Assembly (NCBI RefSeq): GCF_009371985.2
Contig: NZ_VIKU02000004.1
Location: forward strand, 186,001 to 250,000
DNA: 64,000 nt
Source of the DNA: Pelagihabitans pacificus
Lineage (GTDB): Bacteria > Bacteroidota > Bacteroidia > Flavobacteriales > Flavobacteriaceae
Reading direction: 5' to 3'
Part shown: positions 1 through 64,000 of the stretch, in pieces
Numbering within the stretch: the first letter of the stretch is position 1
How the letters are laid out: each line of letters starts with the position of its first letter
Program-made: the position numbers and the translations under genes
Notes under the pieces: generated by a model
What the model saw: the letters and a program-made list of their open reading frames with translations, nothing else
Database searches by the model: none
What the model was told of the DNA's origin: nothing

Positions 1-438
1 GTATAGGGTGTCGTTATCGGCCATCAATATGCGATCTCCCGGTAAGATACCCTTGAGAAAACTGGGGCCTTTTTCTATAGTTCGTATGACCGAAATCGTG
101 TCTCGATACGGGTAAAAGTTAATTCCGATACCTACAAAATCACCCTTCATGTTTTCCGCTACCCTATCCATTTCCCTTTCGGGGATGTAGACCGAATGGG
201 GATCCAATTTCTCCAATATGTTGTTTACCGTAACGTCGACGATGCTATCGGTATCGATTTCATCAACGTACTCGTAATCGATATAATCGATCAACCGGTT
301 CAACTTGTCCTTTTTGGAATTCGTGGTAAATAGTTTCTCGGGAGAGTCATTAAAATTCAGCTTTCCACCTAAAAAAATACCGATGCCCAAAGCGGACGCG
401 ATAACGGTGGGCCATATGTAGTGAAATGTTCTTTTCAT
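1..438 (-). CDS. S41 family carboxyl-terminal processing peptidase, N-terminal part
   Basis: The frame opens at ATG 438-436 and runs off the left edge after 146 codons, so only the N-terminus is present. It starts with a short basic stretch and one hydrophobic segment (about residues 8-24), fitting a signal anchor and periplasmic location. A region rich in acidic residues leads into a PDZ-like part containing the DPHSVYIP and VGIGINF patterns typical of C-terminal processing proteases of MEROPS family S41. The Ser/Lys catalytic dyad lies outside the window and cannot be checked. It follows the dCMP deaminase with a 9-base gap, so the two are probably co-transcribed. Confidence 0.85.
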   Translation of the reverse strand, partial: MKRTFHYIWPTVIASALGIGIFLGGKLNFNDSPEKLFTTNSKKDKLNRLIDYIDYEYVDEIDTDSIVDVTVNNILEKLDPHSVYIPEREMDRVAENMKGDFVGIGINFYPYRDTISVIRTIEKGPSFLKGILPGDRILMADNDTLY

Positions 439-447
439 ACCTAGAAG

Positions 448-888
448 CTAAGATACCAAGCTTTCGATGATGGGTAAATGTACCAATTCAACGCCCGCCT
501 TGCTCAAAAATTTTAATCCGGAGTCATCTTTATATGCGGTTTGGTATACCACACGTTTTATGCCACACTGGTGAATGAGTTTGCTGCACTCCCTACAGGG
601 TGATAAGGTAATGTACAGAGTGGCACCCTCACAGGACTGGGTTGAAGCCGCGACCTTGCTGATGGCATTCGCCTCGGCATGTAGCACGTACCATTTGGTA
701 TACCCTTCCTCATCTTCGCAAAAATTCTCAAAACCGGTCGGAGTGCCGTTGTACCCATCGGAAATAATCATTCTATCCTTCACGATGATGGCACCTACCT
801 GCTTCCGTTCGCAGTAAGAAAGCTTGCCCCACTCTTGGGCCATTCTCAAATATGCCTTATCGTATTTTTCCTGTTTGCTTTCCTTCAT
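448..888 (-). CDS. Deoxycytidylate (dCMP) deaminase family protein
   Basis: A 146-residue zinc-dependent deaminase. The motif HAE at residues 70-72 and the PCREC motif with Cys98 and Cys101 form the zinc site and proton shuttle of the cytidine/deoxycytidylate deaminase fold. By family it deaminates dCMP to dUMP for thymidylate synthesis, in the cytoplasm. Length is normal for bacterial dCMP deaminases. The N-terminal pattern YLRMAQEWGKLSYCERKQVGA is family-typical in its spacing. It sits between a HupE/UreJ gene and an S41 protease gene on the same strand. A ComE-like deaminase without dCMP specificity is the main alternative. Confidence 0.9.
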   Translation of the reverse strand: MKESKQEKYDKAYLRMAQEWGKLSYCERKQVGAIIVKDRMIISDGYNGTPTGFENFCEDEEGYTKWYVLHAEANAISKVAASTQSCEGATLYITLSPCRECSKLIHQCGIKRVVYQTAYKDDSGLKFLSKAGVELVHLPIIESLVS

Positions 889-987
889 TTTAGAGTGGCT
901 TCAAGTATATATAAAACATGACCAACCACTAAGATACCTGCTTTGCGATTGTCCTACAACCGAAATAGGTTAATATTACGTGAAATT

Positions 988-1572
988 CTACAACGGATAG
1001 GTTTCTATCAACATCGGTATCGTGAGAAAAATAATGAAAATTGATGCCGCCACCACAAAAACGGGTTGTTTTACCTTAATAATCGATTGGATTACGTAGG
1101 CGAGTACCAATACTGTTAATACAATCAACACTTGGGAAACCTCGATGCCCGTGGCAAAGCCGATCAGTGGCGTAAGCTTGTCGGTTTCCTCGGCCATGAG
1201 CATCTTAAAGTAATTGCTAAATCCAAAACCGTGGATCAAGCCGAAAAAGGCGGTCGCGATACCGTGTAAAAGCAAGCTTTTGTGTTCTTTTTTGGCTTTC
1301 AAATAGAATAGGTTAAAAACCGCGGTTAACAAAATGGTAACCGGAATCAAAAACTCGATCCAGCCGACATCCATTACGACTACGTTATAGACCGATAAGG
1401 CCAACGACAAACAATGCGCAACCGTAAATACGGTGGCAAGCACTACAACAGGTTTCCATTGCTCGAATGTGAAAGGCAGCGCGAGGGCGGTAAGGAAAAG
1501 TATGTGATCGTACGCATTGAAATCGAGCACGTGGTCAAGCCCGAGTTTTACATAGAACAAGAAATCCGGCAT
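988..1572 (-). CDS. HupE/UreJ family membrane protein
   Basis: A 194-residue integral membrane protein with about five to six hydrophobic segments. It carries the HILFL, HCLSLAL and LIHGFGFSN patterns typical of the HupE/UreJ family. Conserved histidines in these segments suggest a metal-handling role, since relatives are nickel or cobalt permeases. No urease or hydrogenase genes are visible here, so the substrate is open. It is the first clearly recognisable gene of a minus-strand run that continues with the deaminase and the S41 protease. Confidence 0.8.
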   Translation of the reverse strand: MPDFLFYVKLGLDHVLDFNAYDHILFLTALALPFTFEQWKPVVVLATVFTVAHCLSLALSVYNVVVMDVGWIEFLIPVTILLTAVFNLFYLKAKKEHKSLLLHGIATAFFGLIHGFGFSNYFKMLMAEETDKLTPLIGFATGIEVSQVLIVLTVLVLAYVIQSIIKVKQPVFVVAASIFIIFLTIPMLIETYPL

Positions 1573-1575
1573 AGT

Positions 1576-1785
1576 TTATATTGGTTCCAATTCGATACCA
1601 AAGATACGTCGAAATTGTATTTTCATACACGATAGCGGTACCGTACCCTGAATATCGACCGTCGAGAAGGCCTTAAAGTGGCGTGGTATTTGCTGGATAG
1701 TCTGAAGAATATAGTGGCCTGGGACACCGTTTATGTGCTGATAGCGTAGCCAAAACTGTTGATTCGAATGTACATCGTACCCCAT
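1576..1785 (-). CDS. Possible small protein upstream of HupE/UreJ; doubtful
   Basis: A 69-codon frame opens with ATG and stops four bases before the HupE/UreJ start, in operon-like position. I recognise no family. It has no signal peptide or membrane segment. The opposite strand of the same DNA also reads as protein-like sequence with in-frame stops at about 1633 and 1747, so this could be the shadow of a decayed plus-strand gene. Position favours a real gene, but composition does not decide it. Confidence 0.3.
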   Translation of the reverse strand: MGYDVHSNQQFWLRYQHINGVPGHYILQTIQQIPRHFKAFSTVDIQGTVPLSCMKIQFRRIFGIELEPI

Positions 1786-1819
1786 TATTACTATCTTTAA
1801 CCTTTAAATCGAGACTCGT

Positions 1820-3286
1820 TTGTTTAGAAAATTATCCTTACGATCCAGGATATTTATTTCGATGATCCTTCTGGTGCTTATCGCATCTGTTTTGATCGCG
1901 GGTATCACCGTATATCAATATCACGAACAGAATCGGGATTACCATGATGAACGTCTGGAACGAAAGGAAGATCAGATAAAACAAAGTATCAACTACACTT
2001 TAAAGAAGACGACCTATCCGCCTACCACCGAGAACTTGGGATTGATATTTAAAGATGAAATCTATGAGATAGCGGATGTGCAGAACGTAAATTTCAATAT
2101 CTATGACTTAGAGGGGGAACTTATTAAAAGTTCCAGGCCCAAGTTCGAGAGCGATTCCATCTCTAATTGTTTGGACGCCGAAGTGCTCAACAATCTGGCG
2201 GAAAGTCCTAAGAACAGATATGTTGAGGAGAATTCTGCCGCGGGGGACCGTTACCAGGCTTCGTATACTTATATCACCGATAGCAAGTTCAAACCCATAG
2301 GCATCCTTAATCTTCCTTATTTTGAGGACAACACCTTTAACGATATGGAATTAAGGGAGTTCCTTATGCGTCTCGGTGGGGTCTATTTTGTTATGTTATT
2401 GCTTGCCATTGGCTTGGCGTATGTCATATCAAAATATATTACGCGATCCCTACAGACTATTTCGGATATGCTAAGTAAAACTGACCTTACAGGGCGTAAC
2501 GAGAAAATTTTTATTTCCGAACCGGTCGAGGAGATAGAAAAATTGGTTGCTTCGTATAACAGTATGATCGATGAATTACAGCAAAGCGCCGTAAAGTTGG
2601 CCCGAAGTGAACGTGAGCAGGCTTGGCGTGAAATGGCAAAGCAGGTCGCCCACGAAATTAAGAATCCCTTGACACCGATGCGTCTGAGCGTGCAGAGCTT
2701 CGTGCGTAAGTTCGATCCCAATGATCCGGATATCGAGAAGAAAGTTGCGGAATACTCGGATACACTGATCCAGCAGATCGATACCATGAGCAGCATTGCA
2801 TCGGCCTTTTCCAATTTTGCCAAAATGCCTGCCCAGCAGAACGAAACCTTGAATGTGGTGAAGATTGTACGTTTGGCATTGGACATTTTTAACGAAGATT
2901 ACATTCACTTTATCTCCGATGAGGAAGAGATAATCGCCAAACTAGACCGCACCCAGCTAATCCGTGTGGTGACCAATCTGGTCAAGAATGCCATTCAGGC
3001 GGTACCCGAGGTTGCGTCACCGCGAATTTTGGTATCGGTGGCCTCTGAGGGCAATTACGTGAAAATAGCAGTCGCCGATAACGGCGTCGGTATCGCCGAT
3101 GACTACACCGAAAAGATTTTTGAACCCAAGTTCACGACCAAATCAAGCGGAATGGGCCTTGGGCTGGGAATGGTGAAAAATATCGTGGAGACCTATCACG
3201 GCACGATTGATTTCACCTCACAAGAGGGAAAGGGAACTGTGTTTACGGTAAGGTTTCCAAAGGAAAACATGATGAAGGCCGTCTAA
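1820..3286 (+). CDS. NtrY-like sensor histidine kinase
   Basis: A 488-residue membrane kinase. TM1 is at about residues 9-30, a periplasmic sensor region covers about 31-180, and TM2 about 185-205. HAMP follows, then a HisKA domain with His278 in HEIKNPLTPMR, and an HATPase with N-box NLVKNAIQAV, DNGVGI (from 420) and GLGLGM. The HEIKNPLTP form is typical of NtrY-type kinases. The only start that keeps the complete first membrane segment is TTG at 1820; an in-frame stop lies at 1805-1807. No response regulator is adjacent, so its partner is unknown. The PhzF gene begins one base after the stop, implying co-transcription. Confidence 0.9.
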   Translation: MFRKLSLRSRIFISMILLVLIASVLIAGITVYQYHEQNRDYHDERLERKEDQIKQSINYTLKKTTYPPTTENLGLIFKDEIYEIADVQNVNFNIYDLEGELIKSSRPKFESDSISNCLDAEVLNNLAESPKNRYVEENSAAGDRYQASYTYITDSKFKPIGILNLPYFEDNTFNDMELREFLMRLGGVYFVMLLLAIGLAYVISKYITRSLQTISDMLSKTDLTGRNEKIFISEPVEEIEKLVASYNSMIDELQQSAVKLARSEREQAWREMAKQVAHEIKNPLTPMRLSVQSFVRKFDPNDPDIEKKVAEYSDTLIQQIDTMSSIASAFSNFAKMPAQQNETLNVVKIVRLALDIFNEDYIHFISDEEEIIAKLDRTQLIRVVTNLVKNAIQAVPEVASPRILVSVASEGNYVKIAVADNGVGIADDYTEKIFEPKFTTKSSGMGLGLGMVKNIVETYHGTIDFTSQEGKGTVFTVRFPKENMMKAV

Positions 3287-3287
3287 C

Positions 3288-4217
3288 ATGCAAAGAAATA
3301 TCCAATACTTCATTTTGGACGTCTTTGCCGAGGAAAAGTATACCGGAAATCAATTGGCCGTTTTCTTGGACCTTGAACAACGGCTTTCAGATGCCGGGAT
3401 GCTAACGATAACCAGGGAAATCAATTTTGCCGAAAGCGCATTTATACGCAGCAGGGAAGCTGATGGGACTTTCGGGGTTCGGATTTTTACTCCAGAGTAC
3501 GAAGTTCCCTTTGCAGGGCACCCTTCCCTGGGAAGTGCCTATGTCATTGCAAAACATTTGGAAACATATCCTCGGAATCGGTTGATACTGCGATTGAAGA
3601 AAGGCGATATCCCGATCGATATCCAAAATCCGGAGCGTTTGGATGAAAGTCGTTTTACGATGCACCAGGCATCCCCTAAGTTTGGTCCCGTATTTTCTGC
3701 CGAAACAATTGGCGAGGTCATCAACTTGCCATTGTCGGCCTTGGATGATACAATGCCTTTTGAAGTGATCAGCACCGGTCTGCCCTACCTGATCGTTTTT
3801 CTCAGCGGAATAAAGGCCATGAAGGAACTGCACCTAAACGACGAACGGGTGATTGAATTTCTGAAGGCGAACGGTCTGCACAAGAGCAACAGCTTTTCCG
3901 GCTTGACCACTTCATTTTTTTTCGTGAGTACCGAAACCTCGGCGACCCATATCGACTATCGCGTTCGTATGTTCGCGGTTGAAAATGAAAAGCTGTGGGA
4001 AGATGCCGCAACCGGTAGTGCCAATGGTTGTCTATTGGCGTATCTCCTCAAGCATTCCAAAAAATCGCAATCAGTGGTAGTGGAACAGGGTATTGAAATG
4101 GGGCGGAGATCAATTATCTATTTGGATGGGGAACTGAAACATAAGACCTATAGCTTAAGAGTAGGTGGCCAGGTAGCTCCCATCAGCAGTGGCTCCTGGG
4201 GTCACGAAGGTTTTTAA
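3288..4217 (+). CDS. PhzF family isomerase/epimerase
   Basis: A 309-residue protein with the PhzF (diaminopimelate-epimerase-like) fold. The start has the family pattern DVFAEEKYTGNQLAV. The probable general acid/base Glu49 lies in NFAESAFI. PFAGHPSLGSAYV and EDAATGSANGCL are the other family signatures. No phenazine genes are nearby, so this is one of the many PhzF-like proteins of unknown substrate. It starts one base after the histidine kinase stop. It is followed directly by the interrupted ArsR-like gene. Confidence 0.9.
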   Translation: MQRNIQYFILDVFAEEKYTGNQLAVFLDLEQRLSDAGMLTITREINFAESAFIRSREADGTFGVRIFTPEYEVPFAGHPSLGSAYVIAKHLETYPRNRLILRLKKGDIPIDIQNPERLDESRFTMHQASPKFGPVFSAETIGEVINLPLSALDDTMPFEVISTGLPYLIVFLSGIKAMKELHLNDERVIEFLKANGLHKSNSFSGLTTSFFFVSTETSATHIDYRVRMFAVENEKLWEDAATGSANGCLLAYLLKHSKKSQSVVVEQGIEMGRRSIIYLDGELKHKTYSLRVGGQVAPISSGSWGHEGF

Positions 4218-4535
4218 ATGTGTTTTCGTGACCAATACCTGTATGCCTTTATAGCAATAGCGGACTCCACACGTTGTGGAATTACTGATTTGGTTGCCAA
4301 GGAATCGATACATATCCATGCCATCGCTGAAAATTTCGGGATGAGCAGGCCCGCTGTATCCAAGCATATCAAGGTATTGCTCGAAGCCGGTTTGGTAGGC
4401 ATTGGGAAACAGGGTCGCGACCGTTATCTGTATTTGTAATTAAAAGCATTCCAGAAAGTACAATTCTGGTTGAAAAAGTATGAGTATTTTTGGAACGATA
4501 ATTCGGAGCGTTTAGGTGATTATTTAAAAAAGTAA
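4218..4535 (+). pseudogene. ArsR-family winged-helix regulator interrupted by an in-frame TAA
   Basis: The first 73 codons carry an ArsR-type winged helix: AIADSTRCGI, then AIAENFGMSRPAVSKHIKVL and GLV...GRDRYLYL. A TAA at 4437-4439 then interrupts the frame. The same frame continues without shift for 31 more codons (4440-4532) as LKAFQKVQFWLKKYEYFW...RLGDYLKK, which is the usual C-terminal helix of this subfamily, and ends at TAA 4533-4535. The normally conserved DPTRR has become DSTRC. The N-terminus joins directly to the PhzF stop. I infer a nonsense-mutated gene. A sequencing error or a functional truncated product are alternatives. Confidence 0.75.
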
Positions 4536-4557
4536 GCGGTCCGGCAAAATTCCGCAC

Positions 4558-5340
4558 ATGCAATTCAACAACATTTTAGTCGATACCCATGGAAATATCG
4601 CAGTCCTTACCATTAATCGTCCCAACAAACTAAATGCATTGAACAGGGAGACCATTCAAGAGCTGCACGAAGCGTTCAAGATGTTGGATTCGGATAGGCA
4701 GGTTAAAGTAATTATACTAATCGGTAGTGGTGAAAAAGCGTTTGTTGCCGGTGCCGATATTTCTGAATTTGCCCATTTTTCAGTGGAAGAAGGGGGTCAA
4801 TTGGCCGCCAAGGGCCAGGAGCTGTTGTTCGACTTCGTCGAAAACCTGTCTACCCCGGTCATTGCCGCTGTCAATGGTTTTGCGCTCGGGGGAGGGCTTG
4901 AATTGGCCATGGCCTGCCATTTTAGGGTGGCCAGCCACAACGCGAGGATGGGGCTTCCCGAAGTTTCCTTGGGTGTGATTCCCGGTTATGGGGGTACCCA
5001 GCGATTACCGCAGCTAATCGGGAAAGGACGGGCTATGGAACTCATCATGACTGCTGGGATGATCGATGTAGATCGGGCCTTAAATTACGGGCTGGTGAAC
5101 CATGTGGTCTCGCAGGAGGAATTAATGGATTTCTGCAAAAAATTAGCGGGTAAAATAGCGAATAATTCATCCGTAGCCATTTCACATGCAATAAAAGCCG
5201 TAAATGCAGGTTTTAAGAATACTAGTAACGGATATGCTTCCGAGATTGAATCCTTTGGGGCCTGTTTTGGAACCGCCGATTTCAAGGAAGGCACTACCGC
5301 CTTTTTAGAAAAGCGAAAAGCTGATTTTCCCGGTATGTAG
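4558..5340 (+). CDS. Enoyl-CoA hydratase/isomerase family protein
   Basis: A 260-residue crotonase-fold enzyme. Both hydratase glutamates are in place: Glu115 in GGGLELAMACH and Glu135 in LPEVSLGVIPGYGGTQRL. The oxyanion-hole segment AFVAGADISEF (61-71) is also present. This combination supports hydration of trans-2-enoyl-CoA in fatty-acid or related acyl-CoA breakdown. Length is standard. No other beta-oxidation gene is adjacent, so the physiological acyl-CoA cannot be named. Confidence 0.92.
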   Translation: MQFNNILVDTHGNIAVLTINRPNKLNALNRETIQELHEAFKMLDSDRQVKVIILIGSGEKAFVAGADISEFAHFSVEEGGQLAAKGQELLFDFVENLSTPVIAAVNGFALGGGLELAMACHFRVASHNARMGLPEVSLGVIPGYGGTQRLPQLIGKGRAMELIMTAGMIDVDRALNYGLVNHVVSQEELMDFCKKLAGKIANNSSVAISHAIKAVNAGFKNTSNGYASEIESFGACFGTADFKEGTTAFLEKRKADFPGM

Positions 5341-5361
5341 CGTATCCCAAATAACCTACTT

Positions 5362-6939
5362 ATGAATCTTAGAAAAGGCTTGTCCCTAATGCTTTTTCTT
5401 GCGGCCTTTGCCATCTGTGAGGCGCAGGAAATGCCTATTCAATATACTTTGGGAGAGAATTATTCCGATAGGTATAAGTTCTCTACGGTACTTTCCATCA
5501 GTGCGGGTTCCGCAGAAAAAACGGTATTGATTCGCACCTACTACGGCGGCATGCCATTGCGACCCAAAGGTCATTTTATCGAGTTGTACGATGCGGACAT
5601 GAATCTTGAGCGCGACTATAACTATAAATACGCCGGGGAGCACATGGTCGATGGCTTCGTACGAAACGGACAACTGTACCTCTTAGAATTAAAATATGAT
5701 TGGAATAAAGAGGCCTACGATTATATCGTGCATCAAAGTCCGTTGCACGAGTTCAACTTTACCGAAAGAACCTTGCTATCCGTTCCTTCCAAGGAAGTCT
5801 TAAATCCTTTGGCGGCGAACAAATACCATAGGAATTTCAAGAATGGTTTTTCCACATCTACTTTTTTTAATGATGAGCGTACCGCATTTGCGATCACGGT
5901 ACACCACAGGCAAGGAAAGGAAGAGAAATATACGATCTATTTGTTCGGAACCGATTTGAAAAAACACCTCAGCTACGATTTCTCCGGGCAAATCGCTGAA
6001 AAGAACTATGCCTTTGAGAATATTGAAATCAGCAAAGATTTGAAAACCATTTACCTCATGGGGAAGGCTTACTTCAAGAAAAGAAGGTTCGATGCCAAGG
6101 AGCGCCGTTTTCAGTACGAGTTGGTTCGTTTGGACAACAACGGACATCGGATACAGGAGTTCGCCGATACAGGACGTTTTCCCGAAGCCTTGAAACCCCT
6201 TTTGGTTGATGGGCAATTGACCGCGGTAGGTTTTTATGCAGATCGGAAGGATCGGCGCTACAACGGCTTGGTGTACTACAAACTCGATGCGCAAAATCTC
6301 GACATCCAATCAAAAAAGTACAATCTCTTTTCAAATCAGTTCATGCTGGATAAATTCGGTCGCGAGGTAGATGCGGAAATAAAAAACCTCATTTTTAAGG
6401 ATGTGCACATCACCCCGAATAAGGATATTCTTTTCAGCGCGGAGGAGTATTTCGTGACCACCGGAACCGATATCAGTGAAGGGCACACCAGAAAGGTGCA
6501 AAACTATCACTACAATGATATCGTTTGTGCCAAACTGGACGCTAACGGAAACATGGTCTGGGCACGGAACATCAATAAAAATGAAGTGACCAGGGGCGAT
6601 GAGTCCTACGCGTCCTATTCGGCTTTTGGGAAAGATGGCGAGATGTACTTCTTTATCAATTCCGGGGAGCACCCTCAAACCTTGGGCAAGAACCGAATAG
6701 TTTTTAAACAAGGCTACAGCAAAAATCCGAACATGTTCGTAATTCGTTTGAACGGCCAAGGTGAAATGGACTATCGGAAACTGATCGATGATAAGGAGGT
6801 TCGCCTTCCCATTATGGTGTCCCGTCCTTTGATCGATAAAACAGCCAATCAATTGTTGTTCTATGCAAAAAGGGGAAGCAAAAAGCAACTCATCAAGGTT
6901 CGGTTTGGTGGCGCTACCAAGATTTCTGAAGGTAAATAG
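5362..6939 (+). CDS. Secreted hypothetical protein, possible beta-propeller
   Basis: A 525-residue protein with a clear signal peptide (residues 1-21, ending CEAQ). The mature part is rich in short strands with repeated phrases of the type 'I/L..D...Y', compatible with a beta-propeller, but no named domain is recognisable. It begins 21 bases after the enoyl-CoA hydratase stop. There is no lipobox cysteine, so periplasmic or secreted release is likely. The function is unknown. Confidence 0.8.
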   Translation: MNLRKGLSLMLFLAAFAICEAQEMPIQYTLGENYSDRYKFSTVLSISAGSAEKTVLIRTYYGGMPLRPKGHFIELYDADMNLERDYNYKYAGEHMVDGFVRNGQLYLLELKYDWNKEAYDYIVHQSPLHEFNFTERTLLSVPSKEVLNPLAANKYHRNFKNGFSTSTFFNDERTAFAITVHHRQGKEEKYTIYLFGTDLKKHLSYDFSGQIAEKNYAFENIEISKDLKTIYLMGKAYFKKRRFDAKERRFQYELVRLDNNGHRIQEFADTGRFPEALKPLLVDGQLTAVGFYADRKDRRYNGLVYYKLDAQNLDIQSKKYNLFSNQFMLDKFGREVDAEIKNLIFKDVHITPNKDILFSAEEYFVTTGTDISEGHTRKVQNYHYNDIVCAKLDANGNMVWARNINKNEVTRGDESYASYSAFGKDGEMYFFINSGEHPQTLGKNRIVFKQGYSKNPNMFVIRLNGQGEMDYRKLIDDKEVRLPIMVSRPLIDKTANQLLFYAKRGSKKQLIKVRFGGATKISEGK

Positions 6940-7038
6940 CGCATTTGATGACTGCAGGTTGTATGCGATTGACAAAATCCGAATTGGATGCTCTACATCA
7001 CATATTCCTGGTCATAATTAACATAAATGTAGTATTAG

Positions 7039-7078
7039 TAATTGGATTTATTCCATAAATTTGGAATAAATCCAATTA
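7039..7078. repeat. Perfect 17-bp inverted repeat before the radical SAM start codon
   Basis: The left arm 7039-7055 and right arm 7062-7078 are exact reverse complements, separated by 6 bases (7056-7061). The arm core reads ATTGGATTTATTCCA. The right arm ends one base before the TTG start at 7080. The arms are AT-rich and no T-tract follows, so it is unlike an intrinsic terminator. An operator for a dimeric regulator or an RNA hairpin occluding the start are both possible. Confidence 0.9.
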
Positions 7079-7079
7079 T

Positions 7080-8153
7080 TTGAAATCGGAGGACTACATC
7101 AAAGGTCGTGGGGCACAGAAAAAGGTACCCAACAGGTTTTTGCGGCATATCTACGAAACCAGGGATGACTTCCTGGAATTCTGTCACATAGAAGGGGAGG
7201 AATTCGATTCTAACAAGACCCAGTACCTTCCCATTTTTCCCAAGACAATCATTAACAAGGTTACGAGTCCCGATGTAGGGATGCAATATTCCATGAACCC
7301 CTATCAAGGTTGTGAACATGGTTGTGTGTATTGCTACGCACGGAACACGCATGAATTTTGGGGCTATGGTGCCGGCCTCGATTTTGAACGACGGATATTG
7401 ATTAAGAAAGATGCGGCCAAACTCCTTGAAGCCAAACTAAAAAGCAAAAGTTGGAAGGCCGAAACGATTGTACTATCCGGCAATACCGATTGCTACCAAC
7501 CAGCGGAGCAGCAGTTCGGGATTACCAGGGCCTGTTTGGAAGTGTTTGCAAAATACAAACATCCGGTAGGCATCATCACTAAAAATGCCCTAATACGTCG
7601 CGATTTGGATATTTTGAAGGAACTGGCCAAAGACAATCTGATTGGGGTCAATGTATCGGTGACCTCGTTGTCGGAGGAAACCAGACGCATTCTTGAACCG
7701 CGAACAGCTTCCATAAAAAAGCGCCTTGAAACGATAAAAATCCTTTCGGAAAACAATATTCCCGTCAATGCGATGTTGGCCCCTATTATTCCGGGTATCA
7801 ATAGCCATGAAATCATGGGTCTTGCCGAGGCCGTAGCCGATCATGGGGCGCGTTCTTTTGCCTTTACCGTGGTACGCCTCAATGGAGCCATTGGGCAGAT
7901 TTTCACCGACTGGATCAAGAAAACCTTGCCCGGCAAAGCCGAAAAGGTACTAAACCAAATCAAGGAGTGCCATGGTGGCACCCTCAATGACAGTCGGTTT
8001 GGTATTCGAAGCAGGGGCGAGGGAAAAATTGCCAAACAAATACACGACTTAATGAGGTTGGCACAACGGCGTTACTTTGCCAACCGTAAATTTCCAACTC
8101 TCAACAAGGATTTGTATGGGCAGTATAAAGACGGGCAATTTCGACTTTTTTAA
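7080..8153 (+). CDS. PA0069 family radical SAM protein
   Basis: A 357-residue radical SAM enzyme. The iron-sulfur motif C-x3-C-x2-C is Cys78, Cys82 and Cys85 in GCEHGCVYCYARNTHEF. The N-terminal YIKGRGAQ and the DFERRILIK pattern match the PA0069 subfamily, whose members resemble the spore photoproduct lyase/Elp3 side of the superfamily. The reaction is not known. The start is TTG at 7080; no in-frame ATG gives the conserved GRGAQ N-terminus. It directly abuts the perfect inverted repeat, which probably controls it. Confidence 0.9.
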   Translation: MKSEDYIKGRGAQKKVPNRFLRHIYETRDDFLEFCHIEGEEFDSNKTQYLPIFPKTIINKVTSPDVGMQYSMNPYQGCEHGCVYCYARNTHEFWGYGAGLDFERRILIKKDAAKLLEAKLKSKSWKAETIVLSGNTDCYQPAEQQFGITRACLEVFAKYKHPVGIITKNALIRRDLDILKELAKDNLIGVNVSVTSLSEETRRILEPRTASIKKRLETIKILSENNIPVNAMLAPIIPGINSHEIMGLAEAVADHGARSFAFTVVRLNGAIGQIFTDWIKKTLPGKAEKVLNQIKECHGGTLNDSRFGIRSRGEGKIAKQIHDLMRLAQRRYFANRKFPTLNKDLYGQYKDGQFRLF

Positions 8154-8179
8154 TTTTGAATTGATCAATAGTTCCAGAG

Positions 8180-9607
8180 TCATTCCCTTTCGGCCAGCTG
8201 ATCCTTTCCCAATACCATAGTTGCCTGGTGCGCTTGAACCAAGGTTCTTATACTATCAATGAACTCGGGATGCTGTCCGGCAATGTCGAACTGTTCGGAA
8301 GGATCCTCCCCAAGGTGGTACAACAAGGGCGGGTCGTGCCGTTGCTTTTTTCCGAACATGCCATAGGCGCCTTCCGTGATGTAATGAAGTTTGTATGCTT
8401 CGTGACGCACGGCGTACAATTCGGTACCCCGATAGTAAAATATTTGTTTCCTAGGACTAGTGGCATTCTTGAAAAGGGCCGGACTCAGGTCGAATCCGTC
8501 TAACACGCGGTCTTTGGGAAGTGGAACTCCCGCCAAGTTGCTGAAGGTGGTAAAAAGATCTAGGGTACTGCCCAAACCAATGGTGACTCCGCCTTGTATG
8601 CGTCCCGGATTCCAAAAAATAGTCGGTACCCGCATACCCCCTTCCCAAGTACTTCCTTTTCCCGCTCTTAGGAGTCCTGCACTTCCGCCATGGGTGCCAA
8701 AGGATAGCCACGGACCGTTGTCCGAGGTGAAGACGACGATGGTGTTTTCGGCCAGATCCTGCTCCTCTAAAAACGACAGTATTTTACCGACCCCGGCATC
8801 GATTTCGGAAACGACGTCCCCGTAGAGTCCTCGCGCGCTCTTTCCTACGTACTCTTTCGAGGCGTACAGGGGAATGTGCGGCAGATTATGCGCCAAATAA
8901 AGAAAAAAAGGTTTTGTTTTATGAGCTTCTAGAAAGGCCAGGGCCTCTTCCCCGTAGCGTTTGGTGATGGTGTTCTGATTAGCGGGCCGCTCGATAATTT
9001 CCGTATTTCGCATCAAGGGAACGTCAAATAGCCCGGTAGGTACCTCTTCATTGTCTGCTATTAGGTCGCGATAACGTTTGGTGCCCTTAAAATCCATGTC
9101 GTTGGAATACGGAATCCCAAAATAATAGTCGAATCCGTTTTGGGTAGGCAAGTATTCGGACTTATGGCCCAAGTGCCACTTCCCGATACAGGCGGTAGTA
9201 TAGCCTGCTTGCTTCAGCTGCTCCGCCAGGGTGATTTCCCCGGAAGGAAGACCGTTGACCGAGTTGGGAAAAAGTACCCGGTGCACGTCGCTGGCCATTC
9301 CGCTTCGAACCGGTAATCGACCTGTCAACAAAGCGGCCCTACTGGGAGTGCAAACACTGGCAGCTACGTAAAAGTTCGTCCATTTCTGTCCTTCTTGCGC
9401 CATTCTATCCAGGTGTGGCGTTCGAATCGTGGGATGCCCAAAAACGCCTAAATCCCCATATCCTAGGTCATCTGCGAAAATGATGATAAAATTGGGTGGT
9501 CTTTCCTCACTAGACTGGCCTATGGCAGACACCGTCGTTAGTACGAGAAAGCACAGCGACACCAAGCTATGAAATAGGGATGAGTTACGATTAACTGAAA
9601 GCACCAT
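8180..9607 (-). CDS. Formylglycine-dependent sulfatase (arylsulfatase A-like)
   Basis: About 475 residues from ATG 9607. A longer reading from 9658 would overlap the upstream gene and spoil the signal peptide, so I chose 9607. Features are a signal peptide, NFIIIFADDLGYGDLG with metal-binding aspartates, and C-T-P-S-R with Cys86 as the residue converted to formylglycine, followed by AALLTGR. GKWHLGH and FTSDNGPWL complete the S1 sulfatase active site. It hydrolyses sulfate esters, probably of a carbohydrate, in the periplasm. It follows the Gfo/Idh/MocA gene by 4 bases, so the two form an operon. Confidence 0.93.
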   Translation of the reverse strand: MVLSVNRNSSLFHSLVSLCFLVLTTVSAIGQSSEERPPNFIIIFADDLGYGDLGVFGHPTIRTPHLDRMAQEGQKWTNFYVAASVCTPSRAALLTGRLPVRSGMASDVHRVLFPNSVNGLPSGEITLAEQLKQAGYTTACIGKWHLGHKSEYLPTQNGFDYYFGIPYSNDMDFKGTKRYRDLIADNEEVPTGLFDVPLMRNTEIIERPANQNTITKRYGEEALAFLEAHKTKPFFLYLAHNLPHIPLYASKEYVGKSARGLYGDVVSEIDAGVGKILSFLEEQDLAENTIVVFTSDNGPWLSFGTHGGSAGLLRAGKGSTWEGGMRVPTIFWNPGRIQGGVTIGLGSTLDLFTTFSNLAGVPLPKDRVLDGFDLSPALFKNATSPRKQIFYYRGTELYAVRHEAYKLHYITEGAYGMFGKKQRHDPPLLYHLGEDPSEQFDIAGQHPEFIDSIRTLVQAHQATMVLGKDQLAERE

Positions 9608-9611
9608 GGTT

Positions 9612-11036
9612 TTATGAGATTTCCCAACCTTTACGATAACTTCCTTTGACCCACTCATTGGCCAGGTCCCAGTTGGTGACTTTCATTCCGTCGCCGTCCC
9701 ATAGAATTTTACGTCTTCCTGGATACTCGAACGGATCCCAATCACCCAATTTCTTCCCATTTTTCAATTTCTTGAACTGAAATGCCTTAATCGCGAGGTT
9801 ACCCATAAGCACCGCTTCGGTCAGGGGTCCGGAACGTCTAAAGTCCGATGAGGTTTCGGTACCATTCAAACAGCCTTCGACAAAGTTTCGTTGGTGACCG
9901 CCGGTATCGCCTTCGATTCGCGTGAGATACGGAGTTGGAGGATTCAACAGTTTCATGGTTTCAGAGGGTAGCAATCGCGCGTTACGGGAATAAGTGTCGC
10001 ATACCAAAATGCCCCGGGATCCGTAAAAAATCGATCCACCACCTCCGTCACCGATGGTCTCCCCATCCTTCAGTTCGTCAGGAAGATCGGGAAGTAGTCC
10101 GCCATCATACCAATTCAAGGCGATAGCGCCGTGTTCTTCGGTATTGAATTTTAAACGTACAATAGAGGAGGCCGGACAGGACGCGCTATAATTGGCCTCG
10201 ACGAAATCCCCGACCCAATTGGTCGTGCAACTGGCTTCCGCCTCGGAAGGATAGCCCAGATCGAGCACCCCAAAGGGAGTTTCCATAATGTGACATCCCA
10301 TATCACCGAGCGCACCGGTACCAAAATCCCAAAAGCCTCTCCATTTAAATGGGAGGTAGGCGTCGTTATAATCGCGCATTTCGGCAGGACCCAACCAAAG
10401 ATCCCAATCCAGTTCTTTTGGGACAGGGTCTTTTCCTTTGGGAACCGGTACTCCTTGAGGCCAAACGGGTCGGTTAGTCCAACAGTCTACCTTATACACT
10501 TTTCCGATAACACCCGATTGAATCCATTCCTTGGCCTCTCGACTACCATCGCTCGAGGCGCCTTGGTTCCCCATTTGTGTCACGATGTTATTTTCTTTCG
10601 CTACCTGGGTCATCATTCGAGCCTCATTGATGTTATGGGTCAAGGGCTTCTCGACGTAGGCGTGCTTTTTGGCCTTCATGAACGGTAATGCGATAGGGGC
10701 ATGTGTATGATCGGGGGTCGCCACCATTATGGCGTCGATGTCGTTCAGATGTTTATCATAGACTTTTCTAAAATCCTTATAACGAGAGGCTTTGGGATAG
10801 TTTTTGTAAGTCTCCGCAGCCCGTCGGTCATCGACATCGCATAGGGTCACAAATTTGACTTTATTGGTTTCGGCCAAGCCGCGCATCACTCCGGCGCCCC
10901 GTCCACCAACACCGAACGCCCCTATATAAAGCGTGTCACTGGGTGCTACATGGGTCTTTCCCATGACGAAACTGGGAACTATTGAAAAAACGGTTGAAGC
11001 TGCCGCCGTTTTTTTGATAAATTTTCTTCTTTGCAT
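9612..11036 (-). CDS. Gfo/Idh/MocA family oxidoreductase with Tat signal
   Basis: A 474-residue protein. The N-terminus has a twin-arginine signal (RRKFIKKTAA) followed by a hydrophobic stretch, implying folded export. The mature part begins with a Rossmann fold (YIGAFGVGGRGAGVM) and contains the family motif EKPLTHN with the substrate-site lysine. Family members oxidise or rearrange sugars with tightly bound NAD(P). The neighbouring sulfatase suggests joint action on a sulfated or modified sugar. It is the first gene of the two-gene operon. Confidence 0.9.
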   Translation of the reverse strand: MQRRKFIKKTAAASTVFSIVPSFVMGKTHVAPSDTLYIGAFGVGGRGAGVMRGLAETNKVKFVTLCDVDDRRAAETYKNYPKASRYKDFRKVYDKHLNDIDAIMVATPDHTHAPIALPFMKAKKHAYVEKPLTHNINEARMMTQVAKENNIVTQMGNQGASSDGSREAKEWIQSGVIGKVYKVDCWTNRPVWPQGVPVPKGKDPVPKELDWDLWLGPAEMRDYNDAYLPFKWRGFWDFGTGALGDMGCHIMETPFGVLDLGYPSEAEASCTTNWVGDFVEANYSASCPASSIVRLKFNTEEHGAIALNWYDGGLLPDLPDELKDGETIGDGGGGSIFYGSRGILVCDTYSRNARLLPSETMKLLNPPTPYLTRIEGDTGGHQRNFVEGCLNGTETSSDFRRSGPLTEAVLMGNLAIKAFQFKKLKNGKKLGDWDPFEYPGRRKILWDGDGMKVTNWDLANEWVKGSYRKGWEIS

Positions 11037-11185
11037 TGTTAAGGAGATTCTCTATTTGAATTTGGAAGATACAAAAAAAAGTACTCCCGTTATAAGGAAG
11101 GAAACCGTGAGACAAGGGGGCGATCATGGGCAAGGGCTTTGATTGAAGGGCGCCTACATTGGTCTGGGAAAGCAAGGATTACCCA

Positions 11186-11845
11186 CTAGCGACCCTCCCA
11201 TTCTTTATAAAATTGTTCGAGGAAGTCTAGCATAAACCGATGTCGTTTTTCGGCCATCTCTTTACCTGTTTCGGTATTCATCCTGTCTTTGAGCAACAAA
11301 AGTTTTTCGTAAAAATGGTTAATGGTAGGGGCCGTCGTTTTTTTGTACTCCTCCTTGGTCATATTGAGGTTTGGTACAATCGCTGGATTATAAAGTTCCC
11401 GATTCTTGAATCCGCCGTAGTTGAACGCCCGGGCAATTCCGATGGCGCCAATGGCATCCAAACGGTCCGCATCTTGCACAACTTGAAGTTCGGGAGATGT
11501 GAACGTTGTATCCCCCTTTTTTTCTAAACTATTTTTGAAGGAGCTATTTTCCATAATCCGGATGACATGTGAAATGACAGCCTTGTCGACATCTATTGAT
11601 TTCATAAAATCCCTCGCAATCCTTGGTCCGACCGTTTCATCGCCATCATGGAATTTGGCATCCGCGATGTCGTGTAACAGCGCGCCCAAGGCCACGGTTA
11701 GGCTATCTACTTTTTCTCCCTTTGCAATTGTACGGGCATTTGTATATACCCTTTGAATATGAAACCAGTCGTGGCCTCCTTCGGCTCCTTCCAGTTCTTT
11801 CTTTACGAAGGCGATGGTTTTATCAATGAGCAGTTGATTGTTCAT
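11186..11845 (-). CDS. HD domain phosphohydrolase
   Basis: A 219-residue HD-domain protein: HDWFHIQRV near residue 25, then the HD pair at 58-59 in ALLHDIADAKFHDGD, and VQDADRLDAIGAIG near residue 130. These give the metal-binding histidines and aspartates of the HD superfamily, close to the YpgQ/YedJ type. Relatives act on nucleotides or other phosphates, but the substrate is unknown. Its start overlaps the stop of the acyltransferase gene by four bases, so translation is probably coupled. Confidence 0.88.
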   Translation of the reverse strand: MNNQLLIDKTIAFVKKELEGAEGGHDWFHIQRVYTNARTIAKGEKVDSLTVALGALLHDIADAKFHDGDETVGPRIARDFMKSIDVDKAVISHVIRIMENSSFKNSLEKKGDTTFTSPELQVVQDADRLDAIGAIGIARAFNYGGFKNRELYNPAIVPNLNMTKEEYKKTTAPTINHFYEKLLLLKDRMNTETGKEMAEKRHRFMLDFLEQFYKEWEGR

Positions 11846-12579
11846 TTGAATGAGTTTATACCCGAAACTACTACCTTTTCAACTTCGACCAAAAGCTCAT
11901 CCAGATTTCCCTTGATTTCCAACGGAGGATGTACATCGAATGTAATGTGGTTGCCAATACCGTTAGGGAATTTACCATAACGAAGCATTTTCCAGGAATT
12001 ATTGATGCTGATCGGGATGACCAAGGCCGAAGGAGCATTTTTCATCAAGAGTTTGAGCCCGGTCGTTTTGAATGGTTTCGGATGCCCATCGCGGCTTCGG
12101 GTCCCCTCTGGAAAAATCACTGCGCCCCGTCGATGTTTTTCGATATACTTTCCCAATTTCGAAATCTCGCCAAGGGCCTGTTTACTATCCTTTCGGTCGA
12201 TAAGTACCGAACCGCCATGCCGAAGGTTGTACGAAACACTGGGAATGCCCTTACCCAATTCTTTTTTGCTAACAAACTTTGGGTGGTGCTTGCGCATGTG
12301 CCAGATCACGGGGGGTATGTCATGCATACTCTGGTGATTGAGTACCATGATGCTCGGCCGATCGGCTGGAATGTCATGCGGATTGTTAAAGGAATAGGTA
12401 GTACCGAGAATATGGGTGCAACGCAGAAGACAGAGGTTCAAAATCGACACACTTCTTTTATGCGCCTCGTATCCAAATAGATTGAAGCAGATCCATTGTA
12501 CCGGATGAAAGACCAATAGGCACAGCCCAAAGAAAATCAGGTACAGGATACTCAGTGGATAGGCCAGTAACTTTCGCAT
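11842..12579 (-). CDS. PlsC-type lysophospholipid acyltransferase
   Basis: A 245-residue membrane-associated acyltransferase. One or two hydrophobic helices (about 5-30) precede the catalytic motif N-H-x4-D (His82, Asp87 in NHQSMHDIP). The second motif FPEGTRSR follows near residue 157. By family it transfers an acyl chain to 1-acylglycerol-3-phosphate, giving phosphatidic acid at the inner membrane. A TAnnTTTG element ends five bases before the start codon, implying a very short or absent leader. Confidence 0.9.
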   Translation of the reverse strand: MRKLLAYPLSILYLIFFGLCLLVFHPVQWICFNLFGYEAHKRSVSILNLCLLRCTHILGTTYSFNNPHDIPADRPSIMVLNHQSMHDIPPVIWHMRKHHPKFVSKKELGKGIPSVSYNLRHGGSVLIDRKDSKQALGEISKLGKYIEKHRRGAVIFPEGTRSRDGHPKPFKTTGLKLLMKNAPSALVIPISINNSWKMLRYGKFPNGIGNHITFDVHPPLEIKGNLDELLVEVEKVVVSGINSFK

Positions 12580-12583
12580 GGGA

Positions 12584-12591
12584 CAAAAGTA
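12584..12591 (-). promoter_or_regulatory. Putative -7 element (TACTTTTG) of the PlsC/HD operon
   Basis: It reads TACTTTTG on the minus strand and fits the Bacteroidota TAnnTTTG consensus. It ends five bases before the ATG, so transcription would start at or next to the start codon. No clear TTG is at the -33 position. Confidence 0.4.
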
Positions 12592-12623
12592 AGATTCTGT
12601 CTGATTTTTTGGAATAAAAATAA

Positions 12624-12649
12624 AGACCGTTTCAATAAAGAAACGGTCT
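12624..12649 (-). terminator. Intrinsic terminator hairpin downstream of bacilliredoxin
   Basis: A perfect 10-bp stem (AGACCGTTTC at 12624-12633 against 12640-12649) with a 6-base loop. A T-rich run follows on the minus strand (complement of 12611-12623). T-rich DNA also follows on the plus side, so it may work in both directions. It lies about 120 bases past the bacilliredoxin stop and just before the PlsC promoter. Confidence 0.65.
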
Positions 12650-12769
12650 CACAGTTTTACATTTTTTTTCCAGACATATCGTCAAATCCCTTAAAACTTG
12701 ACCTTGTGGTCGGGATTGATCCAACCTGCTATTTCGCATAGCGACAAGCCTATGCAAGATGGTTTCCCA

Positions 12770-13180
12770 TTAACAATACTCGTCGTAGGCGCCCTTAAGA
12801 TTGTCGGCAATCATTTCTGCAGGTCTTCCTTCGATGTGGTGACGCTCGATCATATGCACCAATTCCCCGTTTTTGAACAGGGCCATGCTGGGTGATGAAG
12901 GTGGAAAAGGCACCATCAGATTTCGGGCGGCATCCACTGCCTCCGTGTCCACACCGGCAAAAACTGTCACAAGATGATCCGGTTTTTTGGCATGCTGTAG
13001 ACTTATTTTAGCTGCGGGTCGGGCATTGGCGGCAGCACAACCACAAACAGAATTGACTACGACAAGGGTAGTACCGTCCTGATTGATCGCTTTTTCAACT
13101 GCTTCGGCCGTATATAATTCTTCGAACCCGGCCATCGCCAAGTCGTCTCTCATAGGTTTTACTAATTCTGCGGGATACAT
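12770..13180 (-). CDS. BrxA/BrxB family bacilliredoxin
   Basis: A 136-residue thioredoxin-fold protein with the C-G-C motif (Cys46, Cys48) in NSVCGCAAANARPA, the hallmark of the YphP/YqiW bacilliredoxin family. In Firmicutes these remove bacillithiol from oxidised proteins, and some Bacteroidota also carry the family. No bacillithiol synthesis gene is visible in this window. It is a single gene with its own -7 element upstream and a terminator downstream. Confidence 0.92.
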   Translation of the reverse strand: MYPAELVKPMRDDLAMAGFEELYTAEAVEKAINQDGTTLVVVNSVCGCAAANARPAAKISLQHAKKPDHLVTVFAGVDTEAVDAARNLMVPFPPSSPSMALFKNGELVHMIERHHIEGRPAEMIADNLKGAYDEYC

Positions 13181-13202
13181 AGTCTATTTTTTTGTTAGGG
13201 TT

Positions 13203-13210
13203 CAAATATA
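13203..13210 (-). promoter_or_regulatory. Putative -7 element (TATATTTG) of bacilliredoxin
   Basis: TATATTTG on the minus strand matches the Bacteroidota TAnnTTTG consensus, 22 bases before the start codon. I see no TTG at the expected -33 spacing, so this rests on the -7 element alone. Confidence 0.35.
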
Positions 13211-13384
13211 CCAATTTTATGATGTTTTTTCGATGCCAGTTAACGTTTCATTCTGAAATAAAAGATAGGAAGATAAAACTGGAATAATTTGTGGACCCAG
13301 GTTCATGTGAATCGTTAAGGCGGTAAATAGCCCTTGAATTTTATTCTACCTAAAATCCTATCTTTGGCAAAAACCGGACGTTTT

Positions 13385-14119
13385 ATGATTAAATGGATCG
13401 CAGCCCTGCTGGGCTACTACCTTTTTCGTTTTCCTGGAGCTATCGTAGGTTTCTTTTTGGGAAGCTTTATAGACAACATGAAGGATAGTGGTGGTCAACC
13501 TCGAAGCGTGTTGCGTGATATCACTCGTCAAAGTGTTTCTCCGGCCGATTTTGAGTTGAATCTGTTATCGCTCTGCTCCTTGGTCATCAAAGCCGATGGG
13601 AATGTAAGTAAGACCGAGATGGACTATGTGCGCCAATACTTCATTAGCACCTATGGGAAGGATAAGGCGAATGCCATCTTCCGGACTTTTAACGATATCA
13701 ACAAAAAGCGGGAGATTTCGGCATCACGGATCTGTAACTACCTCAACCAACGTACCCGCTACGCAGTACGACTACAACTATTACACTTTTTGTTTGGAAT
13801 CGCTCAGGCCGATGGCACCGTAAGCAAGGCGGAAATCTCGAAAATCCAAGAAATCGCAGGTTACTTGAAGGTGTCTTTACGGGACTTCGAGAGCATTAAG
13901 GCGATGTTTGTCAAAGAGGCCGATACTGCCTATAAAATCCTTGAAATCGATAAGACGGCCACCGACAATGAAGTCAAAAAAGCGTACCGGACCATGGTAA
14001 AAAAATACCATCCAGATCGAGTAAATACCCAAGACGAGGCCATCAAAAAAGGAGCCGAGGAAAAATTCAAGGAAGTCCAAAAGGCGTACGAGACCATTCA
14101 ATCGGAGCGGGGACTATAA
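13385..14119 (+). CDS. TerB-like and DnaJ domain membrane protein
   Basis: About 244 residues from ATG 13385. That start directly precedes the membrane segment IKWIAALLGYYLF...IVGFFLGSF, whereas the longer reading from 13334 adds a non-conserved stretch. A TerB-like acidic helical domain follows (about 55-165). A C-terminal J domain carries H-P-D at residues 209-211 (KKYHPDR). This layout is like DjlA: a membrane-anchored co-chaperone that stimulates a DnaK-type ATPase. It is a single gene. Confidence 0.88.
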   Translation: MIKWIAALLGYYLFRFPGAIVGFFLGSFIDNMKDSGGQPRSVLRDITRQSVSPADFELNLLSLCSLVIKADGNVSKTEMDYVRQYFISTYGKDKANAIFRTFNDINKKREISASRICNYLNQRTRYAVRLQLLHFLFGIAQADGTVSKAEISKIQEIAGYLKVSLRDFESIKAMFVKEADTAYKILEIDKTATDNEVKKAYRTMVKKYHPDRVNTQDEAIKKGAEEKFKEVQKAYETIQSERGL

Positions 14120-14339
14120 AAGCTCAAACGCAAGCTAGAGTATCAATTCGAAAATAGCCTAGATAGATTCCAGCACAAGGAAAAAGTAGCTTTCCCAAGC
14201 GATCCTAAGTGCACTGTTCAAGGTACAATCCTAAGGGCTCAAAGCTATGTTCTTAAATTCTAAAAGCCCTTTTTGCAGATAGCCTTTTGTTAAAGACAAT
14301 ACTGGACTTCTGTTTGAACTTGCTATTTGAACCAGTTTT

Positions 14340-14882
14340 TTAGGCTTCGGGATTCTTCTCCCGCACTTTCTTATAAAGTTTTATTCCCAACATCAGCAAT
14401 ACCCCCAAGCCTATGATCCCGACCAGTCCGAAAACCCAATTGATAGCGCTTTTAAGAACTACCAGAAAAACCACGGCGAAGAGGATGATGGTGGCCCCTT
14501 CGTTCCAGATACGCATGTAGTTGCTGGTATAGTTGACTTCATTGCGCTGTAGTTGTTTGAAGATAAGGTGGTTTTTGATATGGTATGCGAACAACAAGGC
14601 CACGAAAGCCAGTTTCACATGCATCCAGGGTTGCTGCAACCAAGCCGGTATCAGTAAAAGCAACCATATCGCCGTAAGGGTGCATAATATGGCAGAGGGC
14701 CAGGTTATGATGTACCACAGGCGTTTGGTCATCAGTCGCAACTGTTTGGTCAAAATTTCCTTTTCAGGAGATGCCTTTTGAGATGCTTCAATATGATAAA
14801 TAAACAGTCGAGGAATATAAAAGAGCCCTGCGAACCAGGTTACGACGAAAATCAGATGAAAGGCTTTGACGTAATTATACAC
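14340..14882 (-). CDS. HemJ-like protoporphyrinogen IX oxidase (CopD-family annotation)
   Basis: A four- to five-helix membrane protein of about 180 residues. The start VYNYVKAFHLIFVVTWFAG carries the conserved histidine, with a further conserved part at LWYIITWP and KLAFV. HemJ catalyses protoporphyrinogen IX to protoporphyrin IX in bacteria lacking HemG/HemY. I take GTG at 14882 as the start because the family begins at YNY; an ATG at 14936 would add 18 poorly fitting residues. Ferrochelatase, the next enzyme, is encoded 22 kb away. The C-terminal hydrophobic extension is longer than in classical HemJ. Confidence 0.75.
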   Translation of the reverse strand: MYNYVKAFHLIFVVTWFAGLFYIPRLFIYHIEASQKASPEKEILTKQLRLMTKRLWYIITWPSAILCTLTAIWLLLLIPAWLQQPWMHVKLAFVALLFAYHIKNHLIFKQLQRNEVNYTSNYMRIWNEGATIILFAVVFLVVLKSAINWVFGLVGIIGLGVLLMLGIKLYKKVREKNPEA

Positions 14883-14951
14883 GTACTTTCCAGGTTTCGG
14901 TTGAAAGTTCAAAGTTACGGAAAAAGGACCCTTCAATTTAATCCTTTGTCC

Positions 14952-17900
14952 TTATAAACGAATCGCTCCGATTCCCGCCTCCCAAAGTTTTTTATTGAAA
15001 TCGGGAATGGCGGTTTTCATAAAAGTATTCGCCTGGCTTTCCAACGTTTTCCATTGGGCGTCCAATTCGGCTTTTCGGTCACGTGAAGGTTGGTTGACTC
15101 GTGGAATGGCACTGTTTGTGGCATCTATCAAGAACAGGTATTCCGCGGTGAATTTGTTGGGGAAGTTCTCTACATCGTCATAGGCCTGCGATTTTCGTTG
15201 TACCATCTCTTGATCCCAAGCATCCAACTGTGCAAGCAGTTTTTGGCCTTCGGCCTTTAGTGAGACATCCACGAGGTCTTCCAAGATGGTATTCAATTGT
15301 TGTTGGGCTTCGTACAACGAATTCACCTTGTGGTGCATTGCGGTGAGCGTTTGTTCCAACCCCGTCATAAATTCGTGGTACGCCTCGTACTGCCCCTCGC
15401 TGGTTTGATAGGTGGGCATTGGGGCAATAGCGCCGACTGCGCTGATGGTTTTCCCATCAACCTTTAGATCAATGGTGTAGTCCCCCGGGGGAACCACATG
15501 GCCTCGAAACCCTGATTCAATGTACACTCCTGGAATCCCAGGTAACAAGGGAGTGCGCATGTCCCAAACAAATCGGTTAAGTCCGGGATTTGTAGGGAGC
15601 ACCGGAGCAGGCGGTGGACCGCCACCGTTATGGGGTCGGTAGTGCTTGTCTTTTTCTGAGGAAAAGCTTCGAACAAGACCTCCCTGAGCATCCTTTATTT
15701 CCATGGTAATGATTACGGAATCTTGTAATTTGGGTAATTCGTAATAGAGCACCATGCCGTTGGCAGGGTTCACCCCATGAAAGTCCATCGACCCATCAAA
15801 TTTTGACGAATCCCCGTTTAAAGGGCTTCGCCAGGAACCATTCAAGGCTTCGGCGGGCGCGTAAAGTTTGGCTCCCTGTTTCTCAGGGTCGTATTGTGTC
15901 AACACGGATAGATCATCCAAAATCCAGAATGAGCGGCCCGAAGTGGCCACGATCAAATTGCCGCGATGCACCTTTAAATCGGTAATGGGGGCGGTAGGAA
16001 GATTTAGTTGAAAGGAGGTCCACGATTTCCCGCCGTTCCAAGAAAGGTAAAGGCCTTTTTCCGTCCCGGCGTACAACAAATCCCTGCGGTCTTGGTCTTC
16101 CCGTACTACTCGCGTGTAGGAGCCGTATGGAATGCCCGTAGTGATATTCGTCCATGTTTTCCCGTAGTCGGTCGATTTGTATAGGGCCGGCGTATAATCG
16201 TTAAACTTGTATTTGGTGGTGGCTATGTAAACCGTGGCCGGATCATGGGGCGATATCTCGATGGCATTCACCAAGGTCTCACCCAAATTCTTGGGTGTGA
16301 TATTCTGCCAGGTTTCCCCGTTGTCTTTACTGATATGCACTAGCCCGTCGTCACTACCGGTATAGAATACCCCAGCTTCATGGGTCGATTCGATCATATA
16401 GGCAATAGTGCCATAATTCTCCGCTCCGACGGCTTCATTGGTATACGGGCCGCCGCCCTTCCCTTGTTTTTCGTCGATGTTCCTTGTAAGGTCGGGTGAG
16501 ATTTCCTCCCAGGTAATACCCATGTCCCTTGTGCGCATCACTAGTTGGGCGCAGTGGTAAAAGGTATTGGGTTCGTGCTGTGATTTGATGATGGGGGCGT
16601 TCCAATTATATAGATATTTCATGTCCCGGGCTTCCCTTCCCAGATATTGTATTGGCGCTGCCATGACTTGGGTCCCGACTTTGGATTCGGAATCCAAAAG
16701 TTCAATGGTGCCCAGATAACTGCCGCCCATGACGTACCTCGGATTGTCGGGGTCGAAGGCCAAAAAGGCACTTTCACCTCCTGCAGAGTCGCTCCAATCC
16801 CGTTCGCTAATGCCGCTACTTCCCACAGATAGACTTGCAATTTTTACGGAGGAGTTGTCCTGTTGACCGCCATAAATATTGTAGGGAAATAGATTATCAA
16901 CACTAATTCTATAAAATTGGGCCGTAGGCATAATATCCTGGGTCGACCAATGTTTTCCAAAATTAAAACTGATGGAAGCACCCCCATCATCGGCTAGTAC
17001 CATATTATCCGAATTATCGGGATTGATCCAAAGGTCGTGGTAATCGCCATGGGCTACATTGAGGTCTTCCCAAGTCTTGCCGCCATCGATGGAACGCAAA
17101 AAGGGTGCGCTCATTACATAGACCACGTTTTCGTTATTGGGGTCCGGAAATACTTCAATATAGTACCAAGCCCGTTGCACTAATCGATTGTCACCGCTGA
17201 CCATACTCCAACTTTTTCCGGCATCGTTGGAAACGAAGAGTCCGCCTTTATCGGCGTTACTATCGCTCTCGATTAGGGCGAATACCTTGTCGGAGTTGGC
17301 CGGACTCACCGCAATAGCCATTTTCCCTTTTTCTTCGGGTAGCCCTTGGGTTAACTCGGTCCAAGTTTCCCCCGCATCCGTCGATTTGTAGAGACCACTG
17401 CCTTCACCGCCGCTGATCATTACATTGGGGTCGCGTTCATGGTGCCATAATGCCGCATAGAGTATATTCGGGTCGGTGGCATCCATGGAAAGTTCCACAC
17501 CACCGCTCAGTTCATTTTTGTAGAGCACCTTTTTCCAAGTCGCTCCCCCATCCTCGGATTTGTAGATGCCCCGATCGGGTGTCGGACCGTATAAAGCCCC
17601 TTGGGCGGCAACGTACACGATGTCCGGATTTTTTGGATGGATGACGATACGTGAGATATGCTGGGTCTTCTCCAAACCGATTCTTGTCCAGGTCTTTCCT
17701 GCGTTGGTCGATTTGTAGACGCCGTCGCCATAGGAAGCCATCACACCTCGTGGTGCATGTTCCCCCATCCCACAGTAGACTACGTTCGGGTCGGAAGCCG
17801 ATACGGCTACCGCGCCGACGGAACCCATTTCAAAAAAGCCATCCGAAATATTGTTCCAATGCTGTCCCGCATCGGTCGTTTTCCAGAGTCCGCCCCCGGT

Positions 17901-18074
17901 GGTTCCCATGTAGTAGGTCAAGGGATCGCCAATTACCCCTGTGGCACAGACGGAGCGGCCTCCACGAAACGGTCCGATATTCCTGAATTTTAGGGGTTTG
18001 AAATACTCCTCTGCGGTCTGGGCAAAGGTGAGGGTGGTCGTCAATAAGAGCAGTAGGAGTAACTTTTTTTTCAT
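14952..18074 (-). CDS. Large secreted BNR/VPS10-type beta-propeller protein, copy 1
   Basis: About 1040 residues, starting at ATG 18074 with a strong signal peptide ending TFAQ. The reading from 18083 would need TTG. The body holds many Asp-box (BNR) repeats of the form S-x-D-x-G-x-T-W, for example [24 protein letters not shown] and SKDNGETW, typical of sortilin/VPS10-like ten-bladed propellers. The last about 300 residues form a separate helical/beta domain. Such proteins are often annotated 'glycosyl hydrolase', but no catalytic residues are evident. It is the last gene of the S8-BNR-BNR run, 74 bases after copy 2. Confidence 0.88.
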
Positions 18075-18157
18075 GGGTATCAAGATTTTTAGAAGAAATT
18101 TAACCCCTTAATACGGAGGACTGTTTTTTAACTTTTTTGTAAAGTATCAACAACGCG

Positions 18158-21100
18158 CTATTCCTCCCCATCCTCCACGAACAAATACTCCAATTTCAAC
18201 TGGTTGAACTCTTCGTTAAACTCCCCAATTTCTTCGGAAATCAAGCGATCGAAGGTCGTTAGTTGTTCGTTGATTTTGCCGGTCAATTCGTTTTTCACAG
18301 CGATGTCCTGGTCCGTCGGAGGAAAATCGTCCAAGGCGACCAAACTGTTCAAATGTCCAAGCTTATTGGTCAATCGAATCGGAAAATTCAGGGGATCCTG
18401 ATTACTGCGGTTTTTGGTCTGGTAGAGGGCTTTTTCGACTTCCCCGAACCTTTCTTTCATTGCCTTTGCCTTTTCAACGAGTTCCTTGGTCGCTTGGTTG
18501 TCTTTGTACTGCTTCGTAAAGGCATCCAATTGGGCATTGATCTTCCGTATTTTTTTGATGGATTGATGTGCTTTGTCCACGGTGGCATTCACATCGCTGA
18601 CAAAATCGTATTGCTTCTGCATATCGGCAACTGACACCTCGGCCCTTGGGTCGGGGATGATATTAAAGGTTTCCGAGAAGGAAGTGCCGTTCACATTCAA
18701 ATGTACCTTATAGGCGCCGGGTACCGCTTTGGCCCCATCGAGATTTGCCCACCAAAGAATCATACCATCAAGCTTCTCGGCTCCCTTACCACGGGTATCC
18801 CAGACATGGGTATTGCCCCCTTTTTTGACCTCCAGCTTTTTATCCTTTTCCTTGGAAGTATTGCTGAAGGAAGCCAGTGTATCACCCGCTATGGTCGTGT
18901 AGGTGATGAATACACTGTCTTTCTCTGCCATATCATTCAAATAATAATGGGTAATGACCCCGTTCGGATGGTTCTGCCCCTCGGTCTTGCTCGGTTCTTT
19001 TCGGGCACCTCCCTTGGTGCGATAGCTGTCCTTGGGTTTGTACAATATGGCGTTTTGCCCCTTTTTACCGTCGTCTAACTGGTGGAGCACGGTCAGGTCA
19101 TCAATAATCCATAGGCTACGGCCTTGGGTGGCTACGATCAAATTGTTGTCCTTAATGGCCAGATCGGTGATGGGTACTATGGGTAGGTTTAATTGAAACG
19201 GACTCCAATTCGCCCCATCGTCAAAAGAAATGTACATGCCCGTCTCCGTACCCGAATAGAGCAGGCCTTTTCGTTTGGGGTCTTCCCGGACTACCCGCGT
19301 GAAGTGTTCGCTTGGGATACCGTTCGTAATCCCTGTCCATGTTTTACCGTAGTCGGTTGTTTTATAGAGATAGGGGGTGAAGTCGCCCAGCTTGTACCTT
19401 GTGGCCGCTACGTAGCAGGTACCCTCGTCAAAGGCGGAGGGCTCAATGCTGTTCACCATACTCCATTCTGGCATGTTCGATGGGGTTACGTTTTCCCAGG
19501 TCTGCCCGCCGTCCTTTGTTACGTGGATGAGTCCGTCGTCGCTTCCGACCCACAACAGCCCCTCTTTTAACGGACTTTCATTCGCCGCAAAGATGGTGCA
19601 GTAATATTCTACACCGGTATTGTCCTGGGTGATTGGTCCGCCACTGCTGACCAATTTGTCGGGGTCGTTGCGGGTGAGGTCATCGCTGAGGAGTTCCCAA
19701 CTTTGACCCTCGTTGGTGCTAAGGTGTACATGGTTCGAGAAAGTATATAGTTTCTTCGGATCATGTCTACTGAAGATAATGGGGAAGTTCCATTGAAAAC
19801 GGTACTTCATTCCTTCGGCCCCGTAGCCCATGGGATTATCCGGCCATACATTGATTCCCCGTACCGTATTGGTCTTGTGGTTCACCCGGGTAAGGAATCC
19901 GCCATAGCTTCCACCGTAGACAATGTCGTTATCGGTGGGGTCGATGGCGATATGGGCCGATTCGCCCCCGGCCGTAGGTTCCCAGTCATCCTCCGATATT
20001 CCGAAACCGTCGCTGCGGTGCTTCACACGAATAGTGGAATTATCCTGTTGTGCCACATAAATACGATAGGGGAACGAGTTATCGGTCGTTACGCGGTAGT
20101 ACTGGGCAGTAGGCTGGTTGTAATAGGTACTCCAGGTTTCCCCTCCATCGTACGAGATTTGGGCGCCACCATCATCCCCAATAATCATCCGCTGACTGTT
20201 TTCCGGAGCTATCCACAGGTCGTGATGGTCACCATGTGGCGCATTGAATGTGTTAAAGGTTTTACCACCATCGGTACTTTTATGATAACGAACGTTGAGC
20301 ACATAGACGACATCCTCATCCTCGGTATCGGCATACACGCGGGTGTAGTACCAGGCGCGTTGCCGTAATTTGCGTTCCTCGTTCACACGCGTCCATTTTT
20401 TGCCGCCGTCGTCACTGCGGTAGAGCCCCCCTTTTTCCTTGTGTTCCACTATTGCCCAGACGCGATCGGAGTTTTTAGGGGAAACGGTTACCCCGATGAT
20501 ACCCAAGGTATCCTTAGGAAATCCCTCGTTCTTGGAAATCTGCGTCCAGTTCTCCCCACTATCGGTACTCTTCCACAGTGCGGAACCTACGCCACCACTG
20601 CTAAGGCTGTAGGGCGTTCGTTTGGCGCGCCACGTGGAGGCGTAAAGAATACGTGGATTGTTGGGATCAAAAACGAGATCGACCGCCCCGGCCTGGTCGT
20701 TGACAAAAAGCACCTTTCGCCAGTTTTGTCCTCCATCGGTACTTTTATAAATGCCCCGGTCTTGAGTGGGTTTGTAAATATTCCCGAGTACCGCCGCATA
20801 GACCGTATTATGGTCGGTCGGGTGAATGCGAATCCGCGGCACATGGCGACTGTTCTTTAGTCCGGCAGAGGTCCAGGTCTTTCCGGCATCCTCGGTTTTC
20901 CAAATACCATAGCCTGAGGAGACATTGCCGCGCAGGGTTTTTTCACCGCCACCTACATAGATGACGTTCGGGTCACTTTTTGCAACCTCGACCGCGCCGA
21001 TACTTCCGCCAAAATAGCCGTCGGAGATATTTTCCCAGGAACGTCCGCCATCGGTAGTCTTCCAGACCCCGCCTCCGGTTGCCCCAAAATAAAAAAGGTT

Positions 21101-21310
21101 CGGTTCGCCAGGTACGCCGGTCACAGCGGCGGAACGCCCACCGCGGTGCGGACCAATGGAACGGTATTCCAAACTGGAGTAGAGCGCTTCGGGATACGCT
21201 GTTTTAACGGCGGTTGTTTTTTTTCTTCGTTGCGCTTCGTTAGCAATTGGCAATAAGAAAAAGACCAGTATAAGCAGGCCTAGTCGCGTGTAGTGAGTTT
21301 TCATTTTCAT
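18158..21310 (-). CDS. Large secreted BNR/VPS10-type beta-propeller protein, copy 2
   Basis: A 1050-residue paralogue of the downstream gene with the same plan: signal peptide, a start of the type YRSIGPHRGGRSAAVTGV, multiple Asp-box repeats (TTDGGRSW, TEDAGKTW, STDGGQNW, TKDGGQTW) and a C-terminal domain. The shared phrases GPxRGGRS, GDYHDLW/GDHHDLW and QQDNSS/QQDNST show tandem duplication. It starts 10 bases after the S8 protease stop, so the three genes are probably one operon. Likely periplasmic or cell-surface; ligand unknown. Confidence 0.88.
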   Translation of the reverse strand: MKMKTHYTRLGLLILVFFLLPIANEAQRRKKTTAVKTAYPEALYSSLEYRSIGPHRGGRSAAVTGVPGEPNLFYFGATGGGVWKTTDGGRSWENISDGYFGGSIGAVEVAKSDPNVIYVGGGEKTLRGNVSSGYGIWKTEDAGKTWTSAGLKNSRHVPRIRIHPTDHNTVYAAVLGNIYKPTQDRGIYKSTDGGQNWRKVLFVNDQAGAVDLVFDPNNPRILYASTWRAKRTPYSLSSGGVGSALWKSTDSGENWTQISKNEGFPKDTLGIIGVTVSPKNSDRVWAIVEHKEKGGLYRSDDGGKKWTRVNEERKLRQRAWYYTRVYADTEDEDVVYVLNVRYHKSTDGGKTFNTFNAPHGDHHDLWIAPENSQRMIIGDDGGAQISYDGGETWSTYYNQPTAQYYRVTTDNSFPYRIYVAQQDNSTIRVKHRSDGFGISEDDWEPTAGGESAHIAIDPTDNDIVYGGSYGGFLTRVNHKTNTVRGINVWPDNPMGYGAEGMKYRFQWNFPIIFSRHDPKKLYTFSNHVHLSTNEGQSWELLSDDLTRNDPDKLVSSGGPITQDNTGVEYYCTIFAANESPLKEGLLWVGSDDGLIHVTKDGGQTWENVTPSNMPEWSMVNSIEPSAFDEGTCYVAATRYKLGDFTPYLYKTTDYGKTWTGITNGIPSEHFTRVVREDPKRKGLLYSGTETGMYISFDDGANWSPFQLNLPIVPITDLAIKDNNLIVATQGRSLWIIDDLTVLHQLDDGKKGQNAILYKPKDSYRTKGGARKEPSKTEGQNHPNGVITHYYLNDMAEKDSVFITYTTIAGDTLASFSNTSKEKDKKLEVKKGGNTHVWDTRGKGAEKLDGMILWWANLDGAKAVPGAYKVHLNVNGTSFSETFNIIPDPRAEVSVADMQKQYDFVSDVNATVDKAHQSIKKIRKINAQLDAFTKQYKDNQATKELVEKAKAMKERFGEVEKALYQTKNRSNQDPLNFPIRLTNKLGHLNSLVALDDFPPTDQDIAVKNELTGKINEQLTTFDRLISEEIGEFNEEFNQLKLEYLFVEDGEE

Positions 21311-21320
21311 CGAAAGTAGA

Positions 21321-22970
21321 TTAATCCTTTAGTTTTAATTTGAGCGATTCTTGTGATACTTTTTCGGCCAAAAGCATTGCACTATGGGCGTTTAGTATTT
21401 TTCCTGTTTTGGATAGCTCTGAAAAGGGCAGCATTTCAACGGTATCGTCCTCTTTGAAAATTCGGACATCGATGTTAATCGGAGTCCCTGATTCCATGAT
21501 AATTTGCTTTAGCTGCGCGGCCGATAAATTCGGATAATAAGATTTTACAAGTGCCGCGACACCAGCGGTCAATGGACTCGCAAACGAGGTTCCCCTAGTA
21601 AATTTGTAGGTGTTATCAATATCCGGCGCATACACCTTTACTGCCGGCGCAAAGATATCGACCGAGTTTTTTCCGTAATTGGAAAAGGAGGCGATCAAGG
21701 TGGAATCAAGGGCATATCCGTGTCCCCCCGCCATGATAAAATTGTCGACGAACTCGACTCCGTTCAGGTTGTCGTTGGGATAATTGATCTCGATATCGGT
21801 ATTCTTACCATCGTTGCCCGAGCCGGAAACGAGCAATACGTCGTTGTCTTCCGCATATTTGAAGGCATCCCGTACCCAATCGGCATGCAATGATAGATAT
21901 TTGCCCCAACTCATGTTGATGATATCCGCACCGTTATCGACCGCATAGCGAATGGCCAACGCGACCTCCTTATCGTTTTCATCCCCTTCGGCCACCATAA
22001 CCACTGGCATTATCTTTATGCTATTTGAGATTCCATCGACTCCAATGCCATTGTTACGGGTGGCGGCCATTAGTCCGGAGACCGGTGTGGAATGCTGAAA
22101 GTAAAGGTCGTTGTTGATTAGAATATTATTTCCGTAAGGCACATCCGTTAATACGTCTGGATTGTCACCCAACACCGACCGCTCATCGTATTCCAGGGAA
22201 TATAGCGTGCTCATCCAATCAGTAAAGAGGGCTATACTTTCATCATAGTCCGATTCGGAGATATCATAACCCATCATCTGCGACAAAAAACCCAGATCGC
22301 TTTCGAGTGTCGGATAGGCCTTGGCTAGACTATCTACTTCGGTCGTTGTATAGGAGTTGGCAGATAGCAAGTTCGCTACCGTGTCCTTGGCACGGGTGAA
22401 GACGACTACAGCCGAATCCAAATATTTCAAAGTTTGCTTGGTTTCGGCAACATCGGTCTCATATATTTGTTTGGCTTTTTGATACAAACGGTAGGCTTCC
22501 TTTTCGCTTTCAGGTATGTCTTCCCTGTCTCTGGATTCATAAAGCGGTGCGTACTTTTTTACGATTCGGGTCGATTCCGCCGATTGTTTAACCACATCAG
22601 CACCCTTGGCGTTGCCGAGAAAATTCCATCCATTGATGTCATCGGTATAGCCATTACGGTCATCATCGATTCCGTTACCGGGAATTTCATCGGTATTCAC
22701 CCAAAGCTGGTCTTTGATATCCTCATGGTTGACATCGATTTTAGTGTCGAGTACGGCTACCACTACTTCTTCCCCCTTTCTGTTGGCCAATAATTCTTTA
22801 TAAACCCTTTCCAAACCAATACCAGGAATGGTGTCTCTCCCTATATCCTTTAAATGCCAGGTCTTAAGCTGTTCTTCGGTCAATGCTTGTTTCTTTTGTC
22901 CGTTGCAAATCATCGGCATAAAAACAAGAATCACCCCAAAAAGGACCATTTTTGAGAAGAAAAAATCCAT
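21321..22970 (-). CDS. Secreted S8 (subtilisin-like) peptidase with altered motifs
   Basis: A 549-residue protein with a signal peptide (ending ICNGQ). The catalytic triad is assigned to Asp75 (VAVLDTKIDVNH), His293 (QHSTPVSG) and Ser462 (RGTSFASPLTAG), with the oxyanion Asn in SGSGNDG. The usual HGTHVAG is replaced by HSTPVSG and DTGID by DTKID. About 215 residues separate Asp and His, far more than in subtilisin, due to a charged helical insert. It heads the BNR protein operon and may process those proteins. Confidence 0.88.
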   Translation of the reverse strand: MDFFFSKMVLFGVILVFMPMICNGQKKQALTEEQLKTWHLKDIGRDTIPGIGLERVYKELLANRKGEEVVVAVLDTKIDVNHEDIKDQLWVNTDEIPGNGIDDDRNGYTDDINGWNFLGNAKGADVVKQSAESTRIVKKYAPLYESRDREDIPESEKEAYRLYQKAKQIYETDVAETKQTLKYLDSAVVVFTRAKDTVANLLSANSYTTTEVDSLAKAYPTLESDLGFLSQMMGYDISESDYDESIALFTDWMSTLYSLEYDERSVLGDNPDVLTDVPYGNNILINNDLYFQHSTPVSGLMAATRNNGIGVDGISNSIKIMPVVMVAEGDENDKEVALAIRYAVDNGADIINMSWGKYLSLHADWVRDAFKYAEDNDVLLVSGSGNDGKNTDIEINYPNDNLNGVEFVDNFIMAGGHGYALDSTLIASFSNYGKNSVDIFAPAVKVYAPDIDNTYKFTRGTSFASPLTAGVAALVKSYYPNLSAAQLKQIIMESGTPINIDVRIFKEDDTVEMLPFSELSKTGKILNAHSAMLLAEKVSQESLKLKLKD

Positions 22971-23214
22971 TAAGTTTCAAGTTCAAATTAGTCAAGCTTA
23001 AATGTAAGGAAAAAGCATTGAATCGGAAACGGTTCAATCCCGGCTTTTTTGGCATATTATTTTAAATACAATGGATAACGCCAGGAAGGTAAAAGATGAT
23101 GAATGATTTCACCACTATACCATTTGAAGGAGAGCGTTGGACTAACAAATTAATGCTATCTTTAATAGGAGAAAATTTGGCCATGCCCCCGGTGACCGCA
23201 ACCTGAACGTACAT

Positions 23215-23946
23215 ATGAAACCACTGGGAACCCTTCTAAAGGACAATCGATGGGTGAAGATTGCCGAGCTGGCCATCTTGTTCGCGCTGGCCGTCCTCTT
23301 TATTAAAGTATTTCTTCGTGAGGGCGATGAGTACCTTATTTATAATCAAATAGTGTTGTGGGTAGCCAATTTGTTGATGTTGGCTTATGTATGGGCAGGC
23401 ATTCGCCTTCGTGGCGAGCGTTTGGCCGATTTTGGCCTACACTTCAAAAAACCTAGTAGGAGGCAGGTGTTGCGTACGTTTCTTTGGTCGCTGTTGGTCT
23501 TTGTTCTTGCGATGATCGGTTTCGTAGTCGGAAGTATCATCATGGCCAATATAACGGGTATTCCGCAAAATACTAACCTGGGCGGATACGACTACTTAAA
23601 GGATAATTTCGGGATGCTCATACTTACACTTTTCGGAGTGTATCTGGTTTCCTCTTTTGGGGAAGAGTTGGTGTATCGGGCTTTTTTAATCAACCGGCTC
23701 CAACAACTGGGACTGAACGGCAAATGGGGGACCTACCTTGCAATCGTCATTGCCGCAATTATTTTTGGTCTCGCCCATTTTGGTTGGGGGCCTATGGGTA
23801 TCGTACAGACGGCTTGTATGGGGTTGGTTTTGGGCGTATGCTATATTTTTCTGAAAAAGCGTCTGTGGATACTCGTTTTGGCCCATATGTATATGGATAC
23901 TATTTTGATGGCACAGCTCTATATGGCCAGTAATACGCCGCCCTAG
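23215..23946 (+). CDS. CPBP family intramembrane metalloprotease
   Basis: A 243-residue membrane protein with about seven or eight hydrophobic segments. The Abi/CPBP motifs are present: GEELVYRAFLINRL (EExxxR) and FGLAHFGWGP with the conserved histidine. The family is related to the CAAX protease Rce1 and cleaves within or near the membrane. Its target is unknown. It stands alone between the S8 operon, which is divergent, and a VOC protein. Confidence 0.9.
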   Translation: MKPLGTLLKDNRWVKIAELAILFALAVLFIKVFLREGDEYLIYNQIVLWVANLLMLAYVWAGIRLRGERLADFGLHFKKPSRRQVLRTFLWSLLVFVLAMIGFVVGSIIMANITGIPQNTNLGGYDYLKDNFGMLILTLFGVYLVSSFGEELVYRAFLINRLQQLGLNGKWGTYLAIVIAAIIFGLAHFGWGPMGIVQTACMGLVLGVCYIFLKKRLWILVLAHMYMDTILMAQLYMASNTPP

Positions 23947-24002
23947 GACAACTTCCCGTACTGTCCAAAAAATTGTACTTTAGAACTGGAAATCCCACGC
24001 TA

Positions 24003-24425
24003 ATGGCATACAACAATACCCTACCTTTTCAAATAGACCGCCTGGACCATGTCGCTTTTTACGTAAGGGATATGGAGGCCTCCGCAAATTGGTATAAAAC
24101 AGTCCTTGGCTTACAGCGCTATCAACCTGCCGAATGGGGTAGCTTCCCTATCTTTATGTTGGCCGGAAAAACTGGGCTGGCCCTCTTCCCGGCCAGTGCA
24201 GATGCGAAACCTTTCGAAGCAAGTTCGCGCTATGTTTGTATGGAGCATTTTGCCTTTCATGTGAGCAACGAGGATTTTCGAAAGGCACGAGCCCATTACG
24301 AAAGCTTGGGATTGGACTTCGAATTTCGAGATCATCACTATTTTCATTCAATCTATACCGAGGATCCCGACGGCCATACGGTGGAGTTGACGACCTTGGT
24401 AGTCAGCGTTGAGGATTTTTACTGA
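24003..24425 (+). CDS. VOC family protein (glyoxalase/dioxygenase fold)
   Basis: About 140 residues from ATG 24003; an alternative TTG at 23973 lengthens the N-terminus without added conservation. The start RLDHVAFYVRDMEASANWYKTVLG and the end YTEDPDGHTVELTTL are vicinal-oxygen-chelate signatures. The metal ligands His (LDHVAF), His (EHFAFHV) and Glu (TVELTT) are present. The substrate is unknown. It follows the CPBP gene by 56 bases and may be co-transcribed. Confidence 0.85.
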   Translation: MAYNNTLPFQIDRLDHVAFYVRDMEASANWYKTVLGLQRYQPAEWGSFPIFMLAGKTGLALFPASADAKPFEASSRYVCMEHFAFHVSNEDFRKARAHYESLGLDFEFRDHHYFHSIYTEDPDGHTVELTTLVVSVEDFY

Positions 24426-24575
24426 ATTTTAACCCCTCCGCTTATCGCTGCCATCCCTCCTAAACTGCAGGCACCTTTTCTCCGATTAGGAATCGGAAGA
24501 GCGAGGTGTAGTGGGATAGTCCTAGAACACCTTCTTTACATTTTGTATTTTAGAGCATATTTATAAAAACATCTT

Positions 24576-26273
24576 ATGAAAACATCGTTCCTTACCACTT
24601 GCTGTCTATTGCTATCCCTGCATATTGTGGTTGCTCAAGATCGTGTTACGGGCGAAACCTTCGCTACCCGTTCCGTGGTATTGGCCCAAAATGGTATGGT
24701 AGCGACCAGCCACCCCTTGGCCACCCAAATAGGCCTTGATATTCTCAAAAGTGGGGGTAATGCCATCGATGCCGCCATTGCGGCAAATGCGGCACTCGGA
24801 CTCATGGAGCCTACCGGTTGCGGTATTGGGGGAGACCTCTTTGCCATCGTCTGGGACGGTAAAACGCAAAAGTTATACGGGCTCAACGCCAGTGGCCGTT
24901 CACCCCAAAGCCTTACCCTGGAGTATTTTGAAGAACAGGGGATGGAAAAGATTCCTTCGCACGGACCGCTACCTGTCAGCGTTCCCGGTGCCGTGGACGG
25001 CTGGTTTGAGCTACACGGCAAATTTGGCTCCAAACCAATGACAGACCTCCTCGCCCCTGCCATTGAATATGCCGAAAAAGGCTTTCCCTTAACCGAGTTG
25101 ATCGCCTGGTACATACAGCGAACCGTACCTTTCTTTGAATCAAAAGGGTTCCCCAATATCGATGATACCTATAGGCAACAGAACGGTGGAACCCTCCCTG
25201 ATGAGGGCGAAATCTATAAAAACCCGTATTTGGCCAATACCTATCGTGCGATTGCCGAAGGTGGCCGCGATGCCTTCTACAAGGGCGATATCGCTAAAAC
25301 CATCGGTAAATTTATCAAGGAGCAAGGCGGTTTTCTCTCTGCGAAGGACTTGGCCACCCACCGTTCGGAATGGGTAGAGCCGGTCTCGGTCAATTACCGT
25401 GGGTACGACGTATGGGAACTGCCTCCGAACGGGCAAGGTATCGCGGCTTTGCAAATGCTACAAATTTTGGAGGGCTACGACTTTGCGAACATTGAATTTG
25501 GCAGTGCCGAACATCTGCATCTCTTTACAGAGGCCAAAAAATTGGCCTTTGAGGACCGCGCCAAATACTATGCCGATATGGACTTTTTCGAAACACCTGT
25601 TGAACGATTGCTTTCCGACACGTATGCGGAAGAAAGACGCCAACAGATTGGAGACCGCGCCAACACCTACGGCGCCGGGGAGATCAGTGACGGGGAAACC
25701 ATTTATATGACGGTGGCCGACAAGGAAGGTACTATGATTTCGTTGATACAAAGCAATTACCGCGGCATGGGCTCGGGCATGGCACCCCCTAAATTAGGGT
25801 TCATGCTACAGGACAGGAGCGAGCTTTTTAGTCTTAAACGCGGGCAGGCAAACACCTATGAACCTAACAAACGGCCCTTTCATACCATCATTCCTGCCTT
25901 TATTACCAAGGATGGAAAACCCTGGGTGAGTTTCGGGGTGATGGGTGGCGACTTTCAACCACAGGGTCATTCACAGATCGTGATGAACCTGGTCGATTTT
26001 GGCATGAACCTGCAGGAAGCGGGTGATGCACCAAGGTGGGACCATACGGGCGGGGCGAGCCCAACAGGTCGCACTACCGAAGACACTGGGCTGGTCCGGG
26101 TAGAATCGGGTATTCCATATACCACCGTTCGGGGTATGATGGACAAGGGCCACCGGGTCGGTTTTACCCGGGGTGCCTATGGGGGCTATCAGGCTATTTT
26201 ATGGGATGCCGAAAATCAGGTCTACCAAGGAGCCTCCGAAAGTCGTAAGGATGGGCAGGCGGCGGGGTATTGA
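24576..26273 (+). CDS. Gamma-glutamyltransferase family protein
   Basis: A 565-residue Ntn-hydrolase with a signal peptide (ending VVAQ). The N-terminal part has VATSHPLATQIGLDILKSGGNA and GCGIGGDLFA. The autoprocessing and nucleophile Thr375 lies in DGETIYMTVADKEG, followed by QSNYRGMGSGM. The last part has FGVMGGDFQPQGH. It should mature into two subunits in the periplasm and cleave gamma-glutamyl bonds such as glutathione. YMT in place of the canonical THYS is common in this subfamily. It is a single gene. Confidence 0.92.
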   Translation: MKTSFLTTCCLLLSLHIVVAQDRVTGETFATRSVVLAQNGMVATSHPLATQIGLDILKSGGNAIDAAIAANAALGLMEPTGCGIGGDLFAIVWDGKTQKLYGLNASGRSPQSLTLEYFEEQGMEKIPSHGPLPVSVPGAVDGWFELHGKFGSKPMTDLLAPAIEYAEKGFPLTELIAWYIQRTVPFFESKGFPNIDDTYRQQNGGTLPDEGEIYKNPYLANTYRAIAEGGRDAFYKGDIAKTIGKFIKEQGGFLSAKDLATHRSEWVEPVSVNYRGYDVWELPPNGQGIAALQMLQILEGYDFANIEFGSAEHLHLFTEAKKLAFEDRAKYYADMDFFETPVERLLSDTYAEERRQQIGDRANTYGAGEISDGETIYMTVADKEGTMISLIQSNYRGMGSGMAPPKLGFMLQDRSELFSLKRGQANTYEPNKRPFHTIIPAFITKDGKPWVSFGVMGGDFQPQGHSQIVMNLVDFGMNLQEAGDAPRWDHTGGASPTGRTTEDTGLVRVESGIPYTTVRGMMDKGHRVGFTRGAYGGYQAILWDAENQVYQGASESRKDGQAAGY

Positions 26274-26388
26274 ACTGTATAGGATAGGCGATTTTCTACG
26301 GGGCTTTATGAAGTGGGGCAATGGGTTTTCTTCCTGATTAGGGTGAAAATTTCTTTACTTTACAGTATCTTATTCCAAAATTACTTCC

Positions 26389-26673
26389 ATGTCCGGCGCA
26401 GGTTTTGCATCCCATGCTTCCAACGTACTAAAAGGCAACCGGGTCTTGCTCAAAAGACGCAAGTACAAGGACATTAAGGAATTGGTTTATGAAACCGCCG
26501 GGAAGACCCAGGTCGAATTCAAACATATTGGCAGCGAAGAGCTGCAACGCATCAAAGAGATTATTCGAGAGCAACATCGATTACAGGTTCGTTTTGAGTT
26601 ACAGCTGTATGGACTATGTCTGTTGCTGGCAATCGGACTTGTCTATTTTTTGGTGTGGTTTTTTTATTTGTAA
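26389..26673 (+). CDS. Small C-terminally anchored membrane protein
   Basis: A 94-residue protein of unknown function. The first 66 residues are basic and soluble (KGNRVLLKRRKYKDIKEL, then KHIGSEELQRIKEIIREQ). The last 25 form one strong membrane helix. Opening MSGAGFASHA and the NR-x-LLKRR segment resemble the neighbouring gene at 26897, so these are paralogues. The shape suggests a tail-anchored cytoplasmic-facing protein. Confidence 0.75.
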   Translation: MSGAGFASHASNVLKGNRVLLKRRKYKDIKELVYETAGKTQVEFKHIGSEELQRIKEIIREQHRLQVRFELQLYGLCLLLAIGLVYFLVWFFYL

Positions 26674-26844
26674 GAGGCGTCGAATACTATATACCGGTTA
26701 CCCGATGCAGGATGTTTTGAACACTGTACTAAATCCCCCGCTGCTTGTACACAACAACAGGAATCTATGATGAACAAGGGCGTTGCACCTATAATGCTTT
26801 ATTACCCTGCCCCCAAGAAGACCAACCTTCCAACTAGGCTGGAT

Positions 26845-26869
26845 GTAACAAATCTCCCGTTTTTTCTAC
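26845..26869 (+). promoter_or_regulatory. Putative ECF-sigma promoter, GTAAC-N16-CTAC
   Basis: GTAAC at 26845-26849 and CTAC at 26866-26869 are separated by exactly 16 bases and lie 27 bases before the ATG at 26897. The same two boxes with the same spacing precede the EcsC-family gene at 28776. ECF sigma factors commonly recognise an AAC-containing -35 box and a short -10 box about 16 bases on. No sigma gene is in the window. Confidence 0.5.
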
Positions 26870-26896
26870 CCTTCATTAAACCAACATGATACCATT

Positions 26897-27166
26897 ATGG
26901 CAGGAGGAGGTATTGCGGGAGCGATTACAAGTCTTAAGAACAACCGCGACTTACAAAAAAGAGGCAAGCTAAAAGAGAAAGGGGAGGTCTATGGACAAGC
27001 AGGCATCAGAAAACTCCATTTGAAGGAGTCTACGGAACAGGACATGCTGAACATCCAAAAGAAAATCGCCGAATACAAGCGATAGGAACTTAGAACGTGG
27101 GTGATAGCGATGCTGGTGACCTTGGTAATTTTGTATGTGCTGTACGTATGGTTATTTGCCGGGTAG
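26897..27166 (+). pseudogene. Small membrane protein interrupted by an in-frame TAG
   Basis: Codons 1-62 encode MAGGGIAGAITSLKNNRDL... and a basic soluble domain, ending at TAG 27083-27085. The same frame continues for 26 codons as ELRTWVIAMLVTLVILY...WLFAG, a complete membrane helix, to the tandem stops at 27164-27169. The intact paralogue at 26389 has a soluble part of about the same length joined directly to such a helix. The most economical reading is one nonsense mutation separating domain and anchor. Truncated soluble product, readthrough, or sequencing error are alternatives. Confidence 0.7.
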
Positions 27167-27297
27167 TAAACAAAATAACAAAGTTCCAGCAAACTTTTCC
27201 GCATCGAAAAATCGTCGTAAAGAGTTGCGCAAAACTTCTTGCTTCGGGGGCATCCCTTTGATTGGGTCTTCTGTAAAACCTTTGTGGAACTTGGAAT

Positions 27298-27663
27298 TTA
27301 CACCTTTGTGTGCTTGTATTCCAACAACCAGTCAAATTCCACATATTCCAACGCTTTTTCATGGGTTGCCTCCAGCACCACCTCAGGTGCTTTTCCTACC
27401 AGATAAGCTTGTTTCCAGCGGGAGGCGCAGAGGCACCATTGGTCTCCAGGTTTTAGGCCTGGAAATTTAAAATGGGGGATTGGGGTGCTGAGGTCGTTGC
27501 CCTGCGCTTTTGTATAACGTAGAAATTCGTCGGTCATGATGGCACAAACCACATGGGTACCCACATCCTCGGGTCCCGTTCGGCAATAGCCGTCCCGATA
27601 AAAGCCGGTCATGGGCTGAAAACAACAGGACTGTAATTCGCCGCCCAAAATGTTTTTAGCCAT
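27298..27663 (-). CDS. DUF2237 family protein
   Basis: A 121-residue protein matching the DUF2237 pattern throughout: NILGGELQSC, GFYRDGYCRTGPEDVGTHVVCA, TDEFLRYTKAQGNDLSTP and FPGLKPGDQWCLCASRW. Conserved cysteines and histidine suggest metal or redox chemistry, but the family has no defined function. Its start overlaps the end of a small upstream gene by eight bases. Confidence 0.9.
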   Translation of the reverse strand: MAKNILGGELQSCCFQPMTGFYRDGYCRTGPEDVGTHVVCAIMTDEFLRYTKAQGNDLSTPIPHFKFPGLKPGDQWCLCASRWKQAYLVGKAPEVVLEATHEKALEYVEFDWLLEYKHTKV

Positions 27664-27796
27664 GCTGTTTTTTTGATCCCTCGGTATTTTTCACTTTCTT
27701 TCTTTGAGAACGTTTGGCCTCTAAAACGCGCTCATTAAAACGTACACCGTCGGCATGCATGTCGGCCAATGTAGCTTGTTCTTTGTTGTCTTTCAT
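27656..27796 (-). CDS. Small charged protein, hypothetical
   Basis: About 46 residues from ATG 27796: MKDNKEQATLADMHADGVRF and then a strongly basic tail. A longer reading from 27844 adds 16 residues. It overlaps the DUF2237 start by eight bases, as expected for a translationally coupled pair. No family is recognised. The position is the main argument for reality. Confidence 0.45.
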   Translation of the reverse strand: MKDNKEQATLADMHADGVRFNERVLEAKRSQRKKVKNTEGSKKQHG

Positions 27797-27865
27797 GATA
27801 TTAATTTGATTTGTTCCCAAGTTACCCAATTTTTTGTCTAACAATTATAAAAAAATCTTAAACAT

Positions 27866-28240
27866 TCATTGATTGCTGGAAAGAGCCCATACAAATATGA
27901 CCAGGTTGAGCAGAAAATAGAAGAAGGCGGGGAACGATTTGATGAATCCATCCTTGATTCGCAGCCGCACCCCAAACCCTGCCGCCATTAACAAGGCGAG
28001 TCCTGAACTGGCAGCCAACAGCAACGGAGTGTGGTAGAGTCCGACCAATAACCCGATACCTCCGAAGATTTGAAGGAATCCGTTCGGTATCCTAAATTTT
28101 TTTAGTCCGTATCGTTCAAATTCCATCACCATATAGGGAGCAAATAGACAGCTGACACCGAAGAAAATAAAGGAGATTCCCGAAAAAAGCACCAAGCCTG
28201 TCAAAACGGAAAATAAAGGATTGGGGTTGCCATCCATCAT
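27866..28240 (-). CDS. DoxX-like four-helix membrane protein (minus copy)
   Basis: A 124-residue protein with four hydrophobic segments and the GL..IFGGIGLLVGL pattern in the third, consistent with the DoxX-like family. Its partner at 28286 is divergent, of the same fold, and shares the plan 'GLK...GG...LL(L)...AA..M' and the ending 'K.S.PAF.....L'. The function of most DoxX-like proteins is unknown; some act in redox or quinone-linked membrane chemistry. Confidence 0.7.
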   Translation of the reverse strand: MMDGNPNPLFSVLTGLVLFSGISFIFFGVSCLFAPYMVMEFERYGLKKFRIPNGFLQIFGGIGLLVGLYHTPLLLAASSGLALLMAAGFGVRLRIKDGFIKSFPAFFYFLLNLVIFVWALSSNQ

Positions 28241-28266
28241 AAAAATATGTATCTTTTGATTCCAAA

Positions 28267-28274
28267 CAAAAGTA
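28267..28274 (-). promoter_or_regulatory. Putative -7 element (TACTTTTG) of the minus DoxX-like gene
   Basis: TACTTTTG on the minus strand, 26 bases before the start codon, fits the Bacteroidota TAnnTTTG consensus. The divergent plus gene starts only 11 bases further on, so promoters of the pair must overlap. Confidence 0.35.
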
Positions 28275-28285
28275 GTATATACCCT

Positions 28286-28663
28286 ATGGAATACATCATT
28301 ATCGCCGCGAAAGTCATCATTTTTATCAGCATCATCAACGTATGGTTCTTTCGTTTTAACAAACCCACCGAGTGGCGTGGAGGCAGTGCTAACAGTATGA
28401 AAGAGGAATTCAAGACGTATGGGCTTTCCGAAACCATGATGTACCTCGTTGGGGGGTTGAAGGTGCTGAGCGCCGTTTTGTTGTTGGTCTCTATCTGGAT
28501 GCCTTCCTTAGCCCTTTATGGTGCTGCGACGATGGCAGTATTGATGCTGGGGGCCATAGGCATGCACCTCAAAATAAGTGATCCCATCAAACGCTCATTG
28601 CCCGCTTTTATCTTTTTAGTGCTCTCCCTGCTCATTCTCGCCGGGCATTACGGGTATCTGTAG
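28286..28663 (+). CDS. DoxX-like four-helix membrane protein (plus copy)
   Basis: About 125 residues from ATG 28286, which directly precedes the first membrane helix; a frame from 28247 adds 13 residues. Four hydrophobic segments follow, with YLVGGLKVLSAVLLL in the second and the ending KRSLPAFIFLVLSLLILAG. It is a divergent paralogue of the gene at 27866-28240. The substrate is unknown. Confidence 0.7.
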   Translation: MEYIIIAAKVIIFISIINVWFFRFNKPTEWRGGSANSMKEEFKTYGLSETMMYLVGGLKVLSAVLLLVSIWMPSLALYGAATMAVLMLGAIGMHLKISDPIKRSLPAFIFLVLSLLILAGHYGYL

Positions 28664-28714
28664 CATTTATATTGGTTGTCTTGTTTTGCTTTTTTTGGCC
28701 CAATGCGGTTTGAA

Positions 28715-28739
28715 GTAACAAACTCTCCTTTTTGACTAC
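28715..28739 (+). promoter_or_regulatory. Putative ECF-sigma promoter, GTAAC-N16-CTAC
   Basis: GTAAC at 28715-28719 and CTAC at 28736-28739 with a 16-base spacer, 36 bases before the EcsC-family ATG. The spacer shares TCTCC and a T5 run with the element at 26845. Confidence 0.5.
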
Positions 28740-28775
28740 TAATCAACTAAAGATACTACTATTCCGTATGCCATT

Positions 28776-29564
28776 ATGCCTCAAACCAAATCCATAACCC
28801 CAACCGATTATGCGACCCTAAAGGCTGCCAAGCGTAAGATGGAGAACGTGCATTGGGCGATGCAAGGCCTTAACAAGGTAGGGAACGTCATCGAAAGCCG
28901 TATCAGCCTTTTACCAAAAAAACAACAGCAGTGGTTGCACCAGCTCAGTTATAAGGTTTTGCATAGTGTTGTGAAGGCCAACTTGGCCTCCATGAAAAAG
29001 GGCAAGGTGAAGTCCGACCCCTGGAACAAAACCTACAAGGCGCTGGTCACCTCCTCGGGTTTGGTCGGGGGGGCCTTGGGGGCTTCGGCCTTCGCGGTAG
29101 ATTTGACCTTGGCGACCAAGCTGATGATGCGCTCTATCATGGACATTGCGCGGAGCGAGGGAGAAGACCTCACGGAATTCGATACCCAACTGGCCTGTCT
29201 GCAGGTCTTTGCCCTAGGCGGGAAAACAAAACATGACAATAGTTTGGAAACCGGCTATTACGCCTCTCGAATCGCCATTGGCTCCGCTGTGAAGGGTGGG
29301 ACGAAAGCCTTGGAAGGACTCCTCCGCGGCAGTACCAACCCCCTGTTACAGTTTATTGCCACGGTGGCCGCCCGTTTTAGCGTGCAGGTATCGGAAAAAT
29401 TCGTTGCACAGGCGATTCCGGTATTGGGGGCGGCCGGTGGGGCCTCGATCAACCTGGCGTTTATCCATCATTTTCAAAACATGGCCCAGGCACACTTTGC
29501 CATCCGGCGCCTGGAAAGAACCTACGGGGCGGAGACCGTAAAGACGGCCTACGAGGCCGCTTGA
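28776..29564 (+). CDS. EcsC family protein
   Basis: A 262-residue protein matching the EcsC family: SGLVGGALGASAFAVDLTLATKLMMRSI is the typical glycine/alanine-rich amphipathic segment, followed by DTQLACLQVFALGG and VPVLGAAGGASINLAFIHHF-like C-terminal parts. In Bacillus EcsC is encoded with an ABC transporter; here it is alone. The biochemical function is unknown. The upstream ECF-like element suggests stress control. Confidence 0.88.
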   Translation: MPQTKSITPTDYATLKAAKRKMENVHWAMQGLNKVGNVIESRISLLPKKQQQWLHQLSYKVLHSVVKANLASMKKGKVKSDPWNKTYKALVTSSGLVGGALGASAFAVDLTLATKLMMRSIMDIARSEGEDLTEFDTQLACLQVFALGGKTKHDNSLETGYYASRIAIGSAVKGGTKALEGLLRGSTNPLLQFIATVAARFSVQVSEKFVAQAIPVLGAAGGASINLAFIHHFQNMAQAHFAIRRLERTYGAETVKTAYEAA

Positions 29565-29721
29565 AGCCCTGTTAAATTTTAATGGGCACACAATGGGTCT
29601 TAAGTAAACGTTTAATAAAATACATTTGAAAGAAGGAGGTCATGAGTATCTTCTTTCCCGCATCCAATGAGTGCAATCGGAGAAAGGCATAGCAATGGGC
29701 TGTCAGTGGGTTGGCACAGCA

Positions 29722-31388
29722 TTAGTCTTCTGTTTTCTCGAACCAGAGATTCCGCACGCGACCCGTAGAGACCTTGATACCCGAAATGGCGTTGGAATTA
29801 TCCCTTACAAATTCAGTGACGATATTGTCGTGCCTAAAAAGGTCCTGCTTGATGATTTCCATATCAAGATTACTATTCCGTCTGTGGGTGGCGGTCAACT
29901 TTCCGTCCACAATCGTGTACCGATAGGAAGTGTCGAGCTCAGGACTGTAAAAAGTACCGATATAAGGTGTTAAATCAACCTTTTTAGGGTCCACTGGTTC
30001 ATACGGGGATAAGGTAATGGTAGGCGTATTTTCCTGATATACGTTCATGCGTTGTTCACCAGCTTCCTTTAAAAATTCTACGTAAACCTTAGCCGGCACC
30101 CGAAGCATCCTGAATTTAGTTTTGGATATGGGAGCGAGTGGCGATTCGTTTCCTATGCCACGGACATATCGTAGGGTATCATTCTTGAACACTACTTTTC
30201 TAGGGATTCGCTGTTCTTCCCACCAATAGTTGTTTTCAAAGGATTTCAATTGCTCGGGTCCTAAACTAATAAAGGTTTCGGGTTTGGATTCGGTCTGTGA
30301 TGTTTCCTCCTTAAAATCGTTGGCAAGAAAGAGGTCCACCACCTGTAGGGCCAAGGCCGCTGGATTCGAGTTCCCTCTATTCGTAACTACCGAGACGGCA
30401 AAGTCCTGTTCCGGAAATCGACTCAGATAGGAACGATAGCCGGCGTCGCCCCCGCTGTGTTGAATCTGTAACAGACCCTTGTATGGGTCTACAAACTGCC
30501 CGTAGGCTCCTCCAAAAGTTTCCCCGTTGTTCAGGACGGCCAACGTATTCATTTGTTCGATAATTGCCCGGCTGCCTACTTTAGGATCTTGAAAGTTCAT
30601 CGCCCACTTACTCAGGTCTTCGACCGTGGTGAAAAGACTGGTCGCACCCACGTTGGCAAAACTTAGCACGGCCTTTTGAAATCCATTATCGGTCGGATTA
30701 TAGGAATAGGCCCTATTCTTTACAATTTTTTCATGGTCATCGTAGAAGAGGGAATGCCGCATGTTCAAGGGTGTAAAGATTTCTTCCTGGCCACTACTTC
30801 GGCCAGAAGGGTAAAACCCGTATTACAGTAGAGGTATTGCTCGCCAGGTTTAAAATTGAGCTCTTTTTGTTTCCCCACCAATTTAAGGATATGTTCCTTG
30901 GTAATCACATCGTCGAAGCGCCAACCGGCCATGGCCAACAAATCCCACTGATCGCGCATGCCACTGGTATGGGTTGCCAAGTGTCGAAGTGTAATCAGCT
31001 CTCCGAAATCCGGTACTTCGGGAAGGTATTTACGAATATCGTCATCAAGAGAAAGCATGGCCTTTTCCTCCAGCAATAAAATGGCAAAAACGGTGAATTG
31101 TTTAGAGACCGAGGCCACGTGAAACACAGTGGTCGGGCTAACGGGAATGTCATATTCCAAGTTGGCGCTTCCATAGCCTTTTTTGAAGATGATTTCCCCA
31201 TCTCTGACGACCGCCACAGCTGCTCCTGGTTTTTGAATATCGTCAAAGTCCACAAAAATTTGATCTATACCCGCTTCCACGTACGCGACCTCCATCTTGG
31301 GTTGTGCAGACTGGCCAGAAATGATTGCAGTGTTGGCCGTTAAAAATAAGAATAGGAGGAATCGAAAATGTTTTTGAAGTTGGTTCAT
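29722..31388 (-). pseudogene. Frameshifted serine hydrolase (class C beta-lactamase family)
   Basis: Start ATG 31388 with a signal peptide. The first frame holds S-V-S-K at 93-96 (HVASVSKQF) and YCNTGF, then shifts near 30780-30791 and ends at 30765. The second frame resumes with EEIFTPLNMRHSLFYDDHE and runs to 29722, including HSGGDAGYRS and a C-terminal beta domain. Relatives have about ten more residues between VVAR and EEIF, so the lesion looks like a roughly 30-base deletion whose size is not a multiple of three. Both halves are otherwise well conserved, so the event seems recent or a sequencing artefact. Confidence 0.8.
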
Positions 31389-31622
31389 GACGCTCTGTGT
31401 TTTGTTGATGGATGAATACCGCTCAAGATATCGAAATTCAGTCTCATAATCACAGGATGTTGAGAAAAGTTTGGGGTTCTTGCCGGAAAGTATATCGTAG
31501 CCAGCAAAAGCAAATGGCAAATGGTGGTCAGTGTTCGGCTTTGCTATCTCCCATTTTGATATTCTACCTGTCAACGCAGGACAAACTATCATTTCTCGAA
31601 CATTCTTTCTACTTTTAATCCT

Positions 31623-32636
31623 ATGACCAAAGAAGCTGTCATATTGGTGTTGAGTTGTCTAGGCTTGGCGCAGTCTTTGTTCCTTACACTATATTTGCTT
31701 ACACTTCAAAAAGGTAATCGACGGGCCAACCGCTTTCTGGCCTTCCTACTGTTGGGTCTAACGATTCGTATCGGGAAGTCTGTTTTAAATGTATATCTAG
31801 ATTTAGGCCCATGGCAACGCAATCTGGGGTTATCCGGTATTCTAATGGTAGGTCCGTTTCTTTGGATGTATGGCCAAGCGTTGTTCGACAAGAAGAAAGA
31901 CTTTGGTTTAAGGGACTATCTCCACCTGGTTCCCTTTGCCTTGTTTGTGCTGTTATGTACAGTGATACCCAATAGTTTTGGTTTTTGGTCCTTCGCTTTT
32001 TACGTAGGCGTGTTCGTCCATTTGGCGGTATACGTGGTTGCAGCCGTTCGCCAGCTGATCCTTTGTCGCGAAACCGCGAATGCTTCCGTATTTAGCTGGT
32101 TTCGGAACCTGACGTTGGGAGTAGTCCTTATTTGGGCGTTTTATATGGGCAATTTGACGGGAATCATTCCCTACTATATCGGTGGGGCCATTTTCTTTTC
32201 GCTCTTGATTTACGTTTTTTCCTTTTTGCTGCTAAAACACGCCTCCTTTCCAACAGAAAAATATGCCAATTCTTCGATGGACAAAGCGACTTCCCAACGA
32301 CACCTTACCCAATTGAAGACCTTACTCGAAATGGAAGAAATCTATCTTGACAGTCGTTTGAGCCTAAAGCAGACCGCCGAGAGGTTGGGCATTGCTCCTA
32401 GGGAACTCTCCCAGGCCATTAATGAAAACGAACAACGGAATTTTTCCGAGTTTGTCAACAGCTATCGTATTCAAAAAGCAAAGCAACTGTTAGTCGATGC
32501 CGGTTATGCCCAGGAAAAAATTGCAACCATTGCCTACGACTGTGGCTTTGGAAATGTTACTTCTTTTAATCTTGCTTTTAAGTCGGCTACCGACCACACG
32601 CCTTCCCAATATCGGAATCGGTATGCTATGACGTAA
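31623..32636 (+). CDS. 7TM-AraC type membrane-bound transcription regulator
   Basis: A 337-residue protein. About seven hydrophobic segments fill residues 5-210. A C-terminal AraC helix-turn-helix pair follows, with LSLKQTAERLGIAPRELSQAINE and IATIAYDCGFGNVTSFNLAFK. DNA binding is thus tethered to the inner membrane, and the ligand is sensed there. It is divergent from the broken serine hydrolase gene across 234 bases, a frequent pairing that suggests it controlled that gene. Confidence 0.9.
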   Translation: MTKEAVILVLSCLGLAQSLFLTLYLLTLQKGNRRANRFLAFLLLGLTIRIGKSVLNVYLDLGPWQRNLGLSGILMVGPFLWMYGQALFDKKKDFGLRDYLHLVPFALFVLLCTVIPNSFGFWSFAFYVGVFVHLAVYVVAAVRQLILCRETANASVFSWFRNLTLGVVLIWAFYMGNLTGIIPYYIGGAIFFSLLIYVFSFLLLKHASFPTEKYANSSMDKATSQRHLTQLKTLLEMEEIYLDSRLSLKQTAERLGIAPRELSQAINENEQRNFSEFVNSYRIQKAKQLLVDAGYAQEKIATIAYDCGFGNVTSFNLAFKSATDHTPSQYRNRYAMT

Positions 32637-32789
32637 CGGTTTTGTAGACGGTGTGCAAAAGTACGGGAAAGCCGTTCCCCGGTTGACCGCTCAAAACTTC
32701 CCCTCTTCGCTTTTTTTGTTTTAAGAATCATGATTTTTAAAGCTTTTATATCGGTTACCTAGCATATTTGTCCAAACAAAGATTACGAT

Positions 32790-34013
32790 ATGGGTAAACT
32801 CATCACAATGCTCTTTTTGCTACTCTATCTCGGTATTCACGGCACCCTTCGGTCGCAGGATCAGGATATTTCCAAAATGCACAATCCCGCCAAGGAAATC
32901 ATCGTAGACGGACTCTCCCGTCCATGGAGTATGGCTTTTTTATCCGAAGAGGAAGTATTACTCTCTGAAAAGGATGGGGATTTGTTGTTTATCAATATAC
33001 ATACGAAGGAAAAGAGACCCATCAAGGGATTTCCTCAAGACCGTTTTGATACGTTGCTGTATGTAAAAGAGAACTTTAAACCATTGACATTTCCAGCTAG
33101 CCTGCCCGACAGTACCAAGGTCACCTTCAATGCGGGTATCTTGGAAGTGGTTCTAGATCCCGATTTCAAGAACAATCGCCAGGTGTACATGTCCTATGTT
33201 GCAAGAGGTGAAGGCGGAACTACCACCAAAGTGATACGAGCCGAGTTACGGAACGATTCCCTAACGCAGATACGACCGTTATTCGTGGCTACCCCCTTTT
33301 CAGAAGGTTTGTTCCACTACGGTGGCGGCATAACCTTTGGCCCGGATGGCAAACTTTACATCACTGTAGGTGAACGAGTTTTTAACGAGCTTGATGAACC
33401 GGCTCTGCCAGTCGCCCAAGATGTGACCGATCGTCGCGGGAAGATCTATCGACTCAATCCCGATGGGAGTATTCCAGATGACAATCCTGATTTTGGACCT
33501 GATGCCGTTCCGGGTATCTATGCACTCGGGATTCGTGCGGCTCAGGGGATTACATTGCAACCGAATACCGGTAAGATTTGGTTCAGCGAACACGGTACGC
33601 GCCAAGGGGATGAGATCAATATACTACGACCTGGCAACAATTACGGCTGGCCGGTAGTCACTTCGGGAGGCTATAGAAGCTCGGAATACCAGCCTCCTAC
33701 GATAGAGGGAGTTGAATTTGCCAATCCTGTTTGGTACTGGTTGCAGACGGTTGCTCCGACGGGACTTTGTTTTTATACTGGGAATGAATTTCCCTCTTGG
33801 AAGAACAACCTGATCGTACCTGGACTTTCCCGTGGTAGTTTATGGCGTGTTCGGGTGGAAGGAGAGACGGTGAAGAGCATGGAGGAACTTTTTGTAGATG
33901 ATCGCGAGCGCTCGCGAAAGGCGGTTATGAGTCCTAAAGGAAAGCTTTACATCCTTACCGAAGACCTTGAAAATAGGACAAACGGAAAAATCGTTCGTAT
34001 TAAGCCAGAATGA
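32790..34013 (+). CDS. PQQ-type soluble sugar dehydrogenase family protein
   Basis: A 407-residue secreted beta-propeller with a signal peptide (ending LRSQ). Family patterns are LSRPWSMAFL, HYGGGITFGPDGKLYITVG, GKIYRLNPDGSIP, GIRAAQG and WFSEHGTRQGDEIN. The histidine in FHYGG aligns with the catalytic base region of soluble glucose dehydrogenases. It would oxidise an aldose with PQQ and pass electrons on; the true substrate is open. The NTF2-like gene follows 23 bases later. Confidence 0.9.
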   Translation: MGKLITMLFLLLYLGIHGTLRSQDQDISKMHNPAKEIIVDGLSRPWSMAFLSEEEVLLSEKDGDLLFINIHTKEKRPIKGFPQDRFDTLLYVKENFKPLTFPASLPDSTKVTFNAGILEVVLDPDFKNNRQVYMSYVARGEGGTTTKVIRAELRNDSLTQIRPLFVATPFSEGLFHYGGGITFGPDGKLYITVGERVFNELDEPALPVAQDVTDRRGKIYRLNPDGSIPDDNPDFGPDAVPGIYALGIRAAQGITLQPNTGKIWFSEHGTRQGDEINILRPGNNYGWPVVTSGGYRSSEYQPPTIEGVEFANPVWYWLQTVAPTGLCFYTGNEFPSWKNNLIVPGLSRGSLWRVRVEGETVKSMEELFVDDRERSRKAVMSPKGKLYILTEDLENRTNGKIVRIKPE

Positions 34014-34036
34014 AAACCTAAAAAAATTAGCCTATC

Positions 34037-34468
34037 ATGAAAATTCATTTTTTTACCATCTTTTTAGCACTGATCGGTTGTTTGTTGAATGCCCAATTGG
34101 AAGAAAAAGCGATTCGGGCATCGCTTCAGGGATATATCGATGGTAGTTCGTATAACGATCCCGAAAAGATAGTGGCCCCGTTTTATGAAGATGCCCGCAT
34201 GTTCTTGTCCAAAAAAGACCAGCCTATTTATATACTATCCCCCGCAGCATATGCAGCATTGTTTGAAAAACGTGAGAAGGGAGTCTTTAATGGTCGTGTT
34301 GGAACTATTTTGGGAATCGATCAGCAGCATGACATTGCTACCGCTAAAGTGGAAATTTTGATGGCGAAAGAAAAACTTCGATTCATAGACTTGTTCCTTC
34401 TTAAAAAAATGCAAGGAGAATGGAAAATCATAAGCAAAGCCGCTACCTTGATGCCTGATAAAGATTAA
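34037..34468 (+). CDS. Secreted NTF2-like (lumazine-binding type) protein
   Basis: A 143-residue protein with a signal peptide (ending LLNAQ). The mature part has the SnoaL/NTF2-like pattern: EEKAIRASLQGYIDGSSYND, a segment with FYEDARMFL, and WKIISKAAT at the end. Such proteins are small alpha+beta cones, often without a known ligand. It is probably co-transcribed with the sugar dehydrogenase. Confidence 0.8.
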   Translation: MKIHFFTIFLALIGCLLNAQLEEKAIRASLQGYIDGSSYNDPEKIVAPFYEDARMFLSKKDQPIYILSPAAYAALFEKREKGVFNGRVGTILGIDQQHDIATAKVEILMAKEKLRFIDLFLLKKMQGEWKIISKAATLMPDKD

Positions 34469-34496
34469 CAAGGTTCAACCCTTGCAAAGGAGTTGT

Positions 34497-34526
34497 TTCT
34501 TAAAAGGAATTAACCTCTTTTAAGAA
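34497..34526. terminator. AT-rich hairpin between convergent genes
   Basis: A perfect 10-bp stem (TTCTTAAAAG at 34497-34506 against 34517-34526) with a 10-base loop lies between the NTF2-like and MATE genes and covers the MATE stop codon. Low GC makes it a weak terminator candidate. Confidence 0.35.
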
Positions 34527-35908
34527 GTTGCCGGGCTAAGCGTCGTTCTGATTTCCCTTCTTAAATAAAATCCAGTTACCACGGTTGCCAAGACATCGGC
34601 GATGGCGAAAGAAATCCAAACACCCAGTTCGCCTAAAAAATTGGGTAGTATCAAGATAAGGGGAATGAAGAAGAAGCCTTGGCGTGTGAGGGTGAGCAAG
34701 AGGGCAGGGACGGCCTTCCCGATGGCCTGGAAATAGGCGGCCCCTATCAATTGTAGCGCAATGATGGGGGTTGCCGCAAAGACCCAACGCATGGCGGTCG
34801 GTGTATGTTCCAAGACAAACGCGTTGATAGCCAGCTCACTTTCGGGTAGCCCTTCCTTACTGCTCAGGAAGAGCGAGGCAATTTCCGAGGGAAATAGAAA
34901 GAGCCCAATAAATACGGCCGTGGCTAGCACAGAGGCATAGAGGATCGCCTTGTTGATACTTTCCCGTACCCTTTGGTACTTCTGGGCCCCGTAGTTATAT
35001 CCCGCAATGGGCAAGAATCCTTGGGTAACCCCGAATACCGGGAAAAGAGCGAACATGAGCATGCGGCCGATAATGGCATAAACGGCGACCATAGCCTCAC
35101 CGCCGAGACCAAACAAGATGTTGTTCATCAACAGATACACTACACTGGTCGTCGCCTGTCGGGAGAGTGTCACAAATCCCAGCGAACCGATTTCCTTAAT
35201 GATAGGGAAGTCCAGGACAAAACACCGCGGGGTAAGTTTTAGTTCCGAATTTTTCGACCTGAAAAAGTAGAGAATATAACTAAAGCAAAGGATGTAACCA
35301 ATCGTAGTTGCCCAAGCGGCCCCATGCATGCCCCAATCGAAAAGATAGATGAAGATATAGTCCATCAGTAAATTCCCCACCGAGGGAATAATCATGGCGA
35401 TCATGGCGAACTTCGGTTTTCCTTCGGCACGGATAACCGTATTCCCCATCATACAGAGCGCCAAAAAAGGAATACCGTACAATACGATTACGTAGTAGAT
35501 TTTGGCGGGTCCGAAGATTGCCCCCTTGCCGCCAAAAGCGGGAATCAGCGAATCCACGAAGTACAGTCCCAAGGCCACCATCGAAATGGTGAGCAATAAG
35601 GTCAAGGTAATCTGATTCCCAAAGGTCTTGACAGCTTTGGCATGGTTATCGGCCCCAAGTGCCCGGGAAATAATGCTAGAGCCCCCAATGCCGATGGCCA
35701 TTCCCAAGGCCCCGATAAAAAAGGAGACGGGCAGCACTACGTTGATAGCGGCAATGGCGACGCTCCCGATCCAGTTGCCTACAAAAATGGAGTCGACCAG
35801 AATGTTAAGTGACATCACCAAAATTCCGATGGAAGCAGGCACCGCCTGTTTCACCAAGAGTTGCCCGATAGGTTCGGAACCGAGTTGTTCTGCGGAGACT
35901 TTGGCCAT
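34520..35908 (-). CDS. MATE family efflux transporter
   Basis: About 462 residues from ATG 35908; the frame can be extended to GTG 35920. Twelve hydrophobic segments in two homologous halves, with the typical opening EPIGQLLVKQAVPASIGILVMSLNILVDSIFVGNWIG and SSIISRALGA. It would export drugs or metabolites across the inner membrane against Na+ or H+. It is a single gene convergent with the NTF2-like gene. Confidence 0.9.
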   Translation of the reverse strand: MAKVSAEQLGSEPIGQLLVKQAVPASIGILVMSLNILVDSIFVGNWIGSVAIAAINVVLPVSFFIGALGMAIGIGGSSIISRALGADNHAKAVKTFGNQITLTLLLTISMVALGLYFVDSLIPAFGGKGAIFGPAKIYYVIVLYGIPFLALCMMGNTVIRAEGKPKFAMIAMIIPSVGNLLMDYIFIYLFDWGMHGAAWATTIGYILCFSYILYFFRSKNSELKLTPRCFVLDFPIIKEIGSLGFVTLSRQATTSVVYLLMNNILFGLGGEAMVAVYAIIGRMLMFALFPVFGVTQGFLPIAGYNYGAQKYQRVRESINKAILYASVLATAVFIGLFLFPSEIASLFLSSKEGLPESELAINAFVLEHTPTAMRWVFAATPIIALQLIGAAYFQAIGKAVPALLLTLTRQGFFFIPLILILPNFLGELGVWISFAIADVLATVVTGFYLRREIRTTLSPATS

Positions 35909-35937
35909 CTGATTTTGCACTAAAAAGTTAAAAAACC

Positions 35938-35962
35938 GTCACATCGAGCGGAGTCGGGATGT
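35938..35962. repeat. REP-like imperfect palindrome
   Basis: GTCACATCGAGCGGAGTCGG followed by GATGT forms an imperfect palindrome with ACATC (35941-35945) pairing GATGT (35958-35962). It resembles dispersed palindromes of the kind GACATC-TCGA-...-GATGTGAC that I recall from flavobacterial intergenic regions. Only this copy is visible here. Confidence 0.35.
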
Positions 35963-36080
35963 ACTTTTGCATGCTGTTTCCAACTACTCTTCCGATAGGC
36001 GTATAGCGTTTCGAGAAGCACTGCGAACCAAGTGAGGGTAACCGAAAATCAGCGGTTCACTATTGACCACGTTCAAGACC

Positions 36081-37112
36081 CTATACAGGCAACACTTCGT
36101 TCTGCTGCCATTCGTTTACCCAATTCGCCATCACCTGTACCCAGGCATCGCTATCATTCAGACAGGGGATGTGTTTGTACTGTTCACCCCCGGCTTCCTC
36201 GAACTGCTCCTTGCCTTCCATGGCGATTTCTTCCAGGGTTTCCAAACAGTCACTGACGAATGCCGCTGTAACCACCGCGAGGCGTTTTTTGCCTTCCTTT
36301 GCCAATCGCTCGAATTCATAATCGGTATAGGGCTTGAGCCATGGGTCGCCCGCCAATCGCGACTGGAAAGAGGTGCTCACCTTTCCCTCCGGCAGTCCTA
36401 AATGGGCCTTTACCAGTTCGGTAGTCTCATAGACCTGATGACGGTAACAGGTGTGGTGGGCCACCGAGTTGACGCTACAACAGCTTCCATCGATTTTACA
36501 ATGGTAACTTGTGGGATCGCTCTTGCGGATATGCCGCTCTGGTATTCCATGATAGGAAAAGAGGATATGATCGTATTCGAAATCCTTCAATCCCTCCGCA
36601 ATACTTTCCGATAATACCCTTATGTAATCGGGACTCTTATAAAAGGCGGGTAGGGTAGTTAGTTCGATGTTCGGAAAATGCTTCTTCTGCACTTCCATGG
36701 CCTTTACCACTACTGTCTCATAACTTGACATGGCATAGTGCGGATAGAGCGGTACCAACAATACCTCATCTACTCCTTGGCCGGTCAATTCCTGTAAGGC
36801 TTTTTGAATGCTCATACTACCGTAGCGCATCCCTAGTGCGACAGGTATGTTGGTATGCTGGCGCAGCTTAGCGGTGAATCGTTCCGAAATCACGACTAAG
36901 GGAGAGCCTTCATCCCACCAGATCTTGGCATAGGCCTTGGCCGATTTTTTCGGACGTGTCTGCAAGATGATACCCCGTACCAAAAGGTTTCTCAGCAACT
37001 TGGGCACGTCGATGACCCGTTCATCCATCAAAAATTCGTCCAAGTAGGGCTTTACATCCTTGGGGGTAGGGCTATCGGGCGAACCCAGATTTACGAGTAG
37101 TACTCCTTTCAT
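36081..37112 (-). CDS. hemH: Ferrochelatase
   Basis: A 343-residue enzyme inserting Fe(II) into protoporphyrin IX, the last step of protoheme synthesis. Signatures: KGVLLVNLGSPDSPTPKDVKPYL, catalytic His188 in FSYHGIPERH, and the acidic motif SDCLETLEEIAMEG. An insert with several cysteines (CKIDGSCC... and TCYRHQ) resembles iron-sulfur-type ferrochelatases, so a cluster is possible. A good Bacteroidota promoter precedes it. The HemJ-like gene is 22 kb away. Confidence 0.94.
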   Translation of the reverse strand: MKGVLLVNLGSPDSPTPKDVKPYLDEFLMDERVIDVPKLLRNLLVRGIILQTRPKKSAKAYAKIWWDEGSPLVVISERFTAKLRQHTNIPVALGMRYGSMSIQKALQELTGQGVDEVLLVPLYPHYAMSSYETVVVKAMEVQKKHFPNIELTTLPAFYKSPDYIRVLSESIAEGLKDFEYDHILFSYHGIPERHIRKSDPTSYHCKIDGSCCSVNSVAHHTCYRHQVYETTELVKAHLGLPEGKVSTSFQSRLAGDPWLKPYTDYEFERLAKEGKKRLAVVTAAFVSDCLETLEEIAMEGKEQFEEAGGEQYKHIPCLNDSDAWVQVMANWVNEWQQNEVLPV

Positions 37113-37132
37113 TCCATTAGCAATTTAAGCTG

Positions 37133-37162
37133 CAAAAATAAGGTTTGAAAGACTTCTTTCAA
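37133..37162 (-). promoter_or_regulatory. Bacteroidota-type promoter of hemH
   Basis: On the minus strand TTG (37162-37160) is followed after 19 bases by TATTTTTG (37140-37133), matching the TTG / TAnnTTTG consensus in both boxes and spacing. The start codon lies 20 bases further on. Confidence 0.6.
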
Positions 37163-37380
37163 TCGGTTTGCCGAAATAGTTTCTCAATAGGGGTATAGAG
37201 CGGGTCGATGCCTTAGGGCTCAAAGTCTCATGTTCCATGTCAAAATGTCGGACATACCTTGTCCCGGTTTCTCGAAGACAGCTGGGTAAGATTCATTTTT
37301 TAGGTATTTCGGCATGTTAAAAGGGGGCTGTTAAAAAATATGCTGGCCTAAATTCCGTTATACCAAAAACCCTAATGTCT

Positions 37381-37446
37381 TTTTAGCGGAAAATAGGGAG
37401 TTCCAGCCCCTATTTTGTCGTTTTCTTTGTTGAAGAACCGCTAAAA
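37381..37446 (+). promoter_or_regulatory. Nested-stem leader of the TraB/GumN gene
   Basis: The outer stem TTTTAGCGG (37381-37389) pairs with CCGCTAAAA (37438-37446). The inner stem AAAATAGGG (37390-37398) pairs with CCCTATTTT (37408-37416). The two left arms are contiguous, so the stems would stack with a 21-base bulge on the right. It ends 27 bases before the ATG. No known riboswitch class is recognised. Confidence 0.5.
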
Positions 37447-37473
37447 CGTACTCAAATCTAACCGAACCTATCA

Positions 37474-40400
37474 ATGCGTAAACTACTTACTCTCTTCGTA
37501 TTGGCCCTAAGCTTTGGCATGAGCGCACAGGAGGCCAATAGCCTACTTTGGGAAATTTCTGGAAACGGACTACAACAGAGTTCCTATCTCTATGGAACCA
37601 TGCACGTTAGCAAGCGTATCGCCTTCCGCTTAGACGACGTTTTCTATGAGGCCTTGGACCAAAGCGAAGTAATCGCCTTGGAGTCTGACCCCGGTACCTG
37701 GCTGGAGAATAGCGATTTGATGGGTCTTCGGGGATATGGGATGCAAAATGGTTTCCGTGCCAAAGGTTTTTACATCCGTCCGTTTAGGGTAGATAATCCT
37801 AGAAAGGAAGCAATGGCGTCCTATCTTGCATTCGACGATAGCCGCGTGAACGGGATTTTGTATCGCAGCAATGGCAATTCCCAGGATTTTGAAGAGGAGA
37901 CCTATTTGGATATGTTCATCTATCAAGCGGGCATCAAATTCGGAAAACCGGTCGTGGCGTTGGAAGATTTGGAAGAGTCCGCCACTTTGGTAGGCCGTGC
38001 CAGTATGAACCCGATGAAGAAAAAGCCGGATGAGTGGTTACAAAAAAAGATGCAACAGCAAGATTTTATGACGCTCTTGCAAGATGCCTATCGTGACCGA
38101 AACATCAATTTACTCGATTCTATCGATAAAGGTATGTACACCGAGCACTACCTCGAAAACATGCTTTTCAAGCGTAATCGCAACATGGCAAAACGTCTGG
38201 ACTCCGTCATTCGTACCACCAAGACCTTTACCGGAATCGGAGCGGCCCATTTGCCGGGTAAGGAAGGTGTTATCGAAATGCTTCGAGACATGGGCTATAC
38301 CGTTAAACCGCTGATATCCAAATCGACCCAAAAAGGAAAGCGGATCAAGGAGCGTTTGGAAAAGTCGATACGCGAGAACGAATACCAAACACAGCGACCC
38401 GATGACGACTTTTTCAGTATCTCGCTGCACAACAAGCTCTATCCGGTATCAGAAAAGCCAACCACTACATATATTTCCCCCGATTTGGCGAACGGCAGTT
38501 ATATGATGGTCAATCGAATTCCGACTTTTGCGCATCTCAAACAAGAGACGGTTTTCGGCTTGGAAGATTTAGATCAAATGCTTTTTGAGAACATTCCCGG
38601 TACCATTATGGAAAAGAAGCGCATTGAGAGAAACGGTTTCCCCGGTCTTGATGTCAAAAACCGTTTGAAGAATGGGGACCATCAGCGCTATCATATTTAT
38701 GTGACCCCTCTAGAAATAGTTATCTTCAAGATGGGTGGCGATGGCGACTATGTGACACAACATTCCGATTCGATATTCAATAGTATCTCATTTCTATCGA
38801 ACCAAAAGAAATCGGTAACGGTTTCGCCGGAGTTCGACGATTTTGAGGTACGGGTGCCCGGTCTTTACAGTTTTCCCAATCGTTCTCGAAATGGAGACCG
38901 AACCATACAGGGCTATGATTCCATTTCAGACAGTTATTATTTCTTACGGAAATCTACCTTGAACGATTTTAATTTTATCGAGCAAGACACCTTTGAACTT
39001 AAGCACATTCAAAAACGCTTTTACCAAGATCTTGAGCTAAGCCCGGAGTATGATGATTTTAATGGAAAATCGCTCACTTCGCATGCAATTATTGATTCTA
39101 TAGGTGAAAAGCGGTTGCACTTAAAAACTACCTTCAAAGGAGGCGAATATTATCTGCTGGCTGCGGTGACCGACAAGAAGGGGTTAGCGGATTCATACTT
39201 CGAGTCCTTCAAAATAAAACCTACCCGCTATGCCAAAGACTTTGAAAAGGTTATTGATACCGCCATGTTCTTCACCACGATCAGTCCGGTGAGACCTCCC
39301 AAATTTGTCGAGAACAGCAATCAGTACCTCAATGGACGCAATCGACCTAAATCGTATAGTCCGTATACCAAGAAAACGATTTATCAGAACCGAAATAACG
39401 AGGCAATTACCGTTGCTTTGAACAAAGGCCACGACTTTATGATGTTTCCGGATGTAGATTCGGTTTGGACGCTTCGCAAGGAACAGTATGCCGACAAACG
39501 TTTTACCATTCTGAAGGAAGAAAGAAGTAGTGGTGCCGATGGCCAGTATCAATTGGAACTGATCCTCGCCGATACGGCCAGTACCCGGGGAATTTTGATA
39601 AAAAATGTCCTTAAAGGCGGGCTTCTTTACGAACTAAAGGCCCAAGTAGATACCGTCGAAATCCCCAGCGATTTTGTCTCGGAATTTTTCGGGAATTTCA
39701 AGGTGATGGATACCGTAATCGGCAGGGATCTATTGGTGGATAAAACCCCGGAGTTTTTCGATGCCCTTCGTAAAAACGATAGTATCGTGCTCGACGGATA
39801 TCCTTTTATTCATTTTAGTGAAAAGCACCTTGATTCGTTAAAGCACTATATTGCCGAATTTGAGTACCCCGATGATAAAAAGCACATACAGGCCCATTTG
39901 ATCCAACAACTGGGTAGACTGCAGCATCCTGACGTGCTGCCTTTTTTAAGATCGTTCTACGGTCGTTCGTACAATAACTCGGAGGCCCAGGCGAAAATTT
40001 TGCAGGCGGTGAGTTGCAAATCCGACGAAAAGTCGGTAGCTCTTTTGAAAGAGCTGTTAGCGGAGGACTTGCCATTGGTGTCAAACGGTTTGGACATTCA
40101 CCATATTTTTAGACCTTACAAAGACAGCCTGCCCTTGGCGAAGCAACTGTATCCAGATCTCATGGATTACAGCACTATTCCAGAATACAAATCATCCGTT
40201 TTTTCGATGTTGGCGCGTTTACGGAACAAGGGATTGATAAAACCCAAAAACTACAAGAAGTACCGAAAACAGCTATTAAACGATGCCAAAATACAGTTGA
40301 AACGGGAGTTGGGAAATCATTACAACCAGAATGAAAATCGATACTACGCCCAGTTACAAAAGAAGGGTGACAATGAGCTCGAGGATTATGCGATGCTACT

Positions 40401-40995
40401 ATATCCTTTCAGGAATGAAAAGGATGTAAAACTGTTCTTCGACCGTTTGCTGCAGGTAAAAGACCGTAAAATACGTACTACCCATGCTATGTTGATGGCT
40501 AGGGAAGGAAACCCGATGCCGGAGGGAATACTGGAATCGTTAGCTTCCGATATCAATAGCAGGGCATTGTTGTTCAGCAAGCTACGACGGATCGGTAGGG
40601 CTGATTTGTTTCCGCTAGAGTTCCGTAGTGAAAGATATTTGGCGGAGTCACTGCTCTACGAGTCGGGTCATTTCGATGCCGAACAGGATTCGATTGAGTT
40701 CATTGACCAAAGAGACATTGGGTACAAGGGAAAACAATTGACAGGCTATTACTTCAAGACCAGAAGCAATGATGGGTACGACTCCAATTTTAGTATGAAT
40801 TTGGTGGTATTCGAGAAGGGGGATGCACTCACCGCCCAACCCTTTTACAAAAAACAGGGCATGCGTATCGAGGATACCGATACCGATTTGGAGGCCATCG
40901 CGTACATCACCGAGGAGTTCTTGCTACAAGACCGCCAACGCGCCGAAGTATATCGGCCGAATAGCTATAATGGATATGGGTTTTATGGGTATTGA
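37474..40995 (+). CDS. TraB/GumN family protein with very long C-terminal extension
   Basis: A 1173-residue secreted protein with a signal peptide (1-19). Residues 20-290 are a TraB/GumN domain: LLWEISGNGLQQSSYLYGTMH (G-x-x-H at 41-44) and GIGAAHLPG (G-x-x-H at 256-259) are the paired histidine motifs of this TIKI-like metallopeptidase clan. Typical family members are about 300 residues. The remaining about 880 residues are unassigned, the central part beta-rich and the last about 350 apparently helical, with HEAT-like phrases. I infer a periplasmic enzyme with added scaffold. Confidence 0.85.
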   Translation: MRKLLTLFVLALSFGMSAQEANSLLWEISGNGLQQSSYLYGTMHVSKRIAFRLDDVFYEALDQSEVIALESDPGTWLENSDLMGLRGYGMQNGFRAKGFYIRPFRVDNPRKEAMASYLAFDDSRVNGILYRSNGNSQDFEEETYLDMFIYQAGIKFGKPVVALEDLEESATLVGRASMNPMKKKPDEWLQKKMQQQDFMTLLQDAYRDRNINLLDSIDKGMYTEHYLENMLFKRNRNMAKRLDSVIRTTKTFTGIGAAHLPGKEGVIEMLRDMGYTVKPLISKSTQKGKRIKERLEKSIRENEYQTQRPDDDFFSISLHNKLYPVSEKPTTTYISPDLANGSYMMVNRIPTFAHLKQETVFGLEDLDQMLFENIPGTIMEKKRIERNGFPGLDVKNRLKNGDHQRYHIYVTPLEIVIFKMGGDGDYVTQHSDSIFNSISFLSNQKKSVTVSPEFDDFEVRVPGLYSFPNRSRNGDRTIQGYDSISDSYYFLRKSTLNDFNFIEQDTFELKHIQKRFYQDLELSPEYDDFNGKSLTSHAIIDSIGEKRLHLKTTFKGGEYYLLAAVTDKKGLADSYFESFKIKPTRYAKDFEKVIDTAMFFTTISPVRPPKFVENSNQYLNGRNRPKSYSPYTKKTIYQNRNNEAITVALNKGHDFMMFPDVDSVWTLRKEQYADKRFTILKEERSSGADGQYQLELILADTASTRGILIKNVLKGGLLYELKAQVDTVEIPSDFVSEFFGNFKVMDTVIGRDLLVDKTPEFFDALRKNDSIVLDGYPFIHFSEKHLDSLKHYIAEFEYPDDKKHIQAHLIQQLGRLQHPDVLPFLRSFYGRSYNNSEAQAKILQAVSCKSDEKSVALLKELLAEDLPLVSNGLDIHHIFRPYKDSLPLAKQLYPDLMDYSTIPEYKSSVFSMLARLRNKGLIKPKNYKKYRKQLLNDAKIQLKRELGNHYNQNENRYYAQLQKKGDNELEDYAMLLYPFRNEKDVKLFFDRLLQVKDRKIRTTHAMLMAREGNPMPEGILESLASDINSRALLFSKLRRIGRADLFPLEFRSERYLAESLLYESGHFDAEQDSIEFIDQRDIGYKGKQLTGYYFKTRSNDGYDSNFSMNLVVFEKGDALTAQPFYKKQGMRIEDTDTDLEAIAYITEEFLLQDRQRAEVYRPNSYNGYGFYGY

Positions 40996-41202
40996 CCAAG
41001 GAGATACCCTGGTGTAAATTAAATGCCAGGGAACTGACATCGCTTAGATGCGGATTTTTCGTATTACGGCAAACTAGAGCGGCTTTTACGGTTGGTATTT
41101 TAAAGGATTGGAAGGACCTCGGAATAAGGGAAAAACCTCCTCGTCCCATAAATCGTTTGTAAACGGATAATTTGTATATTGTTATCATCTTAAGCCAGTA
41201 TA

Positions 41203-41700
41203 ATGCGATTATTTCCAGCTTTGTTCCTGTTTTTTTCTATTTCGGTATATACTCAGAATACGCTTTCCTTAGAAGAAGGTAGCGCTTCGCCCAGGGCAGA
41301 CTTATCACAAATTTCGTGGATGGAAGGGCACTGGAGGGGCGAGGCTTTTGGCGGTATCACCGAGGAAATATGGAGTCCGCCCATGGGAGGTTCCATGATG
41401 TTCTCCTTTAAGCTCGTGGTCGAGGGTGCGGTTTCCTTTTATGAACTGGGCCATATACGACAGTTGGATGACACCTTGGTGTTCGAGTTAAAACATTTTC
41501 ATGGTGATTTGAAAGGCTGGGAGGAGAAAGAGGAGGTACAGCGTTTTAAGCTAGTAAAAACCGAGGGGAACCGTTTGTATTTTGAGGGGTTTACCTTTGA
41601 GAAGGTCAGTGGGGATGAAATCAATATTTATGCATCGATCCAGCAGGAGGATGGTACCCAGGAAGAAGTAACCTTTAATTATAAGCGACCCACGGAGTGA
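41203..41700 (+). CDS. DUF6265 family secreted protein
   Basis: A 165-residue protein with a signal peptide. The mature part matches DUF6265: ISWMEGHWRGEAFGG, EEIWSPPMGGSMMFSFKLV, FELKHFHGDLKGWEEK and a beta-barrel-like remainder. The fold is probably lipocalin-like. Function unknown. The stop overlaps the GTG start of the zinc-ribbon gene by four bases (GTGA). Confidence 0.85.
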   Translation: MRLFPALFLFFSISVYTQNTLSLEEGSASPRADLSQISWMEGHWRGEAFGGITEEIWSPPMGGSMMFSFKLVVEGAVSFYELGHIRQLDDTLVFELKHFHGDLKGWEEKEEVQRFKLVKTEGNRLYFEGFTFEKVSGDEINIYASIQQEDGTQEEVTFNYKRPTE

Positions 41701-42047
41701 AGAAAAAATGCTTGGAGTGTGGCGCCGAAATTATAGGTCGAATAGACAAGAAGTTCTGTTCGGACTATTGTCGCAATGCCTACCATAACAAGGTTAATAA
41801 AGACAGTAAAAACCTGATTCGAAACATTAACAACCGCCTGCGCAAAAACTATCGGATTTTGGATGGTTTTGAGCTCAAGGACGGTAAGACCAGAACGACA
41901 CGAACCCGCCTGTTGGATAAAGGTTTTGATTTCGACTTCATCACCAATCTCTATACTACCAAAAAGGGGACTACCTATTATTTTGTCTATGATTTGGGAT
42001 ATCTGCCATTGGACAATGATTACTATATGATCGTGAAACGGGAATAG
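41697..42047 (+). CDS. Zinc-ribbon hypothetical protein
   Basis: A 116-residue protein starting at GTG 41697, inside the stop of the preceding gene. The N-terminus is a treble-clef-like zinc site with Cys at 5, 8, 21 and 25 (KCLECG, KFCSDYCRNAYHNK). The rest is basic and then hydrophobic/aromatic. No named function. Known relatives in the order carry the same ribbon with a C-terminal part of this type. Translation is probably coupled to DUF6265. Confidence 0.75.
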   Translation: MKKKCLECGAEIIGRIDKKFCSDYCRNAYHNKVNKDSKNLIRNINNRLRKNYRILDGFELKDGKTRTTRTRLLDKGFDFDFITNLYTTKKGTTYYFVYDLGYLPLDNDYYMIVKRE

Positions 42048-42062
42048 TCCCAACAAGAAAAA

Positions 42063-42093
42063 AAAGAAAGCTTTCCATTGGAAAGCTTTCTTT
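42063..42093. terminator. Strong bidirectional terminator hairpin
   Basis: A perfect 14-bp stem (42063-42076 against 42080-42093) with a 3-base loop. The ends are A-rich on the left and T-rich on the right. It separates the convergent zinc-ribbon and CBS genes and can serve both. Confidence 0.75.
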
Positions 42094-42132
42094 ATGCGTA
42101 ATAATAGGGGTACCCACTTTGGGGCTAGGGGG

Positions 42133-42600
42133 CTACCAATTCTGTCCACTTAACCTCAGCGCTGCGACTACGATATCCTTCCGGCTTATCTGCCCGATAA
42201 GCAACCCATCTTTCATGACGGGCAGCCGTCTGCGGTTGCCTTTGTGAAAAACACCCGCAGCATCAAAAATTGACATGTCATGTGGAATGGTATCCACCTC
42301 CTTGGTCATAAAATTCTCGACACTCTTATCCAGTATCGGTTGATTGAAATAACGGCTTTCGGAAATCTGTTTCATACAATCGGCTTCGGAGATAATCCCA
42401 ACCAAAAAGCCGTTGCTATCCAACACCGGTCCCCCGGAGATATTGTATTTCGTAAAGAGTTCCATCACCTCTAATATAGACTGTTCGGGTGTAAAGGTCA
42501 CAAGCTTTTTGGTCATGTAGTCGGTGACCATGATCGGGGCATTGTATTCCTTCTTTGAATCCGGTTTGGCCCTACGACCTTGAAAACTCTTGATGCCCAT
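42133..42600 (-). CDS. Tandem CBS domain protein
   Basis: A 155-residue protein made of a 20-residue basic lead and two CBS motifs: about 24-82 (VTDYMTKKLVTF... GIISEADCMK) and about 92-150 (VENFMTKEVDTI... GQISRKDIV). The pair should form a Bateman module binding an adenosine nucleotide. No effector domain is attached, so it probably regulates a partner. It is a single gene. Confidence 0.9.
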   Translation of the reverse strand: MGIKSFQGRRAKPDSKKEYNAPIMVTDYMTKKLVTFTPEQSILEVMELFTKYNISGGPVLDSNGFLVGIISEADCMKQISESRYFNQPILDKSVENFMTKEVDTIPHDMSIFDAAGVFHKGNRRRLPVMKDGLLIGQISRKDIVVAALRLSGQNW

Positions 42601-42721
42601 GATAATTTACTTTTTAGGTTGTTTCCTACAATATAGGTAATTTTCGAATAAGATGTAAAAAAAGTCGATGTAATGCCCTGTGAAATTAGATTTTCATATT
42701 TTTAGGGAGCAAGAAATATTG

Positions 42722-45007
42722 ATGAAAAAATTTCCTTCTACCCTTACCCTTCTTTTGATTTTATTGGCCATTTACTGGGTATTTCGAGCCTCGATGCCAA
42801 CGTATTCCCCGGATAGGGATGCCCCTGCAACCGATTTTTCGACCGACCGGTCGTTGGTACATGTAAAGGCAATGTCCCAAAAGCCCCATGCAGTAGGTTT
42901 TCCAGCGCATACCGAGGTACGGAATTATGTGATTGGCGCGTTGCGGAAAATGGGTCTGGAAACTTCCGTCCAGGAAGGCTACACGGCTGGTGACTGGGGT
43001 AATTTGAGCAAGGCGACCAACATTTTGGCCCGTTTAAAAGGGAGCGGTTCTGGCAAAGCATTAATGTTGTTATCACACTATGACAGCAATCCGAATTCCT
43101 CTTTGGGAGCTAGTGATGCGGGGAGTGGGGTGGCGACCATTCTGGAAGGGATTCGTGCTTTTTTGTCTGAAAACAAGACGTTTAAGAACGATATTATTGT
43201 GTTGATTTCCGATGCCGAGGAATTGGGACTCAACGGTGCGGATCTTTTTGTAAATCAACATCCGTGGGCCAAAGAAGTAGGGCTTGTACTCAATTTCGAG
43301 GCTCGGGGAAGCGGTGGTCCTAGTTATATGTTGATCGAAACGAATCGGGGTAATGGCCGATTGATAGAGGAATTTTCCAAGGCCGATCCCGAGTATCCGG
43401 TAGCCAACTCCTTGGTATACAGTATTTATAAGATGTTGCCCAACGATACCGATTTGACCGTTTTTCGCGAAGATCTGGATATTGAGGGCCTCAACTTTGC
43501 TTTCATCGACGACCACTATGATTACCATACCGTTCGGGATAACTATGAACGCTTGGACCGTAAGACTTTGGCCCATCAAGGAACCTACCTGATGGCGTTG
43601 TTAAAACATTTTAGCAATGCCGATTTGAACAATCTTAAAAGCTTGAACGATTTTGTGTATTTCAATATCCCTTTTTTTCGATTGGTTTCCTATCCCTTTG
43701 AATGGATCTGGCCTATGTTCGCCCTTGCCGTGTTTTTCTTTGCGCTCATTATGATGAAAGGATTCCGGAAGAAGACGCTCACGATACGGGAAATAGGTAT
43801 AGGATTTGTTCCCCTTTTGGCTTCCTTGCTAATAAACGGCGTGGTCGGCTTCTACAGTTTCACGGTCCTGAAATGGCTTTATCCCGATTATACGGATATG
43901 CTCCATGGCTTTACGTATAATGGGTATACCTATATCGCCGCTTTCGTTCTTTTTGCGGTATCGGTCTGTTTTTATACCTACCATCGGTTTAAGTCGGTTA
44001 CCACTCCAAATTTATTGGTGGCGCCTCTGGTACTATGGCTTGTGGTTTGTGCCGCTGTGGCAGTTTATCTCCCAGGGGCGAGCTTTTTTGTAGTTCCGGT
44101 ATATGCATTGCTGGCAGCCTTTTTTATTACGAACAACCAAAAGCGTCCCAACGCCTTTTTGTTGGTTTTCCTAATCTTGCCGGCACTTTGGATCTATGCG
44201 CCATTTATCAAAATGTTCCCAGTGGGTTTAGGACTTAAAATGATGGTAGCCTCCACGCTACTTACTACACTGACCTTTTTTTTGATGCTACCCGTTTTTG
44301 GATATTACAAACGAAAAAACGGTTTGGCTTTTTTAGGGATGTTTCTTTTTGTTGGCTGTATGATAGTGGCCCACTTTCAGTCCGATTTTAATCCAGATAA
44401 GGCGAAGCCTAGCAGCCTTTTATACGTGTTGGATGCCGATACCAAGACCGCTAAATGGGCCACCTATGACCATAAACTCATTGCTTGGAACGCCCAATTT
44501 TTAGGGAAAGACAAACGGACGCCCGAGGTCTTGGCCAAACGGACCATCAGTAGTAAATACAGCTCAGGTTTTAGTTTTGTTTCAGATGCACCCCTCAAGC
44601 AAATCGCTACGCCCAAGATCGATATCGAAAGGGATACTATCATCGGCGATTTACGGCACATCGAACTTTGTATTACGCCACAACGTAAGGTAAACCGATT
44701 GGAAGTGTTTACAAACGATATCAACTTCAAAGCTGCCTTGGTCAATGGTATCGCGCTTTCGGACTACTATCTGAAAAATCGAAAAAGGGGTAAATTGATC
44801 AGTCATTATATCAGTAACAACGATTATACCGAGCTACGGCTTGCTATCCCCAAAAAAGCCCAGCTGGAGCTTACGATTTATGAGGCGTCGAACGATTTGT
44901 TGGAGAATCCTCAGTTCACCGTTCCCAAACGACCGGAGTTTAGCATTCCAATGCCATTTGTCTTGAACGATGCCGTTCTGGTTACCAAAACCATCCGATT
45001 TGAGTAA
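42722..45007 (+). CDS. M28 family membrane-anchored aminopeptidase
   Basis: About 761 residues from ATG 42722; a GTG at 42680 would add 14 residues. One N-terminal helix is followed by an M28 peptidase domain with zinc ligands in LLSHYDSNP (His119, Asp121), SDAGSGVATILE, SDAEELGLNG and the His of DYHTVRDNYERLD. Then come about eight membrane helices (340-600) and a C-terminal soluble domain. This is the layout of ER-aminopeptidase/Fxna-like M28 proteins. The catalytic part faces the periplasm. The epimerase gene overlaps its stop. Confidence 0.9.
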   Translation: MKKFPSTLTLLLILLAIYWVFRASMPTYSPDRDAPATDFSTDRSLVHVKAMSQKPHAVGFPAHTEVRNYVIGALRKMGLETSVQEGYTAGDWGNLSKATNILARLKGSGSGKALMLLSHYDSNPNSSLGASDAGSGVATILEGIRAFLSENKTFKNDIIVLISDAEELGLNGADLFVNQHPWAKEVGLVLNFEARGSGGPSYMLIETNRGNGRLIEEFSKADPEYPVANSLVYSIYKMLPNDTDLTVFREDLDIEGLNFAFIDDHYDYHTVRDNYERLDRKTLAHQGTYLMALLKHFSNADLNNLKSLNDFVYFNIPFFRLVSYPFEWIWPMFALAVFFFALIMMKGFRKKTLTIREIGIGFVPLLASLLINGVVGFYSFTVLKWLYPDYTDMLHGFTYNGYTYIAAFVLFAVSVCFYTYHRFKSVTTPNLLVAPLVLWLVVCAAVAVYLPGASFFVVPVYALLAAFFITNNQKRPNAFLLVFLILPALWIYAPFIKMFPVGLGLKMMVASTLLTTLTFFLMLPVFGYYKRKNGLAFLGMFLFVGCMIVAHFQSDFNPDKAKPSSLLYVLDADTKTAKWATYDHKLIAWNAQFLGKDKRTPEVLAKRTISSKYSSGFSFVSDAPLKQIATPKIDIERDTIIGDLRHIELCITPQRKVNRLEVFTNDINFKAALVNGIALSDYYLKNRKRGKLISHYISNNDYTELRLAIPKKAQLELTIYEASNDLLENPQFTVPKRPEFSIPMPFVLNDAVLVTKTIRFE

Positions 45008-45806
45008 GATAGCTGTCATGGGTTGTGGATGGTTGGGTTTACCTCTGGCAGCATCTTTGTTGAATCACGGTTACCAAATAAACGGAAGCACTACCTCCGA
45101 AGAAAAACGAAGCTTATTGGATGAAAAGGGTATCAAGGGTTTTTTGATTACCCTTAGGGAGGATGGAATCAAAGGTGACATAATCGATTTTTTAGAGGAG
45201 GTAGAAATCTTGATCATCAATATTCCGCCTAAACTACGCGGGCAGAAAAAGGGAAGCTACGTTCAAAAACTACGGCACTTGCACAAGGCTATCAAAGTAT
45301 CGAAAACCCGAAAAGTAATCCTGGTCAGTAGTACCTCGGTCTACGGTGATGTAGAGGGGGTCGTTACCGAAAATACGAAGCCGAACCCTGCTACCGAATC
45401 GGGGAAGCAGCTGCTAGAAGCCGAGACACTATTCATAAAAGATAACGATCTGCAGGTAACCGTGATACGTTTTGGAGGGCTCATCGGTCCCGATAGGCAT
45501 CCTGTGTATCGGCTTTCGGGTAAAAAAGAGTTGACCAACGGAAACGAGTACGTTAATCTTATCCATTTAGATGATTGTATACGAATTTTGGAGGGTATCA
45601 TACATCACCGATGGTGGAACGAAATCTTCAACGGGGTTTATCCTGATTACCCTACCAAGGCAATATACTATCGCTCAGAAGCCATAAAAAGGGGACTTCC
45701 GTCCCCCGAATATGTGTCCAAAAGTGGAAAGAAGAGCAAAAAAGTGGTCCCAAATAGGCTTTACAATGTTAAAATGATGACCCTCGATACTTCAATCCAC
45801 CTATAG
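45000..45806 (+). CDS. NAD-dependent epimerase/reductase-like protein
   Basis: About 268 residues from TTG 45000, which overlaps the M28 stop and gives the Rossmann start KIAVMGCGWLGLPLA. ATG 44970 is an alternative that would overlap by 38 bases. VSSTSVYGDVEG and RFGGLIGPDRHPV mark an extended-SDR, YeeZ-like protein. The catalytic Tyr-x3-Lys is not evident in the usual place, so enzymatic activity is uncertain. Confidence 0.78.
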   Translation: MSKIAVMGCGWLGLPLAASLLNHGYQINGSTTSEEKRSLLDEKGIKGFLITLREDGIKGDIIDFLEEVEILIINIPPKLRGQKKGSYVQKLRHLHKAIKVSKTRKVILVSSTSVYGDVEGVVTENTKPNPATESGKQLLEAETLFIKDNDLQVTVIRFGGLIGPDRHPVYRLSGKKELTNGNEYVNLIHLDDCIRILEGIIHHRWWNEIFNGVYPDYPTKAIYYRSEAIKRGLPSPEYVSKSGKKSKKVVPNRLYNVKMMTLDTSIHL

Positions 45807-45918
45807 TACACAACAGAAAATTGCACTTTCACAACAAAGTCAGGCTATTTGTGTTAACGAAAAGCGCATTTCATCGACTAAACCGTAACTTTATTATATC
45901 ATTTAAAAACATTTTGCC

Positions 45919-46290
45919 ATGGAAAATCTTAGTTTGAGAGGGCGAATTTTATCCGAGATCGAAAGCCTCGTCGCCCAAAGCTTTCCGAAGCAAAAGGTTC
46001 CCCAAAATGTTGAAAAGCTGCACGTGGCACTTGTTAAAAAGCACTACAATGCGGCCGATGTCTCTATCGATTATCACAGAAGAAGGGTCGAGATGGATAT
46101 CGTTATGGATGATCGGGCGTACGATCCTACAAAGGTCAACACCGATCTGCCAACCTTGCACGCGAACCTCTGGTTCCGGAATCTAAGCGATTTCTTGAAA
46201 TCATGCCTAGATAAAGACAACAGAAGTCTCGCGTTTTATGCCAGTCTACTAAAATCATATCGGAATAACGATATGATAGTGGTGGCCTAA
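45919..46290 (+). CDS. Conserved-looking hypothetical protein
   Basis: A 123-residue soluble protein of unknown family with the opening ENLSLRGRILSEIESLVAQ and a central charged part. No signal peptide or membrane helix. It has its own downstream terminator, and its codon use is like the neighbours. Confidence 0.65.
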   Translation: MENLSLRGRILSEIESLVAQSFPKQKVPQNVEKLHVALVKKHYNAADVSIDYHRRRVEMDIVMDDRAYDPTKVNTDLPTLHANLWFRNLSDFLKSCLDKDNRSLAFYASLLKSYRNNDMIVVA

Positions 46291-46628
46291 TAAGACCAAC
46301 GACCAAACCAATATAATTAGAGGATCCTATTGAAGGGTCCTTTTTTTTATGCATTAATTTTCAGGGTGCATCTTTTTCGATACACCATTTCATAGTACTC
46401 TTGGCGGGAAAGCGTTGCGTTTAAACGAGTATCTTACTAGGCAGCCGTATTTTACGCTTTTCGTTAACAGCTTGTTATCAATATTTTTAATAGTTTTGCC
46501 CACCAAAAATAAACACCAATCCTAAAGGTAGGACATAACCGTTCAAAATAATCGATGATACTCTGGTGGTAGTATTTTGAATGGATTTTGTTATAAGGTG
46601 ACTCTTAAAAATCAGTAAATATAGACAC
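46291..46628. other. 338-base intergenic region
   Basis: It contains the terminator at 46321-46348. A possible promoter, TTG (46472-46474), 16 bases, TAGTTTTG (46491-46498), would give the TPR gene a leader of about 125 bases. The spacing is short for the consensus. Confidence 0.4.
46321..46348 (+). terminator. Intrinsic terminator
   Basis: AGGATCC (46321-46327) pairs with GGGTCCT (46335-46341) including one G-U pair, with a 7-base loop and a run of eight T. It ends the 45919 gene. Confidence 0.75.
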
Positions 46629-47333
46629 ATGAAACGGATTGCGATTACTTTATTGCTGCTTATGGGTTTTGCGGCAAGCGCCCAGACCAAAAGTGAACTT
46701 CAAAAACATTACGAGGCGTTTTACAATGAAATGCGGTTACAAGGCGATGTTACCGGTGTGATTAATGCCATGACGCATTTAAACGTAATCGCACCTTCCA
46801 AGGAACGAAAAGATACCTTGGCCTATATCTATGCCAATGACAACCAGCATTTACAGGCCTTGAATACGATTGGTATTGAAAAGAACGAATCGGATTCGGA
46901 TTTAGCCGTGCAGGTAAAGGCCATCTCGTTGAAGGCCCTGAGCCAACCCAAACGTGCTTTGGAACAGTTTGAAATCCTTTATAACAGAAAGCCGAATCCC
47001 TACCTCGCCTATGAACTGGCCGATTTAAAAATCCAAGTCGGGGATACCGATGGGGCCGGAACCCATATCGAATACGGGATCGCGAATGCAAAAGACGAGA
47101 TGAAATACGCTTTTTATGAAAGGCAACAACCCTATGAAGTTCCCTTAAAAGCAGCGTTCCTACACTTAAAGGGATTGATGCAGTACAACAAGGATAAGAA
47201 CAACATCGATGCGGCCATTACCTATATTGACGAGGCCTTGAAAATCGACCCGAATTTTAATTTGGCTAGTTTGAGCAAACAGGCCCTGGAGTCACGAAAA
47301 AATCCGCCCGCCGCTGCGGAAAAGAAAGACTGA
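46629..47333 (+). CDS. Secreted TPR-like protein
   Basis: A 234-residue protein with a signal peptide (ending ASAQ) and helical repeats with TPR-like spacing, for example ALEQFEILYNRKPNPYLAYELADL and AITYIDEALKIDPNFNLA. No catalytic features. It probably acts as a periplasmic scaffold. The end is Ala/Pro/Lys rich. Confidence 0.75.
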   Translation: MKRIAITLLLLMGFAASAQTKSELQKHYEAFYNEMRLQGDVTGVINAMTHLNVIAPSKERKDTLAYIYANDNQHLQALNTIGIEKNESDSDLAVQVKAISLKALSQPKRALEQFEILYNRKPNPYLAYELADLKIQVGDTDGAGTHIEYGIANAKDEMKYAFYERQQPYEVPLKAAFLHLKGLMQYNKDKNNIDAAITYIDEALKIDPNFNLASLSKQALESRKNPPAAAEKKD

Positions 47334-47382
47334 TTATCCTGACTTGCGTCAGATGGAAATCCAATTCCACTTTTTTTAATAG

Positions 47383-48477
47383 TTAATGCCCTTTTTTGTT
47401 CAAATTTTGGGACACGAAAGTAGCCAAGTCGTTCAAGGCGGTCCGGGTATTCTTTTTAAATACCCTTTTTAATACTAATGCGATCAGGGCTTTTTTAAAG
47501 GGTGATTTTGCCGTCCAATAGGTCTGTAATTCCAAAGCGCATGAGTCCTTCGAAGTGGGGGTCAGTACGTAAAACTGATACAGCGCATCGACTGGTGGTG
47601 GAGTTGTCGTCATTTCACCATATACCAGCTGCCCAGGCTGTACTTCCTTTGTGACGGTCACAAAATTCAAATGCTTACCATTGACGACACAGATATGTTC
47701 GGAGCCCAAACGGGTTACCTCATGTTCATTATACTCGAACTTGTCGGCACCTTTGACCCAATGATGGCGGTATCCGTAGTTGGTGATATATTCCAACAAA
47801 GAGGAAGCCGATATCGGAAATTCCTTTTTTTCACATAAATTAGGAGGCGTGCCGAAGCTCACTTTTTTTCCTTGGGAAAAGGTGGTGAGGTTTAACTTAC
47901 TTTGGTCGATCAGCGAGTAGATATAGGCCACTTCCTTACCGTCGTAGGTGTCTTGCCCCTCTTTGAACCGAAATACCCTACTATAGTAGTAGATAGGTAG
48001 TTCGATAGCGCTCGCCAATTCCCGGCTGACCAATGCATAATTCTCACTATCGATCGAATTTTTGAGCAAACGATGCGCTTCAATCACCTCTTGTCCAAAA
48101 GGTTTTCGATTCCCCTGTACCTCTAAGTATTGCAATTCGCCGCAGTGTGCAACCAGCTTCAACTGCAGATTAGGTGCTGAAGCACAGGCGTTACAGGGGC
48201 AAATCCGATTTTTTTCCAACAGTTTCAGATGGCTATAGAAAGCTATAAACATTGTTTCGATCTGTGCCAACAGGCGTTCTTGGGAAAGTACTTCTCCTTC
48301 TTTATAGAAAAATAGGGCATCGCCCTCTATTTCGGCCAGTTTTAACTCTTCCGTATTGGCGTCGATGAGCACTTCCAGCAATTCGGCGATTACATGTTGG
48401 CTATGCGCTACCTCTGTAGTCTGCACAAACTTGGTGAAACCAGAGATATCCGGAATAAAGAGTAAAGATTTTGCCAT
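47383..48477 (-). CDS. DUF2652 family protein (cyclase-like domain plus SRPBCC-like domain)
   Basis: About 364 residues from ATG 48477; the family starts at AKSLLFIPDISGFTKFV, so the upstream ATG at 48519 is unlikely. The N-terminal part (1-200) resembles a class III nucleotide-cyclase homology domain (PDISGFT, EIEGDALFFY) with cysteines in CPCNAC. The C-terminal half resembles a SRPBCC lipid-binding domain. Cyclase activity is not established for this family. Confidence 0.85.
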   Translation of the reverse strand: MAKSLLFIPDISGFTKFVQTTEVAHSQHVIAELLEVLIDANTEELKLAEIEGDALFFYKEGEVLSQERLLAQIETMFIAFYSHLKLLEKNRICPCNACASAPNLQLKLVAHCGELQYLEVQGNRKPFGQEVIEAHRLLKNSIDSENYALVSRELASAIELPIYYYSRVFRFKEGQDTYDGKEVAYIYSLIDQSKLNLTTFSQGKKVSFGTPPNLCEKKEFPISASSLLEYITNYGYRHHWVKGADKFEYNEHEVTRLGSEHICVVNGKHLNFVTVTKEVQPGQLVYGEMTTTPPPVDALYQFYVLTPTSKDSCALELQTYWTAKSPFKKALIALVLKRVFKKNTRTALNDLATFVSQNLNKKGH

Positions 48478-48553
48478 CGCGTAATTAGTATAGTTTCTAC
48501 CTCGATCCTTGGCGTACATACCATCGCCTAATGGATGCTTTCCCGATCCGGCC

Positions 48554-49048
48554 TTACTTGTCTAAAATAAGTTTGGTATCCAATGTGTTGTTGACGATGA
48601 TATTGAACTGGTCACGAAAAGCGTTATAGGCCGCAATCATTTCCAATACGGAATTTTCGGTATCCAATCTATAGATCAAGTCCCCTTTCACCTTTAGCAC
48701 AAAGGTTTTGAACATTTTTTGTCTTCCTTTAATCTGGGGTTTGTCGAATGGTGTAGGGTATTCGGAACTCTCCAATTCTTTCTGTTTCTCGATAAGGCCC
48801 TCGATGACCAAACTAAGGTCTTCTCGATTCTCGACGGTGTAAAGTACATCAAAGCTGGTTTCCAACGCCTTGTATTCGACCCAGTCGTTTAGAATAGATT
48901 GTGCCTTGGCATTGAGGGCGGTTTTTTTGGGCCATTTTTCAGTAGTTATTTCAAAGGATACGGTGTCTGAAGCTACGGTTTCGGACTGCTCTTGTTTACA
49001 GGAGGAAATCAGTAAGAGAGATGCCCAAAAAAAGAAGAATCTTCGCAT
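48554..49048 (-). CDS. Hypothetical lipoprotein
   Basis: About 164 residues from ATG 49048. The N-terminus MRRFFFFWASLLLISSC is a lipoprotein signal with the lipobox cysteine at 17. The remainder is helical and charged, without a recognised domain. It should be anchored in the membrane facing the periplasm. Confidence 0.75.
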   Translation of the reverse strand: MRRFFFFWASLLLISSCKQEQSETVASDTVSFEITTEKWPKKTALNAKAQSILNDWVEYKALETSFDVLYTVENREDLSLVIEGLIEKQKELESSEYPTPFDKPQIKGRQKMFKTFVLKVKGDLIYRLDTENSVLEMIAAYNAFRDQFNIIVNNTLDTKLILDK

Positions 49049-49111
49049 GGGACGAATGTACAAATTTTAATAAAAGCTATCTTTACGGCCCATTCATTTA
49101 ACGCGACTTTA

Positions 49112-50050
49112 ATGAAACATACTATATTGATTATCGGTGCATGTGGCCAGATCGGCACGGAACTCACGTTCAATCTCCGACAGAAATACGGTTCTGACAA
49201 AGTGATTGCAAGCGACATACGCGAAGGCAGTGAAGACTTGATGCATTCCGGGCCTTTCGAAATATTGGACGCCACCGATTATGATGCTTTGGAAGAGGTA
49301 GTTGCCTACTATGAGGTGGGAGAAGTATATTTGATGGCGGCCATGCTGAGTGCTACGGCTGAAAAGTTTCCTGAACGTGCCTGGAACCTCAATATGAATT
49401 CGCTGTTCAATGTGTTGAACCTAGGGAAGGAAAAGAAGGTTGAAAGAATATTTTGGCCATCGAGCATTGCCGTATTCGGACCAAACACCCCTAAGGACCA
49501 AACACCACAGCATACTATGATGGAGCCCAGCACGGTCTATGGTATCAGCAAACTGTCCGGTGAACGTTGGTGTGAATATTATTTTAAAAAGTTTGGAGTC
49601 GATGTAAGAAGTGTTCGCTATCCCGGCTTAATCAGTTGGAAAACCATGCCGGGTGGGGGCACTACCGATTATGCCGTGGAGATTTATCACGAGGCCGTGG
49701 CGGGTAATACGTTCAACTGTTTTTTAAAGGGCGATACCAAACTGCCGATGATGTACATGGAGGATGCCATTCGTGCGACCTTGGAACTTATGGAGGCCGA
49801 TGCCGAAAAAATCAGAATACGCTCCTCTTATAACCTCGCTGCGATGAGTTTTACCCCAAAAGAAATTGCCCAAAGCATTCAGCAACGATTTCCTGATTTC
49901 AAGGTTGTGTACGAGCCCGATTACCGGCAAGCCATCGCCGATTCCTGGCCCAACAGTATAGATGATTCCCTTGCCCGAAAAGATTGGGGCTGGACACCGG
50001 AATTTGACTTGGAAAAGACAACCGGTGAGATGTTGGCCCATCTAAGCTAG
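49112..50050 (+). CDS. L-threonine 3-dehydrogenase, SDR type
   Basis: A 312-residue protein oxidising L-threonine to 2-amino-3-oxobutyrate with NAD+. It has the Rossmann motif GACGQIG (9-15), catalytic Tyr143 and Lys147 in YGISK, and substrate-loop phrases SIAVFGP, YPGLISW and [15 protein letters not shown]. These match the epimerase-like threonine dehydrogenase described from Flavobacterium frigidimaris, not the zinc-type enzyme. Its end overlaps the end of the convergent RimK-type gene by nine bases. Confidence 0.92.
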
Positions 50051-51418
50051 GGAACTGAATTTCAATTTTTTCTCGATGGCCATAATCATCGAATTGGCAA
50101 TATCCTGTCCCGTTGCATTTTCGATTCCTTCCAAACCTGGTGATGAATTGACTTCCAATAATAACGGGCCTTTATTCGAACGGATAATGTCCACCCCAGC
50201 GACCGCCAAGTTCAATACTTTTGCTGCCTTTAGGGCCAATTTCCGTTCTTCCTGGGTTATTTTGATGATGGACGCTTTGCCACCTTGGTGAATATTGGCT
50301 CTGAATTCACCCTTTTCGGCCTGTCGCTGCATCGAAGCCACCACTTTCCCATTGACCACGAAACAACGAATGTCCTGGCCGTTAGCCTCTTTAATGAATT
50401 CTTGGACCAGGATATTGGTGTTGACACTTTTGAACGCGTTGATAACGCTTTCGGCCGCTTTATTGGTCTCTGCAAGCACCACCCCTTTTCCTTGTGTACT
50501 TTCGAGAAGTTTAATAATCAACGGCGCTCCGTTGACCATTCGAATAAGATCCTTGGTATCCATTGGTGATTTGGCAAAACCGGTTATGGGAATATGGATG
50601 TCGTTTTTGGAAAACAATTGCGAAGCGAACAATTTATCGCGGGACTGGGCAATCGCCTCTGCAGAGTTCTGACAATATACGCCCAAATTATCGAACTGTC
50701 GTATCAATGCACAGCCATAAAAGGTGACCGAAGGTTTTATTCGGGGAATGACCGCATCAAATTCGTTGAGGATATTCCCCCCACGGTACCGAATCTCGGG
50801 CGAACGGGCATCCAATTTCATGTACGCCAATTCTACGTTGAGAAACACGATTTCATGTCCTCTGGCCTCCGCTGCCTCGACCAGCCTTTTATTGCTGTAT
50901 AATTCAGGGTTGCTCGCCAATAGGGCAATTTTTAATCCAGTTTTTTCCTTAAAGTAAGGAGCATAGATCGAATTCAATTCTTCTTCCTTGAAGTCCTGGA
51001 TCGCATAGCTATCGGCAGGATTAACCATATACCTATTGGTGAGGGCCTCCCGCCCTAGGAGCATTCGAAACTCCATAGTATCCCGATTGGCCAAAGTAAG
51101 CTCTATTCCGAATGTATCATGGCCGAGGGCAACCGGTGTTTTGACTACTAAGCGCTCTTCGGAGATTCCCGAGGAGCTTTTTACCATGCGTCTATCAATC
51201 AGACGGGCATCGCATTCAATGGCAATGCTTCGATTCTCCTGTAGGGGGTTCACCTCAAATTTTACCCACTCCTGGGCTCCCTTGTTGTATACCTTTATAT
51301 TGGTCGCCTGGATCGACGAGGTTTTGGCACCGGAATCGACCCTGGCCTTAATGGCCGGAATCCCCATATCGGGAAAAATGCACCATTCCTCACTACCTAT
51401 AATTTTTAATTTTTTCAA
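50042..51418 (-). CDS. RimB-like protease and RimK-like ATP-grasp ligase fusion
   Basis: A 458-residue fusion. Residues 1-150 form a retropepsin-like ATP-dependent zinc protease domain with [11 protein letters not shown]. Residues 155-458 form a RimK-type ATP-grasp ligase ([57 protein letters not shown]). In Pseudomonas, RimK adds glutamates to ribosomal protein S6 and RimB processes the tail. A fusion would hold adding and trimming in one polypeptide. Substrate here is inferred only. Confidence 0.88.
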
Positions 51419-51489
51419 TCTGGTTGGGTATAAATGTAGTTTCTTGAATAAAGACGTATTTGCAGGGGGATGACACCGTCAAAAACAGA

Positions 51490-51906
51490 CTATTGACTGA
51501 ACATTTCGTTTTGATCTCTGAAGTGTTTGAACTCTACCATATAACCGTTGGGATCCTTTACGAAAAAGGATATATGCTCCCCCGATTGACCCCTTAAAAA
51601 GGTAGCTTGGGTAGTCACTTCGTATTCAAAGGATTGCAACCGATCATGAAGCCGCTGCCAGGTATCCTGATCGACGATGACCCCAAAATGAAATGAAGGT
51701 AATACGGAATCTTCAAATTTGTAGGTTTGGTACGAAAAATTAAAACCTCCCGATTTGGTAAAGGTAATTTGATTTCCAAACAGGTCGATGTCGAGCCATT
51801 GTGATGTGTTCCTACCCAGGTCGGCACCAACAACCCCTGTGTAGAATTCCTTCGTCCTGCCAATGCTCAAACACGGCAGTGATAAATGAAACGATGCGGT
51901 TTTCAT
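51490..51906 (-). CDS. VOC family protein
   Basis: A 138-residue glyoxalase-fold protein: FHLSLPCLSIGRTKEFYTGVVG at the start, FHFGVIVD in the middle and FFVKDPNGYMVEFKHF at the end. Metal ligands His and Glu are present in the expected places. Substrate unknown. It is a single gene near the RimK-type gene on the same strand. Confidence 0.82.
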   Translation of the reverse strand: MKTASFHLSLPCLSIGRTKEFYTGVVGADLGRNTSQWLDIDLFGNQITFTKSGGFNFSYQTYKFEDSVLPSFHFGVIVDQDTWQRLHDRLQSFEYEVTTQATFLRGQSGEHISFFVKDPNGYMVEFKHFRDQNEMFSQ

Positions 51907-51946
51907 AGGACGCTATTTTAAAAGATGAAATTTTAAATGTTCCGAA

Positions 51947-52357
51947 CTATTTTTGTTTACAGACTAGCTTATCAATAGCACAACCCCCTTGTCCAAATAA
52001 GTCTTTTGTCGATTGCGAAGCGTACGAACGGCGCCAAACTGGTTCAATTCCCTTCGTTACAGCAATAACTACTTCGGCAATCAAGACTATCCCCGTATAG
52101 AGGGTGGTGGCCACCGCGTTGATGCCATTGGTCGGAAATGAAAAGTGACAGGGCGTAATTGTGCCCAGGCCCGGGCCATCGAGCATGAATACTACCTTGC
52201 ACCCTTGAGAGTTATCCAACAGTGTTTCATTATGGCCTTCTTCCCAATAAGGGTCCTGCGTATTTTGGTAAGACGGTATCATGGCTTTCCTGGGCTCCTT
52301 AGAATCCCCTACGTCCAAAAATTCAAGTCCAATATTTTCGATTTCATCCATTTTCAT
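51947..52357 (-). CDS. Unrecognised small cysteine-containing protein
   Basis: A 136-residue protein without a recognised family. The acidic, leader-like first 50 residues are followed by four spaced cysteines (QGCK, TPCHF, GGCAI, VCKQK) and one hydrophobic segment (about 82-104, TTLYTGIVLIAEVVIAV). There is no N-terminal signal peptide. The layout resembles a precursor peptide with leader and hydrophobic core, but no export or maturation gene is adjacent. Confidence 0.5.
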   Translation of the reverse strand: MKMDEIENIGLEFLDVGDSKEPRKAMIPSYQNTQDPYWEEGHNETLLDNSQGCKVVFMLDGPGLGTITPCHFSFPTNGINAVATTLYTGIVLIAEVVIAVTKGIEPVWRRSYASQSTKDLFGQGGCAIDKLVCKQK

Positions 52358-52492
52358 AATGGTGGTCTTTCGCCAGTTTTGGGTACTGCTTGGCTAGACA
52401 CTAAAATTTTCATGAAAATGGATACATTGCCGGTCAAAAAGAACTAATACTGTGAGTATTCGGAAAGTAATAAGATTTGCCCAACGGTATGT

Positions 52493-52816
52493 TCAGATGT
52501 CATCGTTTTCGTCGGATAGATCCTCCGGATCGGGCTCAACTACCGCTGTGGGATCGTCATCTTCAAAATCGGCATAGTCGTCCTCATCGTAGTTTTCCAT
52601 GGTATACTCGAGTTTGGCACTGATCTTCACCAGATACTTGGTATCCTCGGTAAGTACCTCGACCGCCTCGATGCGCTCCCCGTGGGAATTTCGAAACGTG
52701 ATGATGTTACGATCATCGTATCCATCAGGGTAGCGCTCCACCAGAAGTTTGAGAACCTCCGGGGTCAGCTTCTTGAAATCAACGATGACTCTTTTTAAGT
52801 TTGGGTGCCTGTCCAT
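52493..52816 (-). CDS. Acidic hypothetical protein of the polyamine operon
   Basis: A 107-residue protein. Residues 1-70 are a compact domain (VIVDFKKLTPEVLKLLVERYP, then ITFRNSHGERIEAVEV), and the last 35 are almost entirely Asp/Glu. It follows the deoxyhypusine-synthase-like gene by two bases. No family function is known to me. The acidic tail could bind a polycation, but that is only inference. Confidence 0.8.
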   Translation of the reverse strand: MDRHPNLKRVIVDFKKLTPEVLKLLVERYPDGYDDRNIITFRNSHGERIEAVEVLTEDTKYLVKISAKLEYTMENYDEDDYADFEDDDPTAVVEPDPEDLSDENDDI

Positions 52817-52818
52817 AA

Positions 52819-53796
52819 TTACATATCCAAAAGGTAAGCAAAAATTAGGGGAGCCACAATAGTGGCATCACTTTCAATGATAAATTTTGGAGTATCGATG
52901 TCCAGTTTGCCCCAGGTAATCTTCTCATTGGGTACCGCTCCGGAATACGACCCGTAACTGGTGGTACTGTCACTGATCTGACAAAAGTAACTCCAAAAAG
53001 GCGTATCGGTCCGTTCCATATCTTGATACAACATCGGCACCACACATATGGGAAAGTCGCCGGCAATACCCCCACCTATCTGAAAAAATCCGATACCATT
53101 GTCGGCATTGTCGGTATACCAGTCGGCCAGAAAGGTCATATATTCGATTCCCGATTTCATGGTGCTTGCCTTTAGTTCGCCTTTGAGCACGTAGGAGGCA
53201 AAGATGTTGCCCATGGTACTATCTTCCCAGCCGGGGCATACAAGCGGTAAATTTTTTTCAGCGGCTGCAAACATCCAGGAATCCTTGATGTCGATTTCAT
53301 AATATTGTTCCAAGACCCCTGATAAGAGCATTTTGTACATAAACTCATGGGGGAAATAGCGTTCTCCTGCTTCTTCCGCGTCTTTCCAGATTTTAAAGAT
53401 ATGTTGTTGTAGGCGTCGAAAGGCTTCCTCTTCGGGAATGCAAGTATCGGTGACCCGATTGAGTCCCTTTTCCAATAAGGCCCATTCATCTTTTGGTGTC
53501 AGATCACGATATTCGGGCACCCGCTTGTAGTGCGAATGGGCCACTAGGTTCATAATATCTTCCTCCAGGTTTGCACCCGTACAGGAGATAATATGTACTT
53601 TTTCCTGTCGAATAATCTCTGCCAAAATCTTCCCCAGTTCGGCGGTCGACATCGCACCGGCCAACGACACCAACATCTTGGCTCCTTTGTTGAGCTGCGC
53701 TTCGTAACCTTTTGCCGCATCGACGAGGGCGGCCGCGTTGAAATGCAGATAATAATTCTCGATAAAATTTGAAATAGGCCCTTTAGTCCTCATCAT
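52819..53796 (-). CDS. Deoxyhypusine synthase-like protein, probably homospermidine synthase
   Basis: A 325-residue homologue of deoxyhypusine synthase. Motifs: AGAMSTAELGKIL, SCTGANLEEDIMNLVAHSHY, CPGWEDSTMG and the imine-forming lysine at Lys297 in ITWGKLD. NAD-dependent transfer of an aminobutyl group from spermidine is the family chemistry. Bacteria lack eIF5A, so a small amine acceptor such as putrescine is more likely, giving homospermidine. It overlaps the agmatinase gene by 14 bases. Confidence 0.85.
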   Translation of the reverse strand: MMRTKGPISNFIENYYLHFNAAALVDAAKGYEAQLNKGAKMLVSLAGAMSTAELGKILAEIIRQEKVHIISCTGANLEEDIMNLVAHSHYKRVPEYRDLTPKDEWALLEKGLNRVTDTCIPEEEAFRRLQQHIFKIWKDAEEAGERYFPHEFMYKMLLSGVLEQYYEIDIKDSWMFAAAEKNLPLVCPGWEDSTMGNIFASYVLKGELKASTMKSGIEYMTFLADWYTDNADNGIGFFQIGGGIAGDFPICVVPMLYQDMERTDTPFWSYFCQISDSTTSYGSYSGAVPNEKITWGKLDIDTPKFIIESDATIVAPLIFAYLLDM

Positions 53797-54724
53797 GGTT
53801 AAATTTTTTGTTCGGCGCTACCGGTTTCCGGGCGGTGTCATACGTATTGTCGTACTCATCCTCGGCGGCCTGCCCCATGAATTTATAGCTCAACATTTTA
53901 TAATAGAGTTTGGCAGCAAGAAAATCGCTATGCTTATCTACCTCGTTCGGGCAAAGTTCTACCAGGTCAAAACCGACCACATTTTTCTCCTCGAACACCT
54001 GTTTAAGAAAATCGAGGGTCTCGTACCAGAATAATCCTCCCGGTTCGGGTGTGCCGGTCGACGGCATGATGGAAGGATCCAAGGCATCGAGGTCAAACGT
54101 GATGAACACATTTTCGGTTAAGGTATCGATGGCTTTATCCATCCAATATTCGTCATTGGCCATTTCGTGGGCAAAAAAGGTCTTTTCTTCATCCATGTAA
54201 GTCTTTTCGATGGCATCCATGCTTCGGATGCCTACCTGCACCAAATTGGTCGTTTGGCTAGCCTCATGTACGGCACAGGCATGGTTGTAAGGTGTGCCCT
54301 CGTAGTATTTTCGGAGGTCGGCATGCGCATCGATATGCAATACCGAGAGGTTATCGAAACATTCGTTAAAGGCCCGAATAGTCCCGATGGAAATAGAATG
54401 TTCCCCACCGAACAGGGTTACGAACTTGTTTCTTTTAATATACTCCTTGGTTTTTGTATGTACTGCATTGACCATTTCCTCCGGGCTACTAAATGCGGTA
54501 ATGGCTTCGGCTAAATAAATGCCTTGCTCATAGACTTCGGTATCGGTCTCGATATCATAGAGTTCCATGTTCGCCGAAGCTTCCAAAAAGGCTGAAGGCC
54601 CTTTATCGGCACCTTTACCCCAGGTACTGGTGCCATCGTAAGGGACGGGTATTAATATTATTTTAGCTTTTTCCAATTGCGCGAACTCGTCAGGAATTCC
54701 AGCGTAATTCTTAATTGCGTTCAT
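53783..54724 (-). CDS. speB: Agmatinase (arginase/ureohydrolase family)
   Basis: A 313-residue ureohydrolase with the dimanganese ligands His109 (GGEHS), Asp132-x-His134-x-Asp136 (IDAHADLR) and DLDALDPS. It hydrolyses agmatine to putrescine and urea. Agmatinase is favoured over arginase because the arginine decarboxylase gene lies 28 bases upstream. It overlaps the deoxyhypusine-synthase-like gene, so expression is coupled. Confidence 0.88.
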   Translation of the reverse strand: MNAIKNYAGIPDEFAQLEKAKIILIPVPYDGTSTWGKGADKGPSAFLEASANMELYDIETDTEVYEQGIYLAEAITAFSSPEEMVNAVHTKTKEYIKRNKFVTLFGGEHSISIGTIRAFNECFDNLSVLHIDAHADLRKYYEGTPYNHACAVHEASQTTNLVQVGIRSMDAIEKTYMDEEKTFFAHEMANDEYWMDKAIDTLTENVFITFDLDALDPSIMPSTGTPEPGGLFWYETLDFLKQVFEEKNVVGFDLVELCPNEVDKHSDFLAAKLYYKMLSYKFMGQAAEDEYDNTYDTARKPVAPNKKFNHDED

Positions 54725-54752
54725 TTTTTATTTCCTTTTATTTTATGATTCG

Positions 54753-56204
54753 TTACTTCAGGCCACTAGTCTGCAGTGTTTCCGCTTTTGACGCTTTCTT
54801 GGCTTTTTCCTGCCCGTATCCCAAAATGTTCAAAAAGTCTTCGGCTTTTTGTTGGGGGCTGAACAGTTCATACATTAATGTTCCGTTTGCATCCCTGTTG
54901 ATCAGGATATGCTTGGGTTGTGGTATCAGGCAATGTTGCAGGCCTCCGTACCCTCCTATCGTTTCCTGATAGGCTCCGGTATTGAAGAAACCGATATACA
55001 GCGGTTTGTCTCGCTTGTATTTGGGCAAATAAATTGCGTTCATATGCTGCTCACTGTTGTAATAATCATCACTGTCACAAGTAAGCCCACCCAATAAGAC
55101 CCGCTCGTACTCGTCGTACCACCGATTAATGGGCAACATGATAAAACGCTTGTTGATCGCCCAGGTATCGGGTAAGGTGGTGATGAACGACGAATCGATC
55201 ATGTTCCATTTCTCACGATCGTTCTGCTGTTTCTGGTACAGAATTTCGTAAATGGCCCCGCCGCTTTCGCCTACCGTAAAGCTTCCGAACTCCGTGAAGA
55301 TATGCGGTACCGCTACATCTGCTTCGGCACAGGCAATGCTGATTTGGTTCAAAATCTCATCGACCATATACTGGTAATCGTACTCGAAGGCCAAGGAGCT
55401 TTTGATGGGGAAGCCTCCTCCGATATTTAGGCTATCCAACGATGGACAGATTTTTTTCAACCGTACATACACCTTTAGACATTTTGCCAATTCGTTCCAG
55501 TAATACGCATTGTCGCGGATGCCGGTATTGATAAAGAAGTGGAGCATTTTGAGCTCGACCTTGTCATGGTTCTTAATTTGATTTTCGTAGAACGGAACAA
55601 TGTTCTTATAACCGATTCCCAAGCGGGAGGTATAGAATTCGAACTTGGGCTCTTCTTCCGAGGCGATTCGGATACCTACCTTGAAAGAACCATCGATGGC
55701 CTCGGTCAGTAAATCGATTTCCTCATAATTATCGATGATCGGGATACAGTTTTCATGGCCTTCGTTGATCAAACGGGCGATGTTTTCGATATAGTGGTCC
55801 CTTTTGAAACCATTACAGATGACGTAGGTGTCGTTTTTGATTCCCCCGGTCCTTTTAAGCTGCTCTACAATATTGATATCAAAGGCAGACGAAGTCTCGA
55901 TATGGATGTCGTTCTTTAAGGCTTCATTCAACACATGATGAAAATGCGAACTTTTGGTACAATAACAATAGTAGTATTTTCCCTGATAGTCTCTTTTGGC
56001 CATGGCCATTGCAAACCAGTTTTTAGCGTGCTGGATGTTTTCTGAAATCTTGGGCAAATAGGTGAATTTCAAAGGACTTCCATAGCGTTCAACGAGTTCG
56101 TTCAGGGGAATGTCGTGAAAGCGAAGATATTCGCCCTCCAAGGTAAACTCTTCCTGGGGAAAGTAGTATGTTTGATCGATCAGATCAATGTATTTGGTAT
56201 TCAT
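54753..56204 (-). CDS. speA: Biosynthetic arginine decarboxylase (PLP, alanine-racemase fold)
   Basis: A 483-residue PLP enzyme. The cofactor lysine is Lys84 in YCYCTKSSHF. NIGGGFPIKSSL, TEFGSFTVGESG and GGLTCDSDDYYN are the phosphate- and substrate-binding parts. It converts arginine to agmatine. It is shorter than proteobacterial SpeA (about 630-660 residues), which carries extra domains. It is the first gene of the operon. Confidence 0.9.
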   Translation of the reverse strand: MNTKYIDLIDQTYYFPQEEFTLEGEYLRFHDIPLNELVERYGSPLKFTYLPKISENIQHAKNWFAMAMAKRDYQGKYYYCYCTKSSHFHHVLNEALKNDIHIETSSAFDINIVEQLKRTGGIKNDTYVICNGFKRDHYIENIARLINEGHENCIPIIDNYEEIDLLTEAIDGSFKVGIRIASEEEPKFEFYTSRLGIGYKNIVPFYENQIKNHDKVELKMLHFFINTGIRDNAYYWNELAKCLKVYVRLKKICPSLDSLNIGGGFPIKSSLAFEYDYQYMVDEILNQISIACAEADVAVPHIFTEFGSFTVGESGGAIYEILYQKQQNDREKWNMIDSSFITTLPDTWAINKRFIMLPINRWYDEYERVLLGGLTCDSDDYYNSEQHMNAIYLPKYKRDKPLYIGFFNTGAYQETIGGYGGLQHCLIPQPKHILINRDANGTLMYELFSPQQKAEDFLNILGYGQEKAKKASKAETLQTSGLK

Positions 56205-56660
56205 TTAAAATACGAAAGTGTTGTTATTAAAAAGGATGAAATTCTCGTAATTTCCAATCAATAAGTAGCAACAACGATCAAATCTGTATTTGGCTTTGGG
56301 TAGTGGCAATAAAAAAGTATTCGTGTTGACTGCACACGATCGAAGGTGTCTCGGAAGTTAGCTTTAAAATTCGGCCACCTATCTGATAAGTCATTGAGGG
56401 GTTTGACTTCCTAATTCCCCCCAACCCGAACGTAGAAACACGTTTCATGATGTTCAGCTAAAAGCATAAAGGTGAATCGAGGCGAACCACGATTAGAGAA
56501 AGCAAATGAAAACAAAAAAAACGAAAAAACAAGGGTTTTTAAAAAAATTACGCCGAGGATACCATTTTGTTCTTTACGGTAGTATTTGAATAGTGTAAAT
56601 CTTATAATATTCTTATTTTAAGGATATTAATTTTTACTTTTAAGGATTAAATCAATTTCT
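56205..56660. other. 456-base intergenic region
   Basis: It separates the divergent polyamine operon and a secreted-protein gene and must hold both promoters. The right half is strongly A/T-rich. I find no exact TTG/TAnnTTTG pair, no ORF of note and no RNA gene. Confidence 0.5.
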
Positions 56661-57389
56661 ATGAAAACAACAAAAAGTGTATTGTGTATTATTCTGTTGT
56701 TAATCCTTACTGCTTCCGGGGAAGTTGCTGCACAAATTGCCAAAGGAGTGTATCATTTTGATCAGGAAAAAGAGGGTTCGACCGTACACCACGAACTCAA
56801 AATAAGTGACTCCTATTTTATTCATTCCGTATACGAAAAATCGCCGGCTAAGTTCATCAAAACCTTGGGCGGATTTTATGCCGTCGAGAATAATGAACTA
56901 AAGGTCGACCTGGAATTCAATTCGGATTACGAAAAGGATAGTATAACGGAATTGGCTATTCCCTATGTCATTTTCGATGGAAATTTGATTCTCAACACGA
57001 ACAATAAGATGATCTTTGTACGTGCTGAAAGCAACGAACAGGAGTTGGATGGCCCCTGGCTATTTGCCACCCGTGGTCCGGACGAGGGGCAGAAACGAAG
57101 GGGGGAAGCCGATTCCCGTAAAACGTTGAAATTCCTGCTTGACGGACGCTTCCAATGGATTGCCTTCGATACCGAAGGTTTTCAGTTTAAAGGTACCGGG
57201 GGCGGCAGCTATACGGCCAATAATGGAACGTACGCCGAAAGTATAGCATACTTCTCAAGAGACAATTCCCGTGTTGGAGCCACCTTGCAATTCGATTATG
57301 AAGTAAAAGGCGACGATTGGCATCATAAAGGAAAGAACAGCCAGGGCGAACCTATGTACGAGATCTGGGGAAAACGGGGTCCAATGTAG
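56661..57389 (+). CDS. Secreted protein, lipocalin-like, function unknown
   Basis: A 242-residue protein with a signal peptide (ending VAAQ). The mature part reads as two similar beta-rich halves, with IAKGVYHFDQ near the start and ELDGPWLFATRGPDEGQ near the middle, ending YEIWGKRG. This is the general pattern of small lipocalin-like secreted proteins of the order. No ligand can be assigned. Confidence 0.75.
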   Translation: MKTTKSVLCIILLLILTASGEVAAQIAKGVYHFDQEKEGSTVHHELKISDSYFIHSVYEKSPAKFIKTLGGFYAVENNELKVDLEFNSDYEKDSITELAIPYVIFDGNLILNTNNKMIFVRAESNEQELDGPWLFATRGPDEGQKRRGEADSRKTLKFLLDGRFQWIAFDTEGFQFKGTGGGSYTANNGTYAESIAYFSRDNSRVGATLQFDYEVKGDDWHHKGKNSQGEPMYEIWGKRGPM

Positions 57390-58084
57390 GCAGACATCAG
57401 TTTCACAGGGCTGGGAGCCGCTGTTGACAGGAAACCCATCTTATGGTCGGATACCTGCTTCGCTGCCCATCACTTGAGACTTGCGTTTCAACGTTTTTCA
57501 GTGGCCCCAACAACTCCTGTGTATCAAGGCCTGTTTTTCTTAAAACGTTGCCTCTCCCCTTTAGGTAGGGATCTAGTTTCGATTTTATAGTGTTCGATGG
57601 ATTGATAGGTAAGCGTTAAATAAAACCAAAATAGGGCGTATTCCCCATTTTTGCTTGAACGTATGTCACATTGGAAAAGCGGGTATTGGTGAGAGGATAA
57701 CGCGCTAGAGCGATGATAACCTCTCGCTTCTATTGAGACTTTTGTCGATCCTTCCAATTCCAAGAACAGCGTTATCAGAAACCATAAAACTGGAATGATC
57801 GGCAACATCAACCATCTTACCAAGTATCCCGTGAAAGGCGAATTATAGGGACTACTAAAAGAGACCGGGTTTGGGAGACGATAGAAGAAGTTTTGTATGT
57901 TCCAAAGCTGTCCTTTAAAACGGCCAATTAACAAGACCTCTATAAGACCGCGAATAGGAGACGATGCTAAAAGTTTAGCGCTTCAGAATAGCCGTTTTGT
58001 GAAGCACATAAAAGAACAATTAAAAATTTAGAAAAAATATATAAAACGTATCTTTAAAGTAACAACCTATCAAAGTGCGTTATT
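57390..58084. other. 695-base region, mostly non-coding
   Basis: It contains one doubtful minus-strand frame (57524-57934). The right end is A/T-rich, with TATCTTTA at about 58050 as a possible -7 variant for the LytTR gene. No repeat, RNA gene or strong terminator seen. Confidence 0.5.
57524..57934 (-). CDS. Doubtful 136-codon frame with one hydrophobic segment
   Basis: It opens with ATG and would give one membrane segment (about residues 38-62, RWLMLPIIPVLWFLITLFLEL) and a basic tail. No family is recognised. It is divergent from the LytTR gene. It may be a real but orphan gene or chance. Confidence 0.3.
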   Translation of the reverse strand: MLIGRFKGQLWNIQNFFYRLPNPVSFSSPYNSPFTGYLVRWLMLPIIPVLWFLITLFLELEGSTKVSIEARGYHRSSALSSHQYPLFQCDIRSSKNGEYALFWFYLTLTYQSIEHYKIETRSLPKGERQRFKKNRP

Positions 58085-58843
58085 ATGCGGGGGACCATAA
58101 ACGCAATAATCGTTGATGACGAACAAAAACATCATGAAACCTTGGGAAAAATGCTTCAAAATTTTTGCCCAATGGTGCATGTAGTTGGATATGCCTATTC
58201 CGTTCAGGAAGCGTTACCCCTGATTAAAACCTTAGATCCAAACCTTATATTTTTAGATATTGAAATGCCATCGGGCAACGGGTTCACATTATTCGATTCT
58301 TTTGAGGACCCACCTTTTGAGGTAATTTTTACCACGGCATATGATCTTTATGCTATCAATGCCATAAAATATGCGGCTCTCGACTATTTGATGAAACCAA
58401 TCAATATTCAGGAATTGAAAGGAGCTGTAGCGAGAGCGGAAAAAGTAAGGGCTAAAAAACAGTCGCAAAGCAGCGCCAAAATCGATGCTCTTAAATCAAA
58501 TCTGCAACTTAAGGACACAAGATTTACTAAAATTGCTTTGCCATCAGCTGACGGTATCGACTTCATTGAAGCCAACACTATAATCCATGTTGAGGCAGAA
58601 AGGTCTTACTCCAATTTTTATCTTGATGGTGGGAAGCGAATTATGGTTTCTAAACCACTAAAAGAATATGAAGCACTACTTGAAGCTTGTAATTTTTTTA
58701 GGATACACAAGTCACACATGGTAAATCTAAATCATTTGGATAAGTACATAAAGGGCAAAGGGGGTTATGTTATTATGAAAGATGGTTCCCATGTGGATGT
58801 GTCGGTTAGAAAGAAAGATGCGCTTCTTCGAAAGTTAATGTAA
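58085..58843 (+). CDS. LytTR-family response regulator
   Basis: A 252-residue protein. A receiver domain (5-125) has Asp58 as the phospho-acceptor (LIFLDIEMP) and the conserved Lys in YLMKPI. A LytTR DNA-binding domain follows (about 150-250: IALPSADGIDFIEANTIIHVEAERSYSNFYL, RIHKSHMVNL). Its end overlaps the convergent REC-kinase gene by nine bases. That kinase is of the LytS type and is the natural partner. Confidence 0.92.
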   Translation: MRGTINAIIVDDEQKHHETLGKMLQNFCPMVHVVGYAYSVQEALPLIKTLDPNLIFLDIEMPSGNGFTLFDSFEDPPFEVIFTTAYDLYAINAIKYAALDYLMKPINIQELKGAVARAEKVRAKKQSQSSAKIDALKSNLQLKDTRFTKIALPSADGIDFIEANTIIHVEAERSYSNFYLDGGKRIMVSKPLKEYEALLEACNFFRIHKSHMVNLNHLDKYIKGKGGYVIMKDGSHVDVSVRKKDALLRKLM

Positions 58844-59878
58844 GTCATTTGGAAAGACGAGTACTACCCTTGTTCCCGTTGGCCTGCCCTTGGTTTCTAA
58901 ATCTACTATACTTACACTAAATTCCTCTTTCTCCATAACCGCATTAAGCATTTCTAGTCGTGCTTCTATGTTGGCCATAGCAACTGAATGATGTTTTTTT
59001 GGCTTATATTTTATACCCGCTTCACGTCCGATGCCATTATCTGTAATAGTACATTTGACAATGTCGTTTTCTTCCTGTATGAGCAAATATAGTTCACCGT
59101 GTCTATCCAGCTTACCAAGTCCATGAATGATTGCATTTTCAAGATAAGGCTGTAACAACATGGGAGGAATCATGATGTCTTCCGGGTTTTCTACTTGAAC
59201 GGAAATATTATATGAAAAAGATTTTTGAAAACGAATTCTTTCCAACTCCAAGTATTGCTTTATAAACTTTATTTCATCGGATAATGAAATATACGGGGTA
59301 AGTGAATTTTCAAGATTCAAGCGCATTAAACCAGCAAATTCTGAAAGGTAATTAACCGCATCTTCCGTTTCTTGTGTCATAACAAGTGATTGCACGGAGG
59401 CTAGGGCATTAAATACAAAATGTGGATTCATTTGCGAAGAAAGCATCATCATTCTCGATTGCATCGCCTTCTGCTTTTCTAACCGTAGTTGTTGTTCAAG
59501 GAATCGTTTCGTAGTAATTGCCGAACGAACACGTGATTTCAGGGCGACTTCATTTATGGGCTTGTGGATATAATCGTTTGCTCCAAGTTCAAAGCATTTG
59601 GCAAGCGTATCCCGTTCATCTTCCGCAGTAATCATTATTACAGGTAAATTCTTGTGCTTGGAATCTGATTTTATTTCCTTGAGCCAATCCAATCCATTTT
59701 TCCCGGGTAGATTGATATCCAATAATAGTAAATCAAAATTTCCCTTTTCCAATCGCTCCCTAAGAAAATCGGACCGTGGAATGAATGCGACCTGATACCC
59801 CTCACCACTTAGAAGTTCTTTAAGCTGTTCTAGAACTTGACGATTATCATCGACTATTAATATGGAATCCATTATCAA
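58835..59878 (-). CDS. Receiver-coupled LytS-type histidine kinase
   Basis: A 347-residue soluble protein: a receiver domain with Asp54 (LLLLDINLPG) and Lys in YIHKPI, a coiled linker (about 120-145), then a His_kinase domain with His153 in NPHFVFNAL and an HATPase (DNGIGREAG). The input is a receiver, so it is itself controlled by phosphorylation, most simply by the hybrid kinase encoded upstream. ATG 59878 overlaps the hybrid kinase stop by four bases. Confidence 0.92.
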   Translation of the reverse strand: MIMDSILIVDDNRQVLEQLKELLSGEGYQVAFIPRSDFLRERLEKGNFDLLLLDINLPGKNGLDWLKEIKSDSKHKNLPVIMITAEDERDTLAKCFELGANDYIHKPINEVALKSRVRSAITTKRFLEQQLRLEKQKAMQSRMMMLSSQMNPHFVFNALASVQSLVMTQETEDAVNYLSEFAGLMRLNLENSLTPYISLSDEIKFIKQYLELERIRFQKSFSYNISVQVENPEDIMIPPMLLQPYLENAIIHGLGKLDRHGELYLLIQEENDIVKCTITDNGIGREAGIKYKPKKHHSVAMANIEARLEMLNAVMEKEEFSVSIVDLETKGRPTGTRVVLVFPNDLH

Positions 59879-61917
59879 TACTGGTTTTTAATTTGGGCAA
59901 TCAAGTTTTCAAAACCCCGGCCATCACCTGAGTAGATAATTTCCAAGAGTGCTTCCTTTAATGCACTTGAAATTAGATCCGATAACGTCTCAGCGTAGTC
60001 TACCAACTTTTCGGTTTCATAAATAGGGGTGCTTTTCAGTGATTCCAAAACAGTTTTTAACTTTTTACTTTCGCTTTTGGTAAGGACTTTTTGTTCTTCT
60101 CGAATATTGGAATCTTTTGTGCCCAGAAATTGATTCAAACATTGTATCAAAATATCCAATTGAATAGGCTTTGTGATATAGGACGAGAAACCTGCGGCCA
60201 TTGCTCTTTCTTGTTGCTCCTTAAAGGCGTCAGCTGAAAAAGCGACAATGGGTGTTGATGTGTCTTTCTCTCGTATACGATGCATAGCTTCATACCCATC
60301 GATCCCGGGCATGTGTATATCCATAAAAATGAGGTCAGGCTTGTATTTGAATGCCATTTTTACTCCTTCTACCCCGTCATTTGCGACCAAAATATCATGA
60401 TTGATTTCATTGAAAAAAGCCTTGATCATATCTTGATTCATAGGATTGTCTTCAACCACCAGAATGCGTGATGTTTTGGGAATGGAAAGTGCATTTAACT
60501 TTATCTGACCTTGATCCAAATCATTTCTCTCTGGTGCATGATAAGGGACGGTTATTCGAAAAATAGATCCTGTGCCAAGTGAACTCTCAAGGGAAATAGT
60601 CCCTCCCATCAAATCAACCATATTCTTGGTTATGGATAGTCCCAATCCTGTTCCCCCATATTCACGCGTTACACTCGCATCGGCTTGAACAAATGGATCG
60701 AAAATGGTGGATTGCTTATCGGGTTCGATTCCTATTCCTTCATCCCTGACCTCAAAAAGAAGATGTTTTTCCTCCAAGCTTGCATTGAGGAAGATTTTTT
60801 TTCCTTCGGGAGTGAATTTAATCGCATTACTCAAAAGGTTCATAAGAATTTGTTTCAGCTTGCTGCGATCTGACCGAATGAAATTTGGGGTATTGGGTCG
60901 GAAGTTATATTCTAAAACTATATTCTTTTCGTTTGCGGCGGCCTTATTCACGTGATATATCGATTGCAACATTTGCTTCAAATTCATGTCCTCTTCTGAA
61001 AGTGCAATTTTGCCCGCCTCGATTTTCGAAAGATCCAAAATATCATTGATAAGTTCGGATAGGTTCTGACCGCTGATCCTGATATTGTCCAAATAGTTTT
61101 CGAATTGCGTATCCAAGTCAAATTTCTTGCTCTGATTCTGTAAAATCTGGGAGAACCCGACGATAGCATTTAATGGCGTTCTAATCTCATGGCTCATATT
61201 GGCCAAAAATTGGGACTTGGCAATATTGGCAGCTTCCGCCTGCTCTTTAGCGTCTCGTAGTGCACTTTCAGTTTTTTTGCGTGCCGCGACCTCTGAGGCC
61301 AAATCTTTAGTTCGCTCTTGCACCTGATATTCCAAGTATTCCTTTGATTCGGCCAGTTCGGCTTCCTTGGCCTTAAAATATTTACCAATGAGTAAATTGA
61401 ACAGCACCTGGGAGCCAAATTTTTTATCGACTTGTCTTAGAAAAGTTACCGCAAAGCTTGCCGCAATGGCATACAAATAAAGTGGTATGACCAAAGGCGA
61501 GATCAGAAATGCAGGCATTTCGCTCATTACGCTTGAAAAACTTTGTCCTTCGACCAATACTTGCCCAGCAGTTCTGCCGGCAACAACTGCGATGAGCAGT
61601 GCTCCAAAAAAAGCGGATAACTTAACGAACAGAATCTGAAAATAGCTTTTTCTTGAAAGGCCCGATTTGTGGAGCGCAACTTCCAAAGCACCGAACAAAA
61701 TACCAACAACGGTTCCCCCGACCAAAATATGGACAAGGTGCAATTCCGTTTGCCCCAAATGAAGGCCGTTTTTGACCACTTCCCCTGCACCGTACAACCG
61801 TATTATTTTATAGAATAGAACAGCCAACATCCACAAGCCGATTATGAACAAGCTGCTGCGTATGAACATGGCGATATTCTTTGTTTTTTTTTGGGTTGTA
61901 CCGATCGTGCTCATCAC
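59875..61917 (-). CDS. Membrane hybrid histidine kinase
   Basis: A 680-residue protein: four hydrophobic segments (about 22-42, 62-82, 98-115, 138-160), a coiled coil (180-235), HisKA with His243 (MSHEIRTPLN), HATPase (DEGIGI, GGTGLGLSI), a receiver with Asp533 (LIFMDIHMPG), and a C-terminal helical tail without an evident Hpt histidine. The membrane part resembles the four-helix module seen in Bacteroidota adenylate cyclases. It can pass phosphate to the receiver of the next gene. Confidence 0.9.
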   Translation of the reverse strand: MMSTIGTTQKKTKNIAMFIRSSLFIIGLWMLAVLFYKIIRLYGAGEVVKNGLHLGQTELHLVHILVGGTVVGILFGALEVALHKSGLSRKSYFQILFVKLSAFFGALLIAVVAGRTAGQVLVEGQSFSSVMSEMPAFLISPLVIPLYLYAIAASFAVTFLRQVDKKFGSQVLFNLLIGKYFKAKEAELAESKEYLEYQVQERTKDLASEVAARKKTESALRDAKEQAEAANIAKSQFLANMSHEIRTPLNAIVGFSQILQNQSKKFDLDTQFENYLDNIRISGQNLSELINDILDLSKIEAGKIALSEEDMNLKQMLQSIYHVNKAAANEKNIVLEYNFRPNTPNFIRSDRSKLKQILMNLLSNAIKFTPEGKKIFLNASLEEKHLLFEVRDEGIGIEPDKQSTIFDPFVQADASVTREYGGTGLGLSITKNMVDLMGGTISLESSLGTGSIFRITVPYHAPERNDLDQGQIKLNALSIPKTSRILVVEDNPMNQDMIKAFFNEINHDILVANDGVEGVKMAFKYKPDLIFMDIHMPGIDGYEAMHRIREKDTSTPIVAFSADAFKEQQERAMAAGFSSYITKPIQLDILIQCLNQFLGTKDSNIREEQKVLTKSESKKLKTVLESLKSTPIYETEKLVDYAETLSDLISSALKEALLEIIYSGDGRGFENLIAQIKNQY

Positions 61918-62056
61918 ATTTTATTTATGGATTTGATCTACTGCAAATTACTAAGTATTGATTCCAAAAGAACCCCGATGGGAAACCCAAAGAGGACGTT
62001 AGGAAATTGAGGGGGAGTTAAACTGAAAAACGCGCAATAATTTCATCCGATTAACA

Positions 62057-62755
62057 ATGCTAAAAATGAAGAAATTCAATAGTCTATATCGGCTGAGTGC
62101 TAAAATACAAAATCAATTATTCAGGCGAAAGAACAATTCTAAATGGTTGTTGGCCAGTATTGTTCTACTATTGCTGTTGCCGATTCTAATACAGCTTTAT
62201 CCAGATTATCGAGTTATCCTTTTCCAAATTGCATTGTCTTTGTTTGTGTTTACAGGAATCCAACTCATCTCGAATACCTTAAAACATTTCGTTGCGGGTA
62301 TAACAATTGGGGTGATAGCAATATTTTTTATCTGGTTGGGAGCGGAAAATTCAACTGGTTTTTTTATAAAACTGGCTAGGACCCTATCTGCAAGCTTATT
62401 TCTTCTCTTCTTGGGATACCGGCTCTCTACTATTATCGGAAGGAGCAAAAAGATAACGCTGAATATAATTGCTGCGGCAGTTTCAGGGTATTTTTTAATC
62501 GGACTCTTCGGGGGTCAATTGTGTCAGCTATTGAATCTGATTTTCCCCAAGTCTTTTACTATAATTGACAACGGCTACTATCTGTACGGCCTTACTTACT
62601 ATTCCTTTACCACATTGACTTCACTTGGTTTTGGGGATATTCTACCTGTGAGCCCACCAGCACAATCCGTTTCATTATTGATCGCCATTGCGGGCCAGCT
62701 CTATCTTACTATACTAGTAGCTATTTTGGTTGGCAAATATCTTATTCAAGATTGA
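62057..62755 (+). CDS. Potassium-channel-like ion channel protein
   Basis: A 232-residue membrane protein with about six hydrophobic segments. The pore loop near the C-terminus has the filter T-L-T-S-L-G-F-G-D (residues 186-194) between two helices. GFGD is an accepted variant of the GYGD potassium filter. There is no nucleotide-binding or RCK domain. The barrel protein and sulfatase genes follow on the same strand. Confidence 0.85.
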   Translation: MLKMKKFNSLYRLSAKIQNQLFRRKNNSKWLLASIVLLLLLPILIQLYPDYRVILFQIALSLFVFTGIQLISNTLKHFVAGITIGVIAIFFIWLGAENSTGFFIKLARTLSASLFLLFLGYRLSTIIGRSKKITLNIIAAAVSGYFLIGLFGGQLCQLLNLIFPKSFTIIDNGYYLYGLTYYSFTTLTSLGFGDILPVSPPAQSVSLLIAIAGQLYLTILVAILVGKYLIQD

Positions 62756-62901
62756 AAACTCAGCGCCATCTAAGGTTTCAATGTCATACTTCATAAACGT
62801 TCGGAAATCAAAAGAGCACTTTAGGAAACTCGTGCAAGTAAATCGATTGTCCCCCATCTAGTTTTACCTCATAATTGATTGAATCCAAGATTTTTTTGAA
62901 A

Positions 62902-63690
62902 ATGAAACAAGCAAAGAAAATAAAGTACCTCGCAATCTTGTTGCTAATGGCCTTTACACAGGTCATGTCTCAGTTGACCGAGGAGGAGTTGGCTAAAATC
63001 GCCCAGAACCCCTTAGCAAATATCATAAGTGTTCCGTTTCAGAACAACACCAATTTTGGAATAGGTCCTTTTGACAGAACACAGAATACCCTGAACATTC
63101 AACCGGTTATTCCCTTGGCAGAGGGTAAATTCATTATTCGAGCTATTCTTCCCATTATAAATCAACCCAATATCCTATCCGAGACAGGAAATTATAATGG
63201 GATAGGCGATATTTCGCTATCGGCATTCTACACAAACAATAAAGGAAAAATTAATTGGGGCGCAGGTCCAATAATCAACCTTCCTACGGCAGGAGAAAAT
63301 CTTGGTATTAAGGAATGGGGTGTTGGTCCATCCATTGTCGGGGTAATAAAACCTGGGAGTTGGGTAATAGGTGTTTTGATAAATAATGTTTGGTCCTTGG
63401 AAAGTGACCTATCGGCATTTACGTTTCAACCTTTCATCAACTTTAACCTGCCAAACGGTTACTACTTAAGCACCTCCCCAAAAGTTACCGCAAACTGGCA
63501 AGCCGACTCTGGAAACAAATGGACCATTCCTATAGGTCTTGCATTCGGAAAACTTATCAAACCCAAAGGGTTTTTACCCTTCAATATACAAGGTGGGGCA
63601 TATTACAATTTAGAGAAACCCGAGTTTACCGGAGCAGAGTGGCAACTGCGAGTTGCCATCACTGCACTAATACCCAAAGCAATATTTTAG
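62902..63690 (+). CDS. Outer-membrane beta-barrel protein (neuromedin-U-like annotation group)
   Basis: About 262 residues from ATG 62902, which gives a proper signal peptide (ending VMSQ); the frame can be extended to 62875. The mature part is Gly/Asn/aromatic-rich with alternating hydrophobic strands, such as IGDISLSAFYTNN, WGAGPIINLP and YLSTSPKVTANW, typical of porin-like barrels. The annotation 'neuromedin U' for such bacterial proteins has no functional meaning. Confidence 0.75.
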   Translation: MKQAKKIKYLAILLLMAFTQVMSQLTEEELAKIAQNPLANIISVPFQNNTNFGIGPFDRTQNTLNIQPVIPLAEGKFIIRAILPIINQPNILSETGNYNGIGDISLSAFYTNNKGKINWGAGPIINLPTAGENLGIKEWGVGPSIVGVIKPGSWVIGVLINNVWSLESDLSAFTFQPFINFNLPNGYYLSTSPKVTANWQADSGNKWTIPIGLAFGKLIKPKGFLPFNIQGGAYYNLEKPEFTGAEWQLRVAITALIPKAIF

Positions 63691-63713
63691 AAAAACCCCA
63701 AACCAATTTATAA

Positions 63714-64000
<287 letters not shown>

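Follow-up and report, generated by a model that had tools for sequence, protein, structure and literature searches.

A four-gene operon on the minus strand of the Pelagihabitans window (the whole 64,000-nucleotide stretch of DNA analysed) probably makes sym-homospermidine from arginine, with a homologue of deoxyhypusine synthase (DHS) joining two putrescines. This product, already proposed in the sequence-only reading, is supported by the co-occurrence of the arginine decarboxylase (ADC) and the DHS homologue among relatives, the lack of eIF5A, the lack of NspC and AdoMet decarboxylase matches in the window genome, the alternation of putrescine-forming enzymes and published polyamine profiles. 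The operon supplies a specific candidate gene for the major polyamine of the Flavobacteriaceae, a family for which no named homospermidine synthase was found in the literature searched. The nearest named relatives of the DHS homologue are Flavobacteriaceae, and we infer from sequence that the window genome belongs to that family.

The cluster had been described correctly from its frames, and Pfam matches and spacing bear it out. The ADC gene (54753..56204, minus strand, 483 aa) encodes a short PLP-dependent arginine decarboxylase (PF02784, Orn_Arg_deC_N, E 7.4e-14) whose closest solved structures are arginine decarboxylases; its best NCBIfam match, PRK05354, stays under the cut-off (161.4 vs 369 bits). 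After a gap of 28 bp follows speB (53783..54724, minus strand, 313 aa), an agmatinase-family ureohydrolase gene whose product matches the Arginase family in Pfam (E 9.5e-64), passes TIGR01230 (227.5 vs a cut-off of 174.3 bits) and has the agmatine ureohydrolase 3pzl as top solved-structure match. The DHS homologue, the proposed putrescine-dependent homospermidine synthase (52819..53796, minus strand, 325 aa), overlaps speB by 14 bp, and 2 bp separate it from the gene of a small acidic protein (52493..52816, minus strand, 107 aa), confirming the tight spacing noted earlier for the last three genes. The same gene order is found again in many genomes, so the arrangement is not due to chance. Beyond the operon, at 51995..52357 on the minus strand, lies the remnant of a GNAT/carbon-nitrogen-hydrolase fusion gene, recognised by its match to both ends of a relative's protein: some 66 N-terminal and 55 C-terminal residues of about 509 are left, and most of the middle is gone. 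In some relatives the fusion gene adjoins the operon.

The DHS homologue belongs to the deoxyhypusine synthase superfamily by its score against DS (PF01916, E 1e-41, 143.5 bits vs a cut-off of 27), its DHS fold (predicted model vs human DHS 1dhs: TM 0.77, identity 18%) and its lysine K297 (codon 52906..52908, minus strand). The sequence-only reading took this lysine to be the catalytic one, and the alignment agrees, placing K297 opposite the WGK-motif lysine in human DHS and CdmS-type proteins; E291 and W295 are likewise kept in the alignment with human and archaeal DHS. At family level the protein is more isolated. It falls under the cut-off of every one of the seven NCBIfam DHS-type models that it matches, including the equivalog models for SpeY (PRK00770, 109.2 of 450 bits) and CdmS (PRK02492, 92.2 of 500 bits), and three further members of its clade score 101.8 to 126.4 bits against PRK00770 (cut-off 450). 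A plasmid search returned two records, both haloarchaeal, at 23-24% identity. Judged by its sequence, the protein is a member of a third, long-branched DHS-like clade in bacteria, beside SpeY and CdmS, to which the invariant pocket residues N197, D247 and Y284 are particular. Because all seven model cut-offs are missed and the pocket is unlike those of the SpeY and CdmS types, substrate transfer by homology is weak.

How would such a protein make homospermidine? ADC would decarboxylate arginine to agmatine, and SpeB would convert agmatine to putrescine and urea. By analogy with DHS, the homologue would then use bound NAD to oxidise one putrescine, bind its aminobutyl moiety to K297 as an imine and transfer this moiety to the amine of another putrescine, with reduction presumably yielding sym-homospermidine. 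The expected product is abundant where it has been measured: two Flavobacterium species contain 27.3 and 20.5 umol sym-homospermidine per g dry weight and 0.7 and 0.2 of putrescine (PMC8570120), and PMC3072086 names homospermidine as the major polyamine throughout the Flavobacteriaceae.

Gene content was compared among 60 relatives, the window genome included. An ADC orthologue occurs in 29/29 DHS-positive relatives vs 2/31 DHS-negative ones, with Fisher values that take no account of kinship; it does not adjoin the DHS gene in the fetched stretches of four of the 29 (G031, G040, G053, G055). Both ADC-carrying DHS-negative relatives (G044 and G057) have AdoMet decarboxylase, which marks spermidine synthesis. 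Spermidine routes were considered as a general rule for DHS-negative genomes and set aside: NspC exceeds its cut-off in 1/60 genomes (and matches below it in 15 further ones) and strong AdoMet decarboxylase matches occur in 6/60, which leaves the majority of the 31 DHS-negative relatives without either. The DHS-positive G011 combines NspC over the cut-off with a weak AdoMet decarboxylase match.

In the manner of plant homospermidine synthase, a DHS relative (PMC10981699), the enzyme might instead transfer the aminobutyl group from spermidine to putrescine, and the little spermidine measured in Flavobacterium (PMC8570120) could be cited for this. However, spermidine is a minor component, and the window genome has no match to NspC or AdoMet decarboxylase, so that spermidine would need import or another route; we regard this transfer as very improbable.

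Does the enzyme instead act on agmatine? It could couple two agmatines, and homospermidine would result once the ureohydrolase had removed the two guanidino groups, the route taken by CdmS and TtSpeBap of Thermus thermophilus (PMC10981699). CdmS shows that a DHS homologue can have such activity (PMC10981699), and a SpeB-type ureohydrolase gene is present at 60/80 named loci. That most loci carry an agmatinase counts against the putrescine reading in so far as it is equally compatible with agmatine coupling followed by urea release. Against agmatine coupling stand the missed CdmS cut-off and the pocket. The CdmS residues S67, E136, D143, F204, L286 and E293 correspond to A48, E122, Q130, N197, Y284 and E291 in the window protein, with 2/6 kept, and Ser67, the proposed guanidino-binding residue, is replaced by Ala and Phe204 by Asn in 16/16 clade rows examined.

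Further evidence comes from a Flavobacterium-type genus (that of G079), in which all 41 genomes surveyed carry the DHS homologue. Agmatine deiminase (>250 bits) is found in 23 and an agmatinase-like ureohydrolase, U1, in 19, a class set by protein lengths and scores with four members compared by sequence; one genome has both, none has neither, and 22/41 have the deiminase without U1. Ten DHS regions fetched from the 41 genomes all read aroB-ADC-DHS-acidic gene, with no SpeB, whichever enzyme the genome carries. The deiminase/amidase pathway yields putrescine as its end product (PMC9992855; also established knowledge), which makes putrescine the common intermediate. The alternation of deiminase and U1, while ADC and the DHS homologue stay the same, thus favours putrescine over agmatine as substrate, and the relatives offer a natural experiment in which the DHS homologue seems to receive its putrescine from different enzymes. 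Arginase-family proteins (PF00491) nevertheless match in 41/41 of these genomes, mostly as two lower-scoring proteins, and even in deiminase genomes one of these may be a ureohydrolase that acts on a coupled product. On balance, agmatine coupling seems unlikely, though it is the most credible of the alternatives to the joining of two putrescines. Three of the four compared U1 members adjoin apparent kynurenine-pathway genes. The putrescine reading also draws on L128, a distant clade member (DHS 65% identical): downstream of DHS come SpeA at full length, a homologue of N-carbamoylputrescine amidase (277.6 of 410.25 bits) and part of an agmatine deiminase frame. Agmatine deiminase was also considered as partner in the window genome and discarded, as there is no PF04371 match there; 13/60 relatives have one.

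The acidic protein contains 31 Asp/Glu and 13 Lys/Arg in 107 residues, its C-terminal third being acidic. Neither Pfam nor NCBIfam assigns it to a family at E 0.001, and its predicted structure, of modest confidence (pLDDT 72.5), has no fold match at E 0.001; profile searches against solved structures and Pfam scans gave weak, scattered matches only, and the plasmid search gave no record. The sequence-only reading had it buffer or regulate polyamines, a role that is not supported. Homologues occur in 43/60 relatives, some 3' of ADC-SpeB-DHS and others directly 3' of aroB, and the window genome itself has a second copy of the family 3' of aroB (L103). The gene also persists in genomes without ADC, SpeB orthologue and DHS; in G009, which belongs to the same genus as the window and is assembled as one contig, it keeps the same flanks while ADC and DHS are unmatched genome-wide. 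Buffering was rejected on these grounds, together with tail composition, the aroB copies being almost as acidic: among 45 copies picked by neighbourhood, Asp/Glu make up 51% of the tail in DHS-linked copies (n=19), 40% in aroB copies (n=21) and 44% in those with no adjacent DHS (n=5). At L128 the DHS gene stands next to that of another, poly-aspartate protein (109 aa), a single case that favours the buffering idea.

Alternatively, the DHS homologue may have retained the protein-modifying activity of its ancestry, acting on a bacterial protein such as its acidic neighbour. The acidic gene lies immediately 3' of DHS at 62/80 named loci, among which close relatives are over-represented, and its K16 and K64 are kept in at least 90% of 49 homologues. 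Yet the lysines are present in aroB-linked copies too, the gene occurs in genomes without DHS (G009, G014, G018, G026), and DHS stands without a flanking acidic gene at 12/80 named loci, some on short contigs. Nor was eIF5A, the partner expected of a deoxyhypusine synthase proper, matched in any of the 60 genomes, the window genome included, with a search that is not fully sensitive: the control matched 3/14 named genomes, all archaea, and missed one of four control archaea, Haloferax volcanii. Protein modification is accordingly a most doubtful function, and it is just as improbable that the clade aminobutylates K16 or K64 of the adjacent protein besides making homospermidine; if true, this would be the ancestral DHS activity in new form, a bacterial counterpart of hypusination.

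No characterised or assayed clade member was found in the literature searched, with most subscription journals outside its scope, and passages of PMC11999265, PMC8503589, PMC12323627 and PMC8437039 contain no assay of the clade. The clade is a distant, apparently unstudied relative of deoxyhypusine synthase, whose target in animals and archaea is a translation factor. With human and archaeal DHS it shares the fold and the three conserved residues, whereas the window genome has no eIF5A match. Human D243, H288 and D316 are replaced by N, D and Y. D243, D316 and K329 are numbered as in PMC10981699; H288, E323 and W327 follow the usual human numbering.

The proposal of a DHS-like homospermidine synthase is thus supported as to product; it left SpeY and CdmS, both already known, unmentioned, and the protein passes neither curated model. 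Bacterial homospermidine synthase of the Blastochloris type makes the product proposed here, but is akin to carboxyspermidine dehydrogenase (PMC9992855) and not homologous to the window protein, whose sole Pfam match at E 0.001 is PF01916 and whose model matches DHS structures. CdmS shares DHS ancestry, the catalytic lysine and a homospermidine end point reached together with a ureohydrolase (PMC10981699); it differs in using agmatine and in Ser67 and Phe204. SpeY, the DHS-like homospermidine synthase of bacteria such as Anabaena and Pelagibacter, is also a DHS homologue, its formation of homospermidine from putrescine is in keeping with the genomic context of the window gene, and in Pelagibacter it is clustered with arginine decarboxylase and putrescine-forming genes (PMC9992855); it is set apart by the missed PRK00770 cut-off and by M, N and L at the positions of N197, D247 and Y284 in SpeY-type rows that represent the type by proteins other than those of Pelagibacter and Anabaena.

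All four genes described in the sequence-only reading, encoding a short arginine decarboxylase (ADC), an agmatinase-family ureohydrolase (SpeB), a deoxyhypusine synthase (DHS) homologue and a small acidic protein (52493-56204, minus strand), are borne out by the window sequence, Pfam and NCBIfam. The catalytic lysine of the DHS homologue, K297, sits in the motif GSYSGAVPNEKITWGK; its structure is predicted with high confidence (mean pLDDT 89.4) and best matches human DHS (1dhs; E 5.7e-16, TM 0.77). Measurements on two Flavobacterium species give sym-homospermidine as the major polyamine, at 27.3 and 20.5 umol per gram of dry weight, with putrescine at 0.7 and 0.2 and spermidine at 0.2 and 0.3 (PMC8570120), and a statement in a genome paper extends this to all Flavobacteriaceae members (PMC3072086). 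The operon probably yields homospermidine, the DHS homologue coupling two putrescines.

Eighty loci were compared, the best matches listed from a clade-profile scan, with a bias to close relatives; among the matches listed, the nearest relatives of the window DHS homologue are Flavobacteriaceae. The fetched flank includes ADC in 78 and SpeB in 60 of these loci, while 17 (titled Flavobacterium in 15 cases and Flavobacteriaceae in 2) have the layout aroB-ADC-DHS-acidic gene and lack a flanking SpeB. One more locus without SpeB (L194) shares this layout except for aroB, which is missing at the contig end. A gene fusing GNAT and carbon-nitrogen-hydrolase domains lies in the flank in 19/80; the window holds its remnant (51995-52357, minus strand), which aligns with intact relatives at both ends and has lost most of the central part. 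Also on the minus strand, 50042-51418 encodes one protein joining a RimB-like aspartic peptidase domain (below the NCBIfam cut-off) to a RimK glutamate ligase (above it).

The DHS homologue occurs in 29 of 60 relatives and ADC in 31, among them all 29 DHS-positive ones. A SpeB orthologue (>300 bits) accompanies DHS in 26/29 and was not found in G024 (84% complete), G042 and G055; no ADC adjoining DHS was seen in the stretches fetched from G031, G040, G053 and G055. As for spermidine-pathway markers, AdoMet decarboxylase exceeds the cut-off in nine of the 60: six strong matches (124 to 148 bits), all in DHS-negative relatives, and three weak ones (39 to 51 bits), one in DHS-positive G011, which also has the only NspC over cut-off. 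Two relatives, G044 and G057 (ADC truncated by a contig end in the latter), combine ADC with AdoMet decarboxylase, whose reading frame in G044 overlaps a ureohydrolase gene, and lack the DHS homologue; in our reading, the same ADC here leads to spermidine instead of homospermidine. Six of the ten genomes searched in the window's genus (G001, G004, G006-G008 and G009; loci L004, L165), three of them 81-87% complete, have no ADC, SpeB orthologue or DHS; none has AdoMet decarboxylase or NspC over cut-off, and two have agmatine deiminase-family matches. The DHS target eIF5A was found in 0/60 relatives, by a search whose control was positive in three archaea and missed Haloferax volcanii.

Which substrate is used can be approached through the genus of G079 (Flavobacterium-type), where all 41 genomes carry the DHS homologue (partial, at a contig end, in G365) and 10/10 regions fetched show aroB-ADC-DHS-acidic gene without SpeB. 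Agmatine deiminase exceeds 250 bits in 23 genomes (a 24th match, in G367, scores 96 bits) and U1, a class of agmatinase-like ureohydrolases assigned from lengths and scores, occurs in 19; one genome has both and none has neither (Fisher 9.4e-11, kinship ignored). The deiminase-pathway amidase directly adjoins the deiminase in five of six loci inspected, with one gene between in the sixth. The deiminase pair of L265 and the U1 gene of L268 neighbour the same kind of flavoprotein gene (kynurenine 3-monooxygenase by eye), as if one had been swapped for the other in place. By eye, U1 adjoins a kynureninase-like gene in L268, L269 and L270, two of which also have a kynurenine monooxygenase-like gene. 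Putrescine is the end product of the deiminase pathway, and the DHS homologue, constant partner of these variants, therefore most simply uses putrescine. Other arginase-family proteins, present in 41/41 genomes, speak against a simple reading of this alternation. Their presence in deiminase genomes too would fit a caldomycin-type route, in which the DHS homologue couples agmatine and a ureohydrolase acts afterwards; this makes the coupling of two putrescines slightly less probable and the agmatine route slightly more so, though still improbable.

The acidic-protein family, without a Pfam name in our scan, occurs in 43/60 relatives and spans several families of the order. Its gene lies directly downstream of DHS in 62 of the 80 best matches listed and farther downstream in six, and four genomes have it with no DHS match. 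In G009 a copy lies between the same neighbours as in the window, without ADC, SpeB or DHS (in L165 the copy occupies 7383-7706 and the following gene runs from 7948; 3.8 kb separate these two genes in the window). In G014, G018 and G026, where genome searches gave no DHS or ADC match, it lies between pseudouridine synthase and membrane protein genes (identified by eye) that elsewhere border the operon. Since the gene is kept without the biosynthetic genes, its product seems to have a role independent of the operon. Copies stand after DHS or after aroB, directly so for aroB in many relatives (L016, whose aroB is 3-dehydroquinate synthase by NCBIfam, L021, L103 and others); both kinds occur in the window genome, once each (L001, L103). 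In the Flavobacterium layout the copy follows aroB-ADC-DHS, and the two contexts may therefore be historically one. NAD takes part in catalysis in both AroB and DHS, which may be coincidence. A distant member of the phylum encodes a mostly-aspartate 109-residue protein beside its DHS homologue (L128, 5064-5390); homology to the window acidic protein was not detected.

Horizontal transfer of DHS genes into bacteria was reportedly described by Brochier in 2004. The DHS family PF01916 was found in 233/296 genomes sampled from the phylum, its proteins forming broadly three score groups, from which ten representatives were run against NCBIfam models. The high-scoring group passed the caldomycin synthase (CdmS) model PRK02492 in 4/5 cases (L142 passed no model scanned) and the middle group the model PRK00770 of SpeY, a homospermidine synthase, in 2/2; 0/3 from the window's group passed any model scanned, and the window protein is below the cut-off of every model matched. 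SpeY and CdmS show that bacterial DHS homologues produce homospermidine or a precursor of it (PMC9992855; PMC10981699). In our reading the window protein acts like SpeY, and it is kept out of the SpeY class because it scores below the curated PRK00770 cut-off. In a 40-row tree the branch separating the window's group (16 rows) measures 4.98 changes per column and has 100/100 support, the group's position relative to the others being uncertain given long-branch joins flagged by the tool. As aligned, the pocket residues also separate this clade: N197, D247 and Y284 are N, D and Y in 16/16 of its rows, whereas these positions are M, N and L in 9/9 SpeY-type rows, F, N and L in the 11 CdmS-type rows (one with C for L), both labels being best BLAST matches checked against NCBIfam models in two and four rows, respectively, and D, H and D in human DHS.
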